From NCBI RefSeq assembly GCF_900102375.1, contig NZ_FNBO01000013.1:1-64000 (forward strand): a stretch of 64,000 nt of DNA, in the 5' to 3' direction. Position 1 is the first letter of the stretch. Every line of letters begins with the position of its first letter. The notes below the pieces were generated by a model that had not been told where the DNA came from, did no database searches, and saw nothing but the letters and a program-made list of their open reading frames with translations. This document shows, in pieces, positions 1 through 64,000 of this stretch. The DNA is from Halorubrum xinjiangense (GTDB lineage Archaea; Halobacteriota; Halobacteria; Halobacteriales; Haloferacaceae). The translations under genes and the position numbers were made by a program.

Positions 1-330
1 CTGTCCGCCCACAGTAACGAGGCAGTATCCGAAACGCCGACGTGGTGAACACGAATCCTCGAAGGGTTCGTCTCGTGCCTGTCGGCCTGAGTAAGCCCAA
101 AGGTAACTCCAAATCCGCTAACGCACCAGCGACCTTCTGCTGGCAAAAACAACAGGAGAGGGTCAACGGCGCCGAGGATAGGAGTAACGGCCATTTGGCA
201 TGGCCAGACAGCCACCGACCACGACGACTGGGTTAAACGAGCTCCCGTAAAGTGGCGGCGTCCATGGTTGCGAACCTGAAACTCCCACCGCTCGGGATTC
301 CTCCGCCTTCAGGCGGAGGAGGATGTCAAA
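1..330. mobile_element. Probable right end of an IS200/IS605 (TnpB-type) element
   Basis: No convincing protein is encoded here, but the stretch is rich in hairpins. The last is a 9-base-pair stem at 299-320 (arms TCCTCCGCC and GGCGGAGGA, loop TTCA) followed by GGATGTCAA. From memory, this GA-TCCTC hairpin-GAGGATGTCA form is typical of the right end of haloarchaeal IS1341-like (TnpB-only) elements. Further possible stems lie at about 51-70 and 130-165. The transposase would lie to the left, outside the window. In such elements the 3' end is transcribed as the TnpB guide (omega) RNA, which would fit the dense secondary structure. The element could equally be a decayed remnant. Confidence 0.5.
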
Positions 331-454
331 AGCGGGGTGTCGGAGATTGAGCCGGAGTCACCGAATCAGCACCAGTCATTTATCAACGGCCGGCCGCCCG
401 TCCGACGCCGCGTACCCTCGCTTAGCAACCGATCCGAACGGCACGATCGACGTC

Positions 455-2419
455 TTAGTCGTGCGGGTGGAAGCGGTCCATCGCGCGGCGGACCGCGTCG
501 GTGTTGCCGATGAACGTCACGTGGTCGCCGATTTCGAGGACGCTGTCCGCCGATGGGACGTGGTTCTCGCCGTCGCGGCTGACGACGGCGACGAAGGTGC
601 CGTCGGGGATCTGTGCGTTGAGGTCGCGGATCGTCTTGCCCGCGAGCTCCTGTGAGGTCACCTCGACCTCCTGGACGTCGTGGCTGTCGCCGAGCTCATT
701 CATCCAGTGGGTGAGCGCGGGCCGCTCGATCTCGTCGTCGATGGCGACCGCGGTCGCCGTCGAGGCGTCGATCCCCTTCACGCCGATGCTGTCGAAGGCG
801 TCGACGTTGTCCGGATCGTTCACCCGCGAGTACACCGACGCGACGTCGAACTTGGTGATCGCGAGCTGACACGCGAGGAGGTTGATGTCGTCGTCGCTCG
901 TCGTCGTGATGAACCGCTTGGCGTCCTCGATGTGTGCGCCGCGCAGCGTCTCCGTGTCGCTGCCGTCGCCCTCGTAGACGGTGAACCCCTCCGAGCGCGC
1001 CCGCTCGACGACGTCCGGGTCGGACTCGACTATCACGACGTACTCGCCCCTGTTCTCCAGTCGCGTGGCGAGCGCCTGGCCGACCCGACCCCCGCCGATG
1101 ATTATCGTGCGCATTGGTGACACTCCGAGGAACTCTCCGATCTGCCGCGCGAGCCCCGCCTCGACGAGGACCGTCGCGAAGATGACCGCGAACACCGTGC
1201 CGACGAGCAGTTCGCCGGCGGCGACGCTCCCCGCGAGCTCCAGCTCGATGGCGAACAGCGTCGCCACGCTCGCCGGGATGATCCCGCGGGGCCCGACGCT
1301 GGCGATGAACAGCCGCTCGGGGCGGGTGAACCGCTCGACGCCGAGGGTCGCGATGAACGCCCCCAGCGGCCGGAGGACGAGCATGATGACGGCGACGATG
1401 GCGATCACGCCGAGGCCGAGCCCCGCGATCGCCTCGACGTCGATCAGCGCGGCCAGCGAGATGAACACGAACGAGAGGACGATCAGCGTCGTGTTCTGTG
1501 CGAACCGCTCGATCTCCTCGCGGTTGTCCAAATCGAGGTTGCCGAGGAGGATCCCGCTCGTCGCGGCCGCCGCGATGCCCGCCTCCGCCGCGACGGCCTC
1601 CGCGGCCGCGAACGAGCCGATCGCGGCCGCCAGCACGAGGAACTGCGACGCCTGCACGTCGCGTTCGGGAACGAGGTCGCTGTCCAGGAGTACGTAGATG
1701 CTGACGGTGGCGAGCAGCCCCGCCGCGACCCCGACGCCGAACCGCTGGAGGAACGACAGCACCGTCGCGGGGACGCCGAGGTCGTCGAGCAGCAGCGTCT
1801 CGAATATCACGACCGCGACGATCGCGGCCGTCACGTCGTTGACGATCCCCTCGGTCTCCAGCGCGGTCGCGACGTGGTCCCGCACCCGGACCACGTTGAG
1901 GATCGGCGTGATGACGGTCGGCCCCGTCGCCACCAGCAGCGCGCCGATCAGCAGCGCGATCTCCCACGTGCCGTCGGTGAACGCCCGGACCGCGGCCGCC
2001 GTCCCGATGAACATCACGACCGCGCTGACGGTTACGAGCCGGAGCGACACCGTCGACGCGCGCCGGATCCGGTCGATCTGAAGCGCGAACGCCCCCTCGA
2101 AGACGATGATCGCGACGCTGAGTCCGACGATGATCTCCAGTCCGTCGCCGAACGTCTCCAGCGTGACCAGTCCCAGCAGTTCGGGCCCCAACACCACTCC
2201 GATCGCGAGGTAGAAGATGACACTCGGTATCCGGAACCGGTGAGCGAGCAGCTGGACCGCGAGCCCCGACACGAGTATCGTCGCGATCACCGGTAGTAGG
2301 CTACTGGACACGTCTACCGTCGGTACGCGCTCCGACGTCCTTAGTGTACTGGTAGTCACGCCGGTCGGCCCGACAGCCGCGCTGACCGAACCGAGCCATT
2401 GGTTCACACACACGAACAA
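455..2419 (-). CDS. Cation:proton antiporter with RCK (TrkA-N/TrkA-C) domains
   Basis: A sodium or potassium/proton antiporter of the inner membrane. Residues about 40-430 form a run of hydrophobic segments typical of the CPA1/NhaP fold, with the Asn-Asp pair N194-D195 (in EGIVNDVTAA) expected for an electroneutral exchanger and a late GPRGIIPA motif. A cytoplasmic RCK_N domain begins at about residue 435 with the nucleotide-binding loop GGGRVG, and RCK_C (TrkA-C) fills about 570-650, so activity is probably gated by nucleotide or ion binding. The first 36 residues are not hydrophobic and may be untranslated; a GTG at 2311 would start a 618-residue protein just before the first membrane segment. 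Exact ion specificity cannot be read from sequence. Confidence 0.9.
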   Translation of the reverse strand: MFVCVNQWLGSVSAAVGPTGVTTSTLRTSERVPTVDVSSSLLPVIATILVSGLAVQLLAHRFRIPSVIFYLAIGVVLGPELLGLVTLETFGDGLEIIVGLSVAIIVFEGAFALQIDRIRRASTVSLRLVTVSAVVMFIGTAAAVRAFTDGTWEIALLIGALLVATGPTVITPILNVVRVRDHVATALETEGIVNDVTAAIVAVVIFETLLLDDLGVPATVLSFLQRFGVGVAAGLLATVSIYVLLDSDLVPERDVQASQFLVLAAAIGSFAAAEAVAAEAGIAAAATSGILLGNLDLDNREEIERFAQNTTLIVLSFVFISLAALIDVEAIAGLGLGVIAIVAVIMLVLRPLGAFIATLGVERFTRPERLFIASVGPRGIIPASVATLFAIELELAGSVAAGELLVGTVFAVIFATVLVEAGLARQIGEFLGVSPMRTIIIGGGRVGQALATRLENRGEYVVIVESDPDVVERARSEGFTVYEGDGSDTETLRGAHIEDAKRFITTTSDDDINLLACQLAITKFDVASVYSRVNDPDNVDAFDSIGVKGIDASTATAVAIDDEIERPALTHWMNELGDSHDVQEVEVTSQELAGKTIRDLNAQIPDGTFVAVVSRDGENHVPSADSVLEIGDHVTFIGNTDAVRRAMDRFHPHD

Positions 2420-2753
2420 CGATTAACTCGGTTGCGGCACTAGGTGAAGACACGCCCGGCCGGTCTCCCACCGCCGGGTCGAAACCATGACCGTCCGTGA
2501 CCCCATCCCGACGTTCACCCCCCGCCGGAGCGTCCGGAAACGGGTCCGCGGACCGGTCGCCGCTCTCCTCGGCACCGTCGCCGCGTGACCCCGACGCGGA
2601 GACAGCCGACCCGTCCATCGAGACGAGCGACGGCTTCTCCCGGACGCTCTCCGACCCCGCTTCGCCGTTCGGAGACCGCACCGCGCGGTCGCCGGCGGCC
2701 GAACCGACGCCGACTGCGGCGCGACCGACTCGCGCCACGACCCAGATCCGACG

Positions 2754-3032
2754 ATGACACCAGACCGATCCCCCTCCAGACGCACCGTCCACTCCGACCT
2801 GTACGCGAACCCCCACCGGTCGGCGACCGTCCCGTCGCTCGGCGCCGCGATCGGCTTCGCGGCGCTGCCGGTAGTGACCGTCGCGGCCCTCTCGTTCCCG
2901 ACCGCCGCCGCGGTCGCGCTGGCCGCCCTCTGCGGCGCCGTCGCCGGTGCGGCGCTTCACCGGCGATACCCGACTGCGGTCGACCGAACGTTTCGCCTCC
3001 CGGGCGACGACGGCGCCGCCCGGGAGGCCTGA
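2754..3032 (+). CDS. Small predicted membrane protein
   Basis: A 92-residue protein that I do not recognise. Residues 1-28 are polar and Arg/Ser-rich; two hydrophobic segments follow (about 30-48 and 50-68), then a short polar tail. That is the layout of a two-TM inner-membrane protein with both ends on the same side. The region from 2420 to 2753 before it holds no gene I can support; several overlapping open frames there are GC-driven. Codon use and the coherent hydrophobic pattern favour a real gene, but nothing else confirms it. Confidence 0.5.
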   Translation: MTPDRSPSRRTVHSDLYANPHRSATVPSLGAAIGFAALPVVTVAALSFPTAAAVALAALCGAVAGAALHRRYPTAVDRTFRLPGDDGAAREA

Positions 3033-3061
3033 TCCGCCCGCCGCGGGCGCTCCCGCTGCTA

Positions 3062-3113
3062 ACGCTTCGGCCGCCTGCTCTCCGCTGACGCTTCGGCCGC
3101 CTGTTCTCCGCTG
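3062..3113 (+). repeat. Two tandem copies of a 26-base unit
   Basis: The unit beginning ACGCTTCGGCCGCCTG occurs at 3062-3087 and 3088-3113 with one base different. It lies between the small membrane gene and the promoter of the DUF309 gene (TATA-like CATTTATGAA near 3152, about 28 bases before the ATG). No function is evident. Confidence 0.7.
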
Positions 3114-3182
3114 ACGCTGCGACCTCCGTTTTCACGGTCGCGGAACTCGGCATTTATGAATCGTCGCCGCTGACCGCGAGGC

Positions 3183-3899
3183 ATGACCGACCGCGACGCC
3201 GAGCAGAACCGAGACGCGCGCGACGCGCCGTCCGCCTCGGTCGCGATCACTGCCGGCGCCGCGCTGTTCAACGAGCGGCAGTTCCTCGCGGCCCGCGACG
3301 TCTGGAGAGGTGAACGGCGACCTCCGGGCGGCGCCGAGAGCGACGGCGACGGCAAGAGCAACCGCGACGAGAGCGATAGCACCGAGAGCGACGGCGACGG
3401 CGAGCGACTTCGCCGAGGGCTGGCCGCGACCGCGGCGGCGACGCACCGCGCGATCGACGGCGACCGATCCGGGGCGGCGGCGCGCGCGGACGACGCCGTC
3501 GCGGCGCTGGCGAGCGTCTCCGATCCGCGGGGGGTCGCGCTGGGTCCCGTCCGAGAGTGGGCGGACCGGCTCGCTACGCCCCCGGAAAACGCGGATTCAG
3601 CGTCTGTGCCGCGAGTCCGCATCGACGGCGAGACGCCGGCGTTCGGCGGGTTATCGCTCGCCGCGGCCGGTGTCGCGGCGCGGGCGCTCGCGGGAGCGGG
3701 GGAACCGGGCGACCCAGAGGTGCTCGCGACCGCGGCCGACCTCGCCAGCGAGGAGCGCGGAACGGGCCGGACCGAGTTCGCCGAACTGCTGTTCGCGTAC
3801 CTCCGGACCCCGGACGCGCGGCCGCAGGTGGCGGCGCGGCTGGGCGATCACGTCGAGCGCGAGGAGCGGAAGCGGCGCGACGTCGACGGGCTGTTCTGA
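3183..3899 (+). CDS. DUF309 family protein
   Basis: A 238-residue protein. Residues 20-45 (AGAALFNERQFLAARDVW) and the helical segment LRRGLAATAAATHRA near residue 80 match the two signature parts of DUF309, a small all-helical family of unknown biochemical role. Between them is a species-variable acidic Ser/Asp/Gly linker. A TATA-like box about 28 bases before the ATG indicates a leaderless transcript. It converges with azf on the other strand. Function unknown. Confidence 0.75.
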   Translation: MTDRDAEQNRDARDAPSASVAITAGAALFNERQFLAARDVWRGERRPPGGAESDGDGKSNRDESDSTESDGDGERLRRGLAATAAATHRAIDGDRSGAAARADDAVAALASVSDPRGVALGPVREWADRLATPPENADSASVPRVRIDGETPAFGGLSLAAAGVAARALAGAGEPGDPEVLATAADLASEERGTGRTEFAELLFAYLRTPDARPQVAARLGDHVEREERKRRDVDGLF

Positions 3900-3932
3900 G
3901 CGCCCGCGCCGGGTGGCGGTGCCGCGCGGCGC

Positions 3933-4835
3933 TCAGGCGTCGTCGGGGTCGGCCGGGAAGTTGGGTTCGGCGGGCGACTCGTCGGCGGGTCGATCGGCGT
4001 CGGACGCGAACGAGTCGGCGGCGTAGCGGCCCCCGTTCGTCTCGGTGTCGCGGTCCGGCTTGGGTTTCCCTTCGAAGGTGTAATCGGCGGAGTTGTCGGC
4101 GGGGTCGTAGCCGAGCGCCTCGCGGGCGCGCTCGATGGAGTAGTAGCGGCGGTCGTTGTTCGAGATGCCGTACACGACCTCGTAGCCGTAGTCGGCTCGG
4201 AGACACCGGTCGAACAGGTGCGCGCAGTCGCGGTGGGAGAGCCACATCGCCTGCCCGCGCTCGTACTCGCGGGGCGGGTGGTCCTTCGTGAGGTTTCCGA
4301 TGCGGACGCAGACGACGCTCATGCCGAACTCGTCGTGGTAGAAGCGTCCGAGCGACTCGCCCGCCGCCTTTGAAACGCCGTAGAGATTTCCGGGGCGGGG
4401 GAGTTCGCTGCCGTCGAGCCGGTAGTCGTTCTCGGGGCGGTACAGGTCCGGGGTCCGGTCTTCGGTCTCGTAGCCGCCGACGGCGTGGTTCGAGGAGGCG
4501 AACGCGAACTTCTCGACGCCGGCCTCGGCGGCGGCGCGCATCACGACCTGCGTGCCGTCGATGTTGTTCCGGAGGACGGAGTCCCACGGCGCCGTCTTCC
4601 GCGGGTCGCCGGCGAGGTGGATCACCGCGCCGACGTCGGCGACCGCCTCGCGGAGGGCGCGCTCGTCGGTGATGTCGGCGACGTACCGGTCGGCGTCGGT
4701 GACCCCGTCGGGCACCTTCGCGGCCGGGAGCGGCTCGCGGTCGAGGAGCCGCCAGTCGTAGTCGTCGCCGAGACCGCGGAGGATGGCCTGTCCCACCCGT
4801 CCGCCGGCGCCCGTCAGGAGGACCGGCTCGTCCAT
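3933..4835 (-). CDS. azf: NAD-dependent glucose-6-phosphate dehydrogenase (Azf type)
   Basis: An extended short-chain dehydrogenase that oxidises glucose 6-phosphate to 6-phosphogluconolactone with NAD+, the entry step of the haloarchaeal oxidative pentose phosphate pathway. The N-terminus holds the Rossmann motif GAGGRVG (residues 9-15); the catalytic Tyr-Lys pair is in NLYGVSKAAGE near residue 150. The segments MDEPVLLTGAGGRVGQAI, PWDSVLRNNIDGTQ and YERGQAMWLSHRDC match, from memory, the characterised Haloferax volcanii enzyme (HVO_0511). The last 45 residues form an acidic Asp/Pro/Ala tail that seems longer than in Haloferax. Before Azf was characterised this group was annotated as uronate dehydrogenase or UDP-glucose epimerase. 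Confidence 0.92.
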   Translation of the reverse strand: MDEPVLLTGAGGRVGQAILRGLGDDYDWRLLDREPLPAAKVPDGVTDADRYVADITDERALREAVADVGAVIHLAGDPRKTAPWDSVLRNNIDGTQVVMRAAAEAGVEKFAFASSNHAVGGYETEDRTPDLYRPENDYRLDGSELPRPGNLYGVSKAAGESLGRFYHDEFGMSVVCVRIGNLTKDHPPREYERGQAMWLSHRDCAHLFDRCLRADYGYEVVYGISNNDRRYYSIERAREALGYDPADNSADYTFEGKPKPDRDTETNGGRYAADSFASDADRPADESPAEPNFPADPDDA

Positions 4836-4955
4836 TCGACTCTACGTGGGCGGGAGAACGGCATATATGACACGGTTCGGCCGGTACGGCCGAATCCCGG
4901 TCGCGAAGCGGGGCTCACGGACGGAAACCGGGGCGAAAACCTCGGGACGCGGGGG

Positions 4956-5306
4956 TTACAGCTTCTGCCGCGAGACCTTCACACCGGTCGGGGTGACGAT
5001 GATCTGGTCGTCGCCCTTCTGGACGATGTCGCCGTCGACCTCCTGGACCACCTGACGGAGTTCGTCGTAGACGTGTTCTATCGTCCGGTCCGACGTGGAG
5101 TGGCGGGTGATGTCGGCGATGACGAAGTCGCCGTCGTACACCGCGTCCTTGATCGGGATGACGTCGCTCTGGTCGCCGATCTCGGCGAAGTGTACCTGCG
5201 TGTCCGTCTCCGCGTGCGCGTCGGCGAAGTCGTCCGAATCGAGTTCGACGTAATCGTCGACGGAGCGGCTCCCACTTCCGCCGAGGATCTTGCTCATGAT
5301 GCCCAT
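4956..5306 (-). CDS. sepF: Cell division protein SepF
   Basis: Archaeal SepF, the membrane anchor that recruits FtsZ2 and other divisome parts to midcell. The 116-residue protein starts MGIMSKILGG, a short amphipathic membrane-targeting helix, continues with an acidic linker, and ends in the compact SepF/DUF552 domain (about residues 40-116: VIPIKDAVYDGDFVIADIT ... QKGDDQIIVTPTGVKVS). I chose the ATG at 5306 because an upstream in-frame extension of 31 residues bears no resemblance to SepF and would bury the targeting helix. mutS follows upstream on the same strand, 71 bases away. Confidence 0.93.
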   Translation of the reverse strand: MGIMSKILGGSGSRSVDDYVELDSDDFADAHAETDTQVHFAEIGDQSDVIPIKDAVYDGDFVIADITRHSTSDRTIEHVYDELRQVVQEVDGDIVQKGDDQIIVTPTGVKVSRQKL

Positions 5307-5377
5307 ACACACCACACGACGAGGTCGGACATTAGTTCTTACGTCAGACGTACCCTCGCATCCGTCCCGCAGCGCGG

Positions 5378-8176
5378 TCAGTCCAGCCGCTCTTGCCACT
5401 CTTGGACCCGCGAGAGCAGCTCCACCGGGGGGGTCGCCGCGACGTCGACGTCGGCCAACTCGTCGATCACGGCGCGGGTCTCGGAGTCGAGCCGGTCGGC
5501 GGGCGCGGTTTCCGGGGCCTCCGCGGCTTCGCCGGAGGGTACCGGTTTCGACTCGGTGCCCGCTCCGTTGCGACCCGCCTCTGAATCGGGGGCGTCCGCC
5601 GACGCCCCGTCGCCGCCCTCCGAGAACGACCCCGACGAGAGGTCGAAGACGACCTGCTGTGTGCGTCCTGCGCCGTCACCGCCGGGAGCCTCCCCGTCGC
5701 CGCCCCCTCCGCTCCGCGAGCCGCGGGCCTCGATGGCCTTCTCCTCGCGGAGGCGGTCGAGGACCTCGTCCGCGCGGGAGACGACGGGGTCGGGGATGCC
5801 CGCGAGGTCTGCGACGTGGACCCCGTACGAGCGGTTCGTCGGACCGTCGCGGACGGTACGGAGGAAGGTCACCTCGCCGTCGCGCTCGTCGACGGCGACG
5901 TGGACGTTCGCGACGCGCGGGAGGTGGTCCGCGAGCGTCGTCAGCTCGTGGTAGTGGGTGGCAAAGAGGGTGCGCGCGCGCACCTCGTTGTGGAGGTACT
6001 CGGTCGCGGCCCACGCGATGGAGATGCCGTCGTAGGTGGCGGTGCCGCGGCCGACCTCGTCTAAGATGACGAGCGAGTCCGCGGTCGCCGAGTGGAGGAT
6101 GTTCGACAGCTCCTGCATCTCGACCATGAACGTCGACCGGCCCTGCGCCAGCTCGTCGAGCGCGCCGACGCGGGTGTAGATGCCGTCGACGAGGCCCACC
6201 TCGGCCACGCGGGCGGGGACGAACGAGCCGGCCTGCGCGAGCAGCTGGATCAGCGCGGCCTGCCGCATGTACGTCGACTTCCCGCTCATGTTCGGGCCGG
6301 TGACGATGAGGAAGCCGCGCTCCGCGTCGAGCCGGAGGTCGTTCGGGACGAAGTCGGTCGTCCCCTCGACGACGGGGTGCCGACCGGCCTCGACGTCGAG
6401 CCGACGCTCCGCGGTCAGCTCCGGGCGCGTCCAGTCGTTGCGGGCCGCGTGGGTCGCGAGCGAGGCGAGCACGTCGAGCTCGGCGACCGCCCGCCCGGCG
6501 TCCTGGAGCAGCTCGGCGCGCTCGGCGACCCGTTCGCGCAGCTCCTCGAACAGCTCGTACTCCAGCTCGCCACGGGCCTCCTCTAAGCGGAGGACCTCCC
6601 GCTCCTTCTCCGCGAGCTCGTCGGTGACGAACCGCTTCGAGTTCTTCAGCGTCTTGATCTCGCGGTAACCCTCCGGTACCTGGTCGGCGACCGACTTCCC
6701 CACCTGGATGTAGTAGCCGTCAGTCTTGTTGCGGTCGACAGTGACGTGGCTGAGCCCGTGCTTCTGTTTCTCGCGCTCGGCGAGCCCGTCGAGCCACGAT
6801 TTTACCGCCTCGTGCCGCTCGATCAGCTCGTCGAGCTCGTCGTCGTACCCCTCCTTCAGCAGCCCGCCGCCCGTCTTCGCCTTCGGCGGGTCCTCGGCGA
6901 GTGCCTCGGCGAGCTCCTCGCGGAGGGCGGCCGCACCCTCGCGGTCGACTTGGTCGAGGACGGCGGCCGCGGGCGAGTCGGCGAGGGCGGTCCCCCCTAT
7001 TGCGTCCGCGAGATCCGGGAGCAGCGCGAGCGTGTCGCGGACCGAGAGCAGTTCGCGCGCGCCGGCGCTCCCGCTGGTCGTGCGCGCCGCGAGCCGTTCG
7101 AGGTCGTACGCGTCGCCGAGGACCCCGCGGATCCGGTCGCGCGCGAGCGCCGCGGACGCCAGCGACTCGACCGCGTCGAGCCGGGCCGCGAGCGTCTCGC
7201 GGTCGCGACGGGGTCGGGTGAGCCACTCGCGGAGCAGCCGGCCGCCGGCGGCCGTGACGGTGTGGTCGACCGTGTCGAACAGCGAGCCGTCGGCGTCACC
7301 CCGCATCGTCTCCGTTATCTCGAGGTTGCGCTGGGTGGTCGCGTCGACGTCGACCCGGTCGTCGGCGCCGTACGCCGTCAGGCGGGTCATCGAGGCGAGC
7401 ACGCCCGCGCCCGTCTCCTCGACGTACGAGAGGACCGCGCCCGCGGCGCGGACCGCGAGCTCGGAGTCGAGTCCGACGCTGTCGGTCGTCTCGCGGCCGA
7501 ACTGCTCGCGCACCGCGTGTCTCGCGCGCCCGCTCGCGAAGGCCTCCGCGTCGAACGCGGTCACGCGCCCCGAGAGGTCCTCGCGGACCGCGCCGAGCAG
7601 GCCGTCGTCGTTGCGGACGTGCGGGCCGGGCAACACCTCCGCGGGGTCGAAGCGGTAGAGCTCGGCGCGCAGGTCGCCCCCGTCGTCGACCGTCGTGGCG
7701 AGGAACCGCCCCGTGGTCACGTCAGCGAAGGCGAGCCCGTAGGGGCCGTCGGCGTCGGCGTCTCCGGTTCCGCCGGTCGCCCCGGCCCCGCCGGACCCGT
7801 CCTCCTCGCGGACCACCGCGGCGAGGTACCGCGCGTCGTCGTCGCTCGTCTCCAAGACCGTGCCCGGCGTGACGACGCGGACGATCTCGCGGGCGTGGTC
7901 GCCGCCCTCCGTCTCGTACTGGTCGGCGACCGCGACGCGGTAGCCGCGCTCGACCAAGGCGTTCACGTACGGCGTCAGCTCCGAGAGCGGCACGCCCGCC
8001 ATCGGGTACGACGAACCGTGGGAGGACTTCTGTGACACCGTGAGGTCGAGCTCGTCGGCGACCAGCTCGGCGTCGTCCGCGAAGAACTCGTAGAAGTCGC
8101 CGCACTGCATCGCGAGGACGTCCGCGTCCGTCTCCGCCTTGAGATCGAGGAACTCCCCGACGATCCCCGTTGCCAT
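5378..8176 (-). CDS. mutS: DNA mismatch repair protein MutS
   Basis: MutS1 mismatch-recognition ATPase, 932 residues. The N-terminal domain carries the GDFYEFF motif (F28-Y29-E30), whose Phe and Glu insert at the mismatch. The connector, lever and clamp domains follow. The ATPase domain has Walker A TGPNMSGKST at about residue 625-633 and Walker B/ABC signature LVILDEVGRGTATYDG. The C-terminus is a low-complexity Gly/Ala/Glu region ending in a short conserved helix. The start at 8176 (MATGIVGEFLDLK) is the usual MutS N-terminus; the frame is open far upstream but that extension overlaps the neighbouring regulator gene. No mutL lies in the window. A second, unrelated mismatch enzyme (NucS) is at 49272-50042. 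Confidence 0.97.
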   Translation of the reverse strand: MATGIVGEFLDLKAETDADVLAMQCGDFYEFFADDAELVADELDLTVSQKSSHGSSYPMAGVPLSELTPYVNALVERGYRVAVADQYETEGGDHAREIVRVVTPGTVLETSDDDARYLAAVVREEDGSGGAGATGGTGDADADGPYGLAFADVTTGRFLATTVDDGGDLRAELYRFDPAEVLPGPHVRNDDGLLGAVREDLSGRVTAFDAEAFASGRARHAVREQFGRETTDSVGLDSELAVRAAGAVLSYVEETGAGVLASMTRLTAYGADDRVDVDATTQRNLEITETMRGDADGSLFDTVDHTVTAAGGRLLREWLTRPRRDRETLAARLDAVESLASAALARDRIRGVLGDAYDLERLAARTTSGSAGARELLSVRDTLALLPDLADAIGGTALADSPAAAVLDQVDREGAAALREELAEALAEDPPKAKTGGGLLKEGYDDELDELIERHEAVKSWLDGLAEREKQKHGLSHVTVDRNKTDGYYIQVGKSVADQVPEGYREIKTLKNSKRFVTDELAEKEREVLRLEEARGELEYELFEELRERVAERAELLQDAGRAVAELDVLASLATHAARNDWTRPELTAERRLDVEAGRHPVVEGTTDFVPNDLRLDAERGFLIVTGPNMSGKSTYMRQAALIQLLAQAGSFVPARVAEVGLVDGIYTRVGALDELAQGRSTFMVEMQELSNILHSATADSLVILDEVGRGTATYDGISIAWAATEYLHNEVRARTLFATHYHELTTLADHLPRVANVHVAVDERDGEVTFLRTVRDGPTNRSYGVHVADLAGIPDPVVSRADEVLDRLREEKAIEARGSRSGGGGDGEAPGGDGAGRTQQVVFDLSSGSFSEGGDGASADAPDSEAGRNGAGTESKPVPSGEAAEAPETAPADRLDSETRAVIDELADVDVAATPPVELLSRVQEWQERLD

Positions 8177-8232
8177 ATGTCCGTACTCCCGCCGTGCGCG
8201 GCTAAAACCCTGCGGGTGTCCCGCGGGGGCCC

Positions 8233-8787
8233 CTATCCGATCCTGTTCCGACGCGTCACCGTCCGGTGTATCAGGCCGGAGACGCCGAAGAGGGCCGCGA
8301 AGAGGACCGAGTACGCGTACCCGGAGACGCTCGCGAACGGGACGGTTCCGATCGCCGCGGCCCCGCCGAGCAGCCCGCAGACGACCGCGAGCCCCACGTA
8401 GTACTCGCTCCAGAGGATCTCGTTTTCGGAAACCACTTCGAGGTACACGTCGAGTCGACGGCTCTCCTCGGTCAGCGAGACGATCCCACGGTCGGACTCG
8501 TAGTCGATGAACCCGCTCGCGGCCAGCTTCGGCAAGTGCGACTGGTGGAGGGCTGTGTAGACGCGCTTCCGCTGTTTGTATGTCACCTCGTTGACGTCGA
8601 GGTCGTTCTCCCACGCGGCCAGCTGCTCCGCGATGTCTCTCACGCGGGCGTCGTCGCCGTGCTCTTTCAGATACGTGATCACGTTCCGTCGACGTCGGTT
8701 GCTCAGCGCGGTGAACACCTCGTCGCGCGAGGGGCCGTTCTCCTCGCTCGACACCGTTTCTTCTTGAAAGTGTAGTTGGGGTGACAT
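8233..8787 (-). CDS. Membrane-anchored winged-helix regulator (DUF7344-like)
   Basis: A 184-residue haloarchaeal protein. Residues about 20-110 form a winged helix beginning DEVFTALSNRRRRNVITYLKEH, continuing through YTALHQSHLPKLAASGFIDYES; the order matches ArsR/DUF7344-type regulators. The last 50 residues hold two hydrophobic segments (GLAVVCGLLGGAAAIGTV and YSVLFAALFGVSGLIH), so the DNA-binding part is probably tethered to the membrane. A second protein of the same architecture is at 10574-11134. Target genes are unknown. A palindrome upstream (8818-8827) may be its own operator. Confidence 0.8.
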   Translation of the reverse strand: MSPQLHFQEETVSSEENGPSRDEVFTALSNRRRRNVITYLKEHGDDARVRDIAEQLAAWENDLDVNEVTYKQRKRVYTALHQSHLPKLAASGFIDYESDRGIVSLTEESRRLDVYLEVVSENEILWSEYYVGLAVVCGLLGGAAAIGTVPFASVSGYAYSVLFAALFGVSGLIHRTVTRRNRIG

Positions 8788-9081
8788 GGCGCGGGTGTGA
8801 AAATCTCTTCATACAGATTGGTACCAAACAACATATCACTTTCTATTATCTTACCTATCGTTCCGAATACTGATTTGTATGCCAGTAATACCTGATCCTC
8901 TGTCGTATGCCTCAAGGTTATGTAATATCGTCAAAAATAAAGCGAGGCGGTTCGTGGCCCCGTCTGGCGGCGTCGGGTGCTCCACCCCTCACGGATCTCC
9001 GGGCTCCTCCGCGCCGCGATCGCCGTCACGAGAGGCGGTATGGCGCCCATACATACGACCGATCGGCACCTCTCTGAAGGT
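8788..9081. promoter_or_regulatory. AT-rich divergent promoter region with palindrome
   Basis: This 294-base gap separates two divergent genes and is much more AT-rich than its surroundings. It holds the perfect palindrome TTGGTACCAA at 8818-8827, 31 bases from the start of the regulator gene, and several TATA-like stretches (near 8850-8862, and AAAAATAAAG near 8931-8940). It probably contains promoters for both genes. The palindrome is a candidate operator. No RNA gene is evident. Confidence 0.5.
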
Positions 9082-9996
9082 ATGACGACCTCACACGACG
9101 CCCGTCTCGGTCTGCTTTCTCGGCTTCGTCGCCCGGAGTACACCGGTGAGAACCGCTGTATCCCCTGTACCGTGGTCAACGTCGCGCTCGCGCTGGCCGG
9201 CGCCGGCACGCTCGCGGCGTTCGGTCGGCCCGGACTCGGCGCGGGGGGCCTCGCCGGCGCGCTCGGGGTGATCTGGCTGCGCGGCTACCTCGTTCCCGGC
9301 ACGCCCCACCTCACGAAGCGGTACCTCCCGGAGCGCGTGCTGCGGCTGTTCGGGAAGGGCCGCGCCGCCGCGCCGCCCGCCGACATCGACGCGGAGTCGT
9401 ACCTGCTGTCGGCGGACGTCCTCGTCGAGACGCCCGACGAGGCCGATCTCGCGTTCGCCCCGTGGTTCGCGTCCGCGTGGAGCGACGCCCTCGACGGGAT
9501 TCGCCTCGACGCGAGCGTCGCCGACGCCGACGACGCCGACGCCCCAATAACTGAAGCCGCGGACGCCCCGACGACCCACGACGCCGACGACGCCGGTACC
9601 GCCGCCGACGTGGCGGCGCTCGCGGCGCTTACCGGGATCGACGCCGACTCGCTCTCGCTCGACTGGCGCGGCGAGACCGCCTTTGCGTTCGCCGACGGCG
9701 AGCGCATCGGCCACTGGGAGTCCCGCGCGGCGTTCCTCGCGGACGTCGCCGCCGACCGCGTGTTGACCGACCGGGTCGACGACTGGACGACGCTCTCGCT
9801 CCCGGCGCGAAGCGGCGTGCTCGGTGCGCTCCGCCTGTTCGTCGAGGACTGCCCCGCCTGCGAGGGCTCGGTAATCCTCGAGGAGCGCGTCGTCGAGTCC
9901 TGCTGTTCGAGCTACGACGTGGTCGCGGGACGCTGTACCGCCTGCAACGCGCGGCTGTTCGAGCTGGACCTGCCGCCGTCGCTCGCAACCGAATAA
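9082..9996 (+). CDS. Haloarchaeal membrane-associated zinc-ribbon protein
   Basis: A 304-residue protein not assigned to a named family. An N-terminal CIPC motif (ENRCIPCTVVN) precedes two hydrophobic stretches at about residues 31-63. A long acidic region follows, including a repeated Asp/Ala-rich linker near residue 150. The C-terminus has four paired cysteines in CPACEGSV and CTACNARLFELD plus an SCCSSYD motif between them, a likely zinc ribbon. An upstream ATG at 9040 is possible, but the 9082 start places the conserved part at the N-terminus. It converges with the next regulator across repeat copy A. Confidence 0.7.
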   Translation: MTTSHDARLGLLSRLRRPEYTGENRCIPCTVVNVALALAGAGTLAAFGRPGLGAGGLAGALGVIWLRGYLVPGTPHLTKRYLPERVLRLFGKGRAAAPPADIDAESYLLSADVLVETPDEADLAFAPWFASAWSDALDGIRLDASVADADDADAPITEAADAPTTHDADDAGTAADVAALAALTGIDADSLSLDWRGETAFAFADGERIGHWESRAAFLADVAADRVLTDRVDDWTTLSLPARSGVLGALRLFVEDCPACEGSVILEERVVESCCSSYDVVAGRCTACNARLFELDLPPSLATE

Positions 9997-10038
9997 CACG
10001 GAGTGATCGGTTGTTTCGTGGTGAATTCTGCTGAAGCT

Positions 10039-10258
10039 CCAGCCGCTCGTTTATAAGTGGTTGCTGATGGAGCATCGATGTATTCCTCCAAAGTCACAGC
10101 CGCTCGGCGCTAATTCGCTGCTGTGGTGAACGCCTCCAAAGCCCCAGCCGCTCATTTATAAGTGGTTGCTGATGGATCGGCGGCGAACACAGCCAAAGCC
10201 CCAGCCGCTCATTTATAAACGGTTGCTGACGGATCACCGGTGAACATCTTCAAAGCCC
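10039..10258 (-). repeat. 57-base tandem units of intergenic element, copy A
   Basis: Units of the form CCAGCCGCTC-ATTTATAAG-TGGTTGCTGATGG begin at 10039, about 10096, 10144 and 10201, and the next CCAGCC joins the long stem at 10259. Spacing is 57 bases except for one unit shortened to 48. Each full unit contains a TTTATAA box; the second is degenerate. The same 57-base spacing is found beside the three other copies of the element. Confidence 0.85.
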
Positions 10259-10259
10259 C

Positions 10260-10541
10260 AGCCGTGAGGGGCGCGCACGCTCGCTGCGCTCCTCAGTCGG
10301 TCGCTTCGCTCCCTCCTTGCGGTGCTTGCTTCGCCTCCGCGCCCCTCACGGCTGCCCCTTTGAGTCCCGCCCCGCACAGCAACCGCAGCCTCACGCCTCC
10401 CCAGCCTCGTCACCGGACTACGTCCGGTTTCAAGCGAGAGCTTCGCTCTCGCCCTGTCGGTGGTCCTCCGCGTCGCTCCGGACCACCGACTCCCTCGCAC
10501 GCGCCGGCCGCAGCGTCATGTCGTCATGTTGTTTATAAATA
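10260..10541 (-). ncRNA. Structured intergenic element, copy A (candidate RNA or mobile repeat)
   Basis: One of four related elements in the window; element orientation is on the minus strand. Stem P1 pairs 10260-10275 with 10338-10353 (16 perfect base pairs, arm AGCCGTGAGGGGCGCG). The block GCTGCCCCTTTGAGTCCC adjoins it, then CCTCCCCAGCCTCG. Stem P2 pairs 10457-10466 with 10480-10489. This copy alone has two extra hairpins inserted at about 10412-10452 (CCGGACTACGTCCGG and GCGAGAGCTTCGCTCTCGC). The distal end reaches TTTATAAAT at about 10531. It lies between two convergent genes. RNA nature is inferred from compensatory changes between copies. Confidence 0.55.
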
Positions 10542-10573
10542 GGGCCGGAAGGTCGCAGCACTCGGCGTTCGTC

Positions 10574-11134
10574 TCAGCTTCGGCGCCGCGAGCGCAGGCC
10601 GTTGCGTCCGGCCGGGAACTGCCGGAGCACGGAGAAGCGGTTGACCCACAGCTGGTACGCGCCGGTGAGGGCGAACGCGCCGAGCGAGAGGCTCGTCCAG
10701 AGGACCGGGTCGATCGCGGCGGCGATCGGGGCTTCGAGCAGGATCGCGAGCAGGATCGTCAGCGACGCGACGCCGAGCGCGCGGTACAGCTCCGACCACG
10801 TCACCCCGCCTTTCGCGACGATCTCGGTGTAGAGGGCGACGTCCCGCGCGTGTCGCGACAGCTCGATCGTCTGCGTCTCTCGGTCGTACTCGATCACGCC
10901 GACCTCCTCCAGTTTCGGTAGGTGCGTCTGGACGAGCGAGGAGTACACGCTCTCCCGGCACCGCTTCGGCGGCGGGCTCTCGCCCGTCTCGCGATCCGCC
11001 ACCAGTTCGGACAACTCGTGGACCGTCACCACGCCGCCGACGCTCCCGAGCTGTTCGAGTGCGCGCCGACGGCGCTCGTTCGCGAGGATGGCGTACACCT
11101 GCTCTGCCGGAAGGATGTCGGGTCGGTATTTCAT
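10574..11134 (-). CDS. Membrane-anchored winged-helix regulator (DUF7344-like)
   Basis: Same architecture as the protein at 8233-8787: a winged helix beginning AEQVYAILANERRRRALEQL, with YSSLVQTHLPKLEEVGVIEYDRE near the middle, then two C-terminal hydrophobic segments (LGVASLTILLAILLEAPIAAAI and LWTSLSLGAFALTGAYQLW). I chose the ATG at 11134, giving 186 residues, because a TATA-like TATATGTA at 11201-11208 puts transcription start near 11180; an in-frame ATG at 11185 would add 17 residues unlike the family. It is divergent from the TasA-like cluster and may regulate it, but nothing in the sequence proves that. Confidence 0.8.
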   Translation of the reverse strand: MKYRPDILPAEQVYAILANERRRRALEQLGSVGGVVTVHELSELVADRETGESPPPKRCRESVYSSLVQTHLPKLEEVGVIEYDRETQTIELSRHARDVALYTEIVAKGGVTWSELYRALGVASLTILLAILLEAPIAAAIDPVLWTSLSLGAFALTGAYQLWVNRFSVLRQFPAGRNGLRSRRRS

Positions 11135-11185
11135 GGATGCGGGTCCGACGCTCCGCGCGATACGGAGATCGGTCGTTGACGCCAC

Positions 11186-11587
11186 GTCTTCTTTTGAGGG
11201 TATATGTATGGGCCAGATACCCCCACCTAACCCGTGTTTCGTGGTATCTTGACCCGAGATCCGGCTCCTCGAAACCGATAGCCCGCGCCGCCGTGGGCGC
11301 CGCCGTTCGGTTCGGATCCCCCTCGATATCGCATTCGACGCGGCACGGACCCCGTACCGCCCGCCGCGTTCGAAGTACGGGGTTCATGCCGTCGTTTCGA
11401 CCTCGAGTAGGGGCCCCGAACCGCCGATCGAATCCGGCGTTTGACCGCGGGAATCGTTCGTTCCACGGAATCGAACCACTCGTTCGACGGTGACGTGGCT
11501 GCGCGTAACTAGGTCGGTATCCCTCGGAGGGGAGAGTAACCGACTTCGGCTACCCGGCGCGGACGGAGGGCGAGTCGGCAACGAATC
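11186..11587. promoter_or_regulatory. Divergent promoter region before the TasA-like cluster
   Basis: No gene is supported here. The left part holds the minus-strand TATA-like box (11201-11208). The right part contains the palindrome CCCTCGGAGGG at 11521-11531, 56 bases before the first TasA-like gene. Similar CCCTT-GGG palindromes occur much closer to the next two genes of the cluster. Confidence 0.45.
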
Positions 11588-13054
11588 ATGAACCCGGACA
11601 CAAACGACACCATCGGACTCTCGCGGCGCAAGCTGCTCGCCGGCCTCGGGGCCGTCGGCGTGGCCTCCGCGGGCGCGGGACTCGGGACGACAGCGTACTT
11701 CAACGACACGGAGACGTTCGAGGGCAACACGCTCACCGCGGGCGAGCTCGATCTCAAGCTTGACTACCGCGCCACGTATGCGGGCGGGACCGGACGCATC
11801 GACGAGGTCAACGGCTGGTATCCGGACTTTGACGTCGTCGAGGAGGAAGAGGGGATCTACCTCATCGGCGAGGCCCCGAGCATCGACGAGCCTGACGCGT
11901 GGGAGGACGAAGTCCAGACGCGCGACTTCTGCCTGCCCGACGTGGGACTGGTCAACGGCGACGAGATTCCGGTCTTCGTCCTCGAAGACGTGAAGTCCGG
12001 CGACTGCGGCGAGGTGACGATCAGCCTCCACATCTGTGACAACCCCTCGTGGGTGTGGATGAACGGCGAGCTGACCGAGAACGCACAGAACGGCTACTCG
12101 GAGCCCGAGCTGGAGGCGCTCGAGGACCTGGAACTCTCCACCGATGACCCCGAGGGCGACGGGCAGCTCGCCGACGCCATCGACGTGACGATGTGGTACG
12201 ACGAGAACTGCAACAACGTCCTGGACGTCGACGCCGAGGAAGCGGGAGATTCGGTGTGCGTTCAGCTCGTGATCGACACGTCCGGATCGATGGGCGGAAG
12301 CCGCATCGCAAACACGAAAAGCGGCGCGAAACAGCTTGCGGCAACCATTCTCGATGCGAACCCCGACAACCAGGTCGGCGTTACGGAGTTCAGCAGCACA
12401 GCCGACACGCCGCAACCGCTGACTGACACCTTTAGTGCCGTCGAGACCGCGATCGATGGGCTCAACGCGAGCGGTGGTACCAACGCTCAGGCCGGCGTGG
12501 ACGCCGGACAGGCCGAACTCGAGAACTGCCCCCACGACAACCGCGTGATGGTCGTCTTCGGCGACGGCGACATCAACACCGACGGCAGCGAGGCGAAAGA
12601 CGCCGGGACCGAGATCTTCGCGATCGGCGTCGGCGGCGCGAGCTTCGACGACCTCAGCGACCTCGCCAGCGATCCCGCCGACGAGCACGTGTTCTTCGCG
12701 AACGACGACGACGCCATCGAGCAGCTCTTCGGACAGGTCGCCGAGACGATCACCGCCGGCGAGGAAATCATCTTCGAGGGATCGCTCGCCGGGGCGATGG
12801 CGGTACTCTCGGAGGGGATCGCGCTCGACGGAAACCGGTCTGTCGACGGTCGACAGCCCTACGAGGGCGGACTCACCCAGTGTATCGGCTTCGAGTGGTG
12901 CCTGCCGGCCGAGGTCGGCAACGAGGTCCAGACCGACTCCGTGGCCTTCGATCTCGGCTTCTACGCCGAGCAGTTCCGGCACAACGACAGCCCGGACGTG
13001 TCGTTCAACGGAACGGACGTCGACAGCAACAGCACCGGAAACGTGTCCCAGTAG
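11588..13054 (+). CDS. SipW-dependent TasA-like exported protein with nested VWA domain
   Basis: A 488-residue exported protein. The twin-arginine motif LSRRKLLAG (R13-R14) is followed by a hydrophobic stretch and AYFNDTETFEGNTLTAGELDL, the signature of SipW-processed TasA/camelysin-type proteins. A TasA-like beta-sandwich follows. It is interrupted after IDVTMWYDENCNNVLD by a VWA domain (about residues 220-395) with the metal site DTSGS near residue 230, and resumes at EEIIFEGSLAGAMAVLSEG, ending with AFDLGFYAEQFRHN. The paralogue at 13187 has the same flanking strands with no insertion. TasA relatives form extracellular fibres in bacteria and bundling pili in some archaea; VWA domains bind ligands through a metal ion. 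A fibre or adhesin role is inferred. Confidence 0.85.
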   Translation: MNPDTNDTIGLSRRKLLAGLGAVGVASAGAGLGTTAYFNDTETFEGNTLTAGELDLKLDYRATYAGGTGRIDEVNGWYPDFDVVEEEEGIYLIGEAPSIDEPDAWEDEVQTRDFCLPDVGLVNGDEIPVFVLEDVKSGDCGEVTISLHICDNPSWVWMNGELTENAQNGYSEPELEALEDLELSTDDPEGDGQLADAIDVTMWYDENCNNVLDVDAEEAGDSVCVQLVIDTSGSMGGSRIANTKSGAKQLAATILDANPDNQVGVTEFSSTADTPQPLTDTFSAVETAIDGLNASGGTNAQAGVDAGQAELENCPHDNRVMVVFGDGDINTDGSEAKDAGTEIFAIGVGGASFDDLSDLASDPADEHVFFANDDDAIEQLFGQVAETITAGEEIIFEGSLAGAMAVLSEGIALDGNRSVDGRQPYEGGLTQCIGFEWCLPAEVGNEVQTDSVAFDLGFYAEQFRHNDSPDVSFNGTDVDSNSTGNVSQ

Positions 13055-13165
13055 ACACGCGACTCCGAGCGGGACACCCGCTCGCCCCCCGGGCGATACT
13101 CGCTCGGTTCCCGGTTCGGCGCCTTCGGGCGGCCGACACGGCGGTTCGCGACCGCCGACGGGAGT

Positions 13166-13177
13166 TCCCTTCGGGGA
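13166..13177 (+). promoter_or_regulatory. Palindrome overlapping the ribosome-binding region
   Basis: TCCCTTCGGGGA ends nine bases before the ATG of the next gene. Its right half, with the bases after it (GGGGATGAT), resembles a Shine-Dalgarno sequence, so the hairpin could mask the ribosome site. A near-identical TCCCTTAGGGGA stands at the same distance before the third gene. Confidence 0.45.
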
Positions 13178-13186
13178 TGATACACA

Positions 13187-14512
13187 ATGAACGACGACAC
13201 TATCGGACTATCGCGGCGCAAGATGCTGGTCGGACTCGGTGCGGTCGGCGTGGCCTCCGCGGGCGCGGGCCTCGGCACCACGGCGTACTTCAACGACACC
13301 GAGACGTTCACGAACAACGAACTGACCGCCGGCGAGCTGGACCTGTTCGTCCACGTCGACTACTCCGAGGACCAGGGTAGCTACGCGCAGTACTCCACCC
13401 CCGACGGGACCTTCATCGACGGCAACGTCGTGGGCGGCGGGGAGGGAGAACCCCTCAGTATCCAAGTCTCCGACCTGAAGCCCGGCGACTCCGGCGAGGG
13501 CGAGTTCTGCTTCTCGATCGTCGACAACCCGGCGTATATGTGGATGTGCGGCGAGCTGACCGCGAACGAGGAGAACGGACAGACCGAACCCGAGACGGAC
13601 GTCGACACGACCGGCGGCGACCCCGGCGAGGGCATGGGCGAGCTCGCCGACGCGATGGAGGTTACCATCTCGTACTGCACTGAGGTGGAAGGCGAGACCG
13701 TCATCGGCGAGGAGATCATCTCCGACTCGCTGGCGAACGTGATGCTCGCGCTCCAAGCCGGCGTCCCGCTCTCCGGCGACGGTGACTCGAGCGCTCCCCT
13801 CGACGGCCGCGCGCCCTTCGAGGGCGTCGATTCGCCGTTCGTCGACGAGGTACCGAACATCGCCGAGCAGTGCGTCTGCGTCGAGTGGGAGGTCCCGGTC
13901 GAGGTCGGCAACGAGATCCAGACGGACTCGGTCGCGTTCGACTTCGAGTTCTACGCGGAGCAGTCGCGGCACAACGACGGGACGAACAACCCCTGCGTCG
14001 ACGAGACCGTCGTCACCGCGTACGACAACGACCACAAGGGCCGGCCCCTGGCCAACCCGACCGACGGTAACGTCTACACCAGCGTCTCCTACGGCGAGGA
14101 CCAGGTCGTCCTGAGCTTCACCTTCGTGGACGACGACGACGGCGTGGACTTCCTCGACACCGCGGACTACTCCAGCACGAATCTCCCGGTCGCCGTCGAC
14201 GCGGACGCCGACGGCACCCACGACTGGCAGCTCATCTGGAACCCGAGCGCGGCGCTCCCCGACGACCCGTTCGGCTACCAGGAGAACAACGGCGGGACCT
14301 ACAGCTCGTCGATGTCGCTTCCGGCCGGATTCGCGGCGGAGAAGTTCGGGAACACGATCGTGTTCGGCGTCCCGCGCAGCGAGATCGCCTCGACCTTCCG
14401 CCTGCTCGCGTTCGGCAGCACCGGCGGTGAGGGGCCGATCGCGAAGGTCAACGACGACCCCGCGTCCCTGGACTTCTACAACAGCGCCAACGCGGTGGAG
14501 TTCAGCGAGTAA
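13187..14512 (+). CDS. SipW-dependent TasA-like exported protein with extra C-terminal domain
   Basis: A 441-residue protein starting with the Tat motif LSRRKMLVG (R10-R11) and the SipW-type segment AYFNDTETFTNNELTAGELDLF. The TasA-like domain runs to FDFEFYAEQSRHNDG near residue 267 with no VWA insertion. The remaining 170 residues form a second, beta-rich region unlike its paralogues (DNDHKGRPLANPTDGNVYTSV ... NSANAVEFSE), possibly a binding domain. It lies 132 bases after the first paralogue. Part of a five-gene family cluster with its own peptidase; likely a structural or minor component of the same surface structure. Confidence 0.82.
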   Translation: MNDDTIGLSRRKMLVGLGAVGVASAGAGLGTTAYFNDTETFTNNELTAGELDLFVHVDYSEDQGSYAQYSTPDGTFIDGNVVGGGEGEPLSIQVSDLKPGDSGEGEFCFSIVDNPAYMWMCGELTANEENGQTEPETDVDTTGGDPGEGMGELADAMEVTISYCTEVEGETVIGEEIISDSLANVMLALQAGVPLSGDGDSSAPLDGRAPFEGVDSPFVDEVPNIAEQCVCVEWEVPVEVGNEIQTDSVAFDFEFYAEQSRHNDGTNNPCVDETVVTAYDNDHKGRPLANPTDGNVYTSVSYGEDQVVLSFTFVDDDDGVDFLDTADYSSTNLPVAVDADADGTHDWQLIWNPSAALPDDPFGYQENNGGTYSSSMSLPAGFAAEKFGNTIVFGVPRSEIASTFRLLAFGSTGGEGPIAKVNDDPASLDFYNSANAVEFSE

Positions 14513-14584
14513 CGCCCGGCGACCACCTCCCACACCGGACCCGCGCGGGCGGCCGGGACGACGGTTCAACTCCGTCGGTGGGAC

Positions 14585-14596
14585 TCCCTTAGGGGA
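14585..14596 (+). promoter_or_regulatory. Palindrome overlapping the ribosome-binding region
   Basis: TCCCTTAGGGGA ends nine bases before the ATG of the third TasA-like gene, exactly as its counterpart at 13166-13177. Conservation of sequence and spacing in otherwise divergent intergenic DNA suggests a shared control of translation or transcription. Confidence 0.45.
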
Positions 14597-14605
14597 ATTA
14601 CAATC

Positions 14606-16351
14606 ATGGCAGACAACAAGAAATTCGACACGATCGGACTGTCGCGGCGTAAGATGCTGGCCGGCCTCGGCGCGGTCGGTATCGCCTCGGCGGGCGCGGG
14701 CCTCGGCACCACGGCGTACTTCAACGACACCGAGTCGTTCGAGGGCAACCAGCTAACCGCCGGCCAGCTCGACCTGCTGGTCGACTGGCAACAGACGTAC
14801 GACTTCGGCGAGGGCGACACGTTCGTCAGCGCGCACCCCGACCACGACGGCGACGGCGAGCAGTCGGTCGATATCGACGGCGAGGTGTTCACCTACAGCG
14901 ACTTCCCGGACGAGAGCGACGAGGACAGCAACGGGGCGAACCTCCCCGTGCTCGACTGCGACAACATCCCGCCCCTCTCGGAGGCGTACTTCAACGTCGA
15001 CCCCGTCACGGGCGAGGAGATGGAGACGCTCGTCCAGTTCTCCGACGTGAAGCCCGGCGACTCCGGCGAGATCACCTTCTCGCTGCACCTCTGTGACAAC
15101 CCCGGCTACATCTGGATGCAGGCGGGCAACGTCAGCGAGTCCGGCGGCGCGTTCACCGAACCCGAGTCGCTCGTGGATCCCGAAAACCTCGGCGACCTCG
15201 GCGACGCCATCGAAGCGCGGCTCTGGTACGACGAGGACTGCGACAACGTGTACGACGGCGCGGAGCCGGTCGACATCATGCTGACGCTCGACTTCTCGGG
15301 CTCGATGCTGTACGACCAGTACGGCGGCGTCGTTAACACCGACGAGATTGCGATCAACGGGGGCACCTACCCCGAGACGACGAAGATCGACCTCGTCGAG
15401 CTCGGCACCCGGCAGTTCATCGACTTCCTCCAGAACGCGAACGCGGACGTTCAGGTCGGCGTCGCGTACTTCGACGGCGACAGCGACGGGACCCCCCGGA
15501 TCGGGCTACTTCAGGGTCTGACGACCGATCTGAATACTGTCGACAGTGCTCTCTCCGGCCTCCGTCAAAAGCTCGCGAACGTCGTGAGTGGTTCGACGAA
15601 CGACCCAAATCCCACGGGTAGTCCGGCCGTTAACGAGGGAGATCCTGATCCGTACTCAAACGCAGATGACATCGCGACCGGCACGTACATCGGCGAGGGT
15701 GTCGACGTCGCGCAGGAAGAGCTCACCGACAACGGCCGAAGCGGCGCCGCAAAACGTAACATCGTCCTCTCGGACGGCGAATCGTTCAACGGTTCCGGCG
15801 GCTCATCGTTCGCCTCGCCGGTGGATGCTGCGGACAGCGCGCGAGCCCCACCAAGCGGAGCCATCGCCCCGTCCCCGGGCTCAGTTGAGACCGACGTCTA
15901 CACGATCAACGTGAACGGCAGCGCCAGCACGCTCCTCGCGATGGCCGGCCCCGCCGGTGGGGCGGGCGGCGACCTGCTGTTCTTCAACGACCTCGACGAC
16001 CCGCTGAACATCCCGACGGTGTTCGGCAATCTCGCGGCGCAGGCGACCCAGGAGAAGGTCATCATGGAGGACACGCTCGCGAACGTCCTCGCCGAGCTCG
16101 CCGACGGGAACGGGATCCCGCTCGACGGCAACCGCGCGACGCTGTACGACGAGCTCAACGACCCGGCCGACGACCCGGACCGCGACGCGTTCCGCGGCGA
16201 CGGCGTGATGCACTGCATCGCGCTCTCGTGGGAGCTCCCCTCCGAAGTGGGCAACGAGGTCCAGGGCGACACGCTCGGCTTCGACCTCGGCTTCTACACC
16301 GAGCAGGAGCGTCACAACGACGGCGCCGGACCGGGACAGGCTCCCGCCTGA
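14606..16351 (+). CDS. SipW-dependent TasA-like exported protein with nested VWA domain
   Basis: At 581 residues this is the longest of the simple paralogues. Tat motif LSRRKMLAG (R14-R15), then AYFNDTESFEGNQLTAGQLDLL. The TasA-like fold is interrupted after IEARLWYDEDCDNVYDGAE by a VWA domain with metal-site motif DFSGS near residue 230, and resumes at EKVIMEDTLANVLAELADG, ending FDLGFYTEQERHNDG. The insertion point matches that of the 11588 protein. Two stretches, at about 15500-15680 and 15700-15870, use less GC-biased codons than their surroundings, so part of the VWA region may have been acquired or recombined. Neighbours and export route suggest a surface adhesin. Confidence 0.83.
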   Translation: MADNKKFDTIGLSRRKMLAGLGAVGIASAGAGLGTTAYFNDTESFEGNQLTAGQLDLLVDWQQTYDFGEGDTFVSAHPDHDGDGEQSVDIDGEVFTYSDFPDESDEDSNGANLPVLDCDNIPPLSEAYFNVDPVTGEEMETLVQFSDVKPGDSGEITFSLHLCDNPGYIWMQAGNVSESGGAFTEPESLVDPENLGDLGDAIEARLWYDEDCDNVYDGAEPVDIMLTLDFSGSMLYDQYGGVVNTDEIAINGGTYPETTKIDLVELGTRQFIDFLQNANADVQVGVAYFDGDSDGTPRIGLLQGLTTDLNTVDSALSGLRQKLANVVSGSTNDPNPTGSPAVNEGDPDPYSNADDIATGTYIGEGVDVAQEELTDNGRSGAAKRNIVLSDGESFNGSGGSSFASPVDAADSARAPPSGAIAPSPGSVETDVYTINVNGSASTLLAMAGPAGGAGGDLLFFNDLDDPLNIPTVFGNLAAQATQEKVIMEDTLANVLAELADGNGIPLDGNRATLYDELNDPADDPDRDAFRGDGVMHCIALSWELPSEVGNEVQGDTLGFDLGFYTEQERHNDGAGPGQAPA

Positions 16352-16592
16352 TTCGACCGAAGCCGGGACGGGATCGGCCCGGTCGGACACTCGTTATCGA
16401 CCCCGGTAGGGAACGGTGACCGCCTCTCTCGCCGGTAGACCGCGGGGACGGCCCTCGCGGACCGATCGGGTATGCGGCCCGGACCAGGGGGCGCGTCGCA
16501 CGAGCGGCGCCGGTAGCTCGCGCATACATACGAGCGCGGGCAGCGTGGAGACGCACAGTTGACGAACGGCCGTTCGGAGCCGAGGACACACC

Positions 16593-17375
16593 ATGACACA
16601 GAAAGACACACATCTCACGCGGCGGGAGGCACTCGCGGGCGTCGGAGCCGTCGGCTTCGTGACCCTCGGCGCCGCAAGCGGTCGGTCGACGGGCAGCTGG
16701 AACGAATACTCCGACTACACGTACGCGCAGTCCGACTCCACCCCCCCGTGGGACCTGCTGGTCGGCTGGCGGCGCACCGAAAACGGAACGCAAGTCGATT
16801 CGAGCCCCACCGACGCCGAAGACGACGTCGAAAGCGACGGAATCCGTCTCGTCGACCTCGAGAACGCGCTTCCCGGCGACTACGGTACCGCGAGCGTCGG
16901 GCTCCAGCTCGACGACCCCGCGGGCGCGGCCCCGGACGGTGTCCGGGTGTGGTTCCGGCTCAAGCTCCCGGACCCGCTCGACGATCCCGCGAGCGTCGCG
17001 CTCGCCGAGCGCATCCATCTCGATATCCGGTACGACACCGGCTTACTCGGGATCGGCGCCTGCGCGGGCGCCGAGAGCGATTTCGCCGGCTACGGTCGGG
17101 AGATTGCCAAGGGAACGCTCGCCGACTTAGTCGCCGGCCCGCTGGCGGACGGGATCGAACTCGACCCGACCCGGCTCGGTGACGGCTGTCTCACGACCGA
17201 CGAGCGGCGCTGTCTGATCTTCACCTGGGAGTTCGACTCTACCGGCGGCAACGCCGGAAAGGGTGGGATCGTCGACTTCGACGTCGACTTCGTCGCGGAT
17301 GAATGCGGGACCGAGGGGAACCCCTTCGAGGGGAACGCCGTGACGGGCGGCGACGCCACCGGAGGGAGCGCATGA
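16593..17375 (+). CDS. Short TasA-like Tat-exported protein
   Basis: A 260-residue protein with Tat motif LTRREALAG (R10-R11) and a short hydrophobic segment. The TasA-like region includes DLENALPGDYGTASVGLQL, LHLDIRYDTGL-type strands and REIAKGTLADLVAGPLADGIELD, corresponding to the EEIIFEGSLAGAM strand of its larger paralogues. It ends without the AEQ-RHN motif. Its TGA overlaps the ATG of the next gene, the first of four such overlaps that tie the last five genes together. A TATA-like CATACATA lies about 70 bases upstream, so this may be the first gene of the coupled operon. Confidence 0.78.
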   Translation: MTQKDTHLTRREALAGVGAVGFVTLGAASGRSTGSWNEYSDYTYAQSDSTPPWDLLVGWRRTENGTQVDSSPTDAEDDVESDGIRLVDLENALPGDYGTASVGLQLDDPAGAAPDGVRVWFRLKLPDPLDDPASVALAERIHLDIRYDTGLLGIGACAGAESDFAGYGREIAKGTLADLVAGPLADGIELDPTRLGDGCLTTDERRCLIFTWEFDSTGGNAGKGGIVDFDVDFVADECGTEGNPFEGNAVTGGDATGGSA

Positions 17376-18850
17376 CCCCCGGAGACGACGGAGCGGGACG
17401 CCCGAGCGGCCTGAGCCGTCGCCAGCTGCTCGCCGGGATCGGCGGCGTCGGCGCCGTCGGGATGGCGAGCGGCCTCGGTACCGGGGCGTACCTCGCGGAC
17501 CGCGAGACGTTCTCGAAAAACACGTTCGGCTCCGGCACGGTCGAGCTCCTCGTGAACGGTGCGACCACCGACGGCACCATCAACGTCAACGTATCGGGCA
17601 TCAACCGCGGCGATTCGGACCGCGAACGGTTCGAAATCGGCGCCCAGACGAACCCGGTTCGGGTCTGGCTCGCGACCGAGTGCGTGCCGAGCGACGCGCT
17701 CTCCCGCGCGCTCGAAGTCGATCTCAGGGCCGATGGCGCGTCGCTGACCGGGGGGTACCGCCCCCTCGCGGACGTCCGGGCCGACCTGCTCACCGGCGAG
17801 CGGATCGACGACGGGTGCCTCGACCCCGAGGACGAGGACACGATCATGGTCGACGTGTACTGGCGGCTCCCGGCCGACGCGCCCGACGCGGCGGCAAACA
17901 GTTCGACGTCGCTCACGTTCCTGCTGTACGCCGAGCAGTGCCGTCACGTCGACGAGCCGAACGCGGTGGGACCAGCTTCCCTCGACGAGGCGAGCGCAGC
18001 GGCGTCGAACCCCTTCGCCGACCGCGTCTGCGACGAGAACCAGTGTGTCCCGTGTGCGGGCGAAAACGGCGTCAAAATCGGTGGGCTCACGCTTCGGTGC
18101 CTCAGTGCCGACCCCATCGATCTGACCGTCAGAGCCACCGGCGGCGGCGCCGGCGGGCGCGGCAACGGCGGAACCGAGATATTCGCGGCCACGGTCCAGC
18201 CGGACGAGGAGTTCGTCCTCGACGGCGCGGACTCGGGGACGAACGACGGCTCGGGCTGGATCGGTCCAGAACTCTCCCTCGACGACGGGGCCGGCCCGTC
18301 AAGCAAGGGCGACGGCGGTGTCAACATCCACACGAGCTGTTCGGATCCCCTCGGCCCCGGCGACGTCTACGGCGACTTCGAAATCGTCGCGGTGACGACG
18401 ACCGACGGGAAGCTGGTCTGTGAGAGCGGCACCGGCGGTGACCGCGACGACGACACCCTCGACGACCCCGAAACCGACCCCGAGTGCGTCGTCTGTGACA
18501 GGGGGAATGACGTCTCGCTTGCGACCCTTGACGTCCGCTACCGCGGCGCCGTCGACGCGACCGTCTCGGTCGTCTCAACGAAGGGCGGCACGGGCGGCGA
18601 ACTGTTCGCCGGAACCGTCTCACGGGGTGACGTCTTCACCCTCAACGGAAAAGACGTCGACCGACCCGGCAAGGGGACGGACAAGCTCGGCCCGGAGGTC
18701 GAGATCAGTATCGAGGGCGAGCAGAGACCTGTCGCGATCCACGTGAGCTGCTCGCAGCTGCTCGCGGTGGGCGACGTCTACGGCGACTTCGAGATCGACG
18801 GCGGAACGACAACGGGCGGTGAGCCGCTGTGCGGCTCGGAGGCGAACTGA
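17372..18850 (+). CDS. TasA-like exported protein with two C-terminal repeat domains
   Basis: 492 residues. The start at 17372 overlaps the previous stop (ATGA) and puts the Tat motif LSRRQLLAG (R16-R17) at the N-terminus; the SipW-type segment is AYLADRETFSKNTFGSG. A TasA-like domain ends at LYAEQCRHVDEPN near residue 194. Two copies of a domain of about 120 residues follow, each opening with CVxC, carrying VxVxxTxGGxGG-type strands and closing with IH-SCS-(8-9)-GDVYGDFEI. Similar domains occur in haloarchaeal surface proteins. Its last base is shared with the ATG of the signal peptidase gene. Probably an anchoring or binding subunit of the structure. Confidence 0.8.
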   Translation: MTPGDDGAGRPSGLSRRQLLAGIGGVGAVGMASGLGTGAYLADRETFSKNTFGSGTVELLVNGATTDGTINVNVSGINRGDSDRERFEIGAQTNPVRVWLATECVPSDALSRALEVDLRADGASLTGGYRPLADVRADLLTGERIDDGCLDPEDEDTIMVDVYWRLPADAPDAAANSSTSLTFLLYAEQCRHVDEPNAVGPASLDEASAAASNPFADRVCDENQCVPCAGENGVKIGGLTLRCLSADPIDLTVRATGGGAGGRGNGGTEIFAATVQPDEEFVLDGADSGTNDGSGWIGPELSLDDGAGPSSKGDGGVNIHTSCSDPLGPGDVYGDFEIVAVTTTDGKLVCESGTGGDRDDDTLDDPETDPECVVCDRGNDVSLATLDVRYRGAVDATVSVVSTKGGTGGELFAGTVSRGDVFTLNGKDVDRPGKGTDKLGPEVEISIEGEQRPVAIHVSCSQLLAVGDVYGDFEIDGGTTTGGEPLCGSEAN

Positions 18851-19788
18851 TGAAAAACAGACTCACATCACCACGGACGAAACGGGCGGCGAACGTACTC
18901 GGGATCGTCCTGTTGATCGCGCTCGTCGCGCCGTTCGCGGCGTTCGCGGTCCCCGAGATCGTCGGCGCCGACGAGAGCTTTGTCGTGCTCACGGCGAGCA
19001 TGACGCCAGCGATCGCTCCGGGCGACGTCGTGATCGTCGCGGACCGCGACCCGGCCGCAGTCGCCGTCGGCGACGTGATCACCTTCTCCCGCGGAATGGG
19101 CGACGTGCCCGTGACGCATCGGGTGATCGACGTCGTCGACGAGGGGGGAACCCTCGCGTTCGAGACGATGGGCGACGCGAACGAGGGGCCCGACCCCGCG
19201 CTCGTGCCCGCGGCGAACCTCGTCGGCGTGGTGACGCTGACGATCCCGTACATCGGGTACGTGATCCAGTTCGCCGGCACGCGGGCCGGGTTCGTCGCGC
19301 TCGTGGTCCTCCCCTTCGGCCTGCTCGCGGCCAACGAGCTGTGGTCGTTCCTCCGCGACGCCAGCGAGAAGGAGGCGACCGAGCCGGAACCGGTGGCTGT
19401 CGCGGCGGCCGACGCCGCGGCCGACGCCGCAGCCGACGCCGAGGACGCGTCGAGGGTCGCGAACGAGCCCTCGTCAGACGAGGCTTCCGCCGTGGCCGAC
19501 TCCGGCGGCGTGTCGGTCGCGACCGTCGGCGGGGCGACCGCCGTGCTGGCCGGGTTCGCGCCGTACGCCGCGTACGTCGCGTTCGAGCTCCGCACCGCTG
19601 CGGCGATCGCGATGGCGGTCGCGGTGACGACGCTGCTGCTCGGCGGACTCGCGGTCTGGGTGCCGGCGAGCGGCGTGCTCGATCGGGGCGCACCGGCCGA
19701 CGACTCCCGGGCGGACGCCTCCCGTGCGCCGTCTGCCCTCCCGGAGGAGGCCGCCGCGCCGGCCGACGGCGCGGGGGAGGGAGACTGA
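18850..19788 (+). CDS. SipW-like type I signal peptidase
   Basis: A 312-residue membrane peptidase of the archaeal/ER type. An N-terminal TM segment (residues 15-35) precedes the nucleophile Ser50 in LTASMTPAIAPGDVV and His90 in VPVTHRVIDV; a Ser-His pair, instead of the bacterial Ser-Lys, is typical of SipW and archaeal signal peptidases. After the catalytic domain come another TM segment (FVALVVLPFGLLAANELWSF), an acidic Ala/Asp linker and two further hydrophobic stretches near the C-terminus, a longer tail than in general archaeal enzymes. Its place between the TasA-like genes and coupling by TGATG overlaps on both sides indicate that it processes them. Confidence 0.9.
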   Translation: MKNRLTSPRTKRAANVLGIVLLIALVAPFAAFAVPEIVGADESFVVLTASMTPAIAPGDVVIVADRDPAAVAVGDVITFSRGMGDVPVTHRVIDVVDEGGTLAFETMGDANEGPDPALVPAANLVGVVTLTIPYIGYVIQFAGTRAGFVALVVLPFGLLAANELWSFLRDASEKEATEPEPVAVAAADAAADAAADAEDASRVANEPSSDEASAVADSGGVSVATVGGATAVLAGFAPYAAYVAFELRTAAAIAMAVAVTTLLLGGLAVWVPASGVLDRGAPADDSRADASRAPSALPEEAAAPADGAGEGD

Positions 19789-20837
19789 TGAGCACCGAGC
19801 GTCCGGTCGTCGCGTTGCTCGTCGCCGTGATGGTGGTGTGGGCCGTCGCCTTCGGCGGCGGTTACACCCTCGCGGTGTTCACCTCCACCGCCGAGGTGAC
19901 CGTGAGCTTCGAGACGAACGAGAGCTTCGAGACGAACCTGTCGACGACCGTCACCGCCCCTGACGTACCGAGCGCGGCGGGCGACGACATCAACGGTTCG
20001 GACGGAGACCTTGAGAGTCCCGACGACATCAACGGCTCTGACGGAGACCTCGATACCCCCGAAGAGCTCAACGGTTCGGACGGGGACCTCGATAGTTCCG
20101 ACGACATCAACGGTTCGGACGGAGACCTCGAGAGTCCCGACGACATCAACGGCTCTGACGGGGACCTCGATACCCCCGAAGAGCTCAACGGCTCGGACGG
20201 AGACATCGATAGTTCCGACGACATCAACGGTTCGGACGGAGACCTCGAGAGTCCCGAAGAGCTCAACGGTTCGGACGGAGACCTCGAGAGTCCCGACGAC
20301 ATCAACGGCTCGGACGGAGACTTCAACGACAACAAGCCGGGACTACCGGACGGCGCCGGTTCTGACTCCGGCGACGCTGAGCCCGTGGACGCCGACACCG
20401 GCGAAGCGGACGAATCGCCTGACGAGGAGGAGGGCGAAACGCCCGCCGGTGAGGGCGAAAGCGAAGGCGACGGATCGGGCGGCGAAGCGAATGGCGAGTC
20501 CGGCGAAGCGGACGAATCGCCTGACGAGGAGGAGGGCGAGACGCCCGCCGGTGAGGGCGAGAGCGAAGGCGACGGATCGGGCGGCGAATCGAATGGCGAG
20601 TCCGGCGAAGACGCAGAGGCGGACAGCGGCTCCGACGAGGGAGAGGAAGCCGAAAGGGATCCCGTCGAGGACGGCGGGGACGACGCTGATGCGACGACCG
20701 GAGGCCTCGACGACGACGCTGACGCGACGACCGGAGGCCTCGACGCCGACGCCGACGCGACGACCGGAGGCCTCGACGACGACGCCGGGGACGGTTCCGA
20801 CGCCGACGACCCCGAGTCGTCGGTCGACGAGGCGTGA
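19788..20837 (+). CDS. Membrane-anchored acidic repeat protein of the TasA/SipW operon
   Basis: 349 residues. An N-terminal hydrophobic segment (VVALLVAVMVVWAVAFGGGYTLAVFTST) resembles the SipW-type signal (AxFTSTAEVTVSFE). The rest is repetitive: nine 13-residue units of the form DDINGSDGDLESP or EELNGSDGDLDTP, then two copies of a roughly 34-residue acidic unit (ADESPDEEEGETPAGEGESE), then three copies of DADATTGGLD. No globular domain is visible. It could be an elongated, cation-binding stalk. Start chosen at the ATG that overlaps the peptidase stop; the frame is open upstream but overlaps that gene entirely. It overlaps the next small gene by GTGA. Confidence 0.78.
   Translation: MSTERPVVALLVAVMVVWAVAFGGGYTLAVFTSTAEVTVSFETNESFETNLSTTVTAPDVPSAAGDDINGSDGDLESPDDINGSDGDLDTPEELNGSDGDLDSSDDINGSDGDLESPDDINGSDGDLDTPEELNGSDGDIDSSDDINGSDGDLESPEELNGSDGDLESPDDINGSDGDFNDNKPGLPDGAGSDSGDAEPVDADTGEADESPDEEEGETPAGEGESEGDGSGGEANGESGEADESPDEEEGETPAGEGESEGDGSGGESNGESGEDAEADSGSDEGEEAERDPVEDGGDDADATTGGLDDDADATTGGLDADADATTGGLDDDAGDGSDADDPESSVDEA
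19983..20333 (+). repeat. Nine in-frame 39-base tandem repeats
   Basis: Nine units of 39 bases encode the 13-residue repeat. Units alternate between a GACGACATCAACGG and a GAAGAGCTCAACGG opening in a higher-order pattern (D-D-E-D-D-E-D-E-D), which suggests growth by duplication of a three-unit block. Copy number is likely to vary between strains. Confidence 0.92.
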
Positions 20838-20998
20838 CCCCGGCCGTGATCTCGCGTCTGCGAGGTCGTATCCGCCGCTCCGGGTCCCCTGCTCGCGACG
20901 GCAGGCACCGTCTCGGAACGAAGCTCATGGTACTGCTGTTTTCGGCCGCGCTGTTTCTGATCCTCCTCGCGGTCGGGATCGTGCGGGGAATCGGCTGA
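20834..20998 (+). CDS. 54-residue single-pass membrane protein ending the TasA/SipW operon
   Basis: A short gene starting with GTG whose last two bases and next base form the stop of the preceding gene (GTGA), so translation is probably coupled. The first 30 residues are basic ([20 protein letters not shown]), followed by the single TM helix LMVLLFSAALFLILLAVGIV and RGIG. I know no family. The position at the end of an operon with four consecutive overlaps, and the clean basic-then-hydrophobic layout, argue that it is real. It might help retain the peptidase or the fibre base in the membrane; that is a guess. Confidence 0.6.
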   Translation: MTPAVISRLRGRIRRSGSPARDGRHRLGTKLMVLLFSAALFLILLAVGIVRGIG

Positions 20999-21150
20999 GG
21001 GGAGGCGTCGGGGGTGAGCGTCGCGCTCGACCGGGAGCCTCGCGCCCGACTGAGCGCCTCGCGCCGCGACCCGGACTCGTCGGCGCGTTCCCACGTTTCG
21101 GTCTCGCCCGTGGCAGTTATATCCGAGGTCAGCGAACGGTGTGATAAGTG

Positions 21151-21948
21151 ATGGTCGCGTTCGACGCGTTCGCCTTCGTCTTCGTCGCCGGCCTGATCAC
21201 GGCGCTGGCGACCGGGGTCGGCGCGCTGCCGTTCTTCTTTTTCGACTCGATCAGCGATCGCGGGAACGTAGCGCTGTGGGGCTTCTCGTCCGGGATCATG
21301 CTCTCGGCGTCGCTGTTCGGGCTCGTCCGAGAGGGGCTCGCCGAGGGGACGCCGGTCGAGATCGGGATCGGTCTGGCGGCGGGGGTCGTCCTCGTCGTCG
21401 TCGCGCACGAGGTGCTTCTCGACGCCGACATCGACCCGCGGGAGTACGAGGAGGCCGACTTCAAGAAGCTCGTGTTGATCCTCGGCGTGTTGACCGTCCA
21501 CAGCTTCCCCGAGGGCGTCGCCGTCGGCGTCTCCTTCGCGGACCTCGGACTGGCGGGCGGCACCGCGCTGTTCGGCTTCACGGTCCCGCTCTTGGCCGTG
21601 TTCATGACCGTCGCCATCTCGATCCACAACGTCCCCGAGGGGACGGCCATCTCGATCCCGCTCCGGGCGATGGGCGTCTCGAAGTGGAAGATGGTGTGGT
21701 GGTCAGTCTTCTCCAGCCTCCCGCAGCCGATCGGGGCCGTGATCGCGTTCGCGTTCGTGCGGTACGCCCGAGAGTTCCTCCCGTACGGCTTCGGCTTCGC
21801 GGCGGGCGCGATGATCTACCTCGTCCTCACGGAGTTCATCCCCGAGGCGCTCGAAACGGGCGCCGAGCTCCCCCACGGCGGCAAACGGGTCCTCGTCGGC
21901 GGGGTCGCGCTCGGCGTCGCGCTGATGATCCCGCTCGCGTATTTATAA
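21151..21948 (+). CDS. ZIP family divalent metal transporter
   Basis: A 265-residue inner-membrane metal importer or exporter of the ZIP/GufA type, with about eight hydrophobic segments. The two metal-site motifs HSFPEGVAVG and HNVPEGTAIS stand in TM4 and TM5 as expected. A GTG directly before the ATG (21148) could also be used. A TATA-like GTTATATC lies near 21115. Ion specificity (zinc, iron or manganese) cannot be told from the sequence. It is followed by repeat copy B and converges with thiD. Confidence 0.88.
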   Translation: MVAFDAFAFVFVAGLITALATGVGALPFFFFDSISDRGNVALWGFSSGIMLSASLFGLVREGLAEGTPVEIGIGLAAGVVLVVVAHEVLLDADIDPREYEEADFKKLVLILGVLTVHSFPEGVAVGVSFADLGLAGGTALFGFTVPLLAVFMTVAISIHNVPEGTAISIPLRAMGVSKWKMVWWSVFSSLPQPIGAVIAFAFVRYAREFLPYGFGFAAGAMIYLVLTEFIPEALETGAELPHGGKRVLVGGVALGVALMIPLAYL

Positions 21949-22003
21949 GCGCACGACGGCAGCGACGAGGTATTTAAATAAGCATGACCGGCTGCGACAA
22001 TCA

Positions 22004-22252
22004 TTTATAAATGAACGGTGCGGTGGCGCGTGCCTGCGAGGCCGCCTCGCGGCCGAGCAGTACGCGCGAGGGAGTCGGTGGTCCGGAGCAACGCGGAGGA
22101 CCACCGACGAGGCTGGGGAGGTGTGAGGTGCGGTCGCGGTGCTGTGCGGGGCGGGACTCAAAGGGGCCGCCGCGAGGCCGCAGTAGGCGACGTAAGCACC
22201 GCAGCGAGCAACGCGAGCGAGGAGCGCAACGAGCGTACTGCGGCCTCGCGGC
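22004..22252 (+). ncRNA. Structured intergenic element, copy B (candidate RNA or mobile repeat)
   Basis: Element orientation is on the plus strand. It opens with ATTTATAAAT, then TGCGGTGGCGCGTGCCTG. Stem P3 pairs 22040-22045 with 22049-22054; P2 pairs 22075-22084 with 22098-22107; the conserved block GGCGGGACTCAAAGGGG follows near 22150; P1 pairs 22169-22185 with 22236-22252 (17 perfect base pairs, arm GCCGCGAGGCCGCAGTA). The arm sequences differ from the other copies, yet pairing is kept. It lies between convergent genes. Confidence 0.55.
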
Positions 22253-22535
22253 TGGGGCTTTGGAGCTGTCCGACGCCGATCCGCCGACAATCATTTATAA
22301 ACGAGCGGCTGGGGCTTTGGAGCTGTCCGACGCCGATCCGCCGACAATCATTTATAAACGAGCGGCTGGGGCTTTGGAGCTGTCCGACGCCGATCCGCCG
22401 ACAATCATTTATAAACGAGCGGCTGGGGCTTTGGAGCTGTCCGACGCCGATCCGCCGACAATCATTTATAAACGAGCGGCTGGGGCTTTGGAGCTGTCCG
22501 ACGCCGATCCGTTGACGACTATTTATAAACATCCA
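22251..22535 (+). repeat. Five 57-base tandem units of intergenic element, copy B
   Basis: Units start at 22251, 22308, 22365, 22422 and 22479, beginning GCTGGGGCTTTGG and containing ATTTATAAA. The first four are identical; the fifth diverges in its right half (GTTGACGACTATTTATAAAC). Because 57 is a multiple of three, all frames stay open and produce a meaningless 19-residue repeat. Identity of the four units shows recent amplification. Confidence 0.95.
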
Positions 22536-22549
22536 CCCAGTTTGACGGC

Positions 22550-23410
22550 TCACTCCTCGTCCAGCGCCGTCGGGTTGACCGCGCCCGGTCCCTCCCCCAC
22601 GTCGTAGCCGCGCCGGACCGCCTCGGTCATCTCCGCGACTGCGGCGCCGACCGCATCACGAACCGACTCCCCCCGCGCGAGCCGCGCCGCGATGGCGCTC
22701 GATAACGCACAGCCGGAGCCGTGGGTCGCGTCGGTGTCGATCCGCGGCGTCTCGAAGCGGTCGACGGTCGGCTCGCCGCGCTCCGCGGTCTCTCCCCCGT
22801 CCGCGTCGCCGGCCCGGACGAGCGTGTCGACGACGACGTCCCCGTCGACCGACTCGCCGTCGAGGTGCCCCCCTTTCACCAGTGCCGCGTCCGCGCCGAG
22901 CGCGACGAGCTGCCGGCCGGCCGCCTCGGCGTCGGCCGAGGTCGCGACCGTTTCGTCGGTCAGCACCGCAGCCTCGTCGGCGTTCGGCGTGACGAGCGTC
23001 GCCTCAGCAATCAGGTCGTCGTAGGCGTCCTCCGCGGCGGGCGAGAGCAGCCGGTCGCCGGTCGCTGCGACCATCACGGGGTCGACGACGAGCGGAGCGT
23101 CCGCGTCGGCGACCAGTTCGGTCACCGTCTCGACGATCTCCGCGGTCGCCAGCATTCCCGTCTTGACCGCGCCGACGTCGAAGTCGTCGGCGACCGCCGC
23201 GTACTGGCTCGCGACGTGGTCGGCGGGGAGCGGGTGGACGTCCTCGACGCCCCGCGTGTTCTGGGCGGTCGTCGCCGTCACGACCGCGGTCCCGAAGACG
23301 CCGTGCGCGGTCATCGCCGTCAGGTCCGCCTGGATCCCCGCCCCGCCGCCGCTGTCGCTGCCGGCGATCGTCAGCGCGACGGAGGGATCGACCGGGTCGT
23401 ACTCGGGCAT
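22550..23410 (-). CDS. thiD: Hydroxymethylpyrimidine/phosphomethylpyrimidine kinase
   Basis: ThiD phosphorylates HMP to HMP-P and then HMP-PP for thiamine synthesis and salvage. The 286-residue protein has the ribokinase-fold signatures [19 protein letters not shown] near residue 16 and [17 protein letters not shown] near residue 235, plus [14 protein letters not shown]. Many archaeal ThiD proteins are fused to a ThiN domain; this one ends right after the kinase, so the ThiN activity must come from elsewhere. A palindrome just before the start codon suggests repression, see the next entry. Confidence 0.94.
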
Positions 23411-23414
23411 GCGC

Positions 23415-23442
23415 GGTTGTACAACCAGATTGTATTAATTAG
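23415..23442 (-). promoter_or_regulatory. thiD promoter with operator-like palindrome
   Basis: The perfect 12-base palindrome GGTTGTACAACC at 23415-23426 lies between the TATA-like AATTAATACA (about 23431-23440) and the thiD ATG at 23410, so it would cover the transcription start. Thiamine genes in archaea are known to be repressed by ThiR proteins bound to palindromes; assignment of this one to ThiR is inference. Confidence 0.5.
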
Positions 23443-23594
23443 TGGTGGTTCACGGGCCGGCGACCGCGACCGCTGCGGTCGCGCTCGGCCCGACGACCGC
23501 CACGCGCTCGACCGACGACGACCCGCGGTCGATCCGGCCGAACGCCGCCTGCCGTCGCCGAACGACCTTTTCGGCTCCGCGGCGTAGTGGGGAC

Positions 23595-24254
23595 ATGACA
23601 ACCGACTCCGACGCCGCGTCCGGCGCCGACGAGCCCGAGGCGATCACCGTCTACTCCGACTACGTCTGTCCGTTCTGCTTCCTCGGACGGCGGTCGCTCG
23701 CGAACTATCAGGAGACGCGCGAGGCGCCGCTCGACATCGACTGGCACCCGTTTGACCTCCGCGCGGGCCAGCGCGGGCCGGACGGCGAGATCGACGGCGA
23801 CGCCGACACCGGGAAAGACGAGGAGTACTACAAGCAGGCGCGCGAGAACGTCCGCCGGCTTCAAGAGGAGTACGGCGCCGACGAGATGGAGCTCGAACTC
23901 GCGACCGACGTGGACTCGCTGCCCGCGCAGATCGCCTCGGTCCGCGTGCGCGAAACCGCGCCGGACGCGTGGCTCGCGTTCGACGAGGCCGTCTTCGACG
24001 CGCTGTGGCTGGAGGGCCGCGACATCGGCGACCGCGACGTGCTCGTTGACATCGCTGCGGAGATAGACGGGCTCGACCCCGGCGTCATCGACGAGGCGCT
24101 CGGCGACGACGACCTCCGCGAGCGCGTCACCGACATGTTCGACGCCGCGCGGCGGCAGGGCGTCACCGGCGTCCCGACGTTCGCGTACGAGGGCCACGCC
24201 GCCCGTGGCGCGGTCCCGCCGGAGCACCTCGAACGGCTCGTCGAGGGCGTCTGA
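23595..24254 (+). CDS. DsbA family oxidoreductase (FrnE-like)
   Basis: A 219-residue thioredoxin-fold protein of the DsbA/FrnE group. The redox motif CPFC occurs at the N-terminus in YSDYVCPFCFLGRRSL; a helical insertion fills the middle; GVTGVPTFAYEGH, with the cis-proline, is near the C-terminus. There is no signal peptide, so it acts in the cytoplasm. FrnE relatives are dithiol oxidoreductases or isomerases; the substrate is unknown. I took the ATG at 23595, just before the conserved beginning; the frame is open upstream but without similarity. Confidence 0.85.
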   Translation: MTTDSDAASGADEPEAITVYSDYVCPFCFLGRRSLANYQETREAPLDIDWHPFDLRAGQRGPDGEIDGDADTGKDEEYYKQARENVRRLQEEYGADEMELELATDVDSLPAQIASVRVRETAPDAWLAFDEAVFDALWLEGRDIGDRDVLVDIAAEIDGLDPGVIDEALGDDDLRERVTDMFDAARRQGVTGVPTFAYEGHAARGAVPPEHLERLVEGV

Positions 24255-24293
24255 TCGCGGAGCGCCGAACGACGAGACAGCGGACCCCGCGAG

Positions 24294-25160
24294 TCAGCCG
24301 TCCGCACCGGTCCCGGGGTCGGAACGACCTTGCTCCCCGCCGTCGTCCGAACCGACCGCGTTCTCACGGGGGTCCACGAACCGGTACGCGAGGAAGACCG
24401 AGCCGAACGCGAGCGCGAACCCGGCGACGACGTCGGTGAGCCAGTGGATCCCGAGGTACATCGTCGCGACGACGACCGACAGCGAGAGCCACACCGCGAC
24501 CGGCGTCCACCGCGGGTACTCCTCGCGGGTCAGCACCGCGAACGTCGCCACGGTGACCGCGAGCGAGGTGTGAAGCGACGGGAAGACGTTCGAGTTCACG
24601 TTCACCTCGCTCGTCAGCGCCATCACGTCGGGCTGGGTCGCGAAGAGCAGCGGCGTCACCATGTCGGGCATCACGTTGCGCGGGCCGTGGGCGAACACCA
24701 GCGTGTACAGCGCCAGGCCGATCGCGTAGTTGAGCGCGTAGGCGACGAGGACGCGCCTGAGCGTCACGGTGCGAGGTAAGGCGAGGTACGCGATCGCGGG
24801 GAACGAAAGCAGGAACGCGTAGCCGTACACGTACACCCACGAGAAGTAGGCGGTCAGCTCGGACGTGGCGAACGTCGCCTGAACCCACGCGACGAACCCG
24901 CCCTCCAGCCCGTAGATGAGCGCCGTCGCCTGGAACCCGAACAGCCTGGAGACGTCGAGCAACGACGGCCGGCCGACCGCGCTGGCGATCAACACGACAC
25001 AGAGGACCGCGACGACCCGACGCGTGTCCCAGAGCCGGTCGCGGAGTTCGCTCCACGTCTCCCGGAGCCGGGCGGGACCGATAACCCCGAGACTCGCGGC
25101 GACCAGCATCGCTGCGACCCACGCGAGGACCGACGTGAGGACCGACAGGAACGGCGTCAT
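24294..25160 (-). CDS. PAP2 superfamily membrane phosphatase
   Basis: A 288-residue integral membrane phosphatase. Six or so hydrophobic segments are visible. The catalytic motifs of PAP2 are NVFPSLHTSLAV (C2, with the SxH core) near residue 210 and HWLTDVVAGFALAFG (C3) near residue 245. Such enzymes release phosphate from lipid or isoprenoid phosphates. The C-terminus is acidic. Its ATG overlaps the stop of the upstream substrate-binding protein gene by four bases, so the two are probably co-translated. Confidence 0.85.
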   Translation of the reverse strand: MTPFLSVLTSVLAWVAAMLVAASLGVIGPARLRETWSELRDRLWDTRRVVAVLCVVLIASAVGRPSLLDVSRLFGFQATALIYGLEGGFVAWVQATFATSELTAYFSWVYVYGYAFLLSFPAIAYLALPRTVTLRRVLVAYALNYAIGLALYTLVFAHGPRNVMPDMVTPLLFATQPDVMALTSEVNVNSNVFPSLHTSLAVTVATFAVLTREEYPRWTPVAVWLSLSVVVATMYLGIHWLTDVVAGFALAFGSVFLAYRFVDPRENAVGSDDGGEQGRSDPGTGADG

Positions 25161-27115
25161 TGCCCCCGCGAGAGCAGCCGCCCCTCGTCGTCGAAGCGGT
25201 ACCCGACGTCTCGAAGCGCCGCTCGCGCGGCCTCGACGTCGAGCGACCCCCCGTCGTCGAAGAACGGGTGAACTGGATCGGTCCCGTCGATCCACGCCAG
25301 CGAGTCGGGGACCGCGTCGGGCGACGCCGCGAGCGGGGAGGCGGCCGCCTGCGCGTATCCCTCGAAGGCGTCGTCGACGATCGCGGGCTTGTCGATCAGC
25401 CGGGCGACGACCGCCCGAAACCGGGGGTTCGACAGCGGGCCCCGCCGCGCGTTGTACCCGACGTGATAGAACGCCGCCGACCGACCGCTCACGAGGCGGG
25501 TGTCGGCCGAGCGGCCGATCCGCGGGACCGACTCCGGGCCGAGGTTTGAGACGGTCGCGTCCGCGAGCCCCTCGGCGACCGACTCCACGGCCGAGATGTC
25601 CGACGGCAGCACCTCGATCCGGAGCCGGTCGAAGGCCGGCTTGCCGTGGTACCGGTCCGGGATCCCCGCACGCGGGCCCGTCGTCTCGTCGGACGCGTCC
25701 GCGTCGTCTTCGGACGCCGAGCGGGCGAGGAAGTGGTCGGGGTTCCGCTCGAAGACGACCGACTCCCCGGCGGTCGCCTCGACGAAGCGCAGCGGTCCGC
25801 TCCCGACCGGGTCGGCGTTGTTCGAGACGATCGCCTCCGTCGTCTCGAAGTCGAACTCGAAGCCGGCGATCGTCGCCGCGCCGGTCCGCTCCGACCAGAC
25901 GTGTTCCGGCAGGATCGGCACCTGAAGCGCCCGCGCCGCGACCGTCTCGTTGACGTCGGGCACGGAGAGCCGGACCGTCGCGTCGTCGATGACCCGCTCG
26001 CCCTCGACGATGGAGCTCCGGCCGCGGAACCGCGGGGTCGGCACCGCCGTCTCGACGCTCCCCATCGAGGTGTCCCGGAGGAACTCGTAGGTGAACGCGA
26101 CGTCGCCCGCCGTCACGGGTTCGCCGTCGTGCCACTGCGCGTCGCGGAGCGTGACGTCGACAGTGGTCTCGTCGACCCGCTCCCAGTCGGCAGCCAGCCA
26201 CGGGACGGTCGACTCGCCGTCCGCGCGGACCAACGGGTCGTACAGCAGCCCGGTGAACGTGCCGTGTTTCCGGTACTCCGCGGCGATCGGGTTCCAGTTC
26301 TCTGTGATTCGGTCGTCGGTCGTCACGAGCCGGAGGACGGCCCCGGCCCCGCCGTCGGCGTCCGCGCCGGCCGCCGTCTCGTCGCCGTCGGTCGTGTCGC
26401 CGTCGGTCGTGTCGCCGTCGGTAGTGCCGCCGTCGGTCGTGTCACCGCCGGTCGCGTTGTCTCCGTCGGTCGATCCGTCGTCTCCCGAGCCAGCGTCTGA
26501 GGTGGCGTCGAGTTCGAGGAGCCCGGAGACCGACACCGGCTGGCGGTCCTCCGTCCACCCCGCGAACCGGTTCTCCTGAACGGCGGTGAGCGCGTCGGGG
26601 AACGCGACGACGGAGAACGGCTGGAGGTCGCACACCGTCTCCTGAAGCGCGTCGACGGCGTCGGTCCGCGCGCTCCCGGTCACCCGGCGCTGTCGCTCCA
26701 GCAGGTCGTCGACCGCGATCTCGGTGAGCCCGAAGGGGTTCTGCCACCCCGGCTCCGCGACGAACCGCGAGTGCGCCAGCCCGTACAGCGCGTCCGGGTC
26801 GAACGGCTCCGTCTCCACGAACTGCCCGACGTAGAGGTCGAAGTTCTGGTTGATCAGCACTTTTCGCCAGAGGTCGGTCTGCCCGACGGTGTTGAGCCGT
26901 ACGTCGATGCCGACCGCCGTCAGGTGTTCTTCGAGCTGTCTCGCGATACGGATGCCGTTGGGGTCGCTGTCGGCTGGCGTAGCGTTGATCTCCAGCGTGA
27001 GCTGCGAGTGCGGGTCCCGTCCGGCGATGTTCTCCGCGCGACCGAGACAGCCGGCGCTGGCGGCCGCGGTACCGAGCCCGGCGAGCGCCGCTCGTCGACT
27101 GATCGGTCGCGTCAT
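25157..27115 (-). CDS. Peptide-type substrate-binding lipoprotein, apparently circularly permuted
   Basis: 652 residues. It starts with a Tat lipoprotein signal (ISRRAALAGLG, lipobox Cys23 in ASAGC). Residues 38-205 (SQLTLEINATPADSDPNG ... GIDVRLNTV ... NFDLYVGQF ... FDPDALYG) look like the C-terminal lobe of SBP_bac_5 proteins. A low-complexity Asp/Gly/Thr linker spans about 205-257. The rest begins with what is normally the N-terminal lobe (TENWNPIAAEYRKHG, ADWERVDETTVDVTLRDAQWHDGEPVTAGDVAF) and ends DVEAARAALRDVGYRFDDEGRLL, the point where the C-lobe usually follows. No permease or ATPase genes adjoin it, and it overlaps a PAP2 gene, so it may not serve a standard importer. Confidence 0.82.
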   Translation of the reverse strand: MTRPISRRAALAGLGTAAASAGCLGRAENIAGRDPHSQLTLEINATPADSDPNGIRIARQLEEHLTAVGIDVRLNTVGQTDLWRKVLINQNFDLYVGQFVETEPFDPDALYGLAHSRFVAEPGWQNPFGLTEIAVDDLLERQRRVTGSARTDAVDALQETVCDLQPFSVVAFPDALTAVQENRFAGWTEDRQPVSVSGLLELDATSDAGSGDDGSTDGDNATGGDTTDGGTTDGDTTDGDTTDGDETAAGADADGGAGAVLRLVTTDDRITENWNPIAAEYRKHGTFTGLLYDPLVRADGESTVPWLAADWERVDETTVDVTLRDAQWHDGEPVTAGDVAFTYEFLRDTSMGSVETAVPTPRFRGRSSIVEGERVIDDATVRLSVPDVNETVAARALQVPILPEHVWSERTGAATIAGFEFDFETTEAIVSNNADPVGSGPLRFVEATAGESVVFERNPDHFLARSASEDDADASDETTGPRAGIPDRYHGKPAFDRLRIEVLPSDISAVESVAEGLADATVSNLGPESVPRIGRSADTRLVSGRSAAFYHVGYNARRGPLSNPRFRAVVARLIDKPAIVDDAFEGYAQAAASPLAASPDAVPDSLAWIDGTDPVHPFFDDGGSLDVEAARAALRDVGYRFDDEGRLLSRGQ

Positions 27116-27225
27116 CTGTTCGTTTGCCTCTGTTTTCCGTCACCAAATATATCTCTTCTGTGCTGTCGGCGGGGTCGGAAACCGCGTCGGCGTGGCCTGC
27201 CCCCGGAGCGCTCGCGCCGGACCAC

Positions 27226-28416
27226 TCAGATCAGGTCCGCCAGCGGCAGCGCCAGTCCGACCGCCCACGCCGCCAGTCCGACGGCGGTGACCGGTCGGTC
27301 CGCGACCGCCCGTCCGATGGCGACGACGCCGAGCGCGGCGAGGAGCGCCACCCGGTGGACGATGAGGTCGGGCGGGACCGCCACCCCGAGCGCCGCGAAG
27401 TCGGCGACGAAGCCGCCGCCGAGCCCGACGACGACGGCGACCGAGGCCGCCGCCGGGTCCGACCGCGGCGCGCGCCAGACGACTAGGGCGGGCAGCCCGA
27501 GCGCGAGGACGAGGTACAGCGGCGCCGCGATGGCCTTCGGCGACACGCCCGGCAGCGCCGTCTCCAGGGTCACGCCCGCGACGCGGACGCCGACGAGGAC
27601 GACGCCGAGCGCGAGTCCGAGCGTCGCGGCCGCGGCGTGCCGTCTCGCGTCGGTACGGAGCCGGCGGACGAGGTCGACGGCCGCCTCGCGGGTGCGCCGG
27701 CGGAGCAGCGCCCCGGCGAGCGCCGCGGTCGCGGCCAGTTCGACCACGGAGAGCCAGCCGTCGCTGCGGCCCCCGTCGATGCCGCGGTACTCGCGGCGCA
27801 CGTCGGTCGCGCGGTCCGACTCGATGAACTCGTCCTCCAGCCGCGTCGCGGGCGCGTCGATCTCGGGGACCGTGTGGCGGAGCCGGAACCAGTCGTAGTA
27901 CTCCTCGTGGGCCTGTATCGCGGTGTAGGCGCCGTCGGGCGACTCGTACGCGCGGAGGTGGTCGCGAACGCCGAGGTACGCCCCGTCGTGGAGCTCGAAC
28001 GTCTCTGTCAGCCACACGCCGCCGCTCGGCCCCTCGACGTACGAGTAGCGGAGCGAGCTGTGCGCGTCCCGCCAGTCTCGGCCGACGAACTCGCGGACCT
28101 GGTCGTCGCCGGCGGTCGCCGCCGCCTCGTCCGGGTCCGTCTCCTGCCAGTCCGCGGCCGCGTCGCCCTCGATGGCGGCCCGAGTCGCCGCCGCGTCGGC
28201 GTGAAACACCACGTTGATCGCGAGCGTTCGCCCCTCGACGGTCGTGGTCCGGCTCGTGTACGGCCAGAGCCGGTAGTCGCCGTCGACCGCGATCAGACGG
28301 TCGTCCGCGACGTCGTCGACCGTCGGCTCCTCGGCGGCCCCGGCGAAGAACCCGGAGAGCGCGAGGCCGACCGCGACGACGACGAGGAGCGCGAAAACGA
28401 CGCCGACCCGTTTCAT
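27226..28416 (-). CDS. Haloarchaeal multi-pass membrane protein, function unknown
   Basis: 396 residues. An N-terminal hydrophobic segment (RVGVVFALLVVVAVGLALSGFF) may be a signal anchor. An extracytoplasmic region of about 200 residues follows, including a conserved-looking stretch VGRDWRDAHSSLRYSYVEGP and HDGAYLGVRDHLRAYESPDG. The C-terminal half has five or six hydrophobic segments. I do not recognise the family. The start at 28416 is the only ATG giving a sensible signal; upstream open frame runs into other genes. Confidence 0.7.
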   Translation of the reverse strand: MKRVGVVFALLVVVAVGLALSGFFAGAAEEPTVDDVADDRLIAVDGDYRLWPYTSRTTTVEGRTLAINVVFHADAAATRAAIEGDAAADWQETDPDEAAATAGDDQVREFVGRDWRDAHSSLRYSYVEGPSGGVWLTETFELHDGAYLGVRDHLRAYESPDGAYTAIQAHEEYYDWFRLRHTVPEIDAPATRLEDEFIESDRATDVRREYRGIDGGRSDGWLSVVELAATAALAGALLRRRTREAAVDLVRRLRTDARRHAAAATLGLALGVVLVGVRVAGVTLETALPGVSPKAIAAPLYLVLALGLPALVVWRAPRSDPAAASVAVVVGLGGGFVADFAALGVAVPPDLIVHRVALLAALGVVAIGRAVADRPVTAVGLAAWAVGLALPLADLI

Positions 28417-28501
28417 GCGCCCCACCAGAGCCTCGGGAAACAAACCTGTTCGGATGGGGGGTGGCGCTACCGCGGGCGCGCCTCGCCGCGCCGCGCGGCC
28501 G

Positions 28502-28804
28502 TCACCACGTCTCGACGACGCCGTCGCGGACGTCCTCGGCGCAGCCCTCGCAGTCGGGGTGACCGCCCTCGAAGCAGGCGGGACGCCCCTCGGCGTCGAC
28601 CGACACGGTCCGGCGCTCCGCGTGGCGGCGACAGACGATGCGAGCGCGCCCGGACTCGTCGGTCGGGAGGTCGAACCGCGCCGCCGCGGCCGCGTTTCCC
28701 TCGGGGTCGTCGCGCCCCTCTGCGTAGGCGCGTCTGGCCTCCTCGAACTGCTTGCCCGCCTGCCGGAGCTTCTGGCGGATGACGCGTTCGAGCCGGTCGT
28801 CCAT
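28502..28804 (-). CDS. Small cysteine-containing haloarchaeal protein (possibly DUF7091)
   Basis: 100 residues. A basic helical N-terminus (MDDRLERVIRQKLRQAGKQFEEARRAYAEG) precedes a C-terminal part with RARIVCRRHAERRTV and CFEGGHPDCEGCAEDVRDG, where four Cys and His residues could bind zinc. It matches, from memory, a conserved family of uncharacterised haloarchaeal proteins. It is divergent from the HIT gene. Confidence 0.7.
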   Translation of the reverse strand: MDDRLERVIRQKLRQAGKQFEEARRAYAEGRDDPEGNAAAAARFDLPTDESGRARIVCRRHAERRTVSVDAEGRPACFEGGHPDCEGCAEDVRDGVVETW

Positions 28805-28942
28805 ACCGCCCGTTTCGGCGCGGGAGATATAGGTCCGTTGGCGGAGCGGAGCGGGGTCGTCTCCGCCGCGGCGCCGGTCGGCGAGAACCCCCGCATCGCG
28901 GCTCGGGAAACCTTGATGAGACGCCCGAGCGATCGCTCGCGT

Positions 28943-29374
28943 ATGTCCGACGACTGCATCTTCTGTTCGATCGTCGCCGGCGACATCCCGGCGCGCACCG
29001 TCTACGAGACCGACGCCGTGCTGGCGTTCCTCGACGCGAACCCCCTCGCGCGCGGACACACGCTCGTGATCCCCAAATCGCACGCGCAGCACGTCGGCGA
29101 CCTCGACGCCGCCCTCGCGAGCGACCTGTTCGACGCGGTCGCGTCGCTCACGCCCCGGATTCAGGAGGCGGTCGACGCCGACGGCGCCAACGTCGGCGTC
29201 AACGACGGCGAGGCGGCCGGCCAAGAGATTCCGCACGTCCACGCCCACGTCGTCCCGCGGTTCGAGGGTGACGGCGGCGCGCCCATCCACGCGGTGGCGG
29301 GCGAGCGACCGGAGCTCTCGGACGACGAGCTCGACGCCGTCGCCGACGAGGTCGCGGCCGCGATAGACGCGTAG
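28943..29374 (+). CDS. HIT family nucleotide-binding hydrolase
   Basis: A 143-residue histidine-triad protein. CIFCSIVAGDIP at the N-terminus is the zinc-binding front of the Hint/HIT group; the active-site triad is HVHAHVVPR near residue 100. Members hydrolyse AMP-linked substrates such as adenosine phosphoramidates or dinucleotide polyphosphates. The start MSDDCIF is the usual one, although another ATG lies 27 bases upstream. Confidence 0.92.
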   Translation: MSDDCIFCSIVAGDIPARTVYETDAVLAFLDANPLARGHTLVIPKSHAQHVGDLDAALASDLFDAVASLTPRIQEAVDADGANVGVNDGEAAGQEIPHVHAHVVPRFEGDGGAPIHAVAGERPELSDDELDAVADEVAAAIDA

Positions 29375-29505
29375 GACGCGAGCGAGCGGCGCGCTGCGCC
29401 GCCGAACCGCCGCACTGCGGCAGCGGGGCACCGCATCACCGCACCACCGCCGCACCACAACTCTGCTTCGCGGTTTTTAAGGACGACCTCCGGCGAGAGC
29501 GGCAC

Positions 29506-30345
29506 ATGCAGGCGACGACGCTCGCGCTCGTCGGGGCGACCGGCGGCGCGGGGACGACGCGGACCGCAGTCGAGCTGGCGACGATGGGCGCGCGAGACGG
29601 GAACGACGTCGCGGTCGTCGACGCCGCGTTCACGACGCAAGGGCTCTCCGAGTACGTGGCCGGACGAATCGACCCCGACCTCACCGCGCTCCTCACCGAC
29701 GACGCGGACGCCGCGCTGTCAGCGGCGGCGTACCCCGTCGCCGGGACCGGGGCGAGCGCCGGGCGGTCGGGGTTCGGCGGCGGTCGCGGGAGCGGAACCG
29801 ACGGCGGGAACGACGCGCCGGACCTCCCGGGACGCGTCGACGCGATACCCGCGAGAGCGCCATTCGAGCGCGTCGCGCGGGCGAAGACGGCGGAGGCCGC
29901 CCGGAAGCTGGAGCGGCGGATCGACGAGGCGGCGACGACGTACGACGCGGTGGTCGTCGACGCCGCGCCGGCCGGGTCGAACGAGGCGGTCGCGGCCGCG
30001 ACGACCGCGGACCGCGCGGTCGCGGTCAGGCCGGCGACGGCCCACGGGCGCGACGCGACCCAGCGGCTCCGCGGGCGGATCGCCGACGTCGGCGGAAGCC
30101 TCGACGCGACGCTCGCGGTCGAACGGCCCGGGTCCGGAAGCAGTGACGGAGAAGGAGATCACGACGACAACACCGGCGTCGTCCGCGTGCCGGCGACGGA
30201 GCCGGCGGTGGCGGCCGCGCCGGTCGCGGCGACGGGAGACGACGCGTACGCGCGGGCGATCGCGGCCGCCTACGAGACCGCGTTCGACGCGTCGCTCGGC
30301 GTGGAGTTCCCGGAGCCGGGGCTCGTCGATCGATTCACGCCCTGA
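29506..30345 (+). CDS. ParA/MinD-like protein with degenerate Walker A
   Basis: 279 residues of the SIMIBI P-loop type. The N-terminus reads LALVGATGGAGTTRTAVELA, where ParA proteins have KGGxGKTT: both lysines are replaced (by Thr). The following strand VAVVDAAFTTQGL matches the Walker A' region and YDAVVVDAAP the Walker B. A Gly-rich insert lies near residue 85. ATP hydrolysis, and perhaps binding, should be lost, so the protein may be a regulatory relative. A TATA-like GGTTTTTAAG lies about 30 bases before the ATG (leaderless). It converges with the next gene. Confidence 0.72.
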   Translation: MQATTLALVGATGGAGTTRTAVELATMGARDGNDVAVVDAAFTTQGLSEYVAGRIDPDLTALLTDDADAALSAAAYPVAGTGASAGRSGFGGGRGSGTDGGNDAPDLPGRVDAIPARAPFERVARAKTAEAARKLERRIDEAATTYDAVVVDAAPAGSNEAVAAATTADRAVAVRPATAHGRDATQRLRGRIADVGGSLDATLAVERPGSGSSDGEGDHDDNTGVVRVPATEPAVAAAPVAATGDDAYARAIAAAYETAFDASLGVEFPEPGLVDRFTP

Positions 30346-30369
30346 GACGAGGAGAAGGAGAGTCGCAGT

Positions 30370-30891
30370 TCAACGGAGGCCGTCGGTAGAGCCGAGCGCG
30401 TCGCCGAGGGGGTCGTCGGCGCCGAGTCCGTCCCCGAGCGGCGCCGAGCCCGCAACCTGCGCGTCGACCGCCTCCGCGACTGGCTCGACCGGGTCGTGCG
30501 TCTCGACGTACGTCGCCAGCGCGAAGTCCGCCTCGTCTCCGCCGGTGAGCTCGACGGCCTCGCTGCGAGCGATCCGGCCCGCGAGCCAGTCGCGGACGAC
30601 GTTACGGCCGGTCGGCGAGAGGGGGCAGACGCCCGCGACGCCGCACCGGTGGAGCGTCTTCGCGGCGGTCATCGGGGAGACCCCCGCCTCGCGGGCCGCG
30701 TCGCCGACGCTCCGCCCGGCGGTGTAGGCGTCGACGAGCGTGGCGGTCGCCTCGGGCGTACACGGGAGCGACTCGGCGTGGGGCGACAGGCGGTCGACGA
30801 GCGGCGTCTCCGTGTCGTCCGCGAGCGCGACCCCGCGGTCGCGCTGGCGCGAGGTGACTTCGACCCCGGCCGCGATCTCCGACAGCGTCAT
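30370..30891 (-). CDS. Conserved haloarchaeal protein with helix-turn-helix-like region
   Basis: 173 residues, not a named family that I can place with certainty. Residues about 45-80 (CTPEATATLVDAYTAGRSVGDAAREAGVSPMTAAKTLHRCG) look like a helix-turn-helix of the resolvase or sigma-4 sort. The rest is helical, ending in an acidic Gly/Leu/Asp tail with three LGD-type repeats. The start at 30891 (MTLSEIAAGVEV) is preferred to an upstream ATG lacking similarity. Possibly a transcription regulator. Confidence 0.6.
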   Translation of the reverse strand: MTLSEIAAGVEVTSRQRDRGVALADDTETPLVDRLSPHAESLPCTPEATATLVDAYTAGRSVGDAAREAGVSPMTAAKTLHRCGVAGVCPLSPTGRNVVRDWLAGRIARSEAVELTGGDEADFALATYVETHDPVEPVAEAVDAQVAGSAPLGDGLGADDPLGDALGSTDGLR

Positions 30892-31054
30892 GCGTGGCGA
30901 TGGCTCGGGCTGAGAGTTAAAACCACCGTACTGCGGCGCCGTCGACCGCCCGATCACCGACCGATAACCGGTCGGTTCGAGCGCCGCGATCGGGGCGATC
31001 GACCGCCGATCCGCCCGGGTTTAAGTAAGGCTTCGGGCCGGAGTTCGACGTGTG

Positions 31055-32065
31055 ATGAGTGACGCACGCTCGACCCGCGTTCGTTCGCCCCGGACCGAAA
31101 CCGACGACGTCGCGACGACGGACCGCGCGGCGACCGCCCGCGACGCCGCAGCCGCGGAGCGCGACGCCGCGGCCGGGGCGTCCGAGACGACCGGCGCCGC
31201 GGAGAGCGGCGACCGCGAGACCTGTCCCGAGTGCGGCGGCCGCACGCGCGTCGAGGGCGCGGAGCGCGTCTGCGCCGACTGCGGACTCGTCGTCGAGGCC
31301 GACCGGATCGACCACGGCCCCGAGTGGCGGTCGTTCGACGACGACGACACGGACCCGAAACGCACCGGCGCGCCGCTGACGCGCTCCCGCCACGACCGCG
31401 GCCTCTCGACGGAGATCGGGCGCTCGACGAAGGTGAAGGGACGCAAGCGCCGGCGGCTCGCACGGATGCGGACCCAGCACAACCGCGCGCAGATCTCGAC
31501 GAAGCGCGACCGCAACAAGGTGTACGCCTACACCGAGATCCGGCGGCTCACCGGCGTCATGGGGTTGCCCGACAGCGTCCGCGACGCCGCCTGTGCGCTG
31601 TTCGACTCCGCGCAAGACGAGAGCCTGCTCCGCGGGCGCTCGCTGGAGGGCTTTTCCGCCGCCTGCGTCTACGTCGCCTGCCGCACCGCCGACGTAGCTC
31701 GCACCGTCGGCGAGATCTGCGCCGAAGCGAAGGCGACGGAGGCCGAACACCGGGCCGCCTTCGACGCGATGAACCGCGAGCTCGGCCTCCCGATCGCGCC
31801 GAGCGGTCCCGCGGAGTACCTCCCGCGGTTCGCCAGCGACCTCGGCTGCGACCCCGCCGTCGAGCGCCGCGCCGGCGAGCTGGCCGAGCGCGCCGTCGAG
31901 GAGGGGATCGCGAACGGCCGCAACCCGGTCGGCGTCGCGGCCGCCTGCCTCTACACCGCGGCCCGCGAGCTCGACGCGGAGTGTACCCAACAGGAGGCGG
32001 CGGACGTCGCCGACGTGACGCCGGTGACCGTCCGCCGGACGTACGTGGACCTGACCGAGGAGTAA
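31055..32065 (+). CDS. tfb: Transcription initiation factor IIB (TFB)
   Basis: A 336-residue TFB, which bridges TBP at the promoter and RNA polymerase. A variable N-terminal tail of about 50 residues precedes the zinc ribbon (CPECGG ... CADCGLVVE), the B-reader/linker segment GPEWRSFDDDD ... PLTRSRHDRGLSTEIG, and two cyclin folds (LRGRSLEGFSAACVYVACR and NPVGVAAACLYTAARE). Haloarchaea carry several TFB genes and use TBP/TFB pairs to select promoters. A GTG at 31052 is an alternative start. TATA-like GGGTTTAAGTAAG lies about 30 bases upstream. Confidence 0.95.
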   Translation: MSDARSTRVRSPRTETDDVATTDRAATARDAAAAERDAAAGASETTGAAESGDRETCPECGGRTRVEGAERVCADCGLVVEADRIDHGPEWRSFDDDDTDPKRTGAPLTRSRHDRGLSTEIGRSTKVKGRKRRRLARMRTQHNRAQISTKRDRNKVYAYTEIRRLTGVMGLPDSVRDAACALFDSAQDESLLRGRSLEGFSAACVYVACRTADVARTVGEICAEAKATEAEHRAAFDAMNRELGLPIAPSGPAEYLPRFASDLGCDPAVERRAGELAERAVEEGIANGRNPVGVAAACLYTAARELDAECTQQEAADVADVTPVTVRRTYVDLTEE

Positions 32066-32558
32066 GTCGGAGAGACACCGACGGACGGTCCGTCGGCCGT
32101 GACGGTCCGGCGGGCGGCCGCAGCGGCGTCAGCGGGGGTCGCCGCCGGACGGACGCCGGCGGCGATGCCCGGTCGCCGCGGAGGGATCGGCGGCGACCGG
32201 AAGCTGATAGCGGACAGGCGGGGTGGAGGGCGGGGAGGACGCCCCGACCGCCCGGCGGGCGTCACGCATCTGAATCGAGATGCGGGGGATAATTCTACGT
32301 TAGCTATTGATAGTACGGATAGACCGAACAATATGGTTGAAGCGGAGGGATCGCGTCTTACGTATCGACAGGTCTGTTGAACTTCCCACTGGTAGACGCG
32401 TTCTGACCTGCTGTGGTCAGTATGAGGACAGCGGTGAGCGATAGCGGGAGTTGGTGAATCGACACATTTGGGTTGCTGTTTATAAGTGCGGATGCGATGT
32501 CGCGGTCGTCAATTTATGAGTAATCTCGCTCAGGTCGACGGTAATGGCCGCCAAATCC
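32066..32558. other. Gene-free region, partly AT-rich
   Basis: Between TFB and repeat copy C I find no gene I can defend. The part from about 32276 to 32520 is less GC-rich than its neighbours and contains stretches such as TTAGCTATTGATAGTACGG and two TTTATAA/TTTATGA boxes (about 32479 and 32513). It may be decayed insertion-sequence DNA, but no ends or direct repeats were found. Confidence 0.4.
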
Positions 32559-32617
32559 CCAGCCACTCGTTTATAAACAGTTGACAACGAATCGGGGGAG
32601 AACACCGCCAAAGCCCC
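32559..32617 (-). repeat. 57-base unit of intergenic element, copy C
   Basis: One unit, CCAGCCACTCGTTTATAAAC onward, starts at 32559; the next CCAGCCG starts 57 bases later at the edge of stem P1. It holds the TTTATAA box in the same place as the units of copies A, B and D. Confidence 0.8.
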
Positions 32618-32900
32618 AGCCGCGAGGCGGGCGCACGCTCGCTGCGCGCTTCAGTCGCTCGCGTTGCTCGCTCCTTCCAGTGCTTACGTCGCCTGCGCCC
32701 GCCTCGCGGCTGCCCCTTTGAGTCCCACCCCACACAGCACCGCAGCCTCACACCTCCCCAGCCTCGCGGTTCGCGCTCTTCGAGCGCTCACCGCGTCCCT
32801 CGCGCGTGCGGCTCGCGGCCGCCGGGGGCGGCCGCTCGTCGGCACGCGCCACCGCATCGTCCGGTTATAAGTTATCGTCGATTTATAAGCCGTCGTCGCT
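32618..32900 (-). ncRNA. Structured intergenic element, copy C (candidate RNA or mobile repeat)
   Basis: Element orientation is on the minus strand. P1 pairs 32618-32635 with 32694-32711 (18 perfect base pairs, arm AGCCGCGAGGCGGGCGCA). GCTGCCCCTTTGAGTCCC follows, then CCTCCCCAGCCTCG. P2 pairs 32765-32770 with 32790-32795, with an inner stem 32773-32778/32782-32787. P3 pairs 32815-32822 with 32828-32835. The distal end GGCACGCGCCACCGCA matches the other copies, and TTATAA and TTTATAA boxes follow. It lies between convergent genes. Confidence 0.55.
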
Positions 32901-32976
32901 ACCGCTCGCGGGTGTTTAAATATCGTATCAACGGCACCGAGAGGGGGTGTTGACTGGCTCCCACTCGTCGATCCCC

Positions 32977-33825
32977 CTACCGCTCGTCGATCTTGTGCTT
33001 AAACGCGAAGAAGACGCGGCGGCCGGTCTCGGTGAGCCGGACGGTGTCGGAGCGGCCGACGTCCTCCAGTTCGACGTAGCCGCGCTCGCGCAGCGGCGAG
33101 AGGACGTGCGTCTCTAAGGCGCGGTACTTCGCGGTCCGGCTCTCGCCCGCCTCGCGGAGGAACGTGAGATCGCGCTCGCGCGCCCACTCGATCAGATTCC
33201 ACTTATCTGTGGTGTGGCTCTCGTCGGTCCGCTCGCGGAGGCGGCCGAGGACCGCGACCTGGTCGGCCGTCGGCGCGTCCATCGGGTACAGCGGGAGGTC
33301 GACGGTGCGCGCGACGCCCTCCGTGAGCGGGTCCTCGCTGCGGTCGTGGCGGTGGCGCTCGGGCTCGACGCTGTACGGGCGCGCGCCGACGATCATACAG
33401 GCCAGCGCGACGCCGACCGCGGCGATCCGCGGGCCGGTCGAGACGTTCCCGAAGAGGCGGTCGCCGTCCGCCGCGCTCGCCCGGTGGCGGGCGGCGACCG
33501 TCGTCGTCACGCCGAGCACGTCGTACACGTCCGCGAGCGCGACGGGGATCGGTCGGACCTCGGCGAACTCGGCGACCGCCGTCCAGGCGTCTCGCTGGTA
33601 GTCGGTGAGTTCGTCGGGGGCGACGCGGGTGGCTTCGGGATCGGCGGCGCCGGCCGCCTCGAAGTCCACGTCGCCGCGGGCCCCGTCGCGGTCGGGGGCG
33701 TCGACGAGGAGGTAGGTGAGGTCGGCGCGGTGGCGGCGGAGGGGCTCGACGATCCGGTCGCGCTCGTAGCCCAGCGGGACCACGTGGACGCGCCGTTCGG
33801 CGACGCTGGGGACCGAAGTGTCCAT
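32977..33825 (-). CDS. CARF-like sensor with winged-helix domain (HFX_2341/DUF6293-like)
   Basis: 282 residues. The N-terminus RRVHVVPLGYERDRIVEPLRRHRADLTYLLVD reads as a Rossmann-type CARF fold of the Csa3 kind, and RLFGNVSTGPRIAAVGVALACMI near residue 125 resembles the second ligand-facing motif (N-S-G). The C-terminal 90 residues form a winged helix (WNLIEWARERDLTFL ... KYRALETHVLSPLRERGYVELEDVG). CARF domains bind cyclic oligoadenylates or other nucleotides; the ligand here is unknown. No cas gene lies in the window. CARF assignment is from motif reading only. Confidence 0.68.
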   Translation of the reverse strand: MDTSVPSVAERRVHVVPLGYERDRIVEPLRRHRADLTYLLVDAPDRDGARGDVDFEAAGAADPEATRVAPDELTDYQRDAWTAVAEFAEVRPIPVALADVYDVLGVTTTVAARHRASAADGDRLFGNVSTGPRIAAVGVALACMIVGARPYSVEPERHRHDRSEDPLTEGVARTVDLPLYPMDAPTADQVAVLGRLRERTDESHTTDKWNLIEWARERDLTFLREAGESRTAKYRALETHVLSPLRERGYVELEDVGRSDTVRLTETGRRVFFAFKHKIDER

Positions 33826-33953
33826 ACTGGGATTCTCCGCGGCGGTCGCTTAAATAGTCCGCCGGAGCGCCCCCGAGAAGCGACGGGCGATTGCGTTACG
33901 TGGGGACGCATCGCACGAAAACCGTTAAGCCCGGCTGTCGCCTACGAGCGGCC

Positions 33954-35609
33954 ATGAGCGCTGACCGGTCCGTCCTCCGGCGGGCCATCGAGCGCGGCGA
34001 GCGGGACGGTGGCGCCATCGAGTTCAAGGAGCGGCTGACCCGGGAGGTCCACCTGGCCGACGGGCGCATGGAGTCGCTCGTGGCCCAGCTCCGCCACCGC
34101 GTCCTCTCGGGCGACGGCGAGGCGACCTACGTCCTCGGCGTCACCGACGACGGGGGGCTCGCCGGCGTCTCCCCCGAGGCCTTCTCGGAGACGATGGACG
34201 TGCTCTCGCTTTTGGCCGACGAGGCGGACGCACACATCGCCGACGTCGAGACGTGGAGCGCCGGCTCCGGCGGCGACGGCGACGAGGCGGGGCTGGTGGG
34301 CCTCGCCACGCTCCGCGACGGCGGCGTGTTCGAGGCCGACGAGGACCACCTCGTCGTCGGCACGGCGGGCCACGTCGACCACGGGAAGTCGACGCTCGTC
34401 GGGACGCTCGTCACCGGGCGCGCCGACGACGGGCAGGGCGGCACGCGGAGGTTCCTCGACGTCCAGCCCCACGAGGTCGAGCGGGGCCTGTCGGCCGACC
34501 TCTCGTACGCGGTGTACGGCTTCGACGACGACGCCGACGAGCCGGTGCGGATGGACAATCCCCACCGCAAGGCCGACCGCGCCGGCGTCGTCGAGGCGGC
34601 CGACCGGCTCGTCTCCTTCGTCGACACCGTCGGCCACGAGCCGTGGCTCCGGACGACGATCCGCGGGCTCGTCGGCCAGAAGCTCGACTACGGGCTCTTA
34701 GTCGTCGCAGCCGACGACGGCCCGACGAAGACGACCCGCGAACACCTCGGGATCCTCCTCGCGACCGAACTGCCGACGATCGTCGCGGTCACGAAGGCGG
34801 ACGCCGTGACCGACGAGCGGCTCGCGGAGGTGGAACGCGAGGTCGAGTCGATGCTCCGGGATGCGGGACAGACCCCGCTTTTAGTCGACCGCCACGGCGT
34901 CGACACCGCGGTCGCGGAGGTCGGCGACGGCGTCGTCCCCCTGCTGCGGACCAGCGCGGTGACGAAAGACGGGGTCGAGACGCTCGATCGCCTGTTCGAG
35001 CGCCTGCCGAAGCGCGCGACGCCCGACCGCGAGACGTTCCGGATGTACGTCGACCGCAGCTACAAGGTGACGGGCGTGGGCGCGGTCGCGTCCGGGACGG
35101 TGAACTCGGGGACCGTCGAGACCGGCGACGAACTCCTGCTCGGCCCCATGCCCGACGGCTCGTTCCGCGAGGTGGAGGTGCGGTCGATCGAGATGCACTA
35201 CCACCGGGTCGACAAGGCGACCGCCGGTCGGATCGTGGGCATCGCGCTGAAGGGCGTCGACGAGGCGGAGATCGAGCGCGGGATGGCCCTGATTCCCCGC
35301 GAGAGCGAGCCGGAGCCCGTCCGCGAGTTCGACGCCGAGGTGATGGTGTTGAACCATCCGACCCGGATCCAGGAGGGGTACGAACCGGTTGTTCACCTCG
35401 AAACCCTCTCCGAGGCGGCCGCGTTCTTCCCGGCGGACGGGCGGCTGCTCCCGGGCGACACGGGCGAGGCGCGCGTCCGGTTCAAGTTCCGACCGTACCT
35501 AATCGAGGAGGGACAGCGGTTCGTCTTCCGCGAGGGGTCGAGCAAGGGGGTTGGAACGGTGACCGACATCGCGGAGAGGGAACCCGAGGCGGCGGACGAC
35601 GAGCGCTGA
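33954..35609 (+). CDS. Translational-type GTPase (GTPBP1-like)
   Basis: 551 residues. An N-terminal domain of about 130 residues precedes a GTPase domain with G1 GTAGHVDHGKST, G3 DTVGHE and G4 TKAD, then elongation-factor-like beta-barrels (SYKVTGVGAVASGTVNSGTVETGDELLLGP). The order matches the GTPBP1/GTPBP2 branch of the EF-1alpha family, whose eukaryotic members work in ribosome rescue or mRNA decay; the archaeal role is unproven. The ATG at 33954 follows a TATA-like box (ACCGTTAAGCC) by about 30 bases; an upstream in-frame ATG precedes that box. Confidence 0.9.
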   Translation: MSADRSVLRRAIERGERDGGAIEFKERLTREVHLADGRMESLVAQLRHRVLSGDGEATYVLGVTDDGGLAGVSPEAFSETMDVLSLLADEADAHIADVETWSAGSGGDGDEAGLVGLATLRDGGVFEADEDHLVVGTAGHVDHGKSTLVGTLVTGRADDGQGGTRRFLDVQPHEVERGLSADLSYAVYGFDDDADEPVRMDNPHRKADRAGVVEAADRLVSFVDTVGHEPWLRTTIRGLVGQKLDYGLLVVAADDGPTKTTREHLGILLATELPTIVAVTKADAVTDERLAEVEREVESMLRDAGQTPLLVDRHGVDTAVAEVGDGVVPLLRTSAVTKDGVETLDRLFERLPKRATPDRETFRMYVDRSYKVTGVGAVASGTVNSGTVETGDELLLGPMPDGSFREVEVRSIEMHYHRVDKATAGRIVGIALKGVDEAEIERGMALIPRESEPEPVREFDAEVMVLNHPTRIQEGYEPVVHLETLSEAAAFFPADGRLLPGDTGEARVRFKFRPYLIEEGQRFVFREGSSKGVGTVTDIAEREPEAADDER

Positions 35610-35838
35610 CCGTCGTCTCGGTCGACTGTCGCCGCCCTCGGACCCGGAGCACTCCCGCAGCCCGCTTTCGGCGCGCGCGAGCAATAGTTTAACACATCTG
35701 ATTGATTTCTTTTGATAATCAGTCGAAGAATTTCGGATCGGTGTGGGATTTTTATCGATTCGGACGGCGTTTGTCGAGTAGAGATGTACAAAAAGACAGT
35801 GAGGCGAACAGAGGTGACCATACGGACAGGGCTACCCA

Positions 35839-35850
35839 AATACTTATAAG
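35839..35850 (+). promoter_or_regulatory. TATA box of the peptide transporter operon
   Basis: AATACTTATAAG lies with its centre about 28 bases before the ATG at 35873, the distance expected for a leaderless haloarchaeal mRNA. The 260-base gap before the operon is AT-rich from about 35690 on and holds no gene. Confidence 0.65.
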
Positions 35851-35872
35851 ATAGAAACAAGAGTTCGCCTAT

Positions 35873-37510
35873 ATGCGTCGACAACACACACAACGCATTT
35901 CGCGACGGAAGATCCTCGCCAGCGGTGCGGCCGGCACTTCCCTCCTGCTCGCCGGGTGTGCCGGCGGGGGAGACGGAAGCGACGGCGGCGACGGCTCCAA
36001 CGGCTCCAACGGCTCCGACGGCTCCGACGGCTCCGACGGCGGGAGCGCCCCGACCCTGTACTTCTCGCAGGTGAAGGGCCCGCTCGACCTCGACCCGGTG
36101 GTCCTGAACGACGTGCCGTCCGCCCAGATCGCGGGGCGGATATTCGACGGCATTTACGAGTACGACGACGCCCTCGGTATCCAGCCGAAGATCGCCGCCG
36201 AACAGCCCACGGTCGAACGCGAAGGCGAGCGGTACATCGTCCCGATCCGCGAGGACGCCGAGTTCCAGAACGGCGATCCCGTCACCGCGGAAGACGTCAT
36301 CCACACGATGCTCGCTCCCGTCGAGGAGGAGACGGGGAACGCCTCCGAGGTCGACATGGTCGACACGGCAGAGGCGATCGACGAACACACGGTACAGTTC
36401 GATCTCTCGTACCCCTACGGGGCGTTCACCATCGCGATGATCCGCAGCGTGGTCAACGCCTCGGTGCGGCAGGAAGACACGGAGGCGTACAACCAGGAGC
36501 CGGTCACCTCCGGGCCGTTCCAGCTCGTCGAGTGGGAGCCGGAAGACTACGCGACCGTCGAGCGCTGGGACGACTACTGGGACGGCGACAACCTCCCGGA
36601 GATCGGGGGAATCGAGTTCGAGCCGATCGAGGAGCAGACCACCCGCGTGACCGAGCTCGAGACGGGGAACGTCGACATCATCGAGACGATCCCGCCGCAG
36701 CTGTACGAGACGGTCGAGGGGAACCAGAACGCCAGCGTCACCGAAGTCCCGGGGATCGGATACTTCTACCTGGCGTTTAACTGCGGCGAGGGACCGACGA
36801 GCGACCCGCTCGTCCGAGAGGCGGTCGACTACTGCGTCTCGATGGACCAGGCGGTCGAGAACTTCGTCGAACCGGCCGGCGTGCGGCAGTACAGTCCGTA
36901 CCCGGCCTCGATCTCCGAGGAGTGGGACTTCCCCGTCGACGAGTGGTCCGACATCCAGCACGGCCAGGACCTCGAAGAGGCGCAGGCGCTGTTCGACGAG
37001 GCCGGCGTGCCGATGGACTACAACTGGCGGATCATCGTCCCGCCGGACGACAAGCGGGAACAGATCGGCATCTCGATCGGCGACGGCCTCCAGAACGCCG
37101 GCTTCGAGAACGTGGAGGTCCAGCGACTCGACTGGGGGACGTTCCTCGACGCGTACGTCACCGGCAGCGAGGACGACTTCAACATGTACACGCTCGGCTG
37201 GTCCGGCTCTCCGGACCCGGACACGTTCGCGTACAACCTGTTGAGCCAGGAGACGGAGGGCGTCACCAACGGGACGTTCCACGGGTACGACGAGGCCTCC
37301 GAGATGCTGACGCAGGCCCGCGAGTCCGCCGACCGAGAGGAGCGCCGCCAGCTGTACATCGACGCGACGACGACGCTGCTCGAGGGGCGCGTCCACCTTC
37401 CCGCGTACAACCTGAACAACTCCTACGGCGTCCGCAACGCCGTCGAGGGCTTCAGCGCGCACCCGATCTCCTCGGAGATCCAGATGGACGACGTCACGGT
37501 TAGCCGGTAA
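35873..37510 (+). CDS. dppA: Dipeptide/oligopeptide ABC transporter substrate-binding lipoprotein
   Basis: 545 residues of the SBP_bac_5 family. Tat signal ISRRKILAS (R11-R12) with lipobox Cys29 (LLLAGC), then a Gly/Ser/Asn/Asp linker to about residue 58 that lifts the binding domain off the membrane. The lobes run in the normal order (TLYFSQVKGPLDLDP ... GRIFDGIYEYDD ... FQNGDPVTAEDV ... WSGSPDPDTFAYN ... VHLPAYNLNNSYGVRN). It is the first gene of a complete importer operon and delivers peptides, or possibly another solute handled by this family, to the DppBC permease. Confidence 0.92.
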   Translation: MRRQHTQRISRRKILASGAAGTSLLLAGCAGGGDGSDGGDGSNGSNGSDGSDGSDGGSAPTLYFSQVKGPLDLDPVVLNDVPSAQIAGRIFDGIYEYDDALGIQPKIAAEQPTVEREGERYIVPIREDAEFQNGDPVTAEDVIHTMLAPVEEETGNASEVDMVDTAEAIDEHTVQFDLSYPYGAFTIAMIRSVVNASVRQEDTEAYNQEPVTSGPFQLVEWEPEDYATVERWDDYWDGDNLPEIGGIEFEPIEEQTTRVTELETGNVDIIETIPPQLYETVEGNQNASVTEVPGIGYFYLAFNCGEGPTSDPLVREAVDYCVSMDQAVENFVEPAGVRQYSPYPASISEEWDFPVDEWSDIQHGQDLEEAQALFDEAGVPMDYNWRIIVPPDDKREQIGISIGDGLQNAGFENVEVQRLDWGTFLDAYVTGSEDDFNMYTLGWSGSPDPDTFAYNLLSQETEGVTNGTFHGYDEASEMLTQARESADREERRQLYIDATTTLLEGRVHLPAYNLNNSYGVRNAVEGFSAHPISSEIQMDDVTVSR

Positions 37511-37723
37511 TCCGGGTGAGAGGCGAGACGCAGCCGCCGCGTCTCGTTCGGAGCCGACAAACGAACGCAGGGAGTTCTCGGCGCGGCGGCGAACGCGGAT
37601 CCTCCCGGGCGGTCGCGGCCGCGTTCGACCGTCCGTCTGCGGCCGTCGTATCCGCGCGTCGGCGGGAGCGAAACGGATAAGCGACAGCAAAAACCGAATC
37701 GAAGCAACGAGGAATCCACGACA

Positions 37724-38719
37724 GTGAGTCTACTTCGGTACACACTCCGGCGAATCGCACAGGCGATACCTGTGCTGATAGGTATCGTGACGATAACGTT
37801 CTTCCTGGCAAACCAGATCCCCGGCGATCCGGTCGACATTATGTTGGGACCGACCCCGGCACAGGAGCAAGTCGAGGCGATTCGCGCCCAGTACGGGCTC
37901 GACCGCCCGATACACGAGCGGTACCTCACGTATCTCGCGGGCGTCGCGACGGGCGATCTCGGACTCAGCATCTACTACGACCGCCCCGTTCTCGAAATGA
38001 TCCTGCTCCGGCTCCCGGTGACGCTGCTGCTTATGCTGTCGGCGTTCGCGTTCGCGATCGTTACCGCGATTCCGCTCGGCGTTATCTCGGCGAAGCGGCG
38101 GAACGAGCCGGCCGACCACGTCTCCCGGATCGTCTCGCTCATCGGCGTCTCGACGCCGTCGTTCTGGATCGGGCTGGTGTTGATCATCGTCTTCGCGTTC
38201 CACCTCGGGTGGTTCCCCGCGCGGGGGCTCGTCCTCCCGTGGGAGAACCCGGCGGACGTTCGCGGCGCGGCGACGCAGTTCGAGGTGATACGCCAGTCGG
38301 TACACCACCTCTTCCTCCCGATGATCGGGCTCGGAACGCTCCAGATGGCGCAGATCACGCGGATAGAGCGCTCGTCGATGGTCGACTCGCTCCAGGGCGA
38401 GTACGTGAAGCTCGCCCGGGCGTACGGCGTGCCCGAGTCGACGATCGTCCGCAAACACGCGTTCCAGGTCGCACAGCTCCCGGTGATCACCATCATCGGC
38501 CTCGGGCTGTCGACCGCGCTCGGCGGCGCCGTCCTCACGGAGACCGTCTTCGAGATCCAGGGGATGGGCCGGCTGATCATCACGGCGATCAACAACCAGG
38601 ACTACCAGCTGATTATGGGGACGACGCTCGTGTTCGGGTTCGTCTACGTGATCGGCGTGATCATCACGGACATCACGTACAGCTACCTCGACCCGCGGGT
38701 CACCTACGGTGACGACTGA
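37724..38719 (+). CDS. dppB: Peptide ABC transporter permease DppB
   Basis: 331 residues, starting at GTG. The N-terminus (YTLRRIAQAIPVLIGIVTITFFLANQIPGDPV) is the conserved first TM of DppB/OppB, and EYVKLARAYGVPESTIVRKHAF is the EAA loop that contacts the ATPases. Six TM segments are expected. A gap of 213 bases separates it from dppA; its stop overlaps the ATG of dppC (TGATG). Confidence 0.94.
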   Translation: MSLLRYTLRRIAQAIPVLIGIVTITFFLANQIPGDPVDIMLGPTPAQEQVEAIRAQYGLDRPIHERYLTYLAGVATGDLGLSIYYDRPVLEMILLRLPVTLLLMLSAFAFAIVTAIPLGVISAKRRNEPADHVSRIVSLIGVSTPSFWIGLVLIIVFAFHLGWFPARGLVLPWENPADVRGAATQFEVIRQSVHHLFLPMIGLGTLQMAQITRIERSSMVDSLQGEYVKLARAYGVPESTIVRKHAFQVAQLPVITIIGLGLSTALGGAVLTETVFEIQGMGRLIITAINNQDYQLIMGTTLVFGFVYVIGVIITDITYSYLDPRVTYGDD

Positions 38720-39708
38720 TGTCGATTAACAGCGCAACTTCGGACGACGACACGCCGGACGGCGACGACGAGAGCGGCGGCGGGCCGGGGGAGGTCGAGG
38801 CCCGCGTCGGCCTGCGGTACACGTTAAAGCAGGTCAGACAGGACACGACGGCGCGGATCGGGACCTACATCGTCGGCTTCATCACCTTCGTCGCGGCGTT
38901 CGCCGCGTTCGACTACTACGTCCTCGATTACGCGATCGCGGAGGCGCTGCTGTACAACCCCGAGGCCGACCCGCAGAACGTGCGGCGCCTCCTCCCGCCG
39001 GTCGGCTTGGAGAACCAGTTCGGCCAGGGCGTGATCGAACACCCGCTCGGCACCGACCACCGCGGGCGAGACATCCTCTCGCGGACGATCTACGGGACGC
39101 GGATCGCGATGACGGTCGGGTTCCTCGCGACCGCCATCGGCCTCGGCGGCGGCACGGTCATCGGCGCGGTCTCCGGCTACTACGGCGGCTGGATCGACGA
39201 CGTGCTCCAGCGCGTCACCGAGACGATCTACGCGATCCCGTTCCTCGTCTTAGTCATCGCGTTCATGACCGCGTTCGGCCGCGACCTCACCTTCGCGATG
39301 ATCGGCGTCGGGATCACGGCGGTCCCCGTGTTCAACCGGCTTATCCGGTCGCGCGTCGTCTCCATCCGCGAGGAGGACTACGTCGAGGCCGCCCGGGCCG
39401 CCGGGGTGAAAGACCGGAACATCATCTTCCGGCACATCATCCCGAACAGCTTCGCCCCGGTGTTGGTCCAGGCGACGCTCCAGGTCGGCGTGAGCATCCT
39501 CATCGTCGCCGGCCTCTCGTTCCTCGGCTTCGGCGCGCAGCCGCCGACGCCGTCGTGGGGACAGATGCTGTCCGCCTCGCGGGGGTACATGCTCCCCGCG
39601 CCGACGTTCAGCATCTTCCCCGGGATCGCCATTCTGATCACCGTCATCGGCTTCAACATCCTCGGCGACGGTCTGCAGGACGCCCTCGATCCGCGGATTA
39701 ACAACTGA
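38719..39708 (+). CDS. dppC: Peptide ABC transporter permease DppC
   Basis: 329 residues. An acidic cytoplasmic tail of about 35 residues precedes TM1 (YIVGFITFVAAFAAFDYYVL). The motif HPLGTDHRGRDILSRTIYGTRI is typical of DppC, and DYVEAARAAGVKDRNIIFRHIIPNS is the EAA loop. It forms the heterodimeric channel with DppB. The next gene starts one base after its stop. Confidence 0.94.
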   Translation: MSINSATSDDDTPDGDDESGGGPGEVEARVGLRYTLKQVRQDTTARIGTYIVGFITFVAAFAAFDYYVLDYAIAEALLYNPEADPQNVRRLLPPVGLENQFGQGVIEHPLGTDHRGRDILSRTIYGTRIAMTVGFLATAIGLGGGTVIGAVSGYYGGWIDDVLQRVTETIYAIPFLVLVIAFMTAFGRDLTFAMIGVGITAVPVFNRLIRSRVVSIREEDYVEAARAAGVKDRNIIFRHIIPNSFAPVLVQATLQVGVSILIVAGLSFLGFGAQPPTPSWGQMLSASRGYMLPAPTFSIFPGIAILITVIGFNILGDGLQDALDPRINN

Positions 39709-39709
39709 T

Positions 39710-40831
39710 ATGAGCGAACCACTACTCAGCGTACGCGATCTCAAGACACAGTTCTTCACGGAGGACGGCACGGTCCGCGCCGTCGACGGCATCTCCTTCG
39801 ACGTTCACGAGGGAGAGATCGTCGGACTCGTCGGGGAGTCGGGCGCCGGGAAGTCCGTCGCGACCTCCAGTATCCTTCGGCTCGTCGACAGCCCCGGCGA
39901 GATCGTCGGCGGCGAGATCGAGTTCAAAGGCGAGACGATCTTCGGCCTCGAAGAGGGCGACGACGGCGAGTTGCGCCCGCGCGACCAGATGCTCACGGAG
40001 ACGGAGATGCGAAAGCGGATCCGCGGCCGTGAGATCGCGATCATCTTCCAGGACCCGATGGAGTCGTTGAACCCCGTGTTCACTATCGGGGGACAGCTCC
40101 GGGAGTTCATCGAGATCAACCGCGACCTCGACGCGGGCGAGGCGAAACAAGAGGCGATAGACATGCTCAGAGAGGTCGGGATCCCCGCCCCGGAGTCGCG
40201 GTACGACGAGTACCCGCACCAGTTCTCCGGCGGGATGCGACAGCGCGTGCTCATCGCGATGGCGCTCGCCTGCCAGCCCGATCTGATTATCGCCGACGAG
40301 CCGACGACCGCGCTCGACGTCACCGTCGAGGGCGAAATCTTAGAGATGGTGAAAGATCTTCAAGAGAAGTACGACACGTCGTTCATCTGGGTCACCCACG
40401 ACATGAGCGTCGTCGCGGAGATCTGCGACCGGGTGAACGTGATGTACCTCGGCGAGATCATCGAGCAGGCCGAGGTGGACGACCTGTTTTACGACACGAA
40501 ACACCCGTACACGTCGGCGCTGCTCGACTCGATGCCGCGGCCGGACGAGACGCTCGACGAGCTCAGGCCGATACAGGGAGTGATGCCGGAGGCGATCGAC
40601 CCGCCCGCCGGCTGTCGGTTCCACTCGCGGTGTCCCGAGGCTCGGGAGGTGTGCCGCGAGGTCCACCCCGAGCCGCGGGACCTGAGCGAGGCGGGGGAGG
40701 CGCCGCACACGGCCGCCTGCGTGAAACACGACGCGTTCGACGTCGGGTACGACGAGAGCCCGCCGATCGAGACGCGGGCCACCGGCGGGTTCTCCGCCGG
40801 GTTCACCGAGACCGGGGGTGAGGCGGAATGA
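39710..40831 (+). CDS. dppD: Peptide ABC transporter ATP-binding protein DppD
   Basis: 373 residues. Walker [10 protein letters not shown]-loop [15 protein letters not shown] signature FSGGMRQRV, Walker [14 protein letters not shown] and switch His in VTHDMS are all intact. The C-terminal oligopeptide-transport motif holds the cysteine cluster [15 protein letters not shown] ... AACVKHD. It pairs with DppF to power import. It overlaps dppF by four bases (ATGA). Confidence 0.95.
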
Positions 40832-42192
40832 CCGAGGTCGGCCCGCCGGAGTCGGACCCCGAAGCGCTGTTACAGGTCCGGGACCTGTGCAAGTACTTCG
40901 ACAACGAGAGCGGGCTGCTGGCCGGCGTCCAGTTCGACGACGAGTTCCCGTACGTCTCGCGGTCGACGTCGGACGTCCGCGCCGTCGACGGCGTGAGCTT
41001 CGACATCAAGGAGGGCGAGACGCTCGGGCTCGTCGGCGAGTCCGGCTGCGGGAAGTCGACGCTCGCGCGCACCGTCCTCCGGCTGCTCGAACCGACCAGC
41101 GGGAGCGTCTACTTCCAGGGGGAGGACCTCGCGTCGCTGTCCGGCGAGCCGCTGCGGCGGATGCGGAAGGACATGCAGATGATCTTCCAGGACCCGCAGT
41201 CGTCGCTCGACCCCCGGATGAAGGTCGGTCCCATCGTCGAGGAGCCGATGAAGGCCCACGACATGCTCGACGAGGAGGGGCGGGAGGCCCGCGCCAAGGA
41301 GCTGTTAGAGAAGGTCGGGCTCGACCCGCAACACTACAACCGCTACCCGCACGCGTTCTCCGGCGGGCAGCGCCAGCGCGTGAACCTCGCGCGGGCGCTG
41401 TCGGTGAACCCCGACTTCATCGTCTGCGACGAGCCCGTGTCGGCGCTCGACGTGTCGATCCAGGCGCAGGTCCTCAACACGATGGAGGAGCTACAGGAGG
41501 AGTTCGACCTCACGTACCTGTTCATCGCACACGACCTGAGCGTCATCCGCCACATCTCGGACCGCGTGGCGGTGATGTACCTCGGGAACATCGTCGAGTT
41601 AGCCGACAAGGAGGAGCTGTTCGAGAACCCGAAACACCCGTACACCCGGGCGCTGCTCGACGCCATCCCCGTTCCGGACCCGAGAAGCGGCGGGCGGACG
41701 GCGCTTCTGTCCGGCGACGTCCCGTCGCCGATCGACCCGCCCTCCGGCTGCCGGTTCCGGACGCGGTGTCCGAAGGTGATCCAGCCGGACGAGTACGACA
41801 TGACGGAGGAGGCCTGGCGGAACGTCGTGACGTTCCAGCGGGCGGTCGAGCGTCGGTCGTTCGAGGAGACCGACCCGGACGCCCTCCGGAGCCGGTTCTT
41901 CGACGACGCGCTGCCGAGCGGCGACGCCGGCACCCTGCTCGACGAGGCGCTCGGCCACGTCGAGCGCGACGAGTTTGAGGACGCGGAGCGGATTCTCGTC
42001 GAGCGGTTCGCGGACCAGAGCGTCTGCGCGACGGCGACGCCCGCCTACGAGGTGCCGTCTGACCGCACCGACGGCCGTCACTACGCGGCGTGTCACCTGC
42101 GGCGCGACGAGGCGGTCGCGAGCGCCGTCGACGAGGCCGCGGTGGGCGGCGCGGTCCGCCCCGGCGCGGAAGCGCCCGAAGCCGACGACTGA
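40828..42192 (+). CDS. dppF: Peptide ABC transporter ATP-binding protein DppF with long C-terminal insertion
   Basis: 454 residues, about 100 more than usual. Walker A GESGCGKS, signature FSGGQRQRV, Walker [14 protein letters not shown] and IAHDLS are intact. Two insertions are visible: a segment near residue 30-50 before the core ([20 protein letters not shown]) and about 95 residues inside the C-terminal cysteine motif, between [11 protein letters not shown] and [12 protein letters not shown] ... YAACHL. The inserted part is helical and acidic. Last gene of the operon. Confidence 0.93.
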
Positions 42193-42295
42193 CCGTTCTC
42201 GCCTTGCGCGACTGACCGTTCCCGCGTTTCGCGACTGACGGCCTCGCTTTTCGCTGGAGGGTTCGGCGGAGAAATCGACCGCGGGCCGGCGACGA

Positions 42296-42793
42296 CTATC
42301 GAACCCGGATCTGCGTGGCGTCCTCGTGGCGCTCGTCGGCGCCGGGGACCGGGACGAAGACGGAGACAGTGTGCTCCCCGCGCTCGGCCCGGACCGATCG
42401 GTCAAGCCCGTCGTCGCCGGTGCGGCGGAATCGGCCGTTCCACGTGGCCGTCGCGCGCTTCGTCTCGCCGGCCCGGAGCGACAGCGCGGACTCCTCGGCG
42501 CGCACGTAGCGCCGCTCGTCGGTGGCCTCGACGACGCCGTCGACCGCCCACCCCCACAGGCGGCGGGTCGTCGTGGGGACCTCGATCGGGACCGGCAGCC
42601 GGTTGCGGATTGAGACGGTGATCGCGACCGGCTCGTCGGCCGCGTACTCGGCGGCGTCCGTGCTGACGGTCACGTCGATCGCTCGCCGCGCGATCGCCCG
42701 CGGCACCACGCGGCCGAGGGCGTCGGAGAGGTAGTTCTTCGTCTCGTCGAAGCCGGTTCGGTCCGGCTGCCTGTCGTGACGTCTGTCGACCAT
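42296..42793 (-). CDS. Haloarchaeal beta-sandwich protein, function unknown
   Basis: 165 residues. After a 40-residue polar N-terminus the protein reads like one Ig/CARDB-type beta-sandwich: VTVSTDAAEYAADEPVAITVSIRNRLPVPIEV, LSLRAGETKRATATWNG, HTVSVFVPVPG. There is no signal peptide. I know no function. The ATG at 42793 gives the conserved beginning; the upstream frame runs into the next gene. Confidence 0.65.
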   Translation of the reverse strand: MVDRRHDRQPDRTGFDETKNYLSDALGRVVPRAIARRAIDVTVSTDAAEYAADEPVAITVSIRNRLPVPIEVPTTTRRLWGWAVDGVVEATDERRYVRAEESALSLRAGETKRATATWNGRFRRTGDDGLDRSVRAERGEHTVSVFVPVPGADERHEDATQIRVR

Positions 42794-42861
42794 GTGCGTT
42801 CTGAAAGCGGGGAATCGGGCGCTTCGGCCGCCGTTCGGGTCGCGGTAGGCGGTTCGCGGTA

Positions 42862-43260
42862 CTAAGCGTTCGGGTCGGCACCGGGCGAGGAGTCGGCGTC
42901 GCCGGAGCCCGATCGGTCGCCGTCGACCACCTCGACGAGCTCCATCAGGGGGTACCCGTCTTTCATCGCCATCCGCGTGCGAACCGTGACGCCCTCGTAG
43001 GCGATCCGCATCCGGACGTCCATCAGCGAGCCGGTGAGCTCGGTGTAGCCGTTCTCGTGGTCGATCGCGTCGGCGACGCGGTCGTCGCGGATCGACACGT
43101 CGACCGCCTCGCAGTGCGGCTGGTTCTCGATCGACTCCGCCATCGCGGCCTCCAGGCTCCGCGTGCTGGACGGGCTGACGGGCGTGCCGGCGAACTGGTG
43201 GTACAGCGAGCCGAACTTGATCCCCGCCTCGAAACACGCCTGCTGGGCGTCGGTTGCCAT
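42862..43260 (-). CDS. mptD: Archaeal dihydroneopterin aldolase (MptD)
   Basis: 132 residues. The N-terminus CFEAGIKFGSLYHQFAGTPVS and ENQPHCEAVDVSI match archaeal-type dihydroneopterin aldolase (DUF372), which cleaves dihydroneopterin to 6-hydroxymethyldihydropterin for folate or methanopterin synthesis. The last 20 residues form an acidic low-complexity tail. The start at 43260 (MATDAQQACFE) is the one that fits the family. Confidence 0.85.
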   Translation of the reverse strand: MATDAQQACFEAGIKFGSLYHQFAGTPVSPSSTRSLEAAMAESIENQPHCEAVDVSIRDDRVADAIDHENGYTELTGSLMDVRMRIAYEGVTVRTRMAMKDGYPLMELVEVVDGDRSGSGDADSSPGADPNA

Positions 43261-43416
43261 GGGGATACTCCGGCGGCGGCGGGCAAAGAACGTTCGGCGG
43301 TGAGCGGCGGCGTCGTCAGAGATGGGGGCGCCGTCAGGGATAGGGAACGTCGTCATGGATAGTGGGCGTCGTCATCGAGCGGAAGGGGTTAGGTCCGCCG
43401 GCGGAAACCGGGTGGT

Positions 43417-44724
43417 ATGAACGCACTTCGCGTGACGGGTGGGCGGGTGCTCCGGCCCGACGGCAGCGTGACCGAGTCGGACGTGACGGTGGACCGCGAC
43501 ACCGGGACGATCGCTTCGGTGGACGACGGGGACGGGACGCCCCCGAGCGCCGCCGAGACGCTCGACGCGTCGGGGTCGCTCGTGATCCCGGGGCTCGTCA
43601 ACGCGCACACGCACGTCGCGATGACGCTGCTCCGCGGGTACGCCGACGACAAGCCGCTCGACCCCTGGCTGCGCGAGGACATCTGGCCGGCGGAGGCCGA
43701 ACTGACGCCTGACGACATCGAGGCGGGCGCCGAGCTCGGCGCGCTGGAGATGATCCGGTCGGGGACGACCGCGTTCGCGGACATGTACTTCTCGATGGAC
43801 CGGGTGGCGGACGTCGTCGACCGCGCGGGACTGCGCGCGCGGCTCGGCCACGGCGTCGTCACGGTCGGGAAGGACGACGCGGCCGCCCGTGCGGACGTCG
43901 AGGAGAGCCTCGCGGTCGCCCGCGAACTCGACGGCGCCGCAGACGGCCGGATCCGCACCGCGTTCATGCCGCACTCGCTGACGACGGTCGGCGAGGAGTT
44001 CCTCCGCGAGGGCGTCGCGGAGGCGCGCGAGGCCGGAATCCCGGTCCACCTCCACGCGAACGAGACGGTTGAGGAGGTCGACCCCATCGTCGACGAGCGC
44101 GGCGAGCGGCCGATCGCGTACGCCGCCGATATCGACGCGCTCGGCCCGGACGACTTCTTCGCGCACGGCGTCCACGTCGACGACACCGAGATCGAGCGCC
44201 TCGCGGCCGCCGGGACCGCGGTCGTCCACTGCCCTGCCTCGAACATGAAGCTCGCCAGCGGGATGGCGCCGGTCCAGCGGCTTCGCGAGGCGGGCGTAAC
44301 GGTCGGGCTCGGCACCGACGGCGCGGCCTCGAACAACGACCTCGACGTCTTCGACGAAATGCGCGACGCCGCGATGCTGGGGAAGCTGGCCGCGGACGAC
44401 GCGAGCGCGGTCCCCGCGGCGGCCGTCGTGGAGATGGCGACCGACGGCGGCGCCGACGCTCTGAACCTCCCCGGCGGCCGGATCGAGGCGGGCGCGGCCG
44501 CCGACCTCGCCGTCGTCGACCTCGACGCGCCGCACCTGACACCGGTCCACGACCCCGTCTCGCACCTCGCGTACGCGGCCCGCGGGAGCGACGTGCGCCA
44601 CACCGTCTGCGACGGCGACGTCCTCATGCGCGACCGCGAGGTCCTGACGCTCGACGCCGAGGCCGTCCAACAGCGCGCCGCGGACGCCGCGCGCGACCTC
44701 GTCGACCGCGTCGAATCGGCGTAG
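43417..44724 (+). CDS. dadD: 5'-deoxyadenosine / SAH / MTA deaminase (amidohydrolase)
   Basis: 435 residues. The metal site begins with PGLVNAHTHVAMTLLRG near residue 66; later ligands are in PVHLHANETVEEVD, FFAHGVHV and LGTDGAASNNDLD. This set is characteristic of the MtaD/DadD group, which deaminates 5'-deoxyadenosine, S-adenosylhomocysteine and methylthioadenosine to the inosine forms; substrate preference is not readable. AhcY, another enzyme of SAM by-product handling, is encoded 2.2 kb downstream on the same strand. Confidence 0.88.
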   Translation: MNALRVTGGRVLRPDGSVTESDVTVDRDTGTIASVDDGDGTPPSAAETLDASGSLVIPGLVNAHTHVAMTLLRGYADDKPLDPWLREDIWPAEAELTPDDIEAGAELGALEMIRSGTTAFADMYFSMDRVADVVDRAGLRARLGHGVVTVGKDDAAARADVEESLAVARELDGAADGRIRTAFMPHSLTTVGEEFLREGVAEAREAGIPVHLHANETVEEVDPIVDERGERPIAYAADIDALGPDDFFAHGVHVDDTEIERLAAAGTAVVHCPASNMKLASGMAPVQRLREAGVTVGLGTDGAASNNDLDVFDEMRDAAMLGKLAADDASAVPAAAVVEMATDGGADALNLPGGRIEAGAAADLAVVDLDAPHLTPVHDPVSHLAYAARGSDVRHTVCDGDVLMRDREVLTLDAEAVQQRAADAARDLVDRVESA

Positions 44725-44794
44725 CGGGCAGCACGAGAGCAAAGCCGACCCACGTCGGCAGTATATAAATATCGTACTCGGAGCGCACGTCCCA

Positions 44795-45068
44795 TTTATA
44801 AATAAACGTGCGGTGGCGCGTGCCTGCGAGCGGCCGCCTTCAGCGGCCGCGAGCAGCACGCGCGAGGGACGCCGTGAGCGACGGGCGACCGAAGGGAGCC
44901 CGGAGCGAACGGCGAGGCTGGGGAGGTGTGAGGCGCTGTGCTGTGCGGGGCGGGACTCAAAGGGGCAGCCGCGAGGGCGACGTAGGCGACGCAAGCACTG
45001 GAACGAGGGAGCGAACGCAGTGAGCGACTGAGTGAAGCGCGCAGCGAGCGTACGTCGCCCTCGCGGCT
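44795..45068 (+). ncRNA. Structured intergenic element, copy D (candidate RNA or mobile repeat)
   Basis: Element orientation is on the plus strand. It opens with ATTTATAAATAAACGTG and GCGGTGGCGCGTGCCTG. P3 pairs 44830-44837 with 44843-44850; P2 pairs 44870-44875 with 44909-44914 with an inner stem 44882-44886/44898-44902; the block GGCGGGACTCAAAGGGG follows; P1 pairs 44967-44984 with 45051-45068 (18 perfect base pairs, arm AGCCGCGAGGGCGACGTA). Unlike the other copies it lies between two genes of the same direction. A further TATA-like GTATATAAATATCG precedes it at about 44760. Confidence 0.55.
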
Positions 45069-45136
45069 GGGGCTTTGGAGGTGTTCACCGTGGGTTCTCA
45101 ATCGGTTATTTATAAGCGAGCGGCTGGGGCTTCGGT
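45064..45136 (+). repeat. 57-base unit of intergenic element, copy D
   Basis: CGGCTGGGGCTT begins at 45064 and again at 45121, exactly 57 bases apart, with a TTTATAAG box between. The second unit is cut short after GCTTCGG. Confidence 0.82.
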
Positions 45137-45363
45137 AGTGGGTGCTTCGGCAGCGACCCGAACGTACACGACGTATCGCGCGCGAGCGATGTTCGACCCG
45201 AAACCGGGGGCGAACCCGGCACCGATCACGGCCGAAACCGCCGCCGAACCCGCGATCCACCAGAACAGACGCCTCAGCGCCGTTAACCCGAATACAAACC
45301 GAATTAAACCGCCTTAAGCGACTCCGCTTTTTATACGGTAACGGGGAGTGGACCCGAGTGGAC

Positions 45364-46824
45364 ATGAGCGAACGCACGACAGCCATCCTACTGGTCGCGG
45401 TCGTCGCGCTCGGCGCGATGACCGGCGTTGCGGCCGCCGACGGCCATCTCGAAGTGGCCGTCGACGACGCGGACGGCGAACCGACGGTCACGGTGACCGA
45501 GAACGACACCGCCGTCGAGAACGCCACGGTCGTCGTGAGCGTCGTCGACGCGGAGAACGAGTCGTACGCGGGGGCGGGCGAGTACGAGACGGACGCGAAC
45601 GGTACAGTCGACCTCGAGGCCCCCGAAGAGGACGTGACCGTCGACGTCACGGCCGCCTCTGGTAACGACACCGCCTCGACGACGGTCGATCTCGAAGCGC
45701 CCGACGGCCTCGAACTGGCCGTCGACGACACCGACGGTGAGCCGGTCGTCACGGTGACGAACGACGACGAGCCGGTCGAGAACGCCTCGGTCAACGTCGC
45801 GATCGCGGACGAGAACGCCTCCTACGCCGGCGAGGGCGACTACGAGACCGACGAGAACGGTACCGTCGGCCTCCCCGCCGCCGAGGAGGACGTGACGGTC
45901 GACGTCACCGCCGAGTACGAGAACGAGAGCGTCTCCGAGACGGTCGGGATCGAGGCGCCCGACGGCCTCGAACTCGACGTGGAGAACACCGACGGCGAGC
46001 CGGTCGTCACGGTGACCAACGACGACAAGCCGGTGGAGAACGCCTCCGTCGTCGTCGCGCTCGCGGACGACGCGGACGAGAACGCCTCCTACGCGGGGAC
46101 GGGCGAGTACGACACCGACGAGAACGGCACCGTCGAGCTCCCCGCGGCCGAGGAGAACGTCAGCGTCGAGATCACCGCGGAATACGACGGCGAGAGCGTC
46201 TCCGAGACGGTCGACCTGACCGTCGAGGGTGACGACGAGGCCGACGAGCAGGCGTTCGGCCAGTTCGTCCAGGAGTTCATCGAGAGCCTCGAGGACCGCG
46301 ACGGCGGCATCGGCGCCGCGGTCTCGGACTTCGTGACGGAGAACAACCCCGGTAACGCCCCGGACCACGCGGGCGGCCCCGGCGGCGCCGACGACGGCAA
46401 CGACAGCGCGCCGGGCAACGCGCCGGACCACGCCGGCGGCCCCGACGGCGAGAACGACAGCGACGAGCGCGGCCCGCCGGCCCACGCGGGCGGCCCGGGC
46501 GGCGACGACGCGGAGGATGACGCGGACGATGAGGAGACCGAGGAAAACGACGCGGAAGACGAGGCCGACGAAGACGACGACGCGGAAGACGAGGCCGACG
46601 AAGACGACGACGCGGAAGACGAGGCCGACGAAGACGACGATGCGGAAGAAGATGAGGCGGACGAAGACGACGACGCGGAGGAAGACGAGGCCGAAGAGGA
46701 CGAGGCCGAGGACGAATCTGCGGAAGAAGACGACGAGGATGACGGAGAGGATGAGGACGACGAAGACGACGACGATGGCGAGAGCGGCCCGCCGGACCAC
46801 GCGGGCGGCCCCGGCGGTAACTGA
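45364..46824 (+). CDS. Secreted protein with three Ig-like repeats and acidic tail
   Basis: 486 residues. A Sec-type signal (ILLVAVVALGAMTGVAAADG) is followed by three repeats of about 80-85 residues, each opening with a DGEPxVTVTxND motif and running through VENAxV, (Y)AGxGxYxTDxNGTV and (E)EDVTVDVTA, i.e. carboxypeptidase-regulatory/Ig-like folds. A helical segment (QFVQEFIESLEDRDGG) leads to four GGP motifs (NAPDHAGGP, PPAHAGGPGG, PPDHAGGPGG) around a long Asp/Glu tract built of DDDAEDEADE units. No C-terminal sorting signal is seen. A TATA-like TTTTTATACG lies about 30 bases before the ATG. Surface or secreted, role unknown. Confidence 0.78.
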   Translation: MSERTTAILLVAVVALGAMTGVAAADGHLEVAVDDADGEPTVTVTENDTAVENATVVVSVVDAENESYAGAGEYETDANGTVDLEAPEEDVTVDVTAASGNDTASTTVDLEAPDGLELAVDDTDGEPVVTVTNDDEPVENASVNVAIADENASYAGEGDYETDENGTVGLPAAEEDVTVDVTAEYENESVSETVGIEAPDGLELDVENTDGEPVVTVTNDDKPVENASVVVALADDADENASYAGTGEYDTDENGTVELPAAEENVSVEITAEYDGESVSETVDLTVEGDDEADEQAFGQFVQEFIESLEDRDGGIGAAVSDFVTENNPGNAPDHAGGPGGADDGNDSAPGNAPDHAGGPDGENDSDERGPPAHAGGPGGDDAEDDADDEETEENDAEDEADEDDDAEDEADEDDDAEDEADEDDDAEEDEADEDDDAEEDEAEEDEAEDESAEEDDEDDGEDEDDEDDDDGESGPPDHAGGPGGN

Positions 46825-46944
46825 CGACGCGGTCCGCAGTTCGGTTCAGTGACGCGAGCGACAGTCGCTGACGACCGGATCCTCGTTTTCCGTGCGCACT
46901 CCGGTGTCGGCAGGGTTTAGTGCGCCGTAAGCGAACCGGGAGGT

Positions 46945-48234
46945 ATGAGCGAAACCGCGTATCCGCCGGTGTCGAAGCACCTCTCGGACGTCGACACGGC
47001 CCGGGAGGAGGGGCGCCGGAAGATGGACTGGGCGCTCCAGCACATGCCGATCCTGAACGCGCTCCGCGAGGAGTTCGTCGACGAGCAGCCGCTCGAAGGC
47101 GAGACGATCGCGATGGCGATGCACGTCGAGGCGAAGACGGCGAACCTCGTCGAGCTGCTCGCGGAGGGCGGCGCCGAGGTCGCGATCACCGGGTGTAACC
47201 CCCTCTCGACGCACGACGACGTGTCGGCCGCGCTCGACGCCCACGAGTCGATCACCTCCTACGCGGTTCGGGGCGTCGACGACGACGAGTACTACGACGC
47301 GATGCACGCCTGTATCGCCCACGAGCCCACCATCACCGTCGACGACGGGATGGACATGGTGAAGCTCGTCCACGAGGAGTACCCCGACCTCATCGACTCC
47401 ATCGTCGGCGGCGCCGAGGAGACGACCACCGGCGTCGACCGCCTGCGCGCGATGGACGCCGACGGCGAGCTCCATTACCCCGTCTTCGCCGTGAACGACA
47501 CGCCGATGAAGCAGCTGTTCGACAACGTCCACGGGACGGGCGAGTCGTCGCTCGCGACTATCGCGATGACGACGAACCTCTCGTGGGCCGGCAAGAACGT
47601 CGTCGTCGGGGGCTACGGCCAGTGCGGGAAGGGCGTCGCGAAGAAGGCGTCCGGACAGAACGCGAACGTGGTCGTCTGCGAGGTCGACCCGCGGAAGGCC
47701 TTAGAGGCCCACATGGAGGGGTACGAGGTGCTCCCCATGAAAGAGGCCGCGAAGAAGGGCGACGTGTTCATCACGACGACGGGCAACCGCGACGTGATCA
47801 CCCGCAAACACTTCGAGGAGATGAACGACGGCGTCCTGCTCGCGAACGCCGGCCACTTCGACGTGGAGGTCAACCTCGACGACCTCGACGACCTCGCGGT
47901 CGACCGCTACGAGGTCCGTGACGGCGTCGAAGGGTTCGAGATGGCGGACGGTCGCGTCCTGAACGTCATCGCCGAGGGCCGGCTCGTCAACCTCGCCGCG
48001 CCCATCGCCTTAGGCCACCCGGTCGAGGTGATGGACCAGAGCTTCGGCGTCCAGGCGGTCGTCGTCCGCGAGCTCGCCTCCAACGGCGACGCGTACGACG
48101 CCGGCGTCCACGACGTGCCCGACGAGCTCGACCGCGAGGTCGCGGACATCAAGCTCGCCGCCGAGGGCGTCGAGTACGACGAGCTCAGCGACGAGCAGCG
48201 CGAGTACATGGGCAGCTGGGAACACGGGACGTAG
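46945..48234 (+). CDS. ahcY: Adenosylhomocysteinase
   Basis: 429 residues. S-adenosylhomocysteine hydrolase, which splits SAH into adenosine and homocysteine and so relieves inhibition of methyltransferases. The NAD site is GGYGQCGKGVA near residue 220; AMAMHVEAKTANLVELL, GVDRLRAM and the NAGHFDVEV motif match the family. It ends WEHGT; the family's usual C-terminal Tyr (NAD contact from the partner subunit) is absent, as is common for archaeal short-tailed forms. A TATA-like GGGTTTAGTG lies about 30 bases upstream. Confidence 0.95.
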   Translation: MSETAYPPVSKHLSDVDTAREEGRRKMDWALQHMPILNALREEFVDEQPLEGETIAMAMHVEAKTANLVELLAEGGAEVAITGCNPLSTHDDVSAALDAHESITSYAVRGVDDDEYYDAMHACIAHEPTITVDDGMDMVKLVHEEYPDLIDSIVGGAEETTTGVDRLRAMDADGELHYPVFAVNDTPMKQLFDNVHGTGESSLATIAMTTNLSWAGKNVVVGGYGQCGKGVAKKASGQNANVVVCEVDPRKALEAHMEGYEVLPMKEAAKKGDVFITTTGNRDVITRKHFEEMNDGVLLANAGHFDVEVNLDDLDDLAVDRYEVRDGVEGFEMADGRVLNVIAEGRLVNLAAPIALGHPVEVMDQSFGVQAVVVRELASNGDAYDAGVHDVPDELDREVADIKLAAEGVEYDELSDEQREYMGSWEHGT

Positions 48235-48274
48235 GCGTTCAGCGGCGAACCCTGAGAAAACCCTTTGTGAGTCT

Positions 48275-48290
48275 GCATACAACCGTATAC
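48275..48290 (+). promoter_or_regulatory. Imperfect palindrome before vapB
   Basis: GCATAC-AACC-GTATAC directly precedes the vapB ATG by two bases. With one mismatch it is a dyad of the sort on which VapB-VapC complexes repress their own operons. Confidence 0.4.
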
Positions 48291-48292
48291 AC

Positions 48293-48529
48293 ATGTCGAA
48301 AAGCATCCGCCTCTCCGAGGAGGCCTACGACCGGCTCGCCGCTCACAAGCGAGATGACGAGACGTTCTCCGACGTCGTTCTCCGGCTCGCCGGCGAGCGA
48401 TCGCTGCTGGAACTTGCTGGGGTTCTGAGCGACGACGAAGCCGACGCGCTCCGTGAAGCCGTCGAGGAGCGGCGTGATCGACGCGCCGCCGAGCTGGAGG
48501 ACGCCGCCGACCGGCTTCGGGAGGCGTAG
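48293..48529 (+). CDS. vapB: VapB-type antitoxin
   Basis: 78 residues. The N-terminus MSKSIRLSEEAYDRLAAHKRDDETFSDVVLRLAG is a ribbon-helix-helix DNA-binding and dimerisation unit of the DUF217/VapB kind; the C-terminal half is a charged helix that would wrap the toxin. The toxin gene starts one base after its stop. Confidence 0.85.
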   Translation: MSKSIRLSEEAYDRLAAHKRDDETFSDVVLRLAGERSLLELAGVLSDDEADALREAVEERRDRRAAELEDAADRLREA

Positions 48530-48530
48530 C

Positions 48531-48920
48531 GTGCTGCTGGACACGTCGTTCCTCATCGACTTGATGAACGGAGACGAGGACGCCGTCGAAAAGGCTCGGG
48601 AGCTGGAGACGGAACTGGTCCAGCAGCGCATCTCCTCGATGACGCTGTTCGAACTGTACTACGGTATCTCCCGAGCGACCGAATCAGAAAGCGAGCGTCA
48701 GAAGGTCGAAGACGTCCTCGCCTCGAAGCCGATCCATCCGGCCGACACCGCCGTCATGCGGAAGGCCGGCCGGCTCGCAGGTGAGCTACAGAACGAAGGG
48801 ACGCCTGTGGGCGACGGCGACGTGATCATCGCCGCCACTGCCGAGGTCGTCGACGAACCGGTCCTGACCCGAAACGTCGAGGGTTTCGAGCGACTAGATG
48901 TCGAGATCGAAAGCTACTGA
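48531..48920 (+). CDS. vapC: VapC PIN-domain toxin ribonuclease
   Basis: 129 residues starting at GTG. Acidic PIN residues are in LLDTSFLIDLMNG, FELYYGIS and GDGDVIIAATA, followed by TRNVEGFERL, so the Mg-dependent RNase site is complete. VapC toxins usually cut tRNA or rRNA. The frame is open 78 bases upstream but that part overlaps vapB. The pair's base composition resembles the surrounding genome. Confidence 0.88.
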   Translation: MLLDTSFLIDLMNGDEDAVEKARELETELVQQRISSMTLFELYYGISRATESESERQKVEDVLASKPIHPADTAVMRKAGRLAGELQNEGTPVGDGDVIIAATAEVVDEPVLTRNVEGFERLDVEIESY

Positions 48921-49067
48921 GGACGGAATTTCGACACTGAACACGTTTCACTGAACCACACGGTGTCGTGAGCGGTTGTGACGGCGTGAACGCGCGCACG
49001 AAGCGATTGGATCGACGCGATGGAAACGGGCCGACCGGCTTTTGTGCGGCGCGACAGTACCGATCCC

Positions 49068-49217
49068 ATGAACCTGACCGCGGTGTTACACTCCGGGTTC
49101 GGCGTATCGGTTCTGGCCGGGATCCTCGTGTCGGACACGACGCTCCGAATCGCCGCCTTCGCGCTCGGCGCGGTCCTCTTCGTCGCCGGCATCGTCGTGT
49201 CGCGGCGGAGCGACTGA
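49068..49217 (+). CDS. 49-residue two-TM membrane protein
   Basis: A short protein (MNLTAVLHSGFGVSVLAGIL ... FALGAVLFVAGIVVSRRSD) almost wholly hydrophobic, with two short helices and a basic end. An in-frame ATG 48 bases upstream would add 16 polar residues. Family unknown; its gene stands alone upstream of nucS. Confidence 0.5.
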   Translation: MNLTAVLHSGFGVSVLAGILVSDTTLRIAAFALGAVLFVAGIVVSRRSD

Positions 49218-49271
49218 GCCGGGGCCGCCCCGCTCGCGCCCTTTTTCACTCGCAACCGCCTACGGAGGCCA

Positions 49272-50042
49272 GTGACAGTCACGAGCGTCCACGACCCGAG
49301 CCACCGCGAGGCGCTCTGGGAGCTGGAAGACGCCTTCGAACGCGGCGACCTCGTCAGCCTGTTCGGCCGCTGTACGGTCGCCTACGAGGGCCGCGCAGCC
49401 TCCGATCTCGGCGCCGGCGACCGCCTGCTCGTGTTGAAACCCGACGGCGCCGCCCTCGTCCACACCGACGAGGGGCGCCAGCCGGTCAACTGGCAGCCCC
49501 CGGGGTCGGAACACCACGCCGCGGTGCGCGAGGGGCGGCTCCGCGTGCGCTCGACCAGAAACAGCCCCGACGAGACGCTGACGGTCCGCTTCTCCGACGT
49601 CCACCAGCTCTCCGCGATGGCCGTGACGGGCGGCCGCGACCTCACCCTCCACGGGAGCGAGGAGGACCTCCGGACCCGAATCTTAGAGCGCCCCGACCTC
49701 GTCGAGCAGGGGTTCGAACCCCGCGAGACCGAACGCCCGTCCAGCGCCGGCCCGATGGACATCTTCGGCGCCGACGCCGACGGCACCCCGGTCGTCGTCG
49801 AGCTGAAGCGCCGCCGAGTCGGGCCGGACGCCGTGGGACAGCTCGCGCGCTACGTGCGGGCGCTCCGCGAAGAGCTGGGGATCGAGGACCCCGCAGAAGG
49901 CGGCGAGGCCGGCCCCAAACGAACCGACTCGCCCGACGTCCGCGGAATCCTCGTCGCGCCGTCGGTGACCGACCGGGCCGCGGAGCGGCTCGCGGACCGC
50001 GGGTTCGACCACGTCGCGCTCGACCCGACGCCTGAGGAGTGA
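49272..50042 (+). CDS. nucS: Mismatch-specific endonuclease NucS (EndoMS)
   Basis: 256 residues, GTG start. NucS cuts both strands at mismatched bases or, in other views, at branched DNA, helped by the sliding clamp. The N-terminal dimer domain ([28 protein letters not shown]) is followed by the RecB-like nuclease domain with the D-ExK core [21 protein letters not shown] and the GQLARYV helix. A T-rich TATA-like CCCTTTTTCAC lies about 30 bases upstream. The window also encodes MutS, so both known archaeal mismatch systems are partly present. Confidence 0.94.
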
Positions 50043-50170
50043 TCCGAGCGACGCGCCAACGCGGACCGAGAGCCGGCGGAACGGTGGCGCTGGCTCCCGA
50101 GGAGCCGACGAAGGCGCCTCGCTATCGAAGGGTTTATCGCCGCAGCGGGGGCTACATCGGACAAGTAGCC

Positions 50171-50701
50171 ATGTCTGACAAACCCGCCTCTATGTATCGG
50201 ACGATCGACAAGCCGTCGTACACCCGCCGCGAATACATCACGGGCATTCCCGGCTCGAAGATCGCCCAGCACAACATGGGCGACCTCTCCGCGGAGCCGG
50301 ACGACTACCCCGTCCAGATCAGCCTCCGCGTCGAGGAGGAGCTTCAGGTCCGACACGGCTCCTTAGAGAGCGCGCGCCTCTCGGCGAACCGCCACCTGAT
50401 CAAGGAGCTCGGCGAGGGCAACTACAAGATGACCCTCCGCAAGTTCCCCCACCAGGTCATCCGGGAGAACAAGCAGGCGACCGGCGCCGGCGCGGACCGC
50501 GTCTCCGACGGGATGCGCCAGGCGTTCGGCAAGCCGGTCGGCACCGCCGCGCGGCTCAACAAGGACGACGTCGTCTTCACCGCCTACTGCGACGTCGAGC
50601 AGGCGTCCGTCGTGAAGGAGGCGTTCCGCCGCGCGTACAACAAGCTCTCCCCGCCGTGCCGGATCACGGTCGACCGCGGCGAGAAGCTGCTCGTCTCGTA
50701 G
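50171..50701 (+). CDS. rpl10e: 50S ribosomal protein L10e (uL16)
   Basis: 176 residues of ribosomal protein uL16, a large-subunit protein near the peptidyl-transferase centre. The N-terminus [24 protein letters not shown] and [26 protein letters not shown] are diagnostic. The ATG at 50171 gives the family start; the frame is open to 50039 but that part overlaps the end of nucS. Confidence 0.97.
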
Positions 50702-50863
50702 AGCCCTCGGCCCCGACCCCGTCCGAGAGGCGGGTTCTTTTCCGCGCGTTCGCGTGACGTAGCCGCGGCGCCGCGCAGTCGACGATCGGCGCCGCGCAGT
50801 CGACGACCGGCGCCGCACGACGAGCCGAACTCCTGAAATACCTACCTCGCGTACCGACGGGCA

Positions 50864-52918
50864 GTGTCACAGCAGCTGGCCGAGGTCGAGACGCTGTTCC
50901 TCCACGAGGCGCGGAGCGACTACACCGTCGTCGCGAACCGCGACGGCAAGCGCGTGCTCCGCGGGCGGCTCGAACTCAAGGAGACGTCCGCGGGCCCACG
51001 CCCGGGGAAGTTCCGGGTGATCCGCGACGGCGAGGACCACCCCCGCCAGCCGGACGAGTTCGTCGACCTCGCCCGCGCGGCCGGCCGGATCCGGATCTCC
51101 GAGCAGACCTCCTCCGAGAACCGGAAACGGCTGAAGGAGATGCTGGACGGCTACCAGCTGGAGGCGACGGCGGTCCGGACCTGCCGGCGCTGCGCGAGCG
51201 ACGGGCGGTACGGGCCGATCACCTCGGAGGACGCGATCGAACACAACGGCGAGCTGATCTGCCGGGACTGCGCCCGCCGGGAGTTAGAGCGGGAGCTGTC
51301 GTACAAAGGCGAGTTCACGGGCGCGGCCGAGGAGCGCCTCGAAGAGCTGCTGTACGAGTCGGGCGACTTAGATCGGATCGTGAGCCTCCTCCAAGGGGGG
51401 CTCGATCCCGACCTCACGAAGTACGACGAGGTGTCGGCGAACGTCGACGATGTCTCGCCGGTCCGAACGGAGGACCTCGATCTCCACCCGGACCTCTCTT
51501 CGCACCTCCAAGGGCGGTTCGAGGAGCTGCTCCCCGTCCAGAGTCTCTCCGTGCGGAACGGCCTCCTCGACGGCGATGACCAACTCGTCGTGAGCGCCAC
51601 GGCGACCGGGAAGACGCTCGTCGGCGAGCTGACCGGGATCGACCGCGCGCTGAAAGGGGACGGGAAGCTGCTCTTCTTAGTCCCGCTCGTCGCGCTCGCC
51701 AACCAGAAGCACGAGGACTTCGAGGAGCGCTACGGCGACCTGCTCGACGTCTCCATCCGCGTCGGCTCCTCGCGGGTGAACGACGACGGCAACCGCTTCG
51801 ACCCGAACGCCGACGTGATCGTCGGCACCTACGAGGGGATCGACCACGCGCTCCGGACCGGGAAGGACCTCGGGGACGTGGGGACGGTCGTCATCGACGA
51901 GGTCCACACGCTGAAAGAGGGCGAGCGCGGCCACCGGCTCGACGGGCTCATCTCGCGGCTGAAGTACTACAGCGAGAACCGGATAGAGACGCATTCGGGC
52001 TACGACGGCACGCAGTTCGTCTACCTCTCGGCGACTGTCGGGAACCCCGAGTGGCTGGCGAAGAAGCTCCGCGCGACGCTCATCGAGTACGAGGAGCGAC
52101 CGGTCCCCATCGAGCGGCACGTCACCTTCGCGGACGGCCGCGAGAAGGCGCAGATCGCCGACAAGCTCGTGAAACGCGAGTTCGACACGAAATCGTCAAA
52201 GGGGTACCGCGGGCAGACGATCATCTTCACGAACTCGCGGCGGCGCTGTCACGAGATCAGCCGCAAGCTGCGGTACGACTCCGCGCCGTACCACGCCGGC
52301 CTCGACTACGGGCGCCGGAAGAAGGTCGAGCGAATGTTCGGGAACCAGGACCTCTCGGCGGTCGTCACCACCGCGGCGCTAGCGGCCGGCGTCGACTTCC
52401 CCGCCTCGCAGGTGATCTTCGACTCGCTGGCGATGGGGATCGAGTGGCTCTCAGTCCAGGAGTTCTCGCAGATGCTCGGGCGCGCGGGGCGCCCGGACTA
52501 CCACGACCGCGGCCGCGTCTACCTCCTCGTCGAGCCCGACGGCGTCTACCACGGATCGATGGACCGCACCGAGGACGAGGTGGCGTTCACACTCCTGAAA
52601 GGCGAGATGGAGGACGTGGCGACCCACTACGACGAGACCGCGGCCGCCGAGGAGACGCTCGCGAACGTCGTCGTGGCCGGCAAGAAGGCCAAGCGCCTCA
52701 ACGACCGCATGATCGGCGAGGTCCCCACCAAGCACGCCCTCGGGAAGCTGCTGGAGTGGAACTTCATCGACGGCTTCGAGCCCACGCCGCTCGGCCGCGG
52801 CGTCACCAGACACTTCCTCGCGCCCGATGAGGCGTTCTTCATCCTCGACGCGGTCCGGAAGGGGACCGACCCGTACGATATCGTCGCCGACCTCGAACGG
52901 CGCGACGACGAGGAGTGA
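50864..52918 (+). CDS. Ski2/Hel308-like DEAD/DEAH helicase with N-terminal zinc motif
   Basis: 684 residues, GTG start. The N-terminal 200 residues (DUF5814-like) carry a zinc motif CRRCASDG ... CRDCARRE. The helicase core has Walker A SATATGKT, motif II IDEVH, motif III LSATVGN, motif V TTAALAAGVDFPA and motif VI QMLGRAGRP. A winged helix and C-terminal helices follow. Substrate (RNA or DNA) is unknown. A conserved haloarchaeal protein. Confidence 0.9.
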   Translation: MSQQLAEVETLFLHEARSDYTVVANRDGKRVLRGRLELKETSAGPRPGKFRVIRDGEDHPRQPDEFVDLARAAGRIRISEQTSSENRKRLKEMLDGYQLEATAVRTCRRCASDGRYGPITSEDAIEHNGELICRDCARRELERELSYKGEFTGAAEERLEELLYESGDLDRIVSLLQGGLDPDLTKYDEVSANVDDVSPVRTEDLDLHPDLSSHLQGRFEELLPVQSLSVRNGLLDGDDQLVVSATATGKTLVGELTGIDRALKGDGKLLFLVPLVALANQKHEDFEERYGDLLDVSIRVGSSRVNDDGNRFDPNADVIVGTYEGIDHALRTGKDLGDVGTVVIDEVHTLKEGERGHRLDGLISRLKYYSENRIETHSGYDGTQFVYLSATVGNPEWLAKKLRATLIEYEERPVPIERHVTFADGREKAQIADKLVKREFDTKSSKGYRGQTIIFTNSRRRCHEISRKLRYDSAPYHAGLDYGRRKKVERMFGNQDLSAVVTTAALAAGVDFPASQVIFDSLAMGIEWLSVQEFSQMLGRAGRPDYHDRGRVYLLVEPDGVYHGSMDRTEDEVAFTLLKGEMEDVATHYDETAAAEETLANVVVAGKKAKRLNDRMIGEVPTKHALGKLLEWNFIDGFEPTPLGRGVTRHFLAPDEAFFILDAVRKGTDPYDIVADLERRDDEE

Positions 52919-52973
52919 CCGGCGCGAAGCGCAACGAAACCCTTTAGCGGCTCTTCGGGGTACGTAGGAGTGC

Positions 52974-53044
52974 GGGGCCGTGGGGTAGTGGTATCCTCGC
53001 TGCCTTGGGTGCAGTGGACCTGAGTTCGACTCTCAGCGGCCCCA
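52974..53044 (+). tRNA. tRNA-Pro (anticodon TGG)
   Basis: Acceptor arms GGGGCCG (52974-52980) and CGGCCCC (53037-53043) pair perfectly, followed by discriminator A. The anticodon stem GCTGC/GCAGT encloses CTTGGGT, giving anticodon TGG. The T arm is CTGAG-TTCGACT-CTCAG. CCA is not encoded. A TTTA box lies about 30 bases upstream. AT-rich foreign-looking DNA begins right after it. Confidence 0.93.
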
Positions 53045-53047
53045 TGT

Positions 53048-53251
53048 TCATTCTGCTTCGTTACAGACGGTTTCTCGCAGCTCCTCGTATAGCTCCGGAT
53101 GATGCTCTCGGAGAATGTCGATATCAGTAGCCAGCTCATCATCAATGCGATTCCGGATCCGCGAAATCGCCTGATACCGTTGTGAATTGGAATTTTCCGA
53201 CCGAAGATGGTTCCTCTCAGTTTCGGTGAGCAGGGCGCGGGTTCGGGCCAT
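53048..53251 (-). CDS. Small haloarchaeal protein of the tRNA-Pro islet
   Basis: 67 residues (MARTRALLTETERNHLRS ... YQAISRIRNRIDDELATDIDILREHHPELYEELRETVCNEAE), all helical and charged. From memory, very similar short proteins are frequent on haloarchaeal plasmids and integrated elements. The start at 53251 fits those; an ATG nine bases upstream is possible. Its end nearly touches the tRNA. Confidence 0.72.
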   Translation of the reverse strand: MARTRALLTETERNHLRSENSNSQRYQAISRIRNRIDDELATDIDILREHHPELYEELRETVCNEAE

Positions 53252-53353
53252 ACATTTCATAAAAATTGGAGGAGTATCTATCTACTGTAATTCCTTCGTA
53301 GTTTGTGAATATACAAATGTTATTAAGATTGGACATGGTAAAATACAGTATCC

Positions 53354-54502
53354 ATGGAATCGCACCGGCGGGGCGATTTAACCGAGCAAATTGTCATTAC
53401 CGAATTAAAGAGACGAGAGATTAGTGTCTCAACGCCTGTTGGAGACAATGAGCGATACGATGTCGTTGTCGAGCAACCCGGAGGAGATCTGTTGAGAGCG
53501 CAAATCAAAACTGGTCGATTAAAAGACGGAACGATCCGATTCAACGGACTGAGCCAGCACACGAACGCTTCGGGTCACACGTATAAGCGATACGGAGAGG
53601 ATATCGATTGTTTTGTCGTCTATTGCTATGATACAGATCAGACGTATCTAATCCCCGCTGCCGAGGTGGGTACCTCGATGTATCTGCGAGTCGATTCCCC
53701 TGACAAGGAGACGAGACAGGTCAACTGGGCCGAAGAGTATCGACTGGAAGAGCAATGGCCAGTAGATGACGCTAATTCAGATACAGTTGATTCGACAGTC
53801 ATCGAGACACTTCGGCAAGAGGGCGTGTCAGTATACTCTAATACAGAAGACGAAGAACAGAAAGTTGTCTTTGTAGAGGATGCAGCGGGAGACGTTGCGA
53901 AGGTCGGTATCGAAAGAGCTTGGCAAGTTGATAATCGAATTAGATGTACCTTGGATGAGGCAGCAGACTACTACTTGATTTACTGCGAATCGCTTGATGA
54001 GGTCTGTTCTATCCACGCAGCAGAGTTTGGTGACTCAGTTTCACTCCGGACAGAGGAGGGTTGTGAGAATCCGTCGAGAGCAAAACTGGCTGACGATTAT
54101 GCGTTCGAAAACAATTGGCCGCCAGTCGTGAATCCTTCTGGGACACCCACATCAGCCTCACTGGTGTCGAGAACAGTTGAGATGGTAGAATCAGATAAAT
54201 ACACGCCAACGGTACCAGCAGATTGTGACGATGGGCAGACGATTATCGCTAGCGGGGAAGACCGCGAGTTCCGTCTCCGCGTTGAGTCCGCCTGGCTCGA
54301 AGGCGGCTTATTGCGATTCAACGTTACGGAACCAGCTGACTTCTACGTAATTGAGCATCCCGAAGAAGCGGAGACGTATCTCATACCAGATGATGCGTTC
54401 GGGAAATCAATATCGTTGAGGGTAGAGCCACCGGAAAAGAACAGTCCCCGGATAAATTACGCAGACGACTTCTTATTCGAAGAGAGATGGCCACCACAGT
54501 AG
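53354..54502 (+). CDS. Protein with three tandem PD-(D/E)XK-like units
   Basis: 382 residues. Residues 5-125 look like a small PD-(D/E)XK nuclease: RGDLTEQIVITELKRREISVSTPVGDNERYDVVVEQPGGDLLRAQIKTGRLKDG has the E, D and QxK positions. The unit ends YLIPAAEVGTSMYLRVDSP ... NWAEEYRLEEQWP. Two more units follow (about 140-255 and 275-382), each with the same closing pattern (SIHAAEFGDSVSLRT ... YAFENNWPP; YLIPDDAFGKSISLRVEPP ... DFLFEERWPP), but the catalytic D and K positions are changed. The gene is much AT-richer than the genome and adjoins tRNA-Pro, so it is probably acquired. A defence or addiction role is guessed. Confidence 0.75.
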   Translation: MESHRRGDLTEQIVITELKRREISVSTPVGDNERYDVVVEQPGGDLLRAQIKTGRLKDGTIRFNGLSQHTNASGHTYKRYGEDIDCFVVYCYDTDQTYLIPAAEVGTSMYLRVDSPDKETRQVNWAEEYRLEEQWPVDDANSDTVDSTVIETLRQEGVSVYSNTEDEEQKVVFVEDAAGDVAKVGIERAWQVDNRIRCTLDEAADYYLIYCESLDEVCSIHAAEFGDSVSLRTEEGCENPSRAKLADDYAFENNWPPVVNPSGTPTSASLVSRTVEMVESDKYTPTVPADCDDGQTIIASGEDREFRLRVESAWLEGGLLRFNVTEPADFYVIEHPEEAETYLIPDDAFGKSISLRVEPPEKNSPRINYADDFLFEERWPPQ

Positions 54503-54545
54503 CTGAATAACCAAGATAGATAGCCGCCGGCAACTCTCACATACA

Positions 54546-54563
54546 GAGGGGGATCACCCCCTC
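54546..54563. terminator. Hairpin between convergent genes
   Basis: GAGGGGG-ATCA-CCCCCTC forms a perfect 7-base-pair stem in the 59 bases between the nuclease-like gene and the methyltransferase, overlapping the stop codon of the latter. Its place at the meeting point of two transcripts suggests a bidirectional terminator, though archaeal termination mainly uses T-tracts. Confidence 0.4.
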
Positions 54564-55758
54564 AAGCCAAGTCGGTAAGCGACTGCTGCTCGTACACGTC
54601 GGGGTCGGCGGGGGGCGCGTCGCGGATCTCTGGGAAGTACTCCCGGAGTTGGTTCGCCAGCTCCTCGCCGAGCCGGACCGGGACTGCGTTGCCGATCTGC
54701 TTCATCACGTCGGTCTTCGTCCCCTCGAACGCGAACTCGTCGGGGAACGTCTGGAGCCGGGCCATCTCGCGCGGGGTGAGGTAGCGGTCCTCGGTCGGGT
54801 GGATGAAGACGTTCGTGCTCACCGTCAGCGACGGCTCGTCGGGGTCGAGCCGGCGGAGGTAGGTGCCGTACCGCTTGACGATCTCCGGCTCGTGCGGACA
54901 GGTGTCGGTGTCCTCGCAGTCGCACTGGTACTTCTTCGTCTTCAGGCGGTCGGGGAGGTCGCGGTAGTAGCCGCCCGGGGGGACGTGGCGGATGCGTTCG
55001 AGCGTCTTCTCGCCGGTGTCCGCGTACGTCATGTTCGGGAGGTCGTCGGTCGCGTCCGCGAGCGCCTCGCCCGCAGTGCGCCAGTGCCCCTCCGGCGTCG
55101 TCGGCTCCGGGAAGCGGATCGGCACGTCGCGGTCGGTGCCCATAAAGAAGATCCGGCGGCGCTTCTGGGGGACGCCGTACTGCTCGGCCTCCAGCACGCG
55201 GTACTCGCATTTGTAGCCGTGGGCCGCGAACTCGTCGACGATGAGGTCTTTCACGTACCGGTCGTCACTGGTCTGGCGGTTGATCAGGTCGCGGACGTTC
55301 TCCATCAACACCAGCTGCGGTTCGAGGACGGAGACGACCCGGAGGAACTCCTCGAAGAGGGTGTTCCGGCGGTCCTTCTCCATCTCGTCGAGCTCGATCT
55401 GCTCGTTGTTGAGCCGGCTGAACCCCTGACAGGGCGGCCCGCCGATCACCACGTCGACGCCGTCGGGGTCGTAGCCGGCGCCCGCGACCGCCTCGCGGAG
55501 CGCCGGAGCGTCGAGCTCGCGGACGTCGCCCTCGAGGAACTCGGTATCGAAGTTGCGGCGGTACGTCTCGGCGGCCGGCTCCCACTGGTCGCTCCCGAGA
55601 GCGACGTCGAAGCCGGCCCGCTCGAAGCCTAAATCGAGGCCGCCGCAGCCGGAGAAGAAGCCGGCGACGACCGGCGCGTCGGCGTCGCCGCTCGCGGCGA
55701 CCGATTCGGAGCCGGCGTCGTCGTTCGCGGCGTCGCCATCAGCGTCCACCGACACCAC
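54562..55758 (-). CDS. DNA (cytosine-5) methyltransferase
   Basis: 398 residues. All key C5-methyltransferase motifs are in order: I FSGCGGLDLGFERAGF, IV GGPPCQGFS (catalytic Cys), VI MENVRDL, VIII QKRRRIFFMG, IX REMARLQTFPDEF and X QIGNAVPVRLG. The target-recognition region (about 250-320) includes a cysteine cluster YQCDCEDTDTCPHEPE. It starts at GTG; another GTG follows directly. Base composition is that of the host, unlike the neighbouring AT-rich gene, so it is probably an established, orphan enzyme. Target site unknown. Confidence 0.92.
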   Translation of the reverse strand: MVSVDADGDAANDDAGSESVAASGDADAPVVAGFFSGCGGLDLGFERAGFDVALGSDQWEPAAETYRRNFDTEFLEGDVRELDAPALREAVAGAGYDPDGVDVVIGGPPCQGFSRLNNEQIELDEMEKDRRNTLFEEFLRVVSVLEPQLVLMENVRDLINRQTSDDRYVKDLIVDEFAAHGYKCEYRVLEAEQYGVPQKRRRIFFMGTDRDVPIRFPEPTTPEGHWRTAGEALADATDDLPNMTYADTGEKTLERIRHVPPGGYYRDLPDRLKTKKYQCDCEDTDTCPHEPEIVKRYGTYLRRLDPDEPSLTVSTNVFIHPTEDRYLTPREMARLQTFPDEFAFEGTKTDVMKQIGNAVPVRLGEELANQLREYFPEIRDAPPADPDVYEQQSLTDLA

Positions 55759-55880
55759 CTCGCCCGGTCGCGGGCGCGCGTCCTCGGTTCATTCGTGAGT
55801 CGGTTCGCCGCGGGCGCATAAAAACGTCACACCTCGGGGCGCGAGGCCTCGATGCGGCGCTCGCCGCCGTCGCAGGGCAG

Positions 55881-56501
55881 TCAGGCCCGCCGCTCGCTGA
55901 TCTCCTCGGCGATGCGCTCGTCGGGGCGGCGGAGTTCGCCGGACTCGACCTCGTAGACGTAGCCGGAGACGGTCGTGTCGTCCGGAATGAACGCGGACTC
56001 GCGGAGGTACTCGACCTGCGCGGCGCAGGCCGCGTCGATGTCGTCGGTCATCTTCACCCAGTCAAGGAGGTCGGCGTCGCCGATGTTCAGCTCCGGCAGC
56101 GAGGGGTCGAGATCGGCCGCGTCGAGGTCGCCTGCCTGCGCTTCGAGGCCCTCGCGGACCGCCTCGTCCGGGGCGCTCATCATCCCGCAGTCGGTGTGGT
56201 TGATCACGACGATCTCGTCGGTGTCGAAGAAGTTCGTCGTGAGCGCGGCCGAGCGGATCACGTCGTCGGTCACCTTGCCGCCCGCGTTGCGGAACACCTG
56301 CGCGTCGCCGAGGTCGATGCCGAGCGCCTCCTCGATCGGGATGCGCTCGTCCATACAGGCGACGACGAGGAGGTTCTCGTCGGTCGGGATCCCCTTGCGG
56401 CGGCGGCGCGCCCAGTCGTCGCGCGCGTCAACCGCGGCGTCGAGCGTCTCGTGGTGGTCGTCGTGGTCGTGATCGTCGTGGTCGTGATCGTGCGATGGCA
56501 T
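55881..56501 (-). CDS. Beta-class carbonic anhydrase with His/Asp-rich N-terminus
   Basis: 206 residues. Zinc ligands Cys49, His102 and Cys105 and the Asp51-Arg53 dyad are in VACMDERI and INHTDCGMM, as in beta carbonic anhydrases. The enzyme interconverts CO2 and bicarbonate in the cytoplasm. The first 18 residues (MPSHDHDHDDHDHDDHHE) are an unusual His/Asp alternation that could hold or buffer metal ions. The start at 56501 is preferred; an upstream ATG adds 15 hydrophobic residues. Confidence 0.9.
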   Translation of the reverse strand: MPSHDHDHDDHDHDDHHETLDAAVDARDDWARRRRKGIPTDENLLVVACMDERIPIEEALGIDLGDAQVFRNAGGKVTDDVIRSAALTTNFFDTDEIVVINHTDCGMMSAPDEAVREGLEAQAGDLDAADLDPSLPELNIGDADLLDWVKMTDDIDAACAAQVEYLRESAFIPDDTTVSGYVYEVESGELRRPDERIAEEISERRA

Positions 56502-56712
56502 CAACGGATCCAGGGGCGGGAGAAACGGGGCCGTTGCGGAAACCACGATCCGCGCCGTCGACCCGGATCAGCGGCGATATCGTCCGGCGTCTGGGACGCG
56601 AACTGGACTGTGACCGAAGTGAGCGCGGCCGCGGGGGCAGGCGAGCGGACGCCGATCGGGGCGCCGCCTTTCGAAATCCTTTTGTCTCGAATCGGCGTTG
56701 GTCCGAGTGCGA

Positions 56713-56786
56713 GCCGCCTTAGCTCAGACTGGGAGAGCACTCGACTGAAGATCGAGCTGTCCCCCGTTCAAATCGGGGAGGCGGCA
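56713..56786 (+). tRNA. tRNA-Phe (anticodon GAA)
   Basis: Acceptor GCCGCCT (56713-56719) pairs with AGGCGGC (56779-56785), discriminator A. The anticodon stem CTCGA/TCGAG encloses CTGAAGA, anticodon GAA. T arm CCCCG-TTCAAAT-CGGGG. CCA is not encoded. Three partial copies of its 3' part follow within 400 bases. Confidence 0.95.
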
Positions 56787-57240
56787 TTTTCCTGCGAACT
56801 CGTGAGGGAGAAGCGACCGGACTGTGAGCAGTGAAACTGCTCCCGAGCCGATTTGAGCAGACGAGTCGCGAGCCCGAGCGGAGCGAGGGCGAGCGTCTCA
56901 GCGAGTTCAAATCGGAGAGGCGGCATTGTTTTGTGTGAACCAAGTTCGTTAGCCCCGACTGAAGATCGAGCTGTCCCCCCTCCCCGCGAGCGCAGCGAGC
57001 GGGGGCTCGGAAGGCGAGCGAAGCGAAGTCTTCCGGAGTTCAAATCGGGGAGGCGGCATTTTCTTGCGAACTGTGAGCAGTGAAACTGCTCCCGAGCCGA
57101 TTTGAGCAGACGAGTCGCGAGCCCGAGCGGAGCGAGGGCGAGCGTCTCGGCGAGTTCAAATCGGGGAGGCGGCATATTCTGAACCCGCGAGCGACAGCGA
57201 GCGAGCGGCGACCGCGCCCTGACGCGACGTCGCGACCCGA
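56787..57240 (+). repeat. Tandem partial copies of the tRNA-Phe 3' end
   Basis: The last 20 bases of tRNA-Phe (TTCAAATCGGGGAGGCGGCA) recur at 56906-56925 (one change), 57039-57058 and 57155-57174. The copy ending at 57058 also has the anticodon-arm part GACTGAAGATCGAGCTGTCC at 56957, with the variable/T-arm region replaced by hairpin-rich DNA. Two 105-base segments, 56821-56925 and 57070-57174, are identical but for two bases. This looks like successive attachment-site remnants of elements integrated in the tRNA gene. No protein is supported in this stretch. Confidence 0.85.
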
Positions 57241-58533
57241 CTATCGCCTCCCTCGGGGCGGCGACCGGTTGCCCCGGGGCGACGATCGGCTGCCGCGGGA
57301 CGGGAAGCGCGCTAGCGCTTCGATCGCCGCGTCTTCGGTACAGTAGAACGCCACGAAGCTGATCGCGAACTTCTCGTCGTTCGCGGTTTCGACCGTGAGG
57401 CTCCCGTCGATCCCCTCGAAAGACTGGACTTCCAGCTCGCGGCCGCTCTTGACCAACGCGTAGAGGTCGCAGTACGCCGTGTCGAAGGAGGCGGCCATCG
57501 GCTCGAACGGCTCACCCGGCTTGCTCACGAAGGAACCGGGGGTGTACGCGACGGTGTCGGCAGCGGCTCCCTCCGGGACGAAGTCGTACGCGAGGCACTC
57601 GCCAGTGTCGGGATCGGTCTCGACGCAAGCGAACTCGTACTTCGCGAGCTGGCCGGCGGCGGAGCAGTCGACGCACTCCTCACAGACCTCGCTGATGACC
57701 GCGTCAAGCTCCGAGCCGAGGTTCGACGCGTCCTGAACCGAGACGAAGTCGTCGGCACTGCTGGCGATCTCGTCTCGGAGATAGTCATCGAAGCCGGCGA
57801 CGTTCTCGCCGATACCGACCGCAATGACCCGGCGACCGGCGTCTTTGATCGCGGTCGCGATACTGGTGGTCTCGTCGATCTCACCCTGTTCACCGGCGGT
57901 CCCGTTCTCGCTGCCTGTCGATCCGCCGGTGTACGCGAACGTCCCGTACGGGAACGTCGTGTCGTCGTCGGGCGGCGCCGCGCCGTCGCCGACGACGCCG
58001 CTCTCGTAGTTCGGTCCGCCGTCCGTGATCAGGATGATGATCTCCGTTCCGCCGCGGCCCTCCTGTTCAAGAATCGCATTCGAGAAATCCAGTGCGCCGG
58101 GCATGTGCGTCGCGTTCTCCTGTTGCGGGACGCTCGCGGGGATGCCGGCTCGAATCGCCGAGACGTTGCTCGCGGTCGCGAAGTCGAGGAGGTTCCCCGG
58201 GCCGTACTCGAACGCGGACGGCGCGTCGCCGAACGTGACGAGACCCAACTGGACGTCTTCCGGTACGACGGCGAGGAAGCTGTCCACACCGCTCTGGATG
58301 TCTCCCCACGTGCCGGCGGACCGTATCGAGCCCGAGTAGTCGAGTGCGACGACGACGTCGACGTCGCCCCCGCACGTCTCGATCAACTGCTCGTCGGCCG
58401 CGGCGACGCGGGTGAAGAACGGCAGACCGGCTCCGGCGACTGCGAGCGCGCCGGCAGCACCGGTCGTGCGGAGGACGCTGCGCCGTGAGAGGGGAATAGT
58501 TCGGTTCGCTCTATCTGTGTTGGTTGTTGTCAT
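57241..58533 (-). CDS. Tat-exported VWA domain protein
   Basis: 430 residues. Tat signal PLSRRSVLRTTGAAGALAVAGAGLP, cleavage after VAAA. A VWA domain (about 55-290) has the metal site DYSGS, then VTFGDAPSAFEYG and ILITDGGPNYES; two acidic inserts are visible. A cysteine-bearing region (CEECVDCSAAG) and a beta-rich part follow. The final 22 residues are strongly basic (RFPSRGSRSS ... PPRGRR), unlike the acidic remainder, and abut the tRNA-Phe repeat array, so the original C-terminus may have been replaced. Not part of the TasA-like cluster and lacks the SipW-type motif. Confidence 0.82.
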   Translation of the reverse strand: MTTTNTDRANRTIPLSRRSVLRTTGAAGALAVAGAGLPFFTRVAAADEQLIETCGGDVDVVVALDYSGSIRSAGTWGDIQSGVDSFLAVVPEDVQLGLVTFGDAPSAFEYGPGNLLDFATASNVSAIRAGIPASVPQQENATHMPGALDFSNAILEQEGRGGTEIIILITDGGPNYESGVVGDGAAPPDDDTTFPYGTFAYTGGSTGSENGTAGEQGEIDETTSIATAIKDAGRRVIAVGIGENVAGFDDYLRDEIASSADDFVSVQDASNLGSELDAVISEVCEECVDCSAAGQLAKYEFACVETDPDTGECLAYDFVPEGAAADTVAYTPGSFVSKPGEPFEPMAASFDTAYCDLYALVKSGRELEVQSFEGIDGSLTVETANDEKFAISFVAFYCTEDAAIEALARFPSRGSRSSPRGNRSPPRGRR

Positions 58534-58778
58534 GATATGTGGATCTACTGTACAAGCCGGATGCGTTCGTAGCGCGGAGACCGGTCGACGACGCGTTTCG
58601 CGGTCTATCCAGGTCCCCCTCCGAGGCCGGAAGACCAGTAGTCACAGCCTTCTACGCGTGGTAAGGGGATAGGTATGGTCCGACGGTCGGATCCGAGCAC
58701 GGAGACGTCGGACACTCGTGGAACTGTCGTACCCGGCTCCGGTAGGGCGGAGATACCGCTCGGCGACGCGACCCGGTC

Positions 58779-59075
58779 TCAGTCGGTCGCCGGCCCGAGC
58801 GGCGCCGCGCACTCGCGACAGAAGGTGAACTCCCCGTCGTTCTCCGCGCCGCACTGCGGGCAGGTCGACGGGGCCGTCTCGTCGGCGTCCGGGTCCGGCG
58901 GCTCCCGGTCGTAGACGGGGTCCTCGGTGTACCGCTCGATCTCGCCCTCGCGACGCCTACGGCTGCGCTCGCGGCCCTCTCTGAAGATCGCGACGAGGGC
59001 CCGAACCCCGACTCCCAGCGCGACGAGCAGCAGCGCACCGGTCGCGACGAGGTAGATCGTGCCGACGTCGAGCAT
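58779..59075 (-). CDS. Membrane-anchored zinc-ribbon protein
   Basis: 98 residues. One TM helix (IYLVATGALLLVALGVGVRALVAIF) is followed by a basic then acidic stretch and a zinc ribbon CPQCGAENDGEFTFCRECAAPLG. Such proteins are common in haloarchaea (DUF7577-like) and of unknown role. The start at 59075 places the TM helix at the N-terminus. The 240 bases between it and the VWA gene upstream hold nothing I can identify. Confidence 0.78.
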   Translation of the reverse strand: MLDVGTIYLVATGALLLVALGVGVRALVAIFREGRERSRRRREGEIERYTEDPVYDREPPDPDADETAPSTCPQCGAENDGEFTFCRECAAPLGPATD

Positions 59076-59165
59076 GGAGCGACTACGGGCCGGAGAGGTA
59101 GATACTGTGGGGTGGCAACACGGCTCCCGGCGGACGGACCGCGGCTCCCGGCGGACGGACAACAG

Positions 59166-59336
59166 TCACTCGTCGCCGACGAAGACGGTCGCGAGCCGGT
59201 CGCCGCAGTCCGGGCAGTTCAGCGTCTGCCACGCGTCGGGGTCGAGGTCGCCGAACGGTTCCGAGCGGCGGGCGTCCGCGACGGCGACGCTCGCGCCGCA
59301 CGTCTCGCAGTCGTGGGTGTCCTCGGGGGCGGGCAT
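59166..59336 (-). CDS. 56-residue zinc-finger protein
   Basis: MPAPEDTHDCETCGASVAVADAR ... DAWQTLNCPDCGDRLATVFVGDE: two CxxC knuckles about 35 residues apart form a small zinc ribbon. The start at 59336 is preferred over an upstream ATG that overlaps the divergent HAD-kinase gene region. Function unknown. Confidence 0.72.
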   Translation of the reverse strand: MPAPEDTHDCETCGASVAVADARRSEPFGDLDPDAWQTLNCPDCGDRLATVFVGDE

Positions 59337-59397
59337 CGCCCGAGAGTACGGGCGCGTCGCCGAAACCGACTTCGCCGCGCGGCGCCACCCACTTGTC

Positions 59398-61158
59398 ATG
59401 AGCCGGTTCGCGGCGGTCGCGTTCGACCTCGACGACACGCTGTGCCGCCACGACGGCGACGTGGACGCCCTCTACCGACGAGCGTTCGAGCGGGCGGGCG
59501 TCGAACCGTTCGGCGAACCGGACGAGCTGTGGGCGGTACTCGACGGGCCGCCGGACCCGGACGACCGAGTCGGCTACCTCGGGACGGGGTTCGCGCGGCT
59601 GGCGGCCCAACACGACAGGGACGTCGACCCGCTCGCCCTCGCGGCGGCGTTCGAAGCGGTCGCGGACGGCTCGCAGGTGGCGTACCTCCCGGCCGCGACC
59701 GACGCGCTGGCGGCCGCCGCCGCGGTAGGGCCGGTCGGCGTCCTCACGAACGGGCCCGAACACCGGCAACGGGCGAAAGTCGAGGCGCTCGGCCTCGGTG
59801 ACCGCGTCGACGCGGTCGTGTACGCCGGCGACCTGCCCCGCCGAAAGCCTCACGCGGAGCCGTTCGAACGGATGGCCGTCGCGCTGTCGGTCGAGCCGAG
59901 CGAGATGCTGTACGTCGGGAACTCGCTGGGACACGACGTCGCCGGCGCGCACAACGCGGGGCTCCGGTCGGCGTGGCTGCGGGCCGACCCCGACGACGCG
60001 CCGGCCCCGTACCGCCCGGACTACGTCTGCGACTCGCTTGCCGAGGTCGCGGCGCTGCTTTCGGACGGGACGGGTTCCGAGACGGACGAGCCAGATGCGG
60101 GGACGAATGGGGACAGGGGCGACGCGGTCGATCCCGGAATCGACGCTGGCGGCAAGGAGCCAGTGAGCGATGCGGTCCGCGCCCGGGCCCTCGCAGCGAC
60201 GCGCCCGGGGGCGATCCCGGTTCGCGTCGAGCGACTGAATCGGGGCAACCGGAAGCGGACGGAGGTGGTGCGGTTCGAGACCGCCGACCCGGTCGTCGTC
60301 CAGTACGCCGAGGCGCTGGAGGCGACCGGTACCGAGGCGGCCCTACTGGCGGCGATCGACGCGCGGACGGAGGTCCCCGTGCCCCGGCCGCTCGGCGAGG
60401 GCGTCGTCGACGGGACCGGGTGGATGGTCACGCCGCTGATCGAGGGGCGTGACCTCCACGCGGCGTTCGTGGACCTCAGTCCCCGAGAGCGGCGGGGCGT
60501 CGCGGGCGCGTTCGGACGGTATCTCGCGGCACTCCACGAGGCGTTCCGGTTCGCCGACTGCGGACGGGTGACGGCCGACAGAGAAACGGGCGACGAGGCG
60601 ACCGACGCCGTTGCGGCCGAATGGCGCGGGGCGTCGCTGTCCGTCCGCGACCCGACCGCGACGGCGGCTTGGGTGCGGGAGTTCGGCGAACGACACGCGG
60701 CGCGGCTTCCGGCCGAGTTCGACGACCTCCGGGAGCGGCTCCGTGAGGCGCTCCGCGGGCCGATCGAGACTGACGGCGAGCCGCGGCTGTTCCCGTGGGA
60801 CTTCCGCCCGGGAAACGCCCTCGTCGCGGACGGGGCGGTGGCGGCCGTCCTCGACTGGGAGGCGCCGCTGGCCGCGCCGCGAGGCGTGTCAGTGGCCAAG
60901 GCGGAACACCTAGTCGTCGACTGGTACGTGCCGAGAGACGAGACCGAACCGCTCCGGCGGGCGTTCCGCGGCGGCTACGAGTCGGTCGCCCCGCTGCCCC
61001 CCGTCCCGCGGGCACACCGCGCGGCCGCCGTCGCGAGCGCGGTCGTCGACAGCGTGGGGGTGGTGACGAACCCGCGCTACCCGCCGGTCGACCGCGACGC
61101 GGCCGTGGCGTTTCACCGCGAGGCGCTGCGTCGGGCGCTCGACGAGGGGGCCGAGTGA
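59398..61158 (+). CDS. Fusion of HAD hydrolase and APH-type phosphotransferase
   Basis: 586 residues. Residues 1-220 are a HAD hydrolase with motif I FDLDDTLC, motif II LTNG, motif III Lys in RRKPHAEPF and motif IV VGNSLGHDVAGAHNAG. An acidic linker (about 222-258) leads to an APH/choline-kinase-like domain (about 260-586): VRVERLNRGNRKRTEVVRFE, MVTPLIEGRDLHAAF, and the catalytic loop FPWDFRPGNALV with DWEAPL as the metal motif. The usual His of HxD is replaced by Pro-Trp. One chain thus joins a phosphatase and a kinase; substrate unknown. The ATG at 59398 is the family start. Confidence 0.85.
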   Translation: MSRFAAVAFDLDDTLCRHDGDVDALYRRAFERAGVEPFGEPDELWAVLDGPPDPDDRVGYLGTGFARLAAQHDRDVDPLALAAAFEAVADGSQVAYLPAATDALAAAAAVGPVGVLTNGPEHRQRAKVEALGLGDRVDAVVYAGDLPRRKPHAEPFERMAVALSVEPSEMLYVGNSLGHDVAGAHNAGLRSAWLRADPDDAPAPYRPDYVCDSLAEVAALLSDGTGSETDEPDAGTNGDRGDAVDPGIDAGGKEPVSDAVRARALAATRPGAIPVRVERLNRGNRKRTEVVRFETADPVVVQYAEALEATGTEAALLAAIDARTEVPVPRPLGEGVVDGTGWMVTPLIEGRDLHAAFVDLSPRERRGVAGAFGRYLAALHEAFRFADCGRVTADRETGDEATDAVAAEWRGASLSVRDPTATAAWVREFGERHAARLPAEFDDLRERLREALRGPIETDGEPRLFPWDFRPGNALVADGAVAAVLDWEAPLAAPRGVSVAKAEHLVVDWYVPRDETEPLRRAFRGGYESVAPLPPVPRAHRAAAVASAVVDSVGVVTNPRYPPVDRDAAVAFHREALRRALDEGAE

Positions 61159-61182
61159 GAGGCGCGCGGAGCGGACCGGCGG

Positions 61183-61773
61183 TCAGTACAGCGCGGTCGC
61201 GGTGAGGATGCCCGCGGTCTGCCCGGCGCCGACGAGCGCGATTCCCGCGACGGTTCCGGTCGAAGAGCCCGAGAGCGCGGCGACGAGGGCGCCCGCGACC
61301 GAGCACGCGGCGGCGACGTGATGGAGGATCGAGCGCGGGACCGCCGGGTCGCGCAGGCCCGTGTAGACGAACGCCGGCGCGGGCAGCAGCATCCAACCGT
61401 AGCAGGCGACGCCGAGGAGCGCGTCGGCCGGGACCGCGGCAGCGAGCGTCGGCGCGGCCCCGTCGCGCGCGAGGAATCCGGCGACGCCCGCGAGCGTGAC
61501 CGGCGTGCCCGCGAGGATGGCCAGCTTCCACGCGCGGAGGACGCCCGTCGCCATGTCGCGCCACGAGGCGACGACGAAGGCGACGAGCAGGACGCTCATA
61601 ACGACGTGCGCGACGAACAGCGCGTGCGCGGAGACGACGCCGAGGACCGCCCCCGCGGCGACGCCCCACGCCGCCGGGACCAGCAGCGCGGGACCGTTCT
61701 CGCGGAGCGTCAGGCCGGGGCCGTCCGCTCGGTGCGCGTGAGACACACGCGCGGCTTTCGCGGCCGGAAACAT
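61183..61773 (-). CDS. Haloarchaeal multi-pass membrane protein
   Basis: 196 residues with about six hydrophobic segments (LLVPAAWGVAAGAVLGVVSAH, LFVAHVVMSVLLVAFVVAS, LAILAGTPVTLAGVAGFLA and others). A short polar N-terminus with His residues (VSHAHRADGP) precedes them. I recognise no family. The ATG at 61773 is followed directly by this pattern; the upstream open frame crosses the cold-shock promoter. Confidence 0.65.
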   Translation of the reverse strand: MFPAAKAARVSHAHRADGPGLTLRENGPALLVPAAWGVAAGAVLGVVSAHALFVAHVVMSVLLVAFVVASWRDMATGVLRAWKLAILAGTPVTLAGVAGFLARDGAAPTLAAAVPADALLGVACYGWMLLPAPAFVYTGLRDPAVPRSILHHVAAACSVAGALVAALSGSSTGTVAGIALVGAGQTAGILTATALY

Positions 61774-61957
61774 AAACGTCGGCGTCGGAGGGCCGTCGGA
61801 GAACTCGACGGATTGGCAGATCGAGAGCCGCGAATCCGTCGCGCGGTCAACGTCTGGCCACGAAACTGAGGATATTCGAGAACGAACGTCCACTGAGCGT
61901 CGTGGTAACTCTACACTCGCAATCCTTATCCCCCGCCGGAGACTTCCTATGAACGCA

Positions 61958-62152
61958 ATGGCGACCGGAAAGGTTGATTTCTTCAACGACACTGGCGGCT
62001 ACGGATTTATTGAGACTGACGACGCGGACGACGACGTGTTCTTCCACATGGAAGACGTCGGCGGCCCGGACCTCGAAGAGGGTCAGGAGCTCGAGTTCGA
62101 CATCGAGTCCTCCGAGAAGGGCCCCCGCGCGACCAACGTCGTTCGGCAGTAA
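61958..62152 (+). CDS. cspA: Cold-shock domain protein
   Basis: 64 residues, a single OB-fold RNA-binding domain. MATGKVDFFNDTGGYGFIETDD holds RNP1 (GGYGFIE) and DVFFHMEDV holds RNP2. Acts as a nucleic-acid chaperone. An in-frame ATG at 61949 is an alternative start; a TATA-like CCTTATCCC near 61925 would put the transcription start close to it. Convergence is absent; the upstream gene is divergent. Confidence 0.93.
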   Translation: MATGKVDFFNDTGGYGFIETDDADDDVFFHMEDVGGPDLEEGQELEFDIESSEKGPRATNVVRQ

Positions 62153-62338
62153 GCCGATCCGAAAGGTGGGTCGGTCCGGCTGACGCCGAACGCGACTCTG
62201 ACACACGGTACCAAACGTTTTCGTCCGCGTCGCGGGCTCACGCTCGCCGCGGCCGTATTTTATTCCCGGCGAGCGCGTCGCTCGGCGCGTGCGCGTCGTT
62301 TGGGAGATTCAAAAGGGACGCGAGCGTCGCGGCCGCGC

Positions 62339-62653
62339 TCAGATGTGCTGGCCGAAGAGCCCGCGGCCCTTCGTCACCTCGACGTCGCCCTCGACTTTCG
62401 TCTGACACGCGAGGCGGACGTCGTGGCTCGGGTGGTGCGGCGGGAACCAGAGGCGGGCGCGCTCCTTTTTGCCCGGCTCGCTGACCTCGCCCTCGACTTG
62501 GACCGCACAGGAGCCGCACGACCCGGCGCCGCGGCAGTTGAGCTGTTCCATCTTGCCGTTGTAGACGGAGAGACCGGCCTCTTTGAGCACGTCGCGCAGG
62601 TTGGCGCCCTTCTCGCACTCGATTTCCTCGCCCTTGTAGGATACGGTAGGCAT
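62339..62653 (-). CDS. fdx: 2Fe-2S ferredoxin
   Basis: 104 residues of the plant-type ferredoxin fold. Cluster ligands Cys40, Cys46, Cys49 (CRGAGSCGSC) and Cys83 (LACQT) are spaced as expected. MPTVSYKGEEIECEKGANLRDVLKEAGLSVYNG is the usual beginning. A cytoplasmic electron carrier; partner unknown. It is divergent from the next gene. The 186-base gap before it, after the cold-shock gene, holds no gene. Confidence 0.93.
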   Translation of the reverse strand: MPTVSYKGEEIECEKGANLRDVLKEAGLSVYNGKMEQLNCRGAGSCGSCAVQVEGEVSEPGKKERARLWFPPHHPSHDVRLACQTKVEGDVEVTKGRGLFGQHI

Positions 62654-62813
62654 GTAGAGGCACGGTACGCGACCGATCCACAAAGAGTCTGTGTCCGCGC
62701 GGCGCGGCGAGCAAAACCGAGGGCGGCGGCCCGGTCGCCCCGCGAAACGGTCGTGTGCCGAGCGTCGGACGCCGACGGGGCGTTTTTTACCCTCGGCACC
62801 GCAGGGTGGCACA

Positions 62814-63923
62814 ATGGGACTCAGGTGTCTGCTCGGACACGACTTCGGCGAACCCGAACTCCAGCGCGAACGCGAGGAGGAGGGCGACGAGGTCGTCACG
62901 ACCGTCAAGGAGGTGAAGACCTGCGCTCGCTGCGGCGAGACGCAGATCGTCAGCGAAAACACCGAGGTGACGACGATGGAGCAACTCGCCGACGAGGCAG
63001 CCGCGAACGCGGCCGGCGGAAGTGACACGGGCGCGGCCGCGACGCCCGAGGGCGGCCCCGCTCCGGGCGCCGCCGAGGGGGGCGCCGGCCCCGGCGCGGC
63101 GGCGGGACGCGCCGAGGCCGGTGACGGCGCGAGCGCGGACGAGGGGGTGACCCTCGACGAGGAGCCCGGAGCCGGGAGCGACGACGCGGTGATCATCGAC
63201 GACGGGCCCGCGGGCGACGCGGAGCCCGAAACCGCCGACACCGGACCCTCCGCGGACGAGATCGGCACGTCGCCGGACGCTGCGGATCGCCCGGAGGCCG
63301 CGAACGCGTCGGACGCGGCGGACCGACCGGACCCGACGGCCGAGGACGCGGAGCTGTTGGACGCGGACGAGGAGTCGGCGTCCGCGTCGTCGCCCGCGGG
63401 CGACGCGGCGCCGGAGTCCGCACCGAGCGACGAGGCGGACGCGGAGGGCGACGACGGCGTGATCCTCGACGAGGAGGCGGCGGACGCCGACGAGAGGGAG
63501 CGGGGCGCGTGGCCGTCGGTCGATGAATCGGACGACGACGCGGACGGCCCGACCGCCTGGCCCGACCACGGCGGGGAAGACGAGGGGTTCAGCGCGGAGG
63601 TCGGCGAGGGCGGCGACGCCGGCGTCGAGTTCGGCGGCGGACTCACCCCCGAAGCCGCGGAACAGCGGGAGGAGGGAGCGGAGACGGAGTACGTCGAGGC
63701 CCCCGACGACGCCGAGGCCGTCGCGTTCGACGCCGACGGCGAGAGCGGAACGGGGATCACCCGGGGCGAGAGCCCCGAACTGGAGACGATAGGGGACGAC
63801 GAGCCGACGGAGTACTACTGTCCCGAGTGCGGGATGGTTCGGGCCGCGGACGGGAGTTCGATGCGCGCGGGAGACATCTGTCCGGAGTGCAAGCGCGGCT
63901 ACGTCGACGAGCGACCGCAGTAG
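62814..63923 (+). CDS. Acidic haloarchaeal protein with zinc knuckles at both ends (DUF7093-like)
   Basis: 369 residues. The N-terminus MGLRCLLGHDFGEPELQREREEEGDEVVTT ... KTCARCGETQIVSENTEVT and the C-terminus YYCPECGMVRAADGSSMRAGDICPECKRGYVDE each offer cysteine pairs for zinc. The roughly 260 residues between are low-complexity Asp/Ala/Glu/Gly, with repeated VILDEE-type phrases (VTLDEEP, VIIDDGP, VILDEEA). The whole is probably disordered between two zinc modules. A T-rich TATA-like GTTTTTTACC about 28 bases upstream indicates a leaderless mRNA. Function unknown. Confidence 0.8.
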   Translation: MGLRCLLGHDFGEPELQREREEEGDEVVTTVKEVKTCARCGETQIVSENTEVTTMEQLADEAAANAAGGSDTGAAATPEGGPAPGAAEGGAGPGAAAGRAEAGDGASADEGVTLDEEPGAGSDDAVIIDDGPAGDAEPETADTGPSADEIGTSPDAADRPEAANASDAADRPDPTAEDAELLDADEESASASSPAGDAAPESAPSDEADAEGDDGVILDEEAADADERERGAWPSVDESDDDADGPTAWPDHGGEDEGFSAEVGEGGDAGVEFGGGLTPEAAEQREEGAETEYVEAPDDAEAVAFDADGESGTGITRGESPELETIGDDEPTEYYCPECGMVRAADGSSMRAGDICPECKRGYVDERPQ

Positions 63924-64000
63924 GCGGGGCGGACAGGAAACGGACCGCGTCGACGGCCGAACGCGCCGAGCGACCGTGACGAAACTGGTTTACGCCGGCC

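Follow-up and report, generated by a model that had tools for sequence, protein, structure and literature searches.

Two genes of Halorubrum xinjiangense encode TasA-like, SipW-type subunits that carry a VWA domain nested in a hairpin of their scaffold, as predicted by a structural model for the one and as seen from the sequence for the other, while a third paralogue lying between them lacks this domain. All three lie in the window, by which we mean the whole stretch of 64,000 nucleotides analysed here (GCF_900102375.1, contig NZ_FNBO01000013.1, positions 1 to 64,000, forward strand). The nested-VWA architecture is real, recurrent and well defined; its function, from processing, polymerisation and outward orientation to the binding of metal and ligand, is what we infer. 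We propose, with a probability of roughly 0.6, that these proteins are SipW-processed, donor-strand-assembled TasA-like surface fibre subunits bearing metal-dependent VWA adhesion heads. This proposal is based on the nesting, the TasA-like model, the conservation of the MIDAS, a donor-like segment, an operon with a SipW-like peptidase and the divergence of the class A VWA.

A VWA domain between two strands of the scaffold

The three genes lie on the forward strand at 11588..13054 (488 aa, class A), 13187..14512 (the paralogue without VWA) and 14606..16351 (581 aa, class B; alignment of n=36), and their open reading frames coincide with the coordinates first assigned to them. Their twin-arginine, SipW-type signals are near-identical, each protein is over the cut-off of TIGR04088 (SipW-type signal), and the scaffold is common to all three. 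In the 13187 protein the scaffold is followed by a C-terminal extension (13991..14509, forward strand) in which no Pfam match was found; the whole model, scaffold and extension together, weakly matches the CBM9 structure 1i82 (Foldseek E 2e-3).

PF00092 matches the 11588 protein at residues 227-382 with an E-value of 5.5e-20. The 14606 protein itself gives a weak VWA_2 match (E 6e-4, under the curated cut-off), and PF00092 is found at E<=0.01 in 21 of the 36 proteins of its class, the best at 1.8e-15. Compared by hhalign, the VWA profiles of classes B and A align over their full length (probability 99.9, E 1e-33), and the nested class B domain, as delimited by alignment, spans residues 224-480 (15275..16045, forward strand). 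BLASTP of the 11588 against the 13187 protein returns two collinear pieces, 6-204/3-163 and 391-467/174-264, between which lie 186 residues in the former and 10 in the latter; the 11588 and 14606 proteins align from end to end with large gaps across the VWA region. The flanking strands read as quoted in the initial annotation, namely WYDEN (residue 203) before and EEIIFEG (residue 392) after the VWA of the 11588 protein, WYDED (207) and EKVIMED (483) in the 14606 protein, and VTISYC (159) and EEIISDS (175) in the 13187 protein.

The AlphaFold2 model of the mature 11588 protein, made with 44 related sequences (residue number equals model number plus 34), has a pLDDT of 83 and a pTM of 0.80. In this model a first hairpin strand (residues 199-205, model 165-171; 12182..12202, forward strand) precedes a VWA domain at residues about 223-389 (model elements 189-355, pLDDT mostly 85-97; 12254..12754, forward strand), which is followed by the second hairpin strand (residues 394-399, model 360-365; 12767..12784, forward strand). 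Foldseek matches the model to VWA/I domains, the pilus adhesin SpaC among them, and the sequence-profile matches of the VWA-bearing protein include the fimbrial subunit Mfa5. The model of the 13187 protein (residue number equals model number plus 32) predicts an uninterrupted hairpin with strands at residues 158-167 and 170-181 (model 126-135 and 138-149; 13658..13729, forward strand), the two scaffold halves being joined through a 2-residue turn, which agrees with the earlier claim that the same two strands are adjacent in this paralogue. Since the equivalent strands close as a hairpin here, the VWA of the 11588 protein takes the place of that turn. A VWA forming a separate N- or C-terminal domain would have spoken against nesting, and the 11588 model instead places it between the hairpin strands. 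For the 14606 protein, the sequence comparisons argue for the same nesting in the scaffold hairpin.

Recurrence, divergence and the MIDAS

A scan of genome contigs gave 59 loci and a class-wide search, in which the 11588 protein was matched in 82 of 194 genomes with scaffold-only matches counted, added 19, so that the 78 loci and the window make 79 sources; these are not counts of independent species, because the 19 class-wide loci may duplicate genomes among the 59. Iterated profiles over all of these recovered 299 scaffold copies, in which the spacer between the scaffold halves is mostly 4-70 or 160-300 aa long. The VWA profile matches 106 copies, and in 105 of them the domain lies within the spacer, the single exception (L044:8668-10612) having a C-terminal VWA; given this position and the distribution of spacer lengths, the placement of VWA at one hairpin is not a matter of chance. 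These copies confirm that the same nesting occurs in other genomes and, together with the BLASTP split, the model of the 11588 protein and the profiles, bear out the claim that VWA occupies a common scaffold point in the 11588 and 14606 proteins.

Nested VWA domains were found in 74 of the 79 sources, one in each of 42 and two in each of 32, and in a 393-genome sample of the phylum only partial matches were found outside the class Halobacteria. Seven more VWA open reading frames do not match both scaffold halves; of these, six share the WYD..C/G.N junction preceding the VWA and the seventh is a separate Tat-type VWA protein of the window (57241-58533, reverse strand), the sole other VWA over the Pfam cut-off in the genome. 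Insertions of other kinds at other points of the scaffold, or additions at the C-terminus, occur in further copies; in four (L013:7638-9387, L014:7656-9363, L031:4668-6288 and L065:6481-8521), none of which has a VWA, such an insertion lies in the N-terminal half.

Trees built from the scaffold alone do not join VWA classes A and B as sister groups, and they place the 13187 class among the VWA-bearing rows; the VWA label has to change twice on a thinned tree and six times on a fuller one. The thinned tree, in which support is uneven and the root assumed, would be accounted for by a single gain and a single loss, and the 13187 class may possibly have lost its VWA secondarily rather than representing the ancestral form. 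A single-clade origin of all VWA-bearing scaffolds was disfavoured, though not firmly, by an AU test (p 0.03) that used a quick tree, 200 columns and a group picked after the first tree had been seen.

The MIDAS of the 11588 protein comprises DxSxS as DTSGS (residues 230-234; 12275..12289), Thr298 (12479..12481) and Asp326 (12563..12565), all on the forward strand, and in the class A alignment A2 (n=44) its columns are D in 44, S in 39 (T in 5), S in 44, T in 42 and D in 38 (N in 6). These T and N replacements count against our proposal. Class B has DFSGS (15290..15304, forward strand, in the 14606 protein), with D, S, S and T invariant in 36 of 36 and the final D in 35 of 36. Since the MIDAS residues are largely conserved in both alignments, metal binding by the VWA is plausible; of the metal-dependent binding head proposed by the initial annotation, it is the metal dependence that this conservation favours, and the binding head itself stays a part of our proposal.

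In class A the VWA is more divergent than the scaffold, with a pairwise identity of 0.38 against 0.50 and 0.57, while in class B it is conserved nearly as well (0.58 against 0.63-0.64). The near equality in class B would suit an explanation that we consider unlikely, in which the subunits assemble and the VWA is structural, its MIDAS connecting subunits or adjacent fibres in bundling or matrix cross-linking, with no external ligand. TasA fibres do bundle by means of a protruding loop, the outermost bundling loop being 174-177 (PMC9674648), but the faster divergence of the class A VWA relative to its own scaffold argues against a purely structural role.

Likeness to TasA and organisation of the operon

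As modelled, the scaffold of the 13187 protein is a TasA fold, Foldseek returning the TasA fibre 8aur_A (E 1.5e-6) and TasA 5of1_A (E 8.2e-4) ahead of every other solved structure, with modest TM-scores of 0.41-0.44 by target for a query that includes a second domain. The structural route to TasA thus succeeded where that through sequence failed: a sequence-profile search with these proteins gave no match to TasA, and hhalign of the scaffold profile with a TasA sequence identical to 8aur_A gave a low-confidence alignment (probability 9.9). NF046066 scored E 0.021 against the 13187 protein, or 14 bits against a cut-off of 450. In the low-confidence profile alignment the VWA insertion point corresponds approximately to the TasA turn near residues 118-123, not to the bundling loop 174-177.

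TasA subunits polymerise through an N-terminal donor strand (PMC9674648). By analogy, the segment AYFNDTETFEGNTLT of the 11588 protein (11693..11737, forward strand), which is conserved in A2, is a candidate donor strand. The N-terminal segment, residues 1-16 of the monomer model, has a pLDDT below 50, which is compatible with an unpaired donor strand, although no proof of one, and could alternatively come from scarce data. The haloarchaeal proteins resemble TasA of Bacillus subtilis (8AUR, 5OF1) in the predicted fold of the scaffold, in the SipW-type signal with a linked SipW-like peptidase and in having an N-terminal segment in the donor position, but TasA is without a VWA and the haloarchaeal proteins are known here from sequences and models. 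Work cited in PMC9674648 describes the bundling pili of Pyrobaculum, an archaeal filament, as relatives of TasA in structure, and we set them beside the present proteins on the strength of that description.

Downstream of the head genes come a TasA-like gene without the AYFSD segment (16593..17375 in the window), often a TasA-like DUF7467 gene, and then the gene for a SipW-like peptidase. The product of 16593..17375 (forward strand) is TasA-like, being matched by the scaffold profile from position 21, and, as judged from the N-termini of relatives, lacks the AYFSD signal/donor motif and has a conserved YTYAQ motif; no family match was found among Pfam and TIGR/NCBI family models. This protein, which has a Tat-like RR signal and a YTxYTYAQ motif and precedes the peptidase in most loci, could form the start or end of a fibre. 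Its gene is overlapped by ATGA by the next one (17372..18850, forward strand), encoding a TasA-like domain with a DUF7467 match (PF24269, E 1.7e-18) and a TIGR04088 match over cut-off. The SipW-like signal peptidase I (18850..19788, forward strand) is matched by TIGR02228 over cut-off (E 5e-30) and by the SipW model NF046067 under its own cut-off (E 2e-27). In 47 of the 59 contig loci, both the motif-less TasA-like gene and the SipW-like gene neighbour the head genes, and all four SipW-type signals over the family cut-off in the genome are within the operon.

Directly after the peptidase gene, 19785-20837 encodes a strongly acidic protein and contains 39-bp repeats (DDINGSDGDLESP). Tandem repeats of 57 bp occur at 22248-22530 (5 copies) and 10136-10264 (2.3 copies), with TTTATAAACG in both units. 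Upstream of the operon, 8233-8787 and 10574-11185 (reverse strand) each encode a DUF7344 protein, and these two proteins are possible regulators.

The operon contains a number of distinct subunits, none of them evidently a repeated major subunit, which would be in keeping with monomeric or small-complex surface proteins that form no fibre and use the TasA-like fold to carry binding domains. We hold this to be quite unlikely, as there is a conserved N-terminal segment where TasA has its donor strand, the top structural match is polymerised TasA, and a SipW-like peptidase is linked. That the proteins are metallopeptidases of the camelysin type (Pfam Peptidase_M73), the VWA being accessory, is highly improbable and was rejected: PF12389 does match, over cut-off for the 13187 protein only, but the matches extend over only some 37 residues, from the final part of the signal peptide through the first strand, and HExxH, taken as a proxy for the metalloprotease site, is absent from all five proteins.

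Proposed adhesion heads and known VWA adhesins

Returning to the proposal of a fibre with adhesion heads, we suggest that the operon's SipW-like peptidase probably cleaves the twin-arginine SipW-type signals of both VWA-bearing proteins, and that the N-terminal segment so released probably serves as the donor strand of the following subunit, which would build up a mixed fibre. The VWA with its MIDAS in the scaffold hairpin would be the head through which the fibre adheres in a metal-dependent way, positioned either at its tip or along its length. A head of this bulk may not suit every fibre position.

VWA adhesins on pili are already known, namely RrgA, SpaC, Mfa5 and PilB. SpaC and RrgA belong to sortase-assembled bacterial pili, whose scaffold is different. 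In both the VWA forms part of the pilus adhesin, as indicated for SpaC by the Foldseek match and for RrgA by its mention in PMC8179133. The minor fimbrium subunit Mfa5 (6TNJ, 6TO1) resembles the present proteins in having a VWA in a fimbrial subunit, but its fimbria is bacterial. PilB of Streptococcus sanguinis likewise has a VWA with MIDAS grafted onto a filament subunit, and shows that such a domain can act as an adhesin, one that fits only at the tip; however, PilB is a type IV pilin and its VWA is attached through a loop as the C-terminal module instead of sitting inside a hairpin (PMC8179133). In the open literature searched, we found no description of a VWA on a TasA-like subunit and nothing on SipW or camelysin in haloarchaea.

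More tentatively, the hairpin could be a socket at which lineages retain, alter or lose a VWA head against a constant background of donor-strand scaffold and operon, yielding hetero-fibres with several binding heads. The system is tractable, with the SipW-type set of the genome in one operon and MIDAS mutants simple to make. The architecture points to adhesive heads displayed on fibres or on surface proteins. If our proposal is true, it would add a further filament scaffold with a VWA head to sortase pili, type IV pili and Mfa-type fimbriae, and TasA-type surface fibres of haloarchaea would adhere through an integrin-like VWA, tying archaeal biofilm or cell-cell contact to a common adhesion fold.
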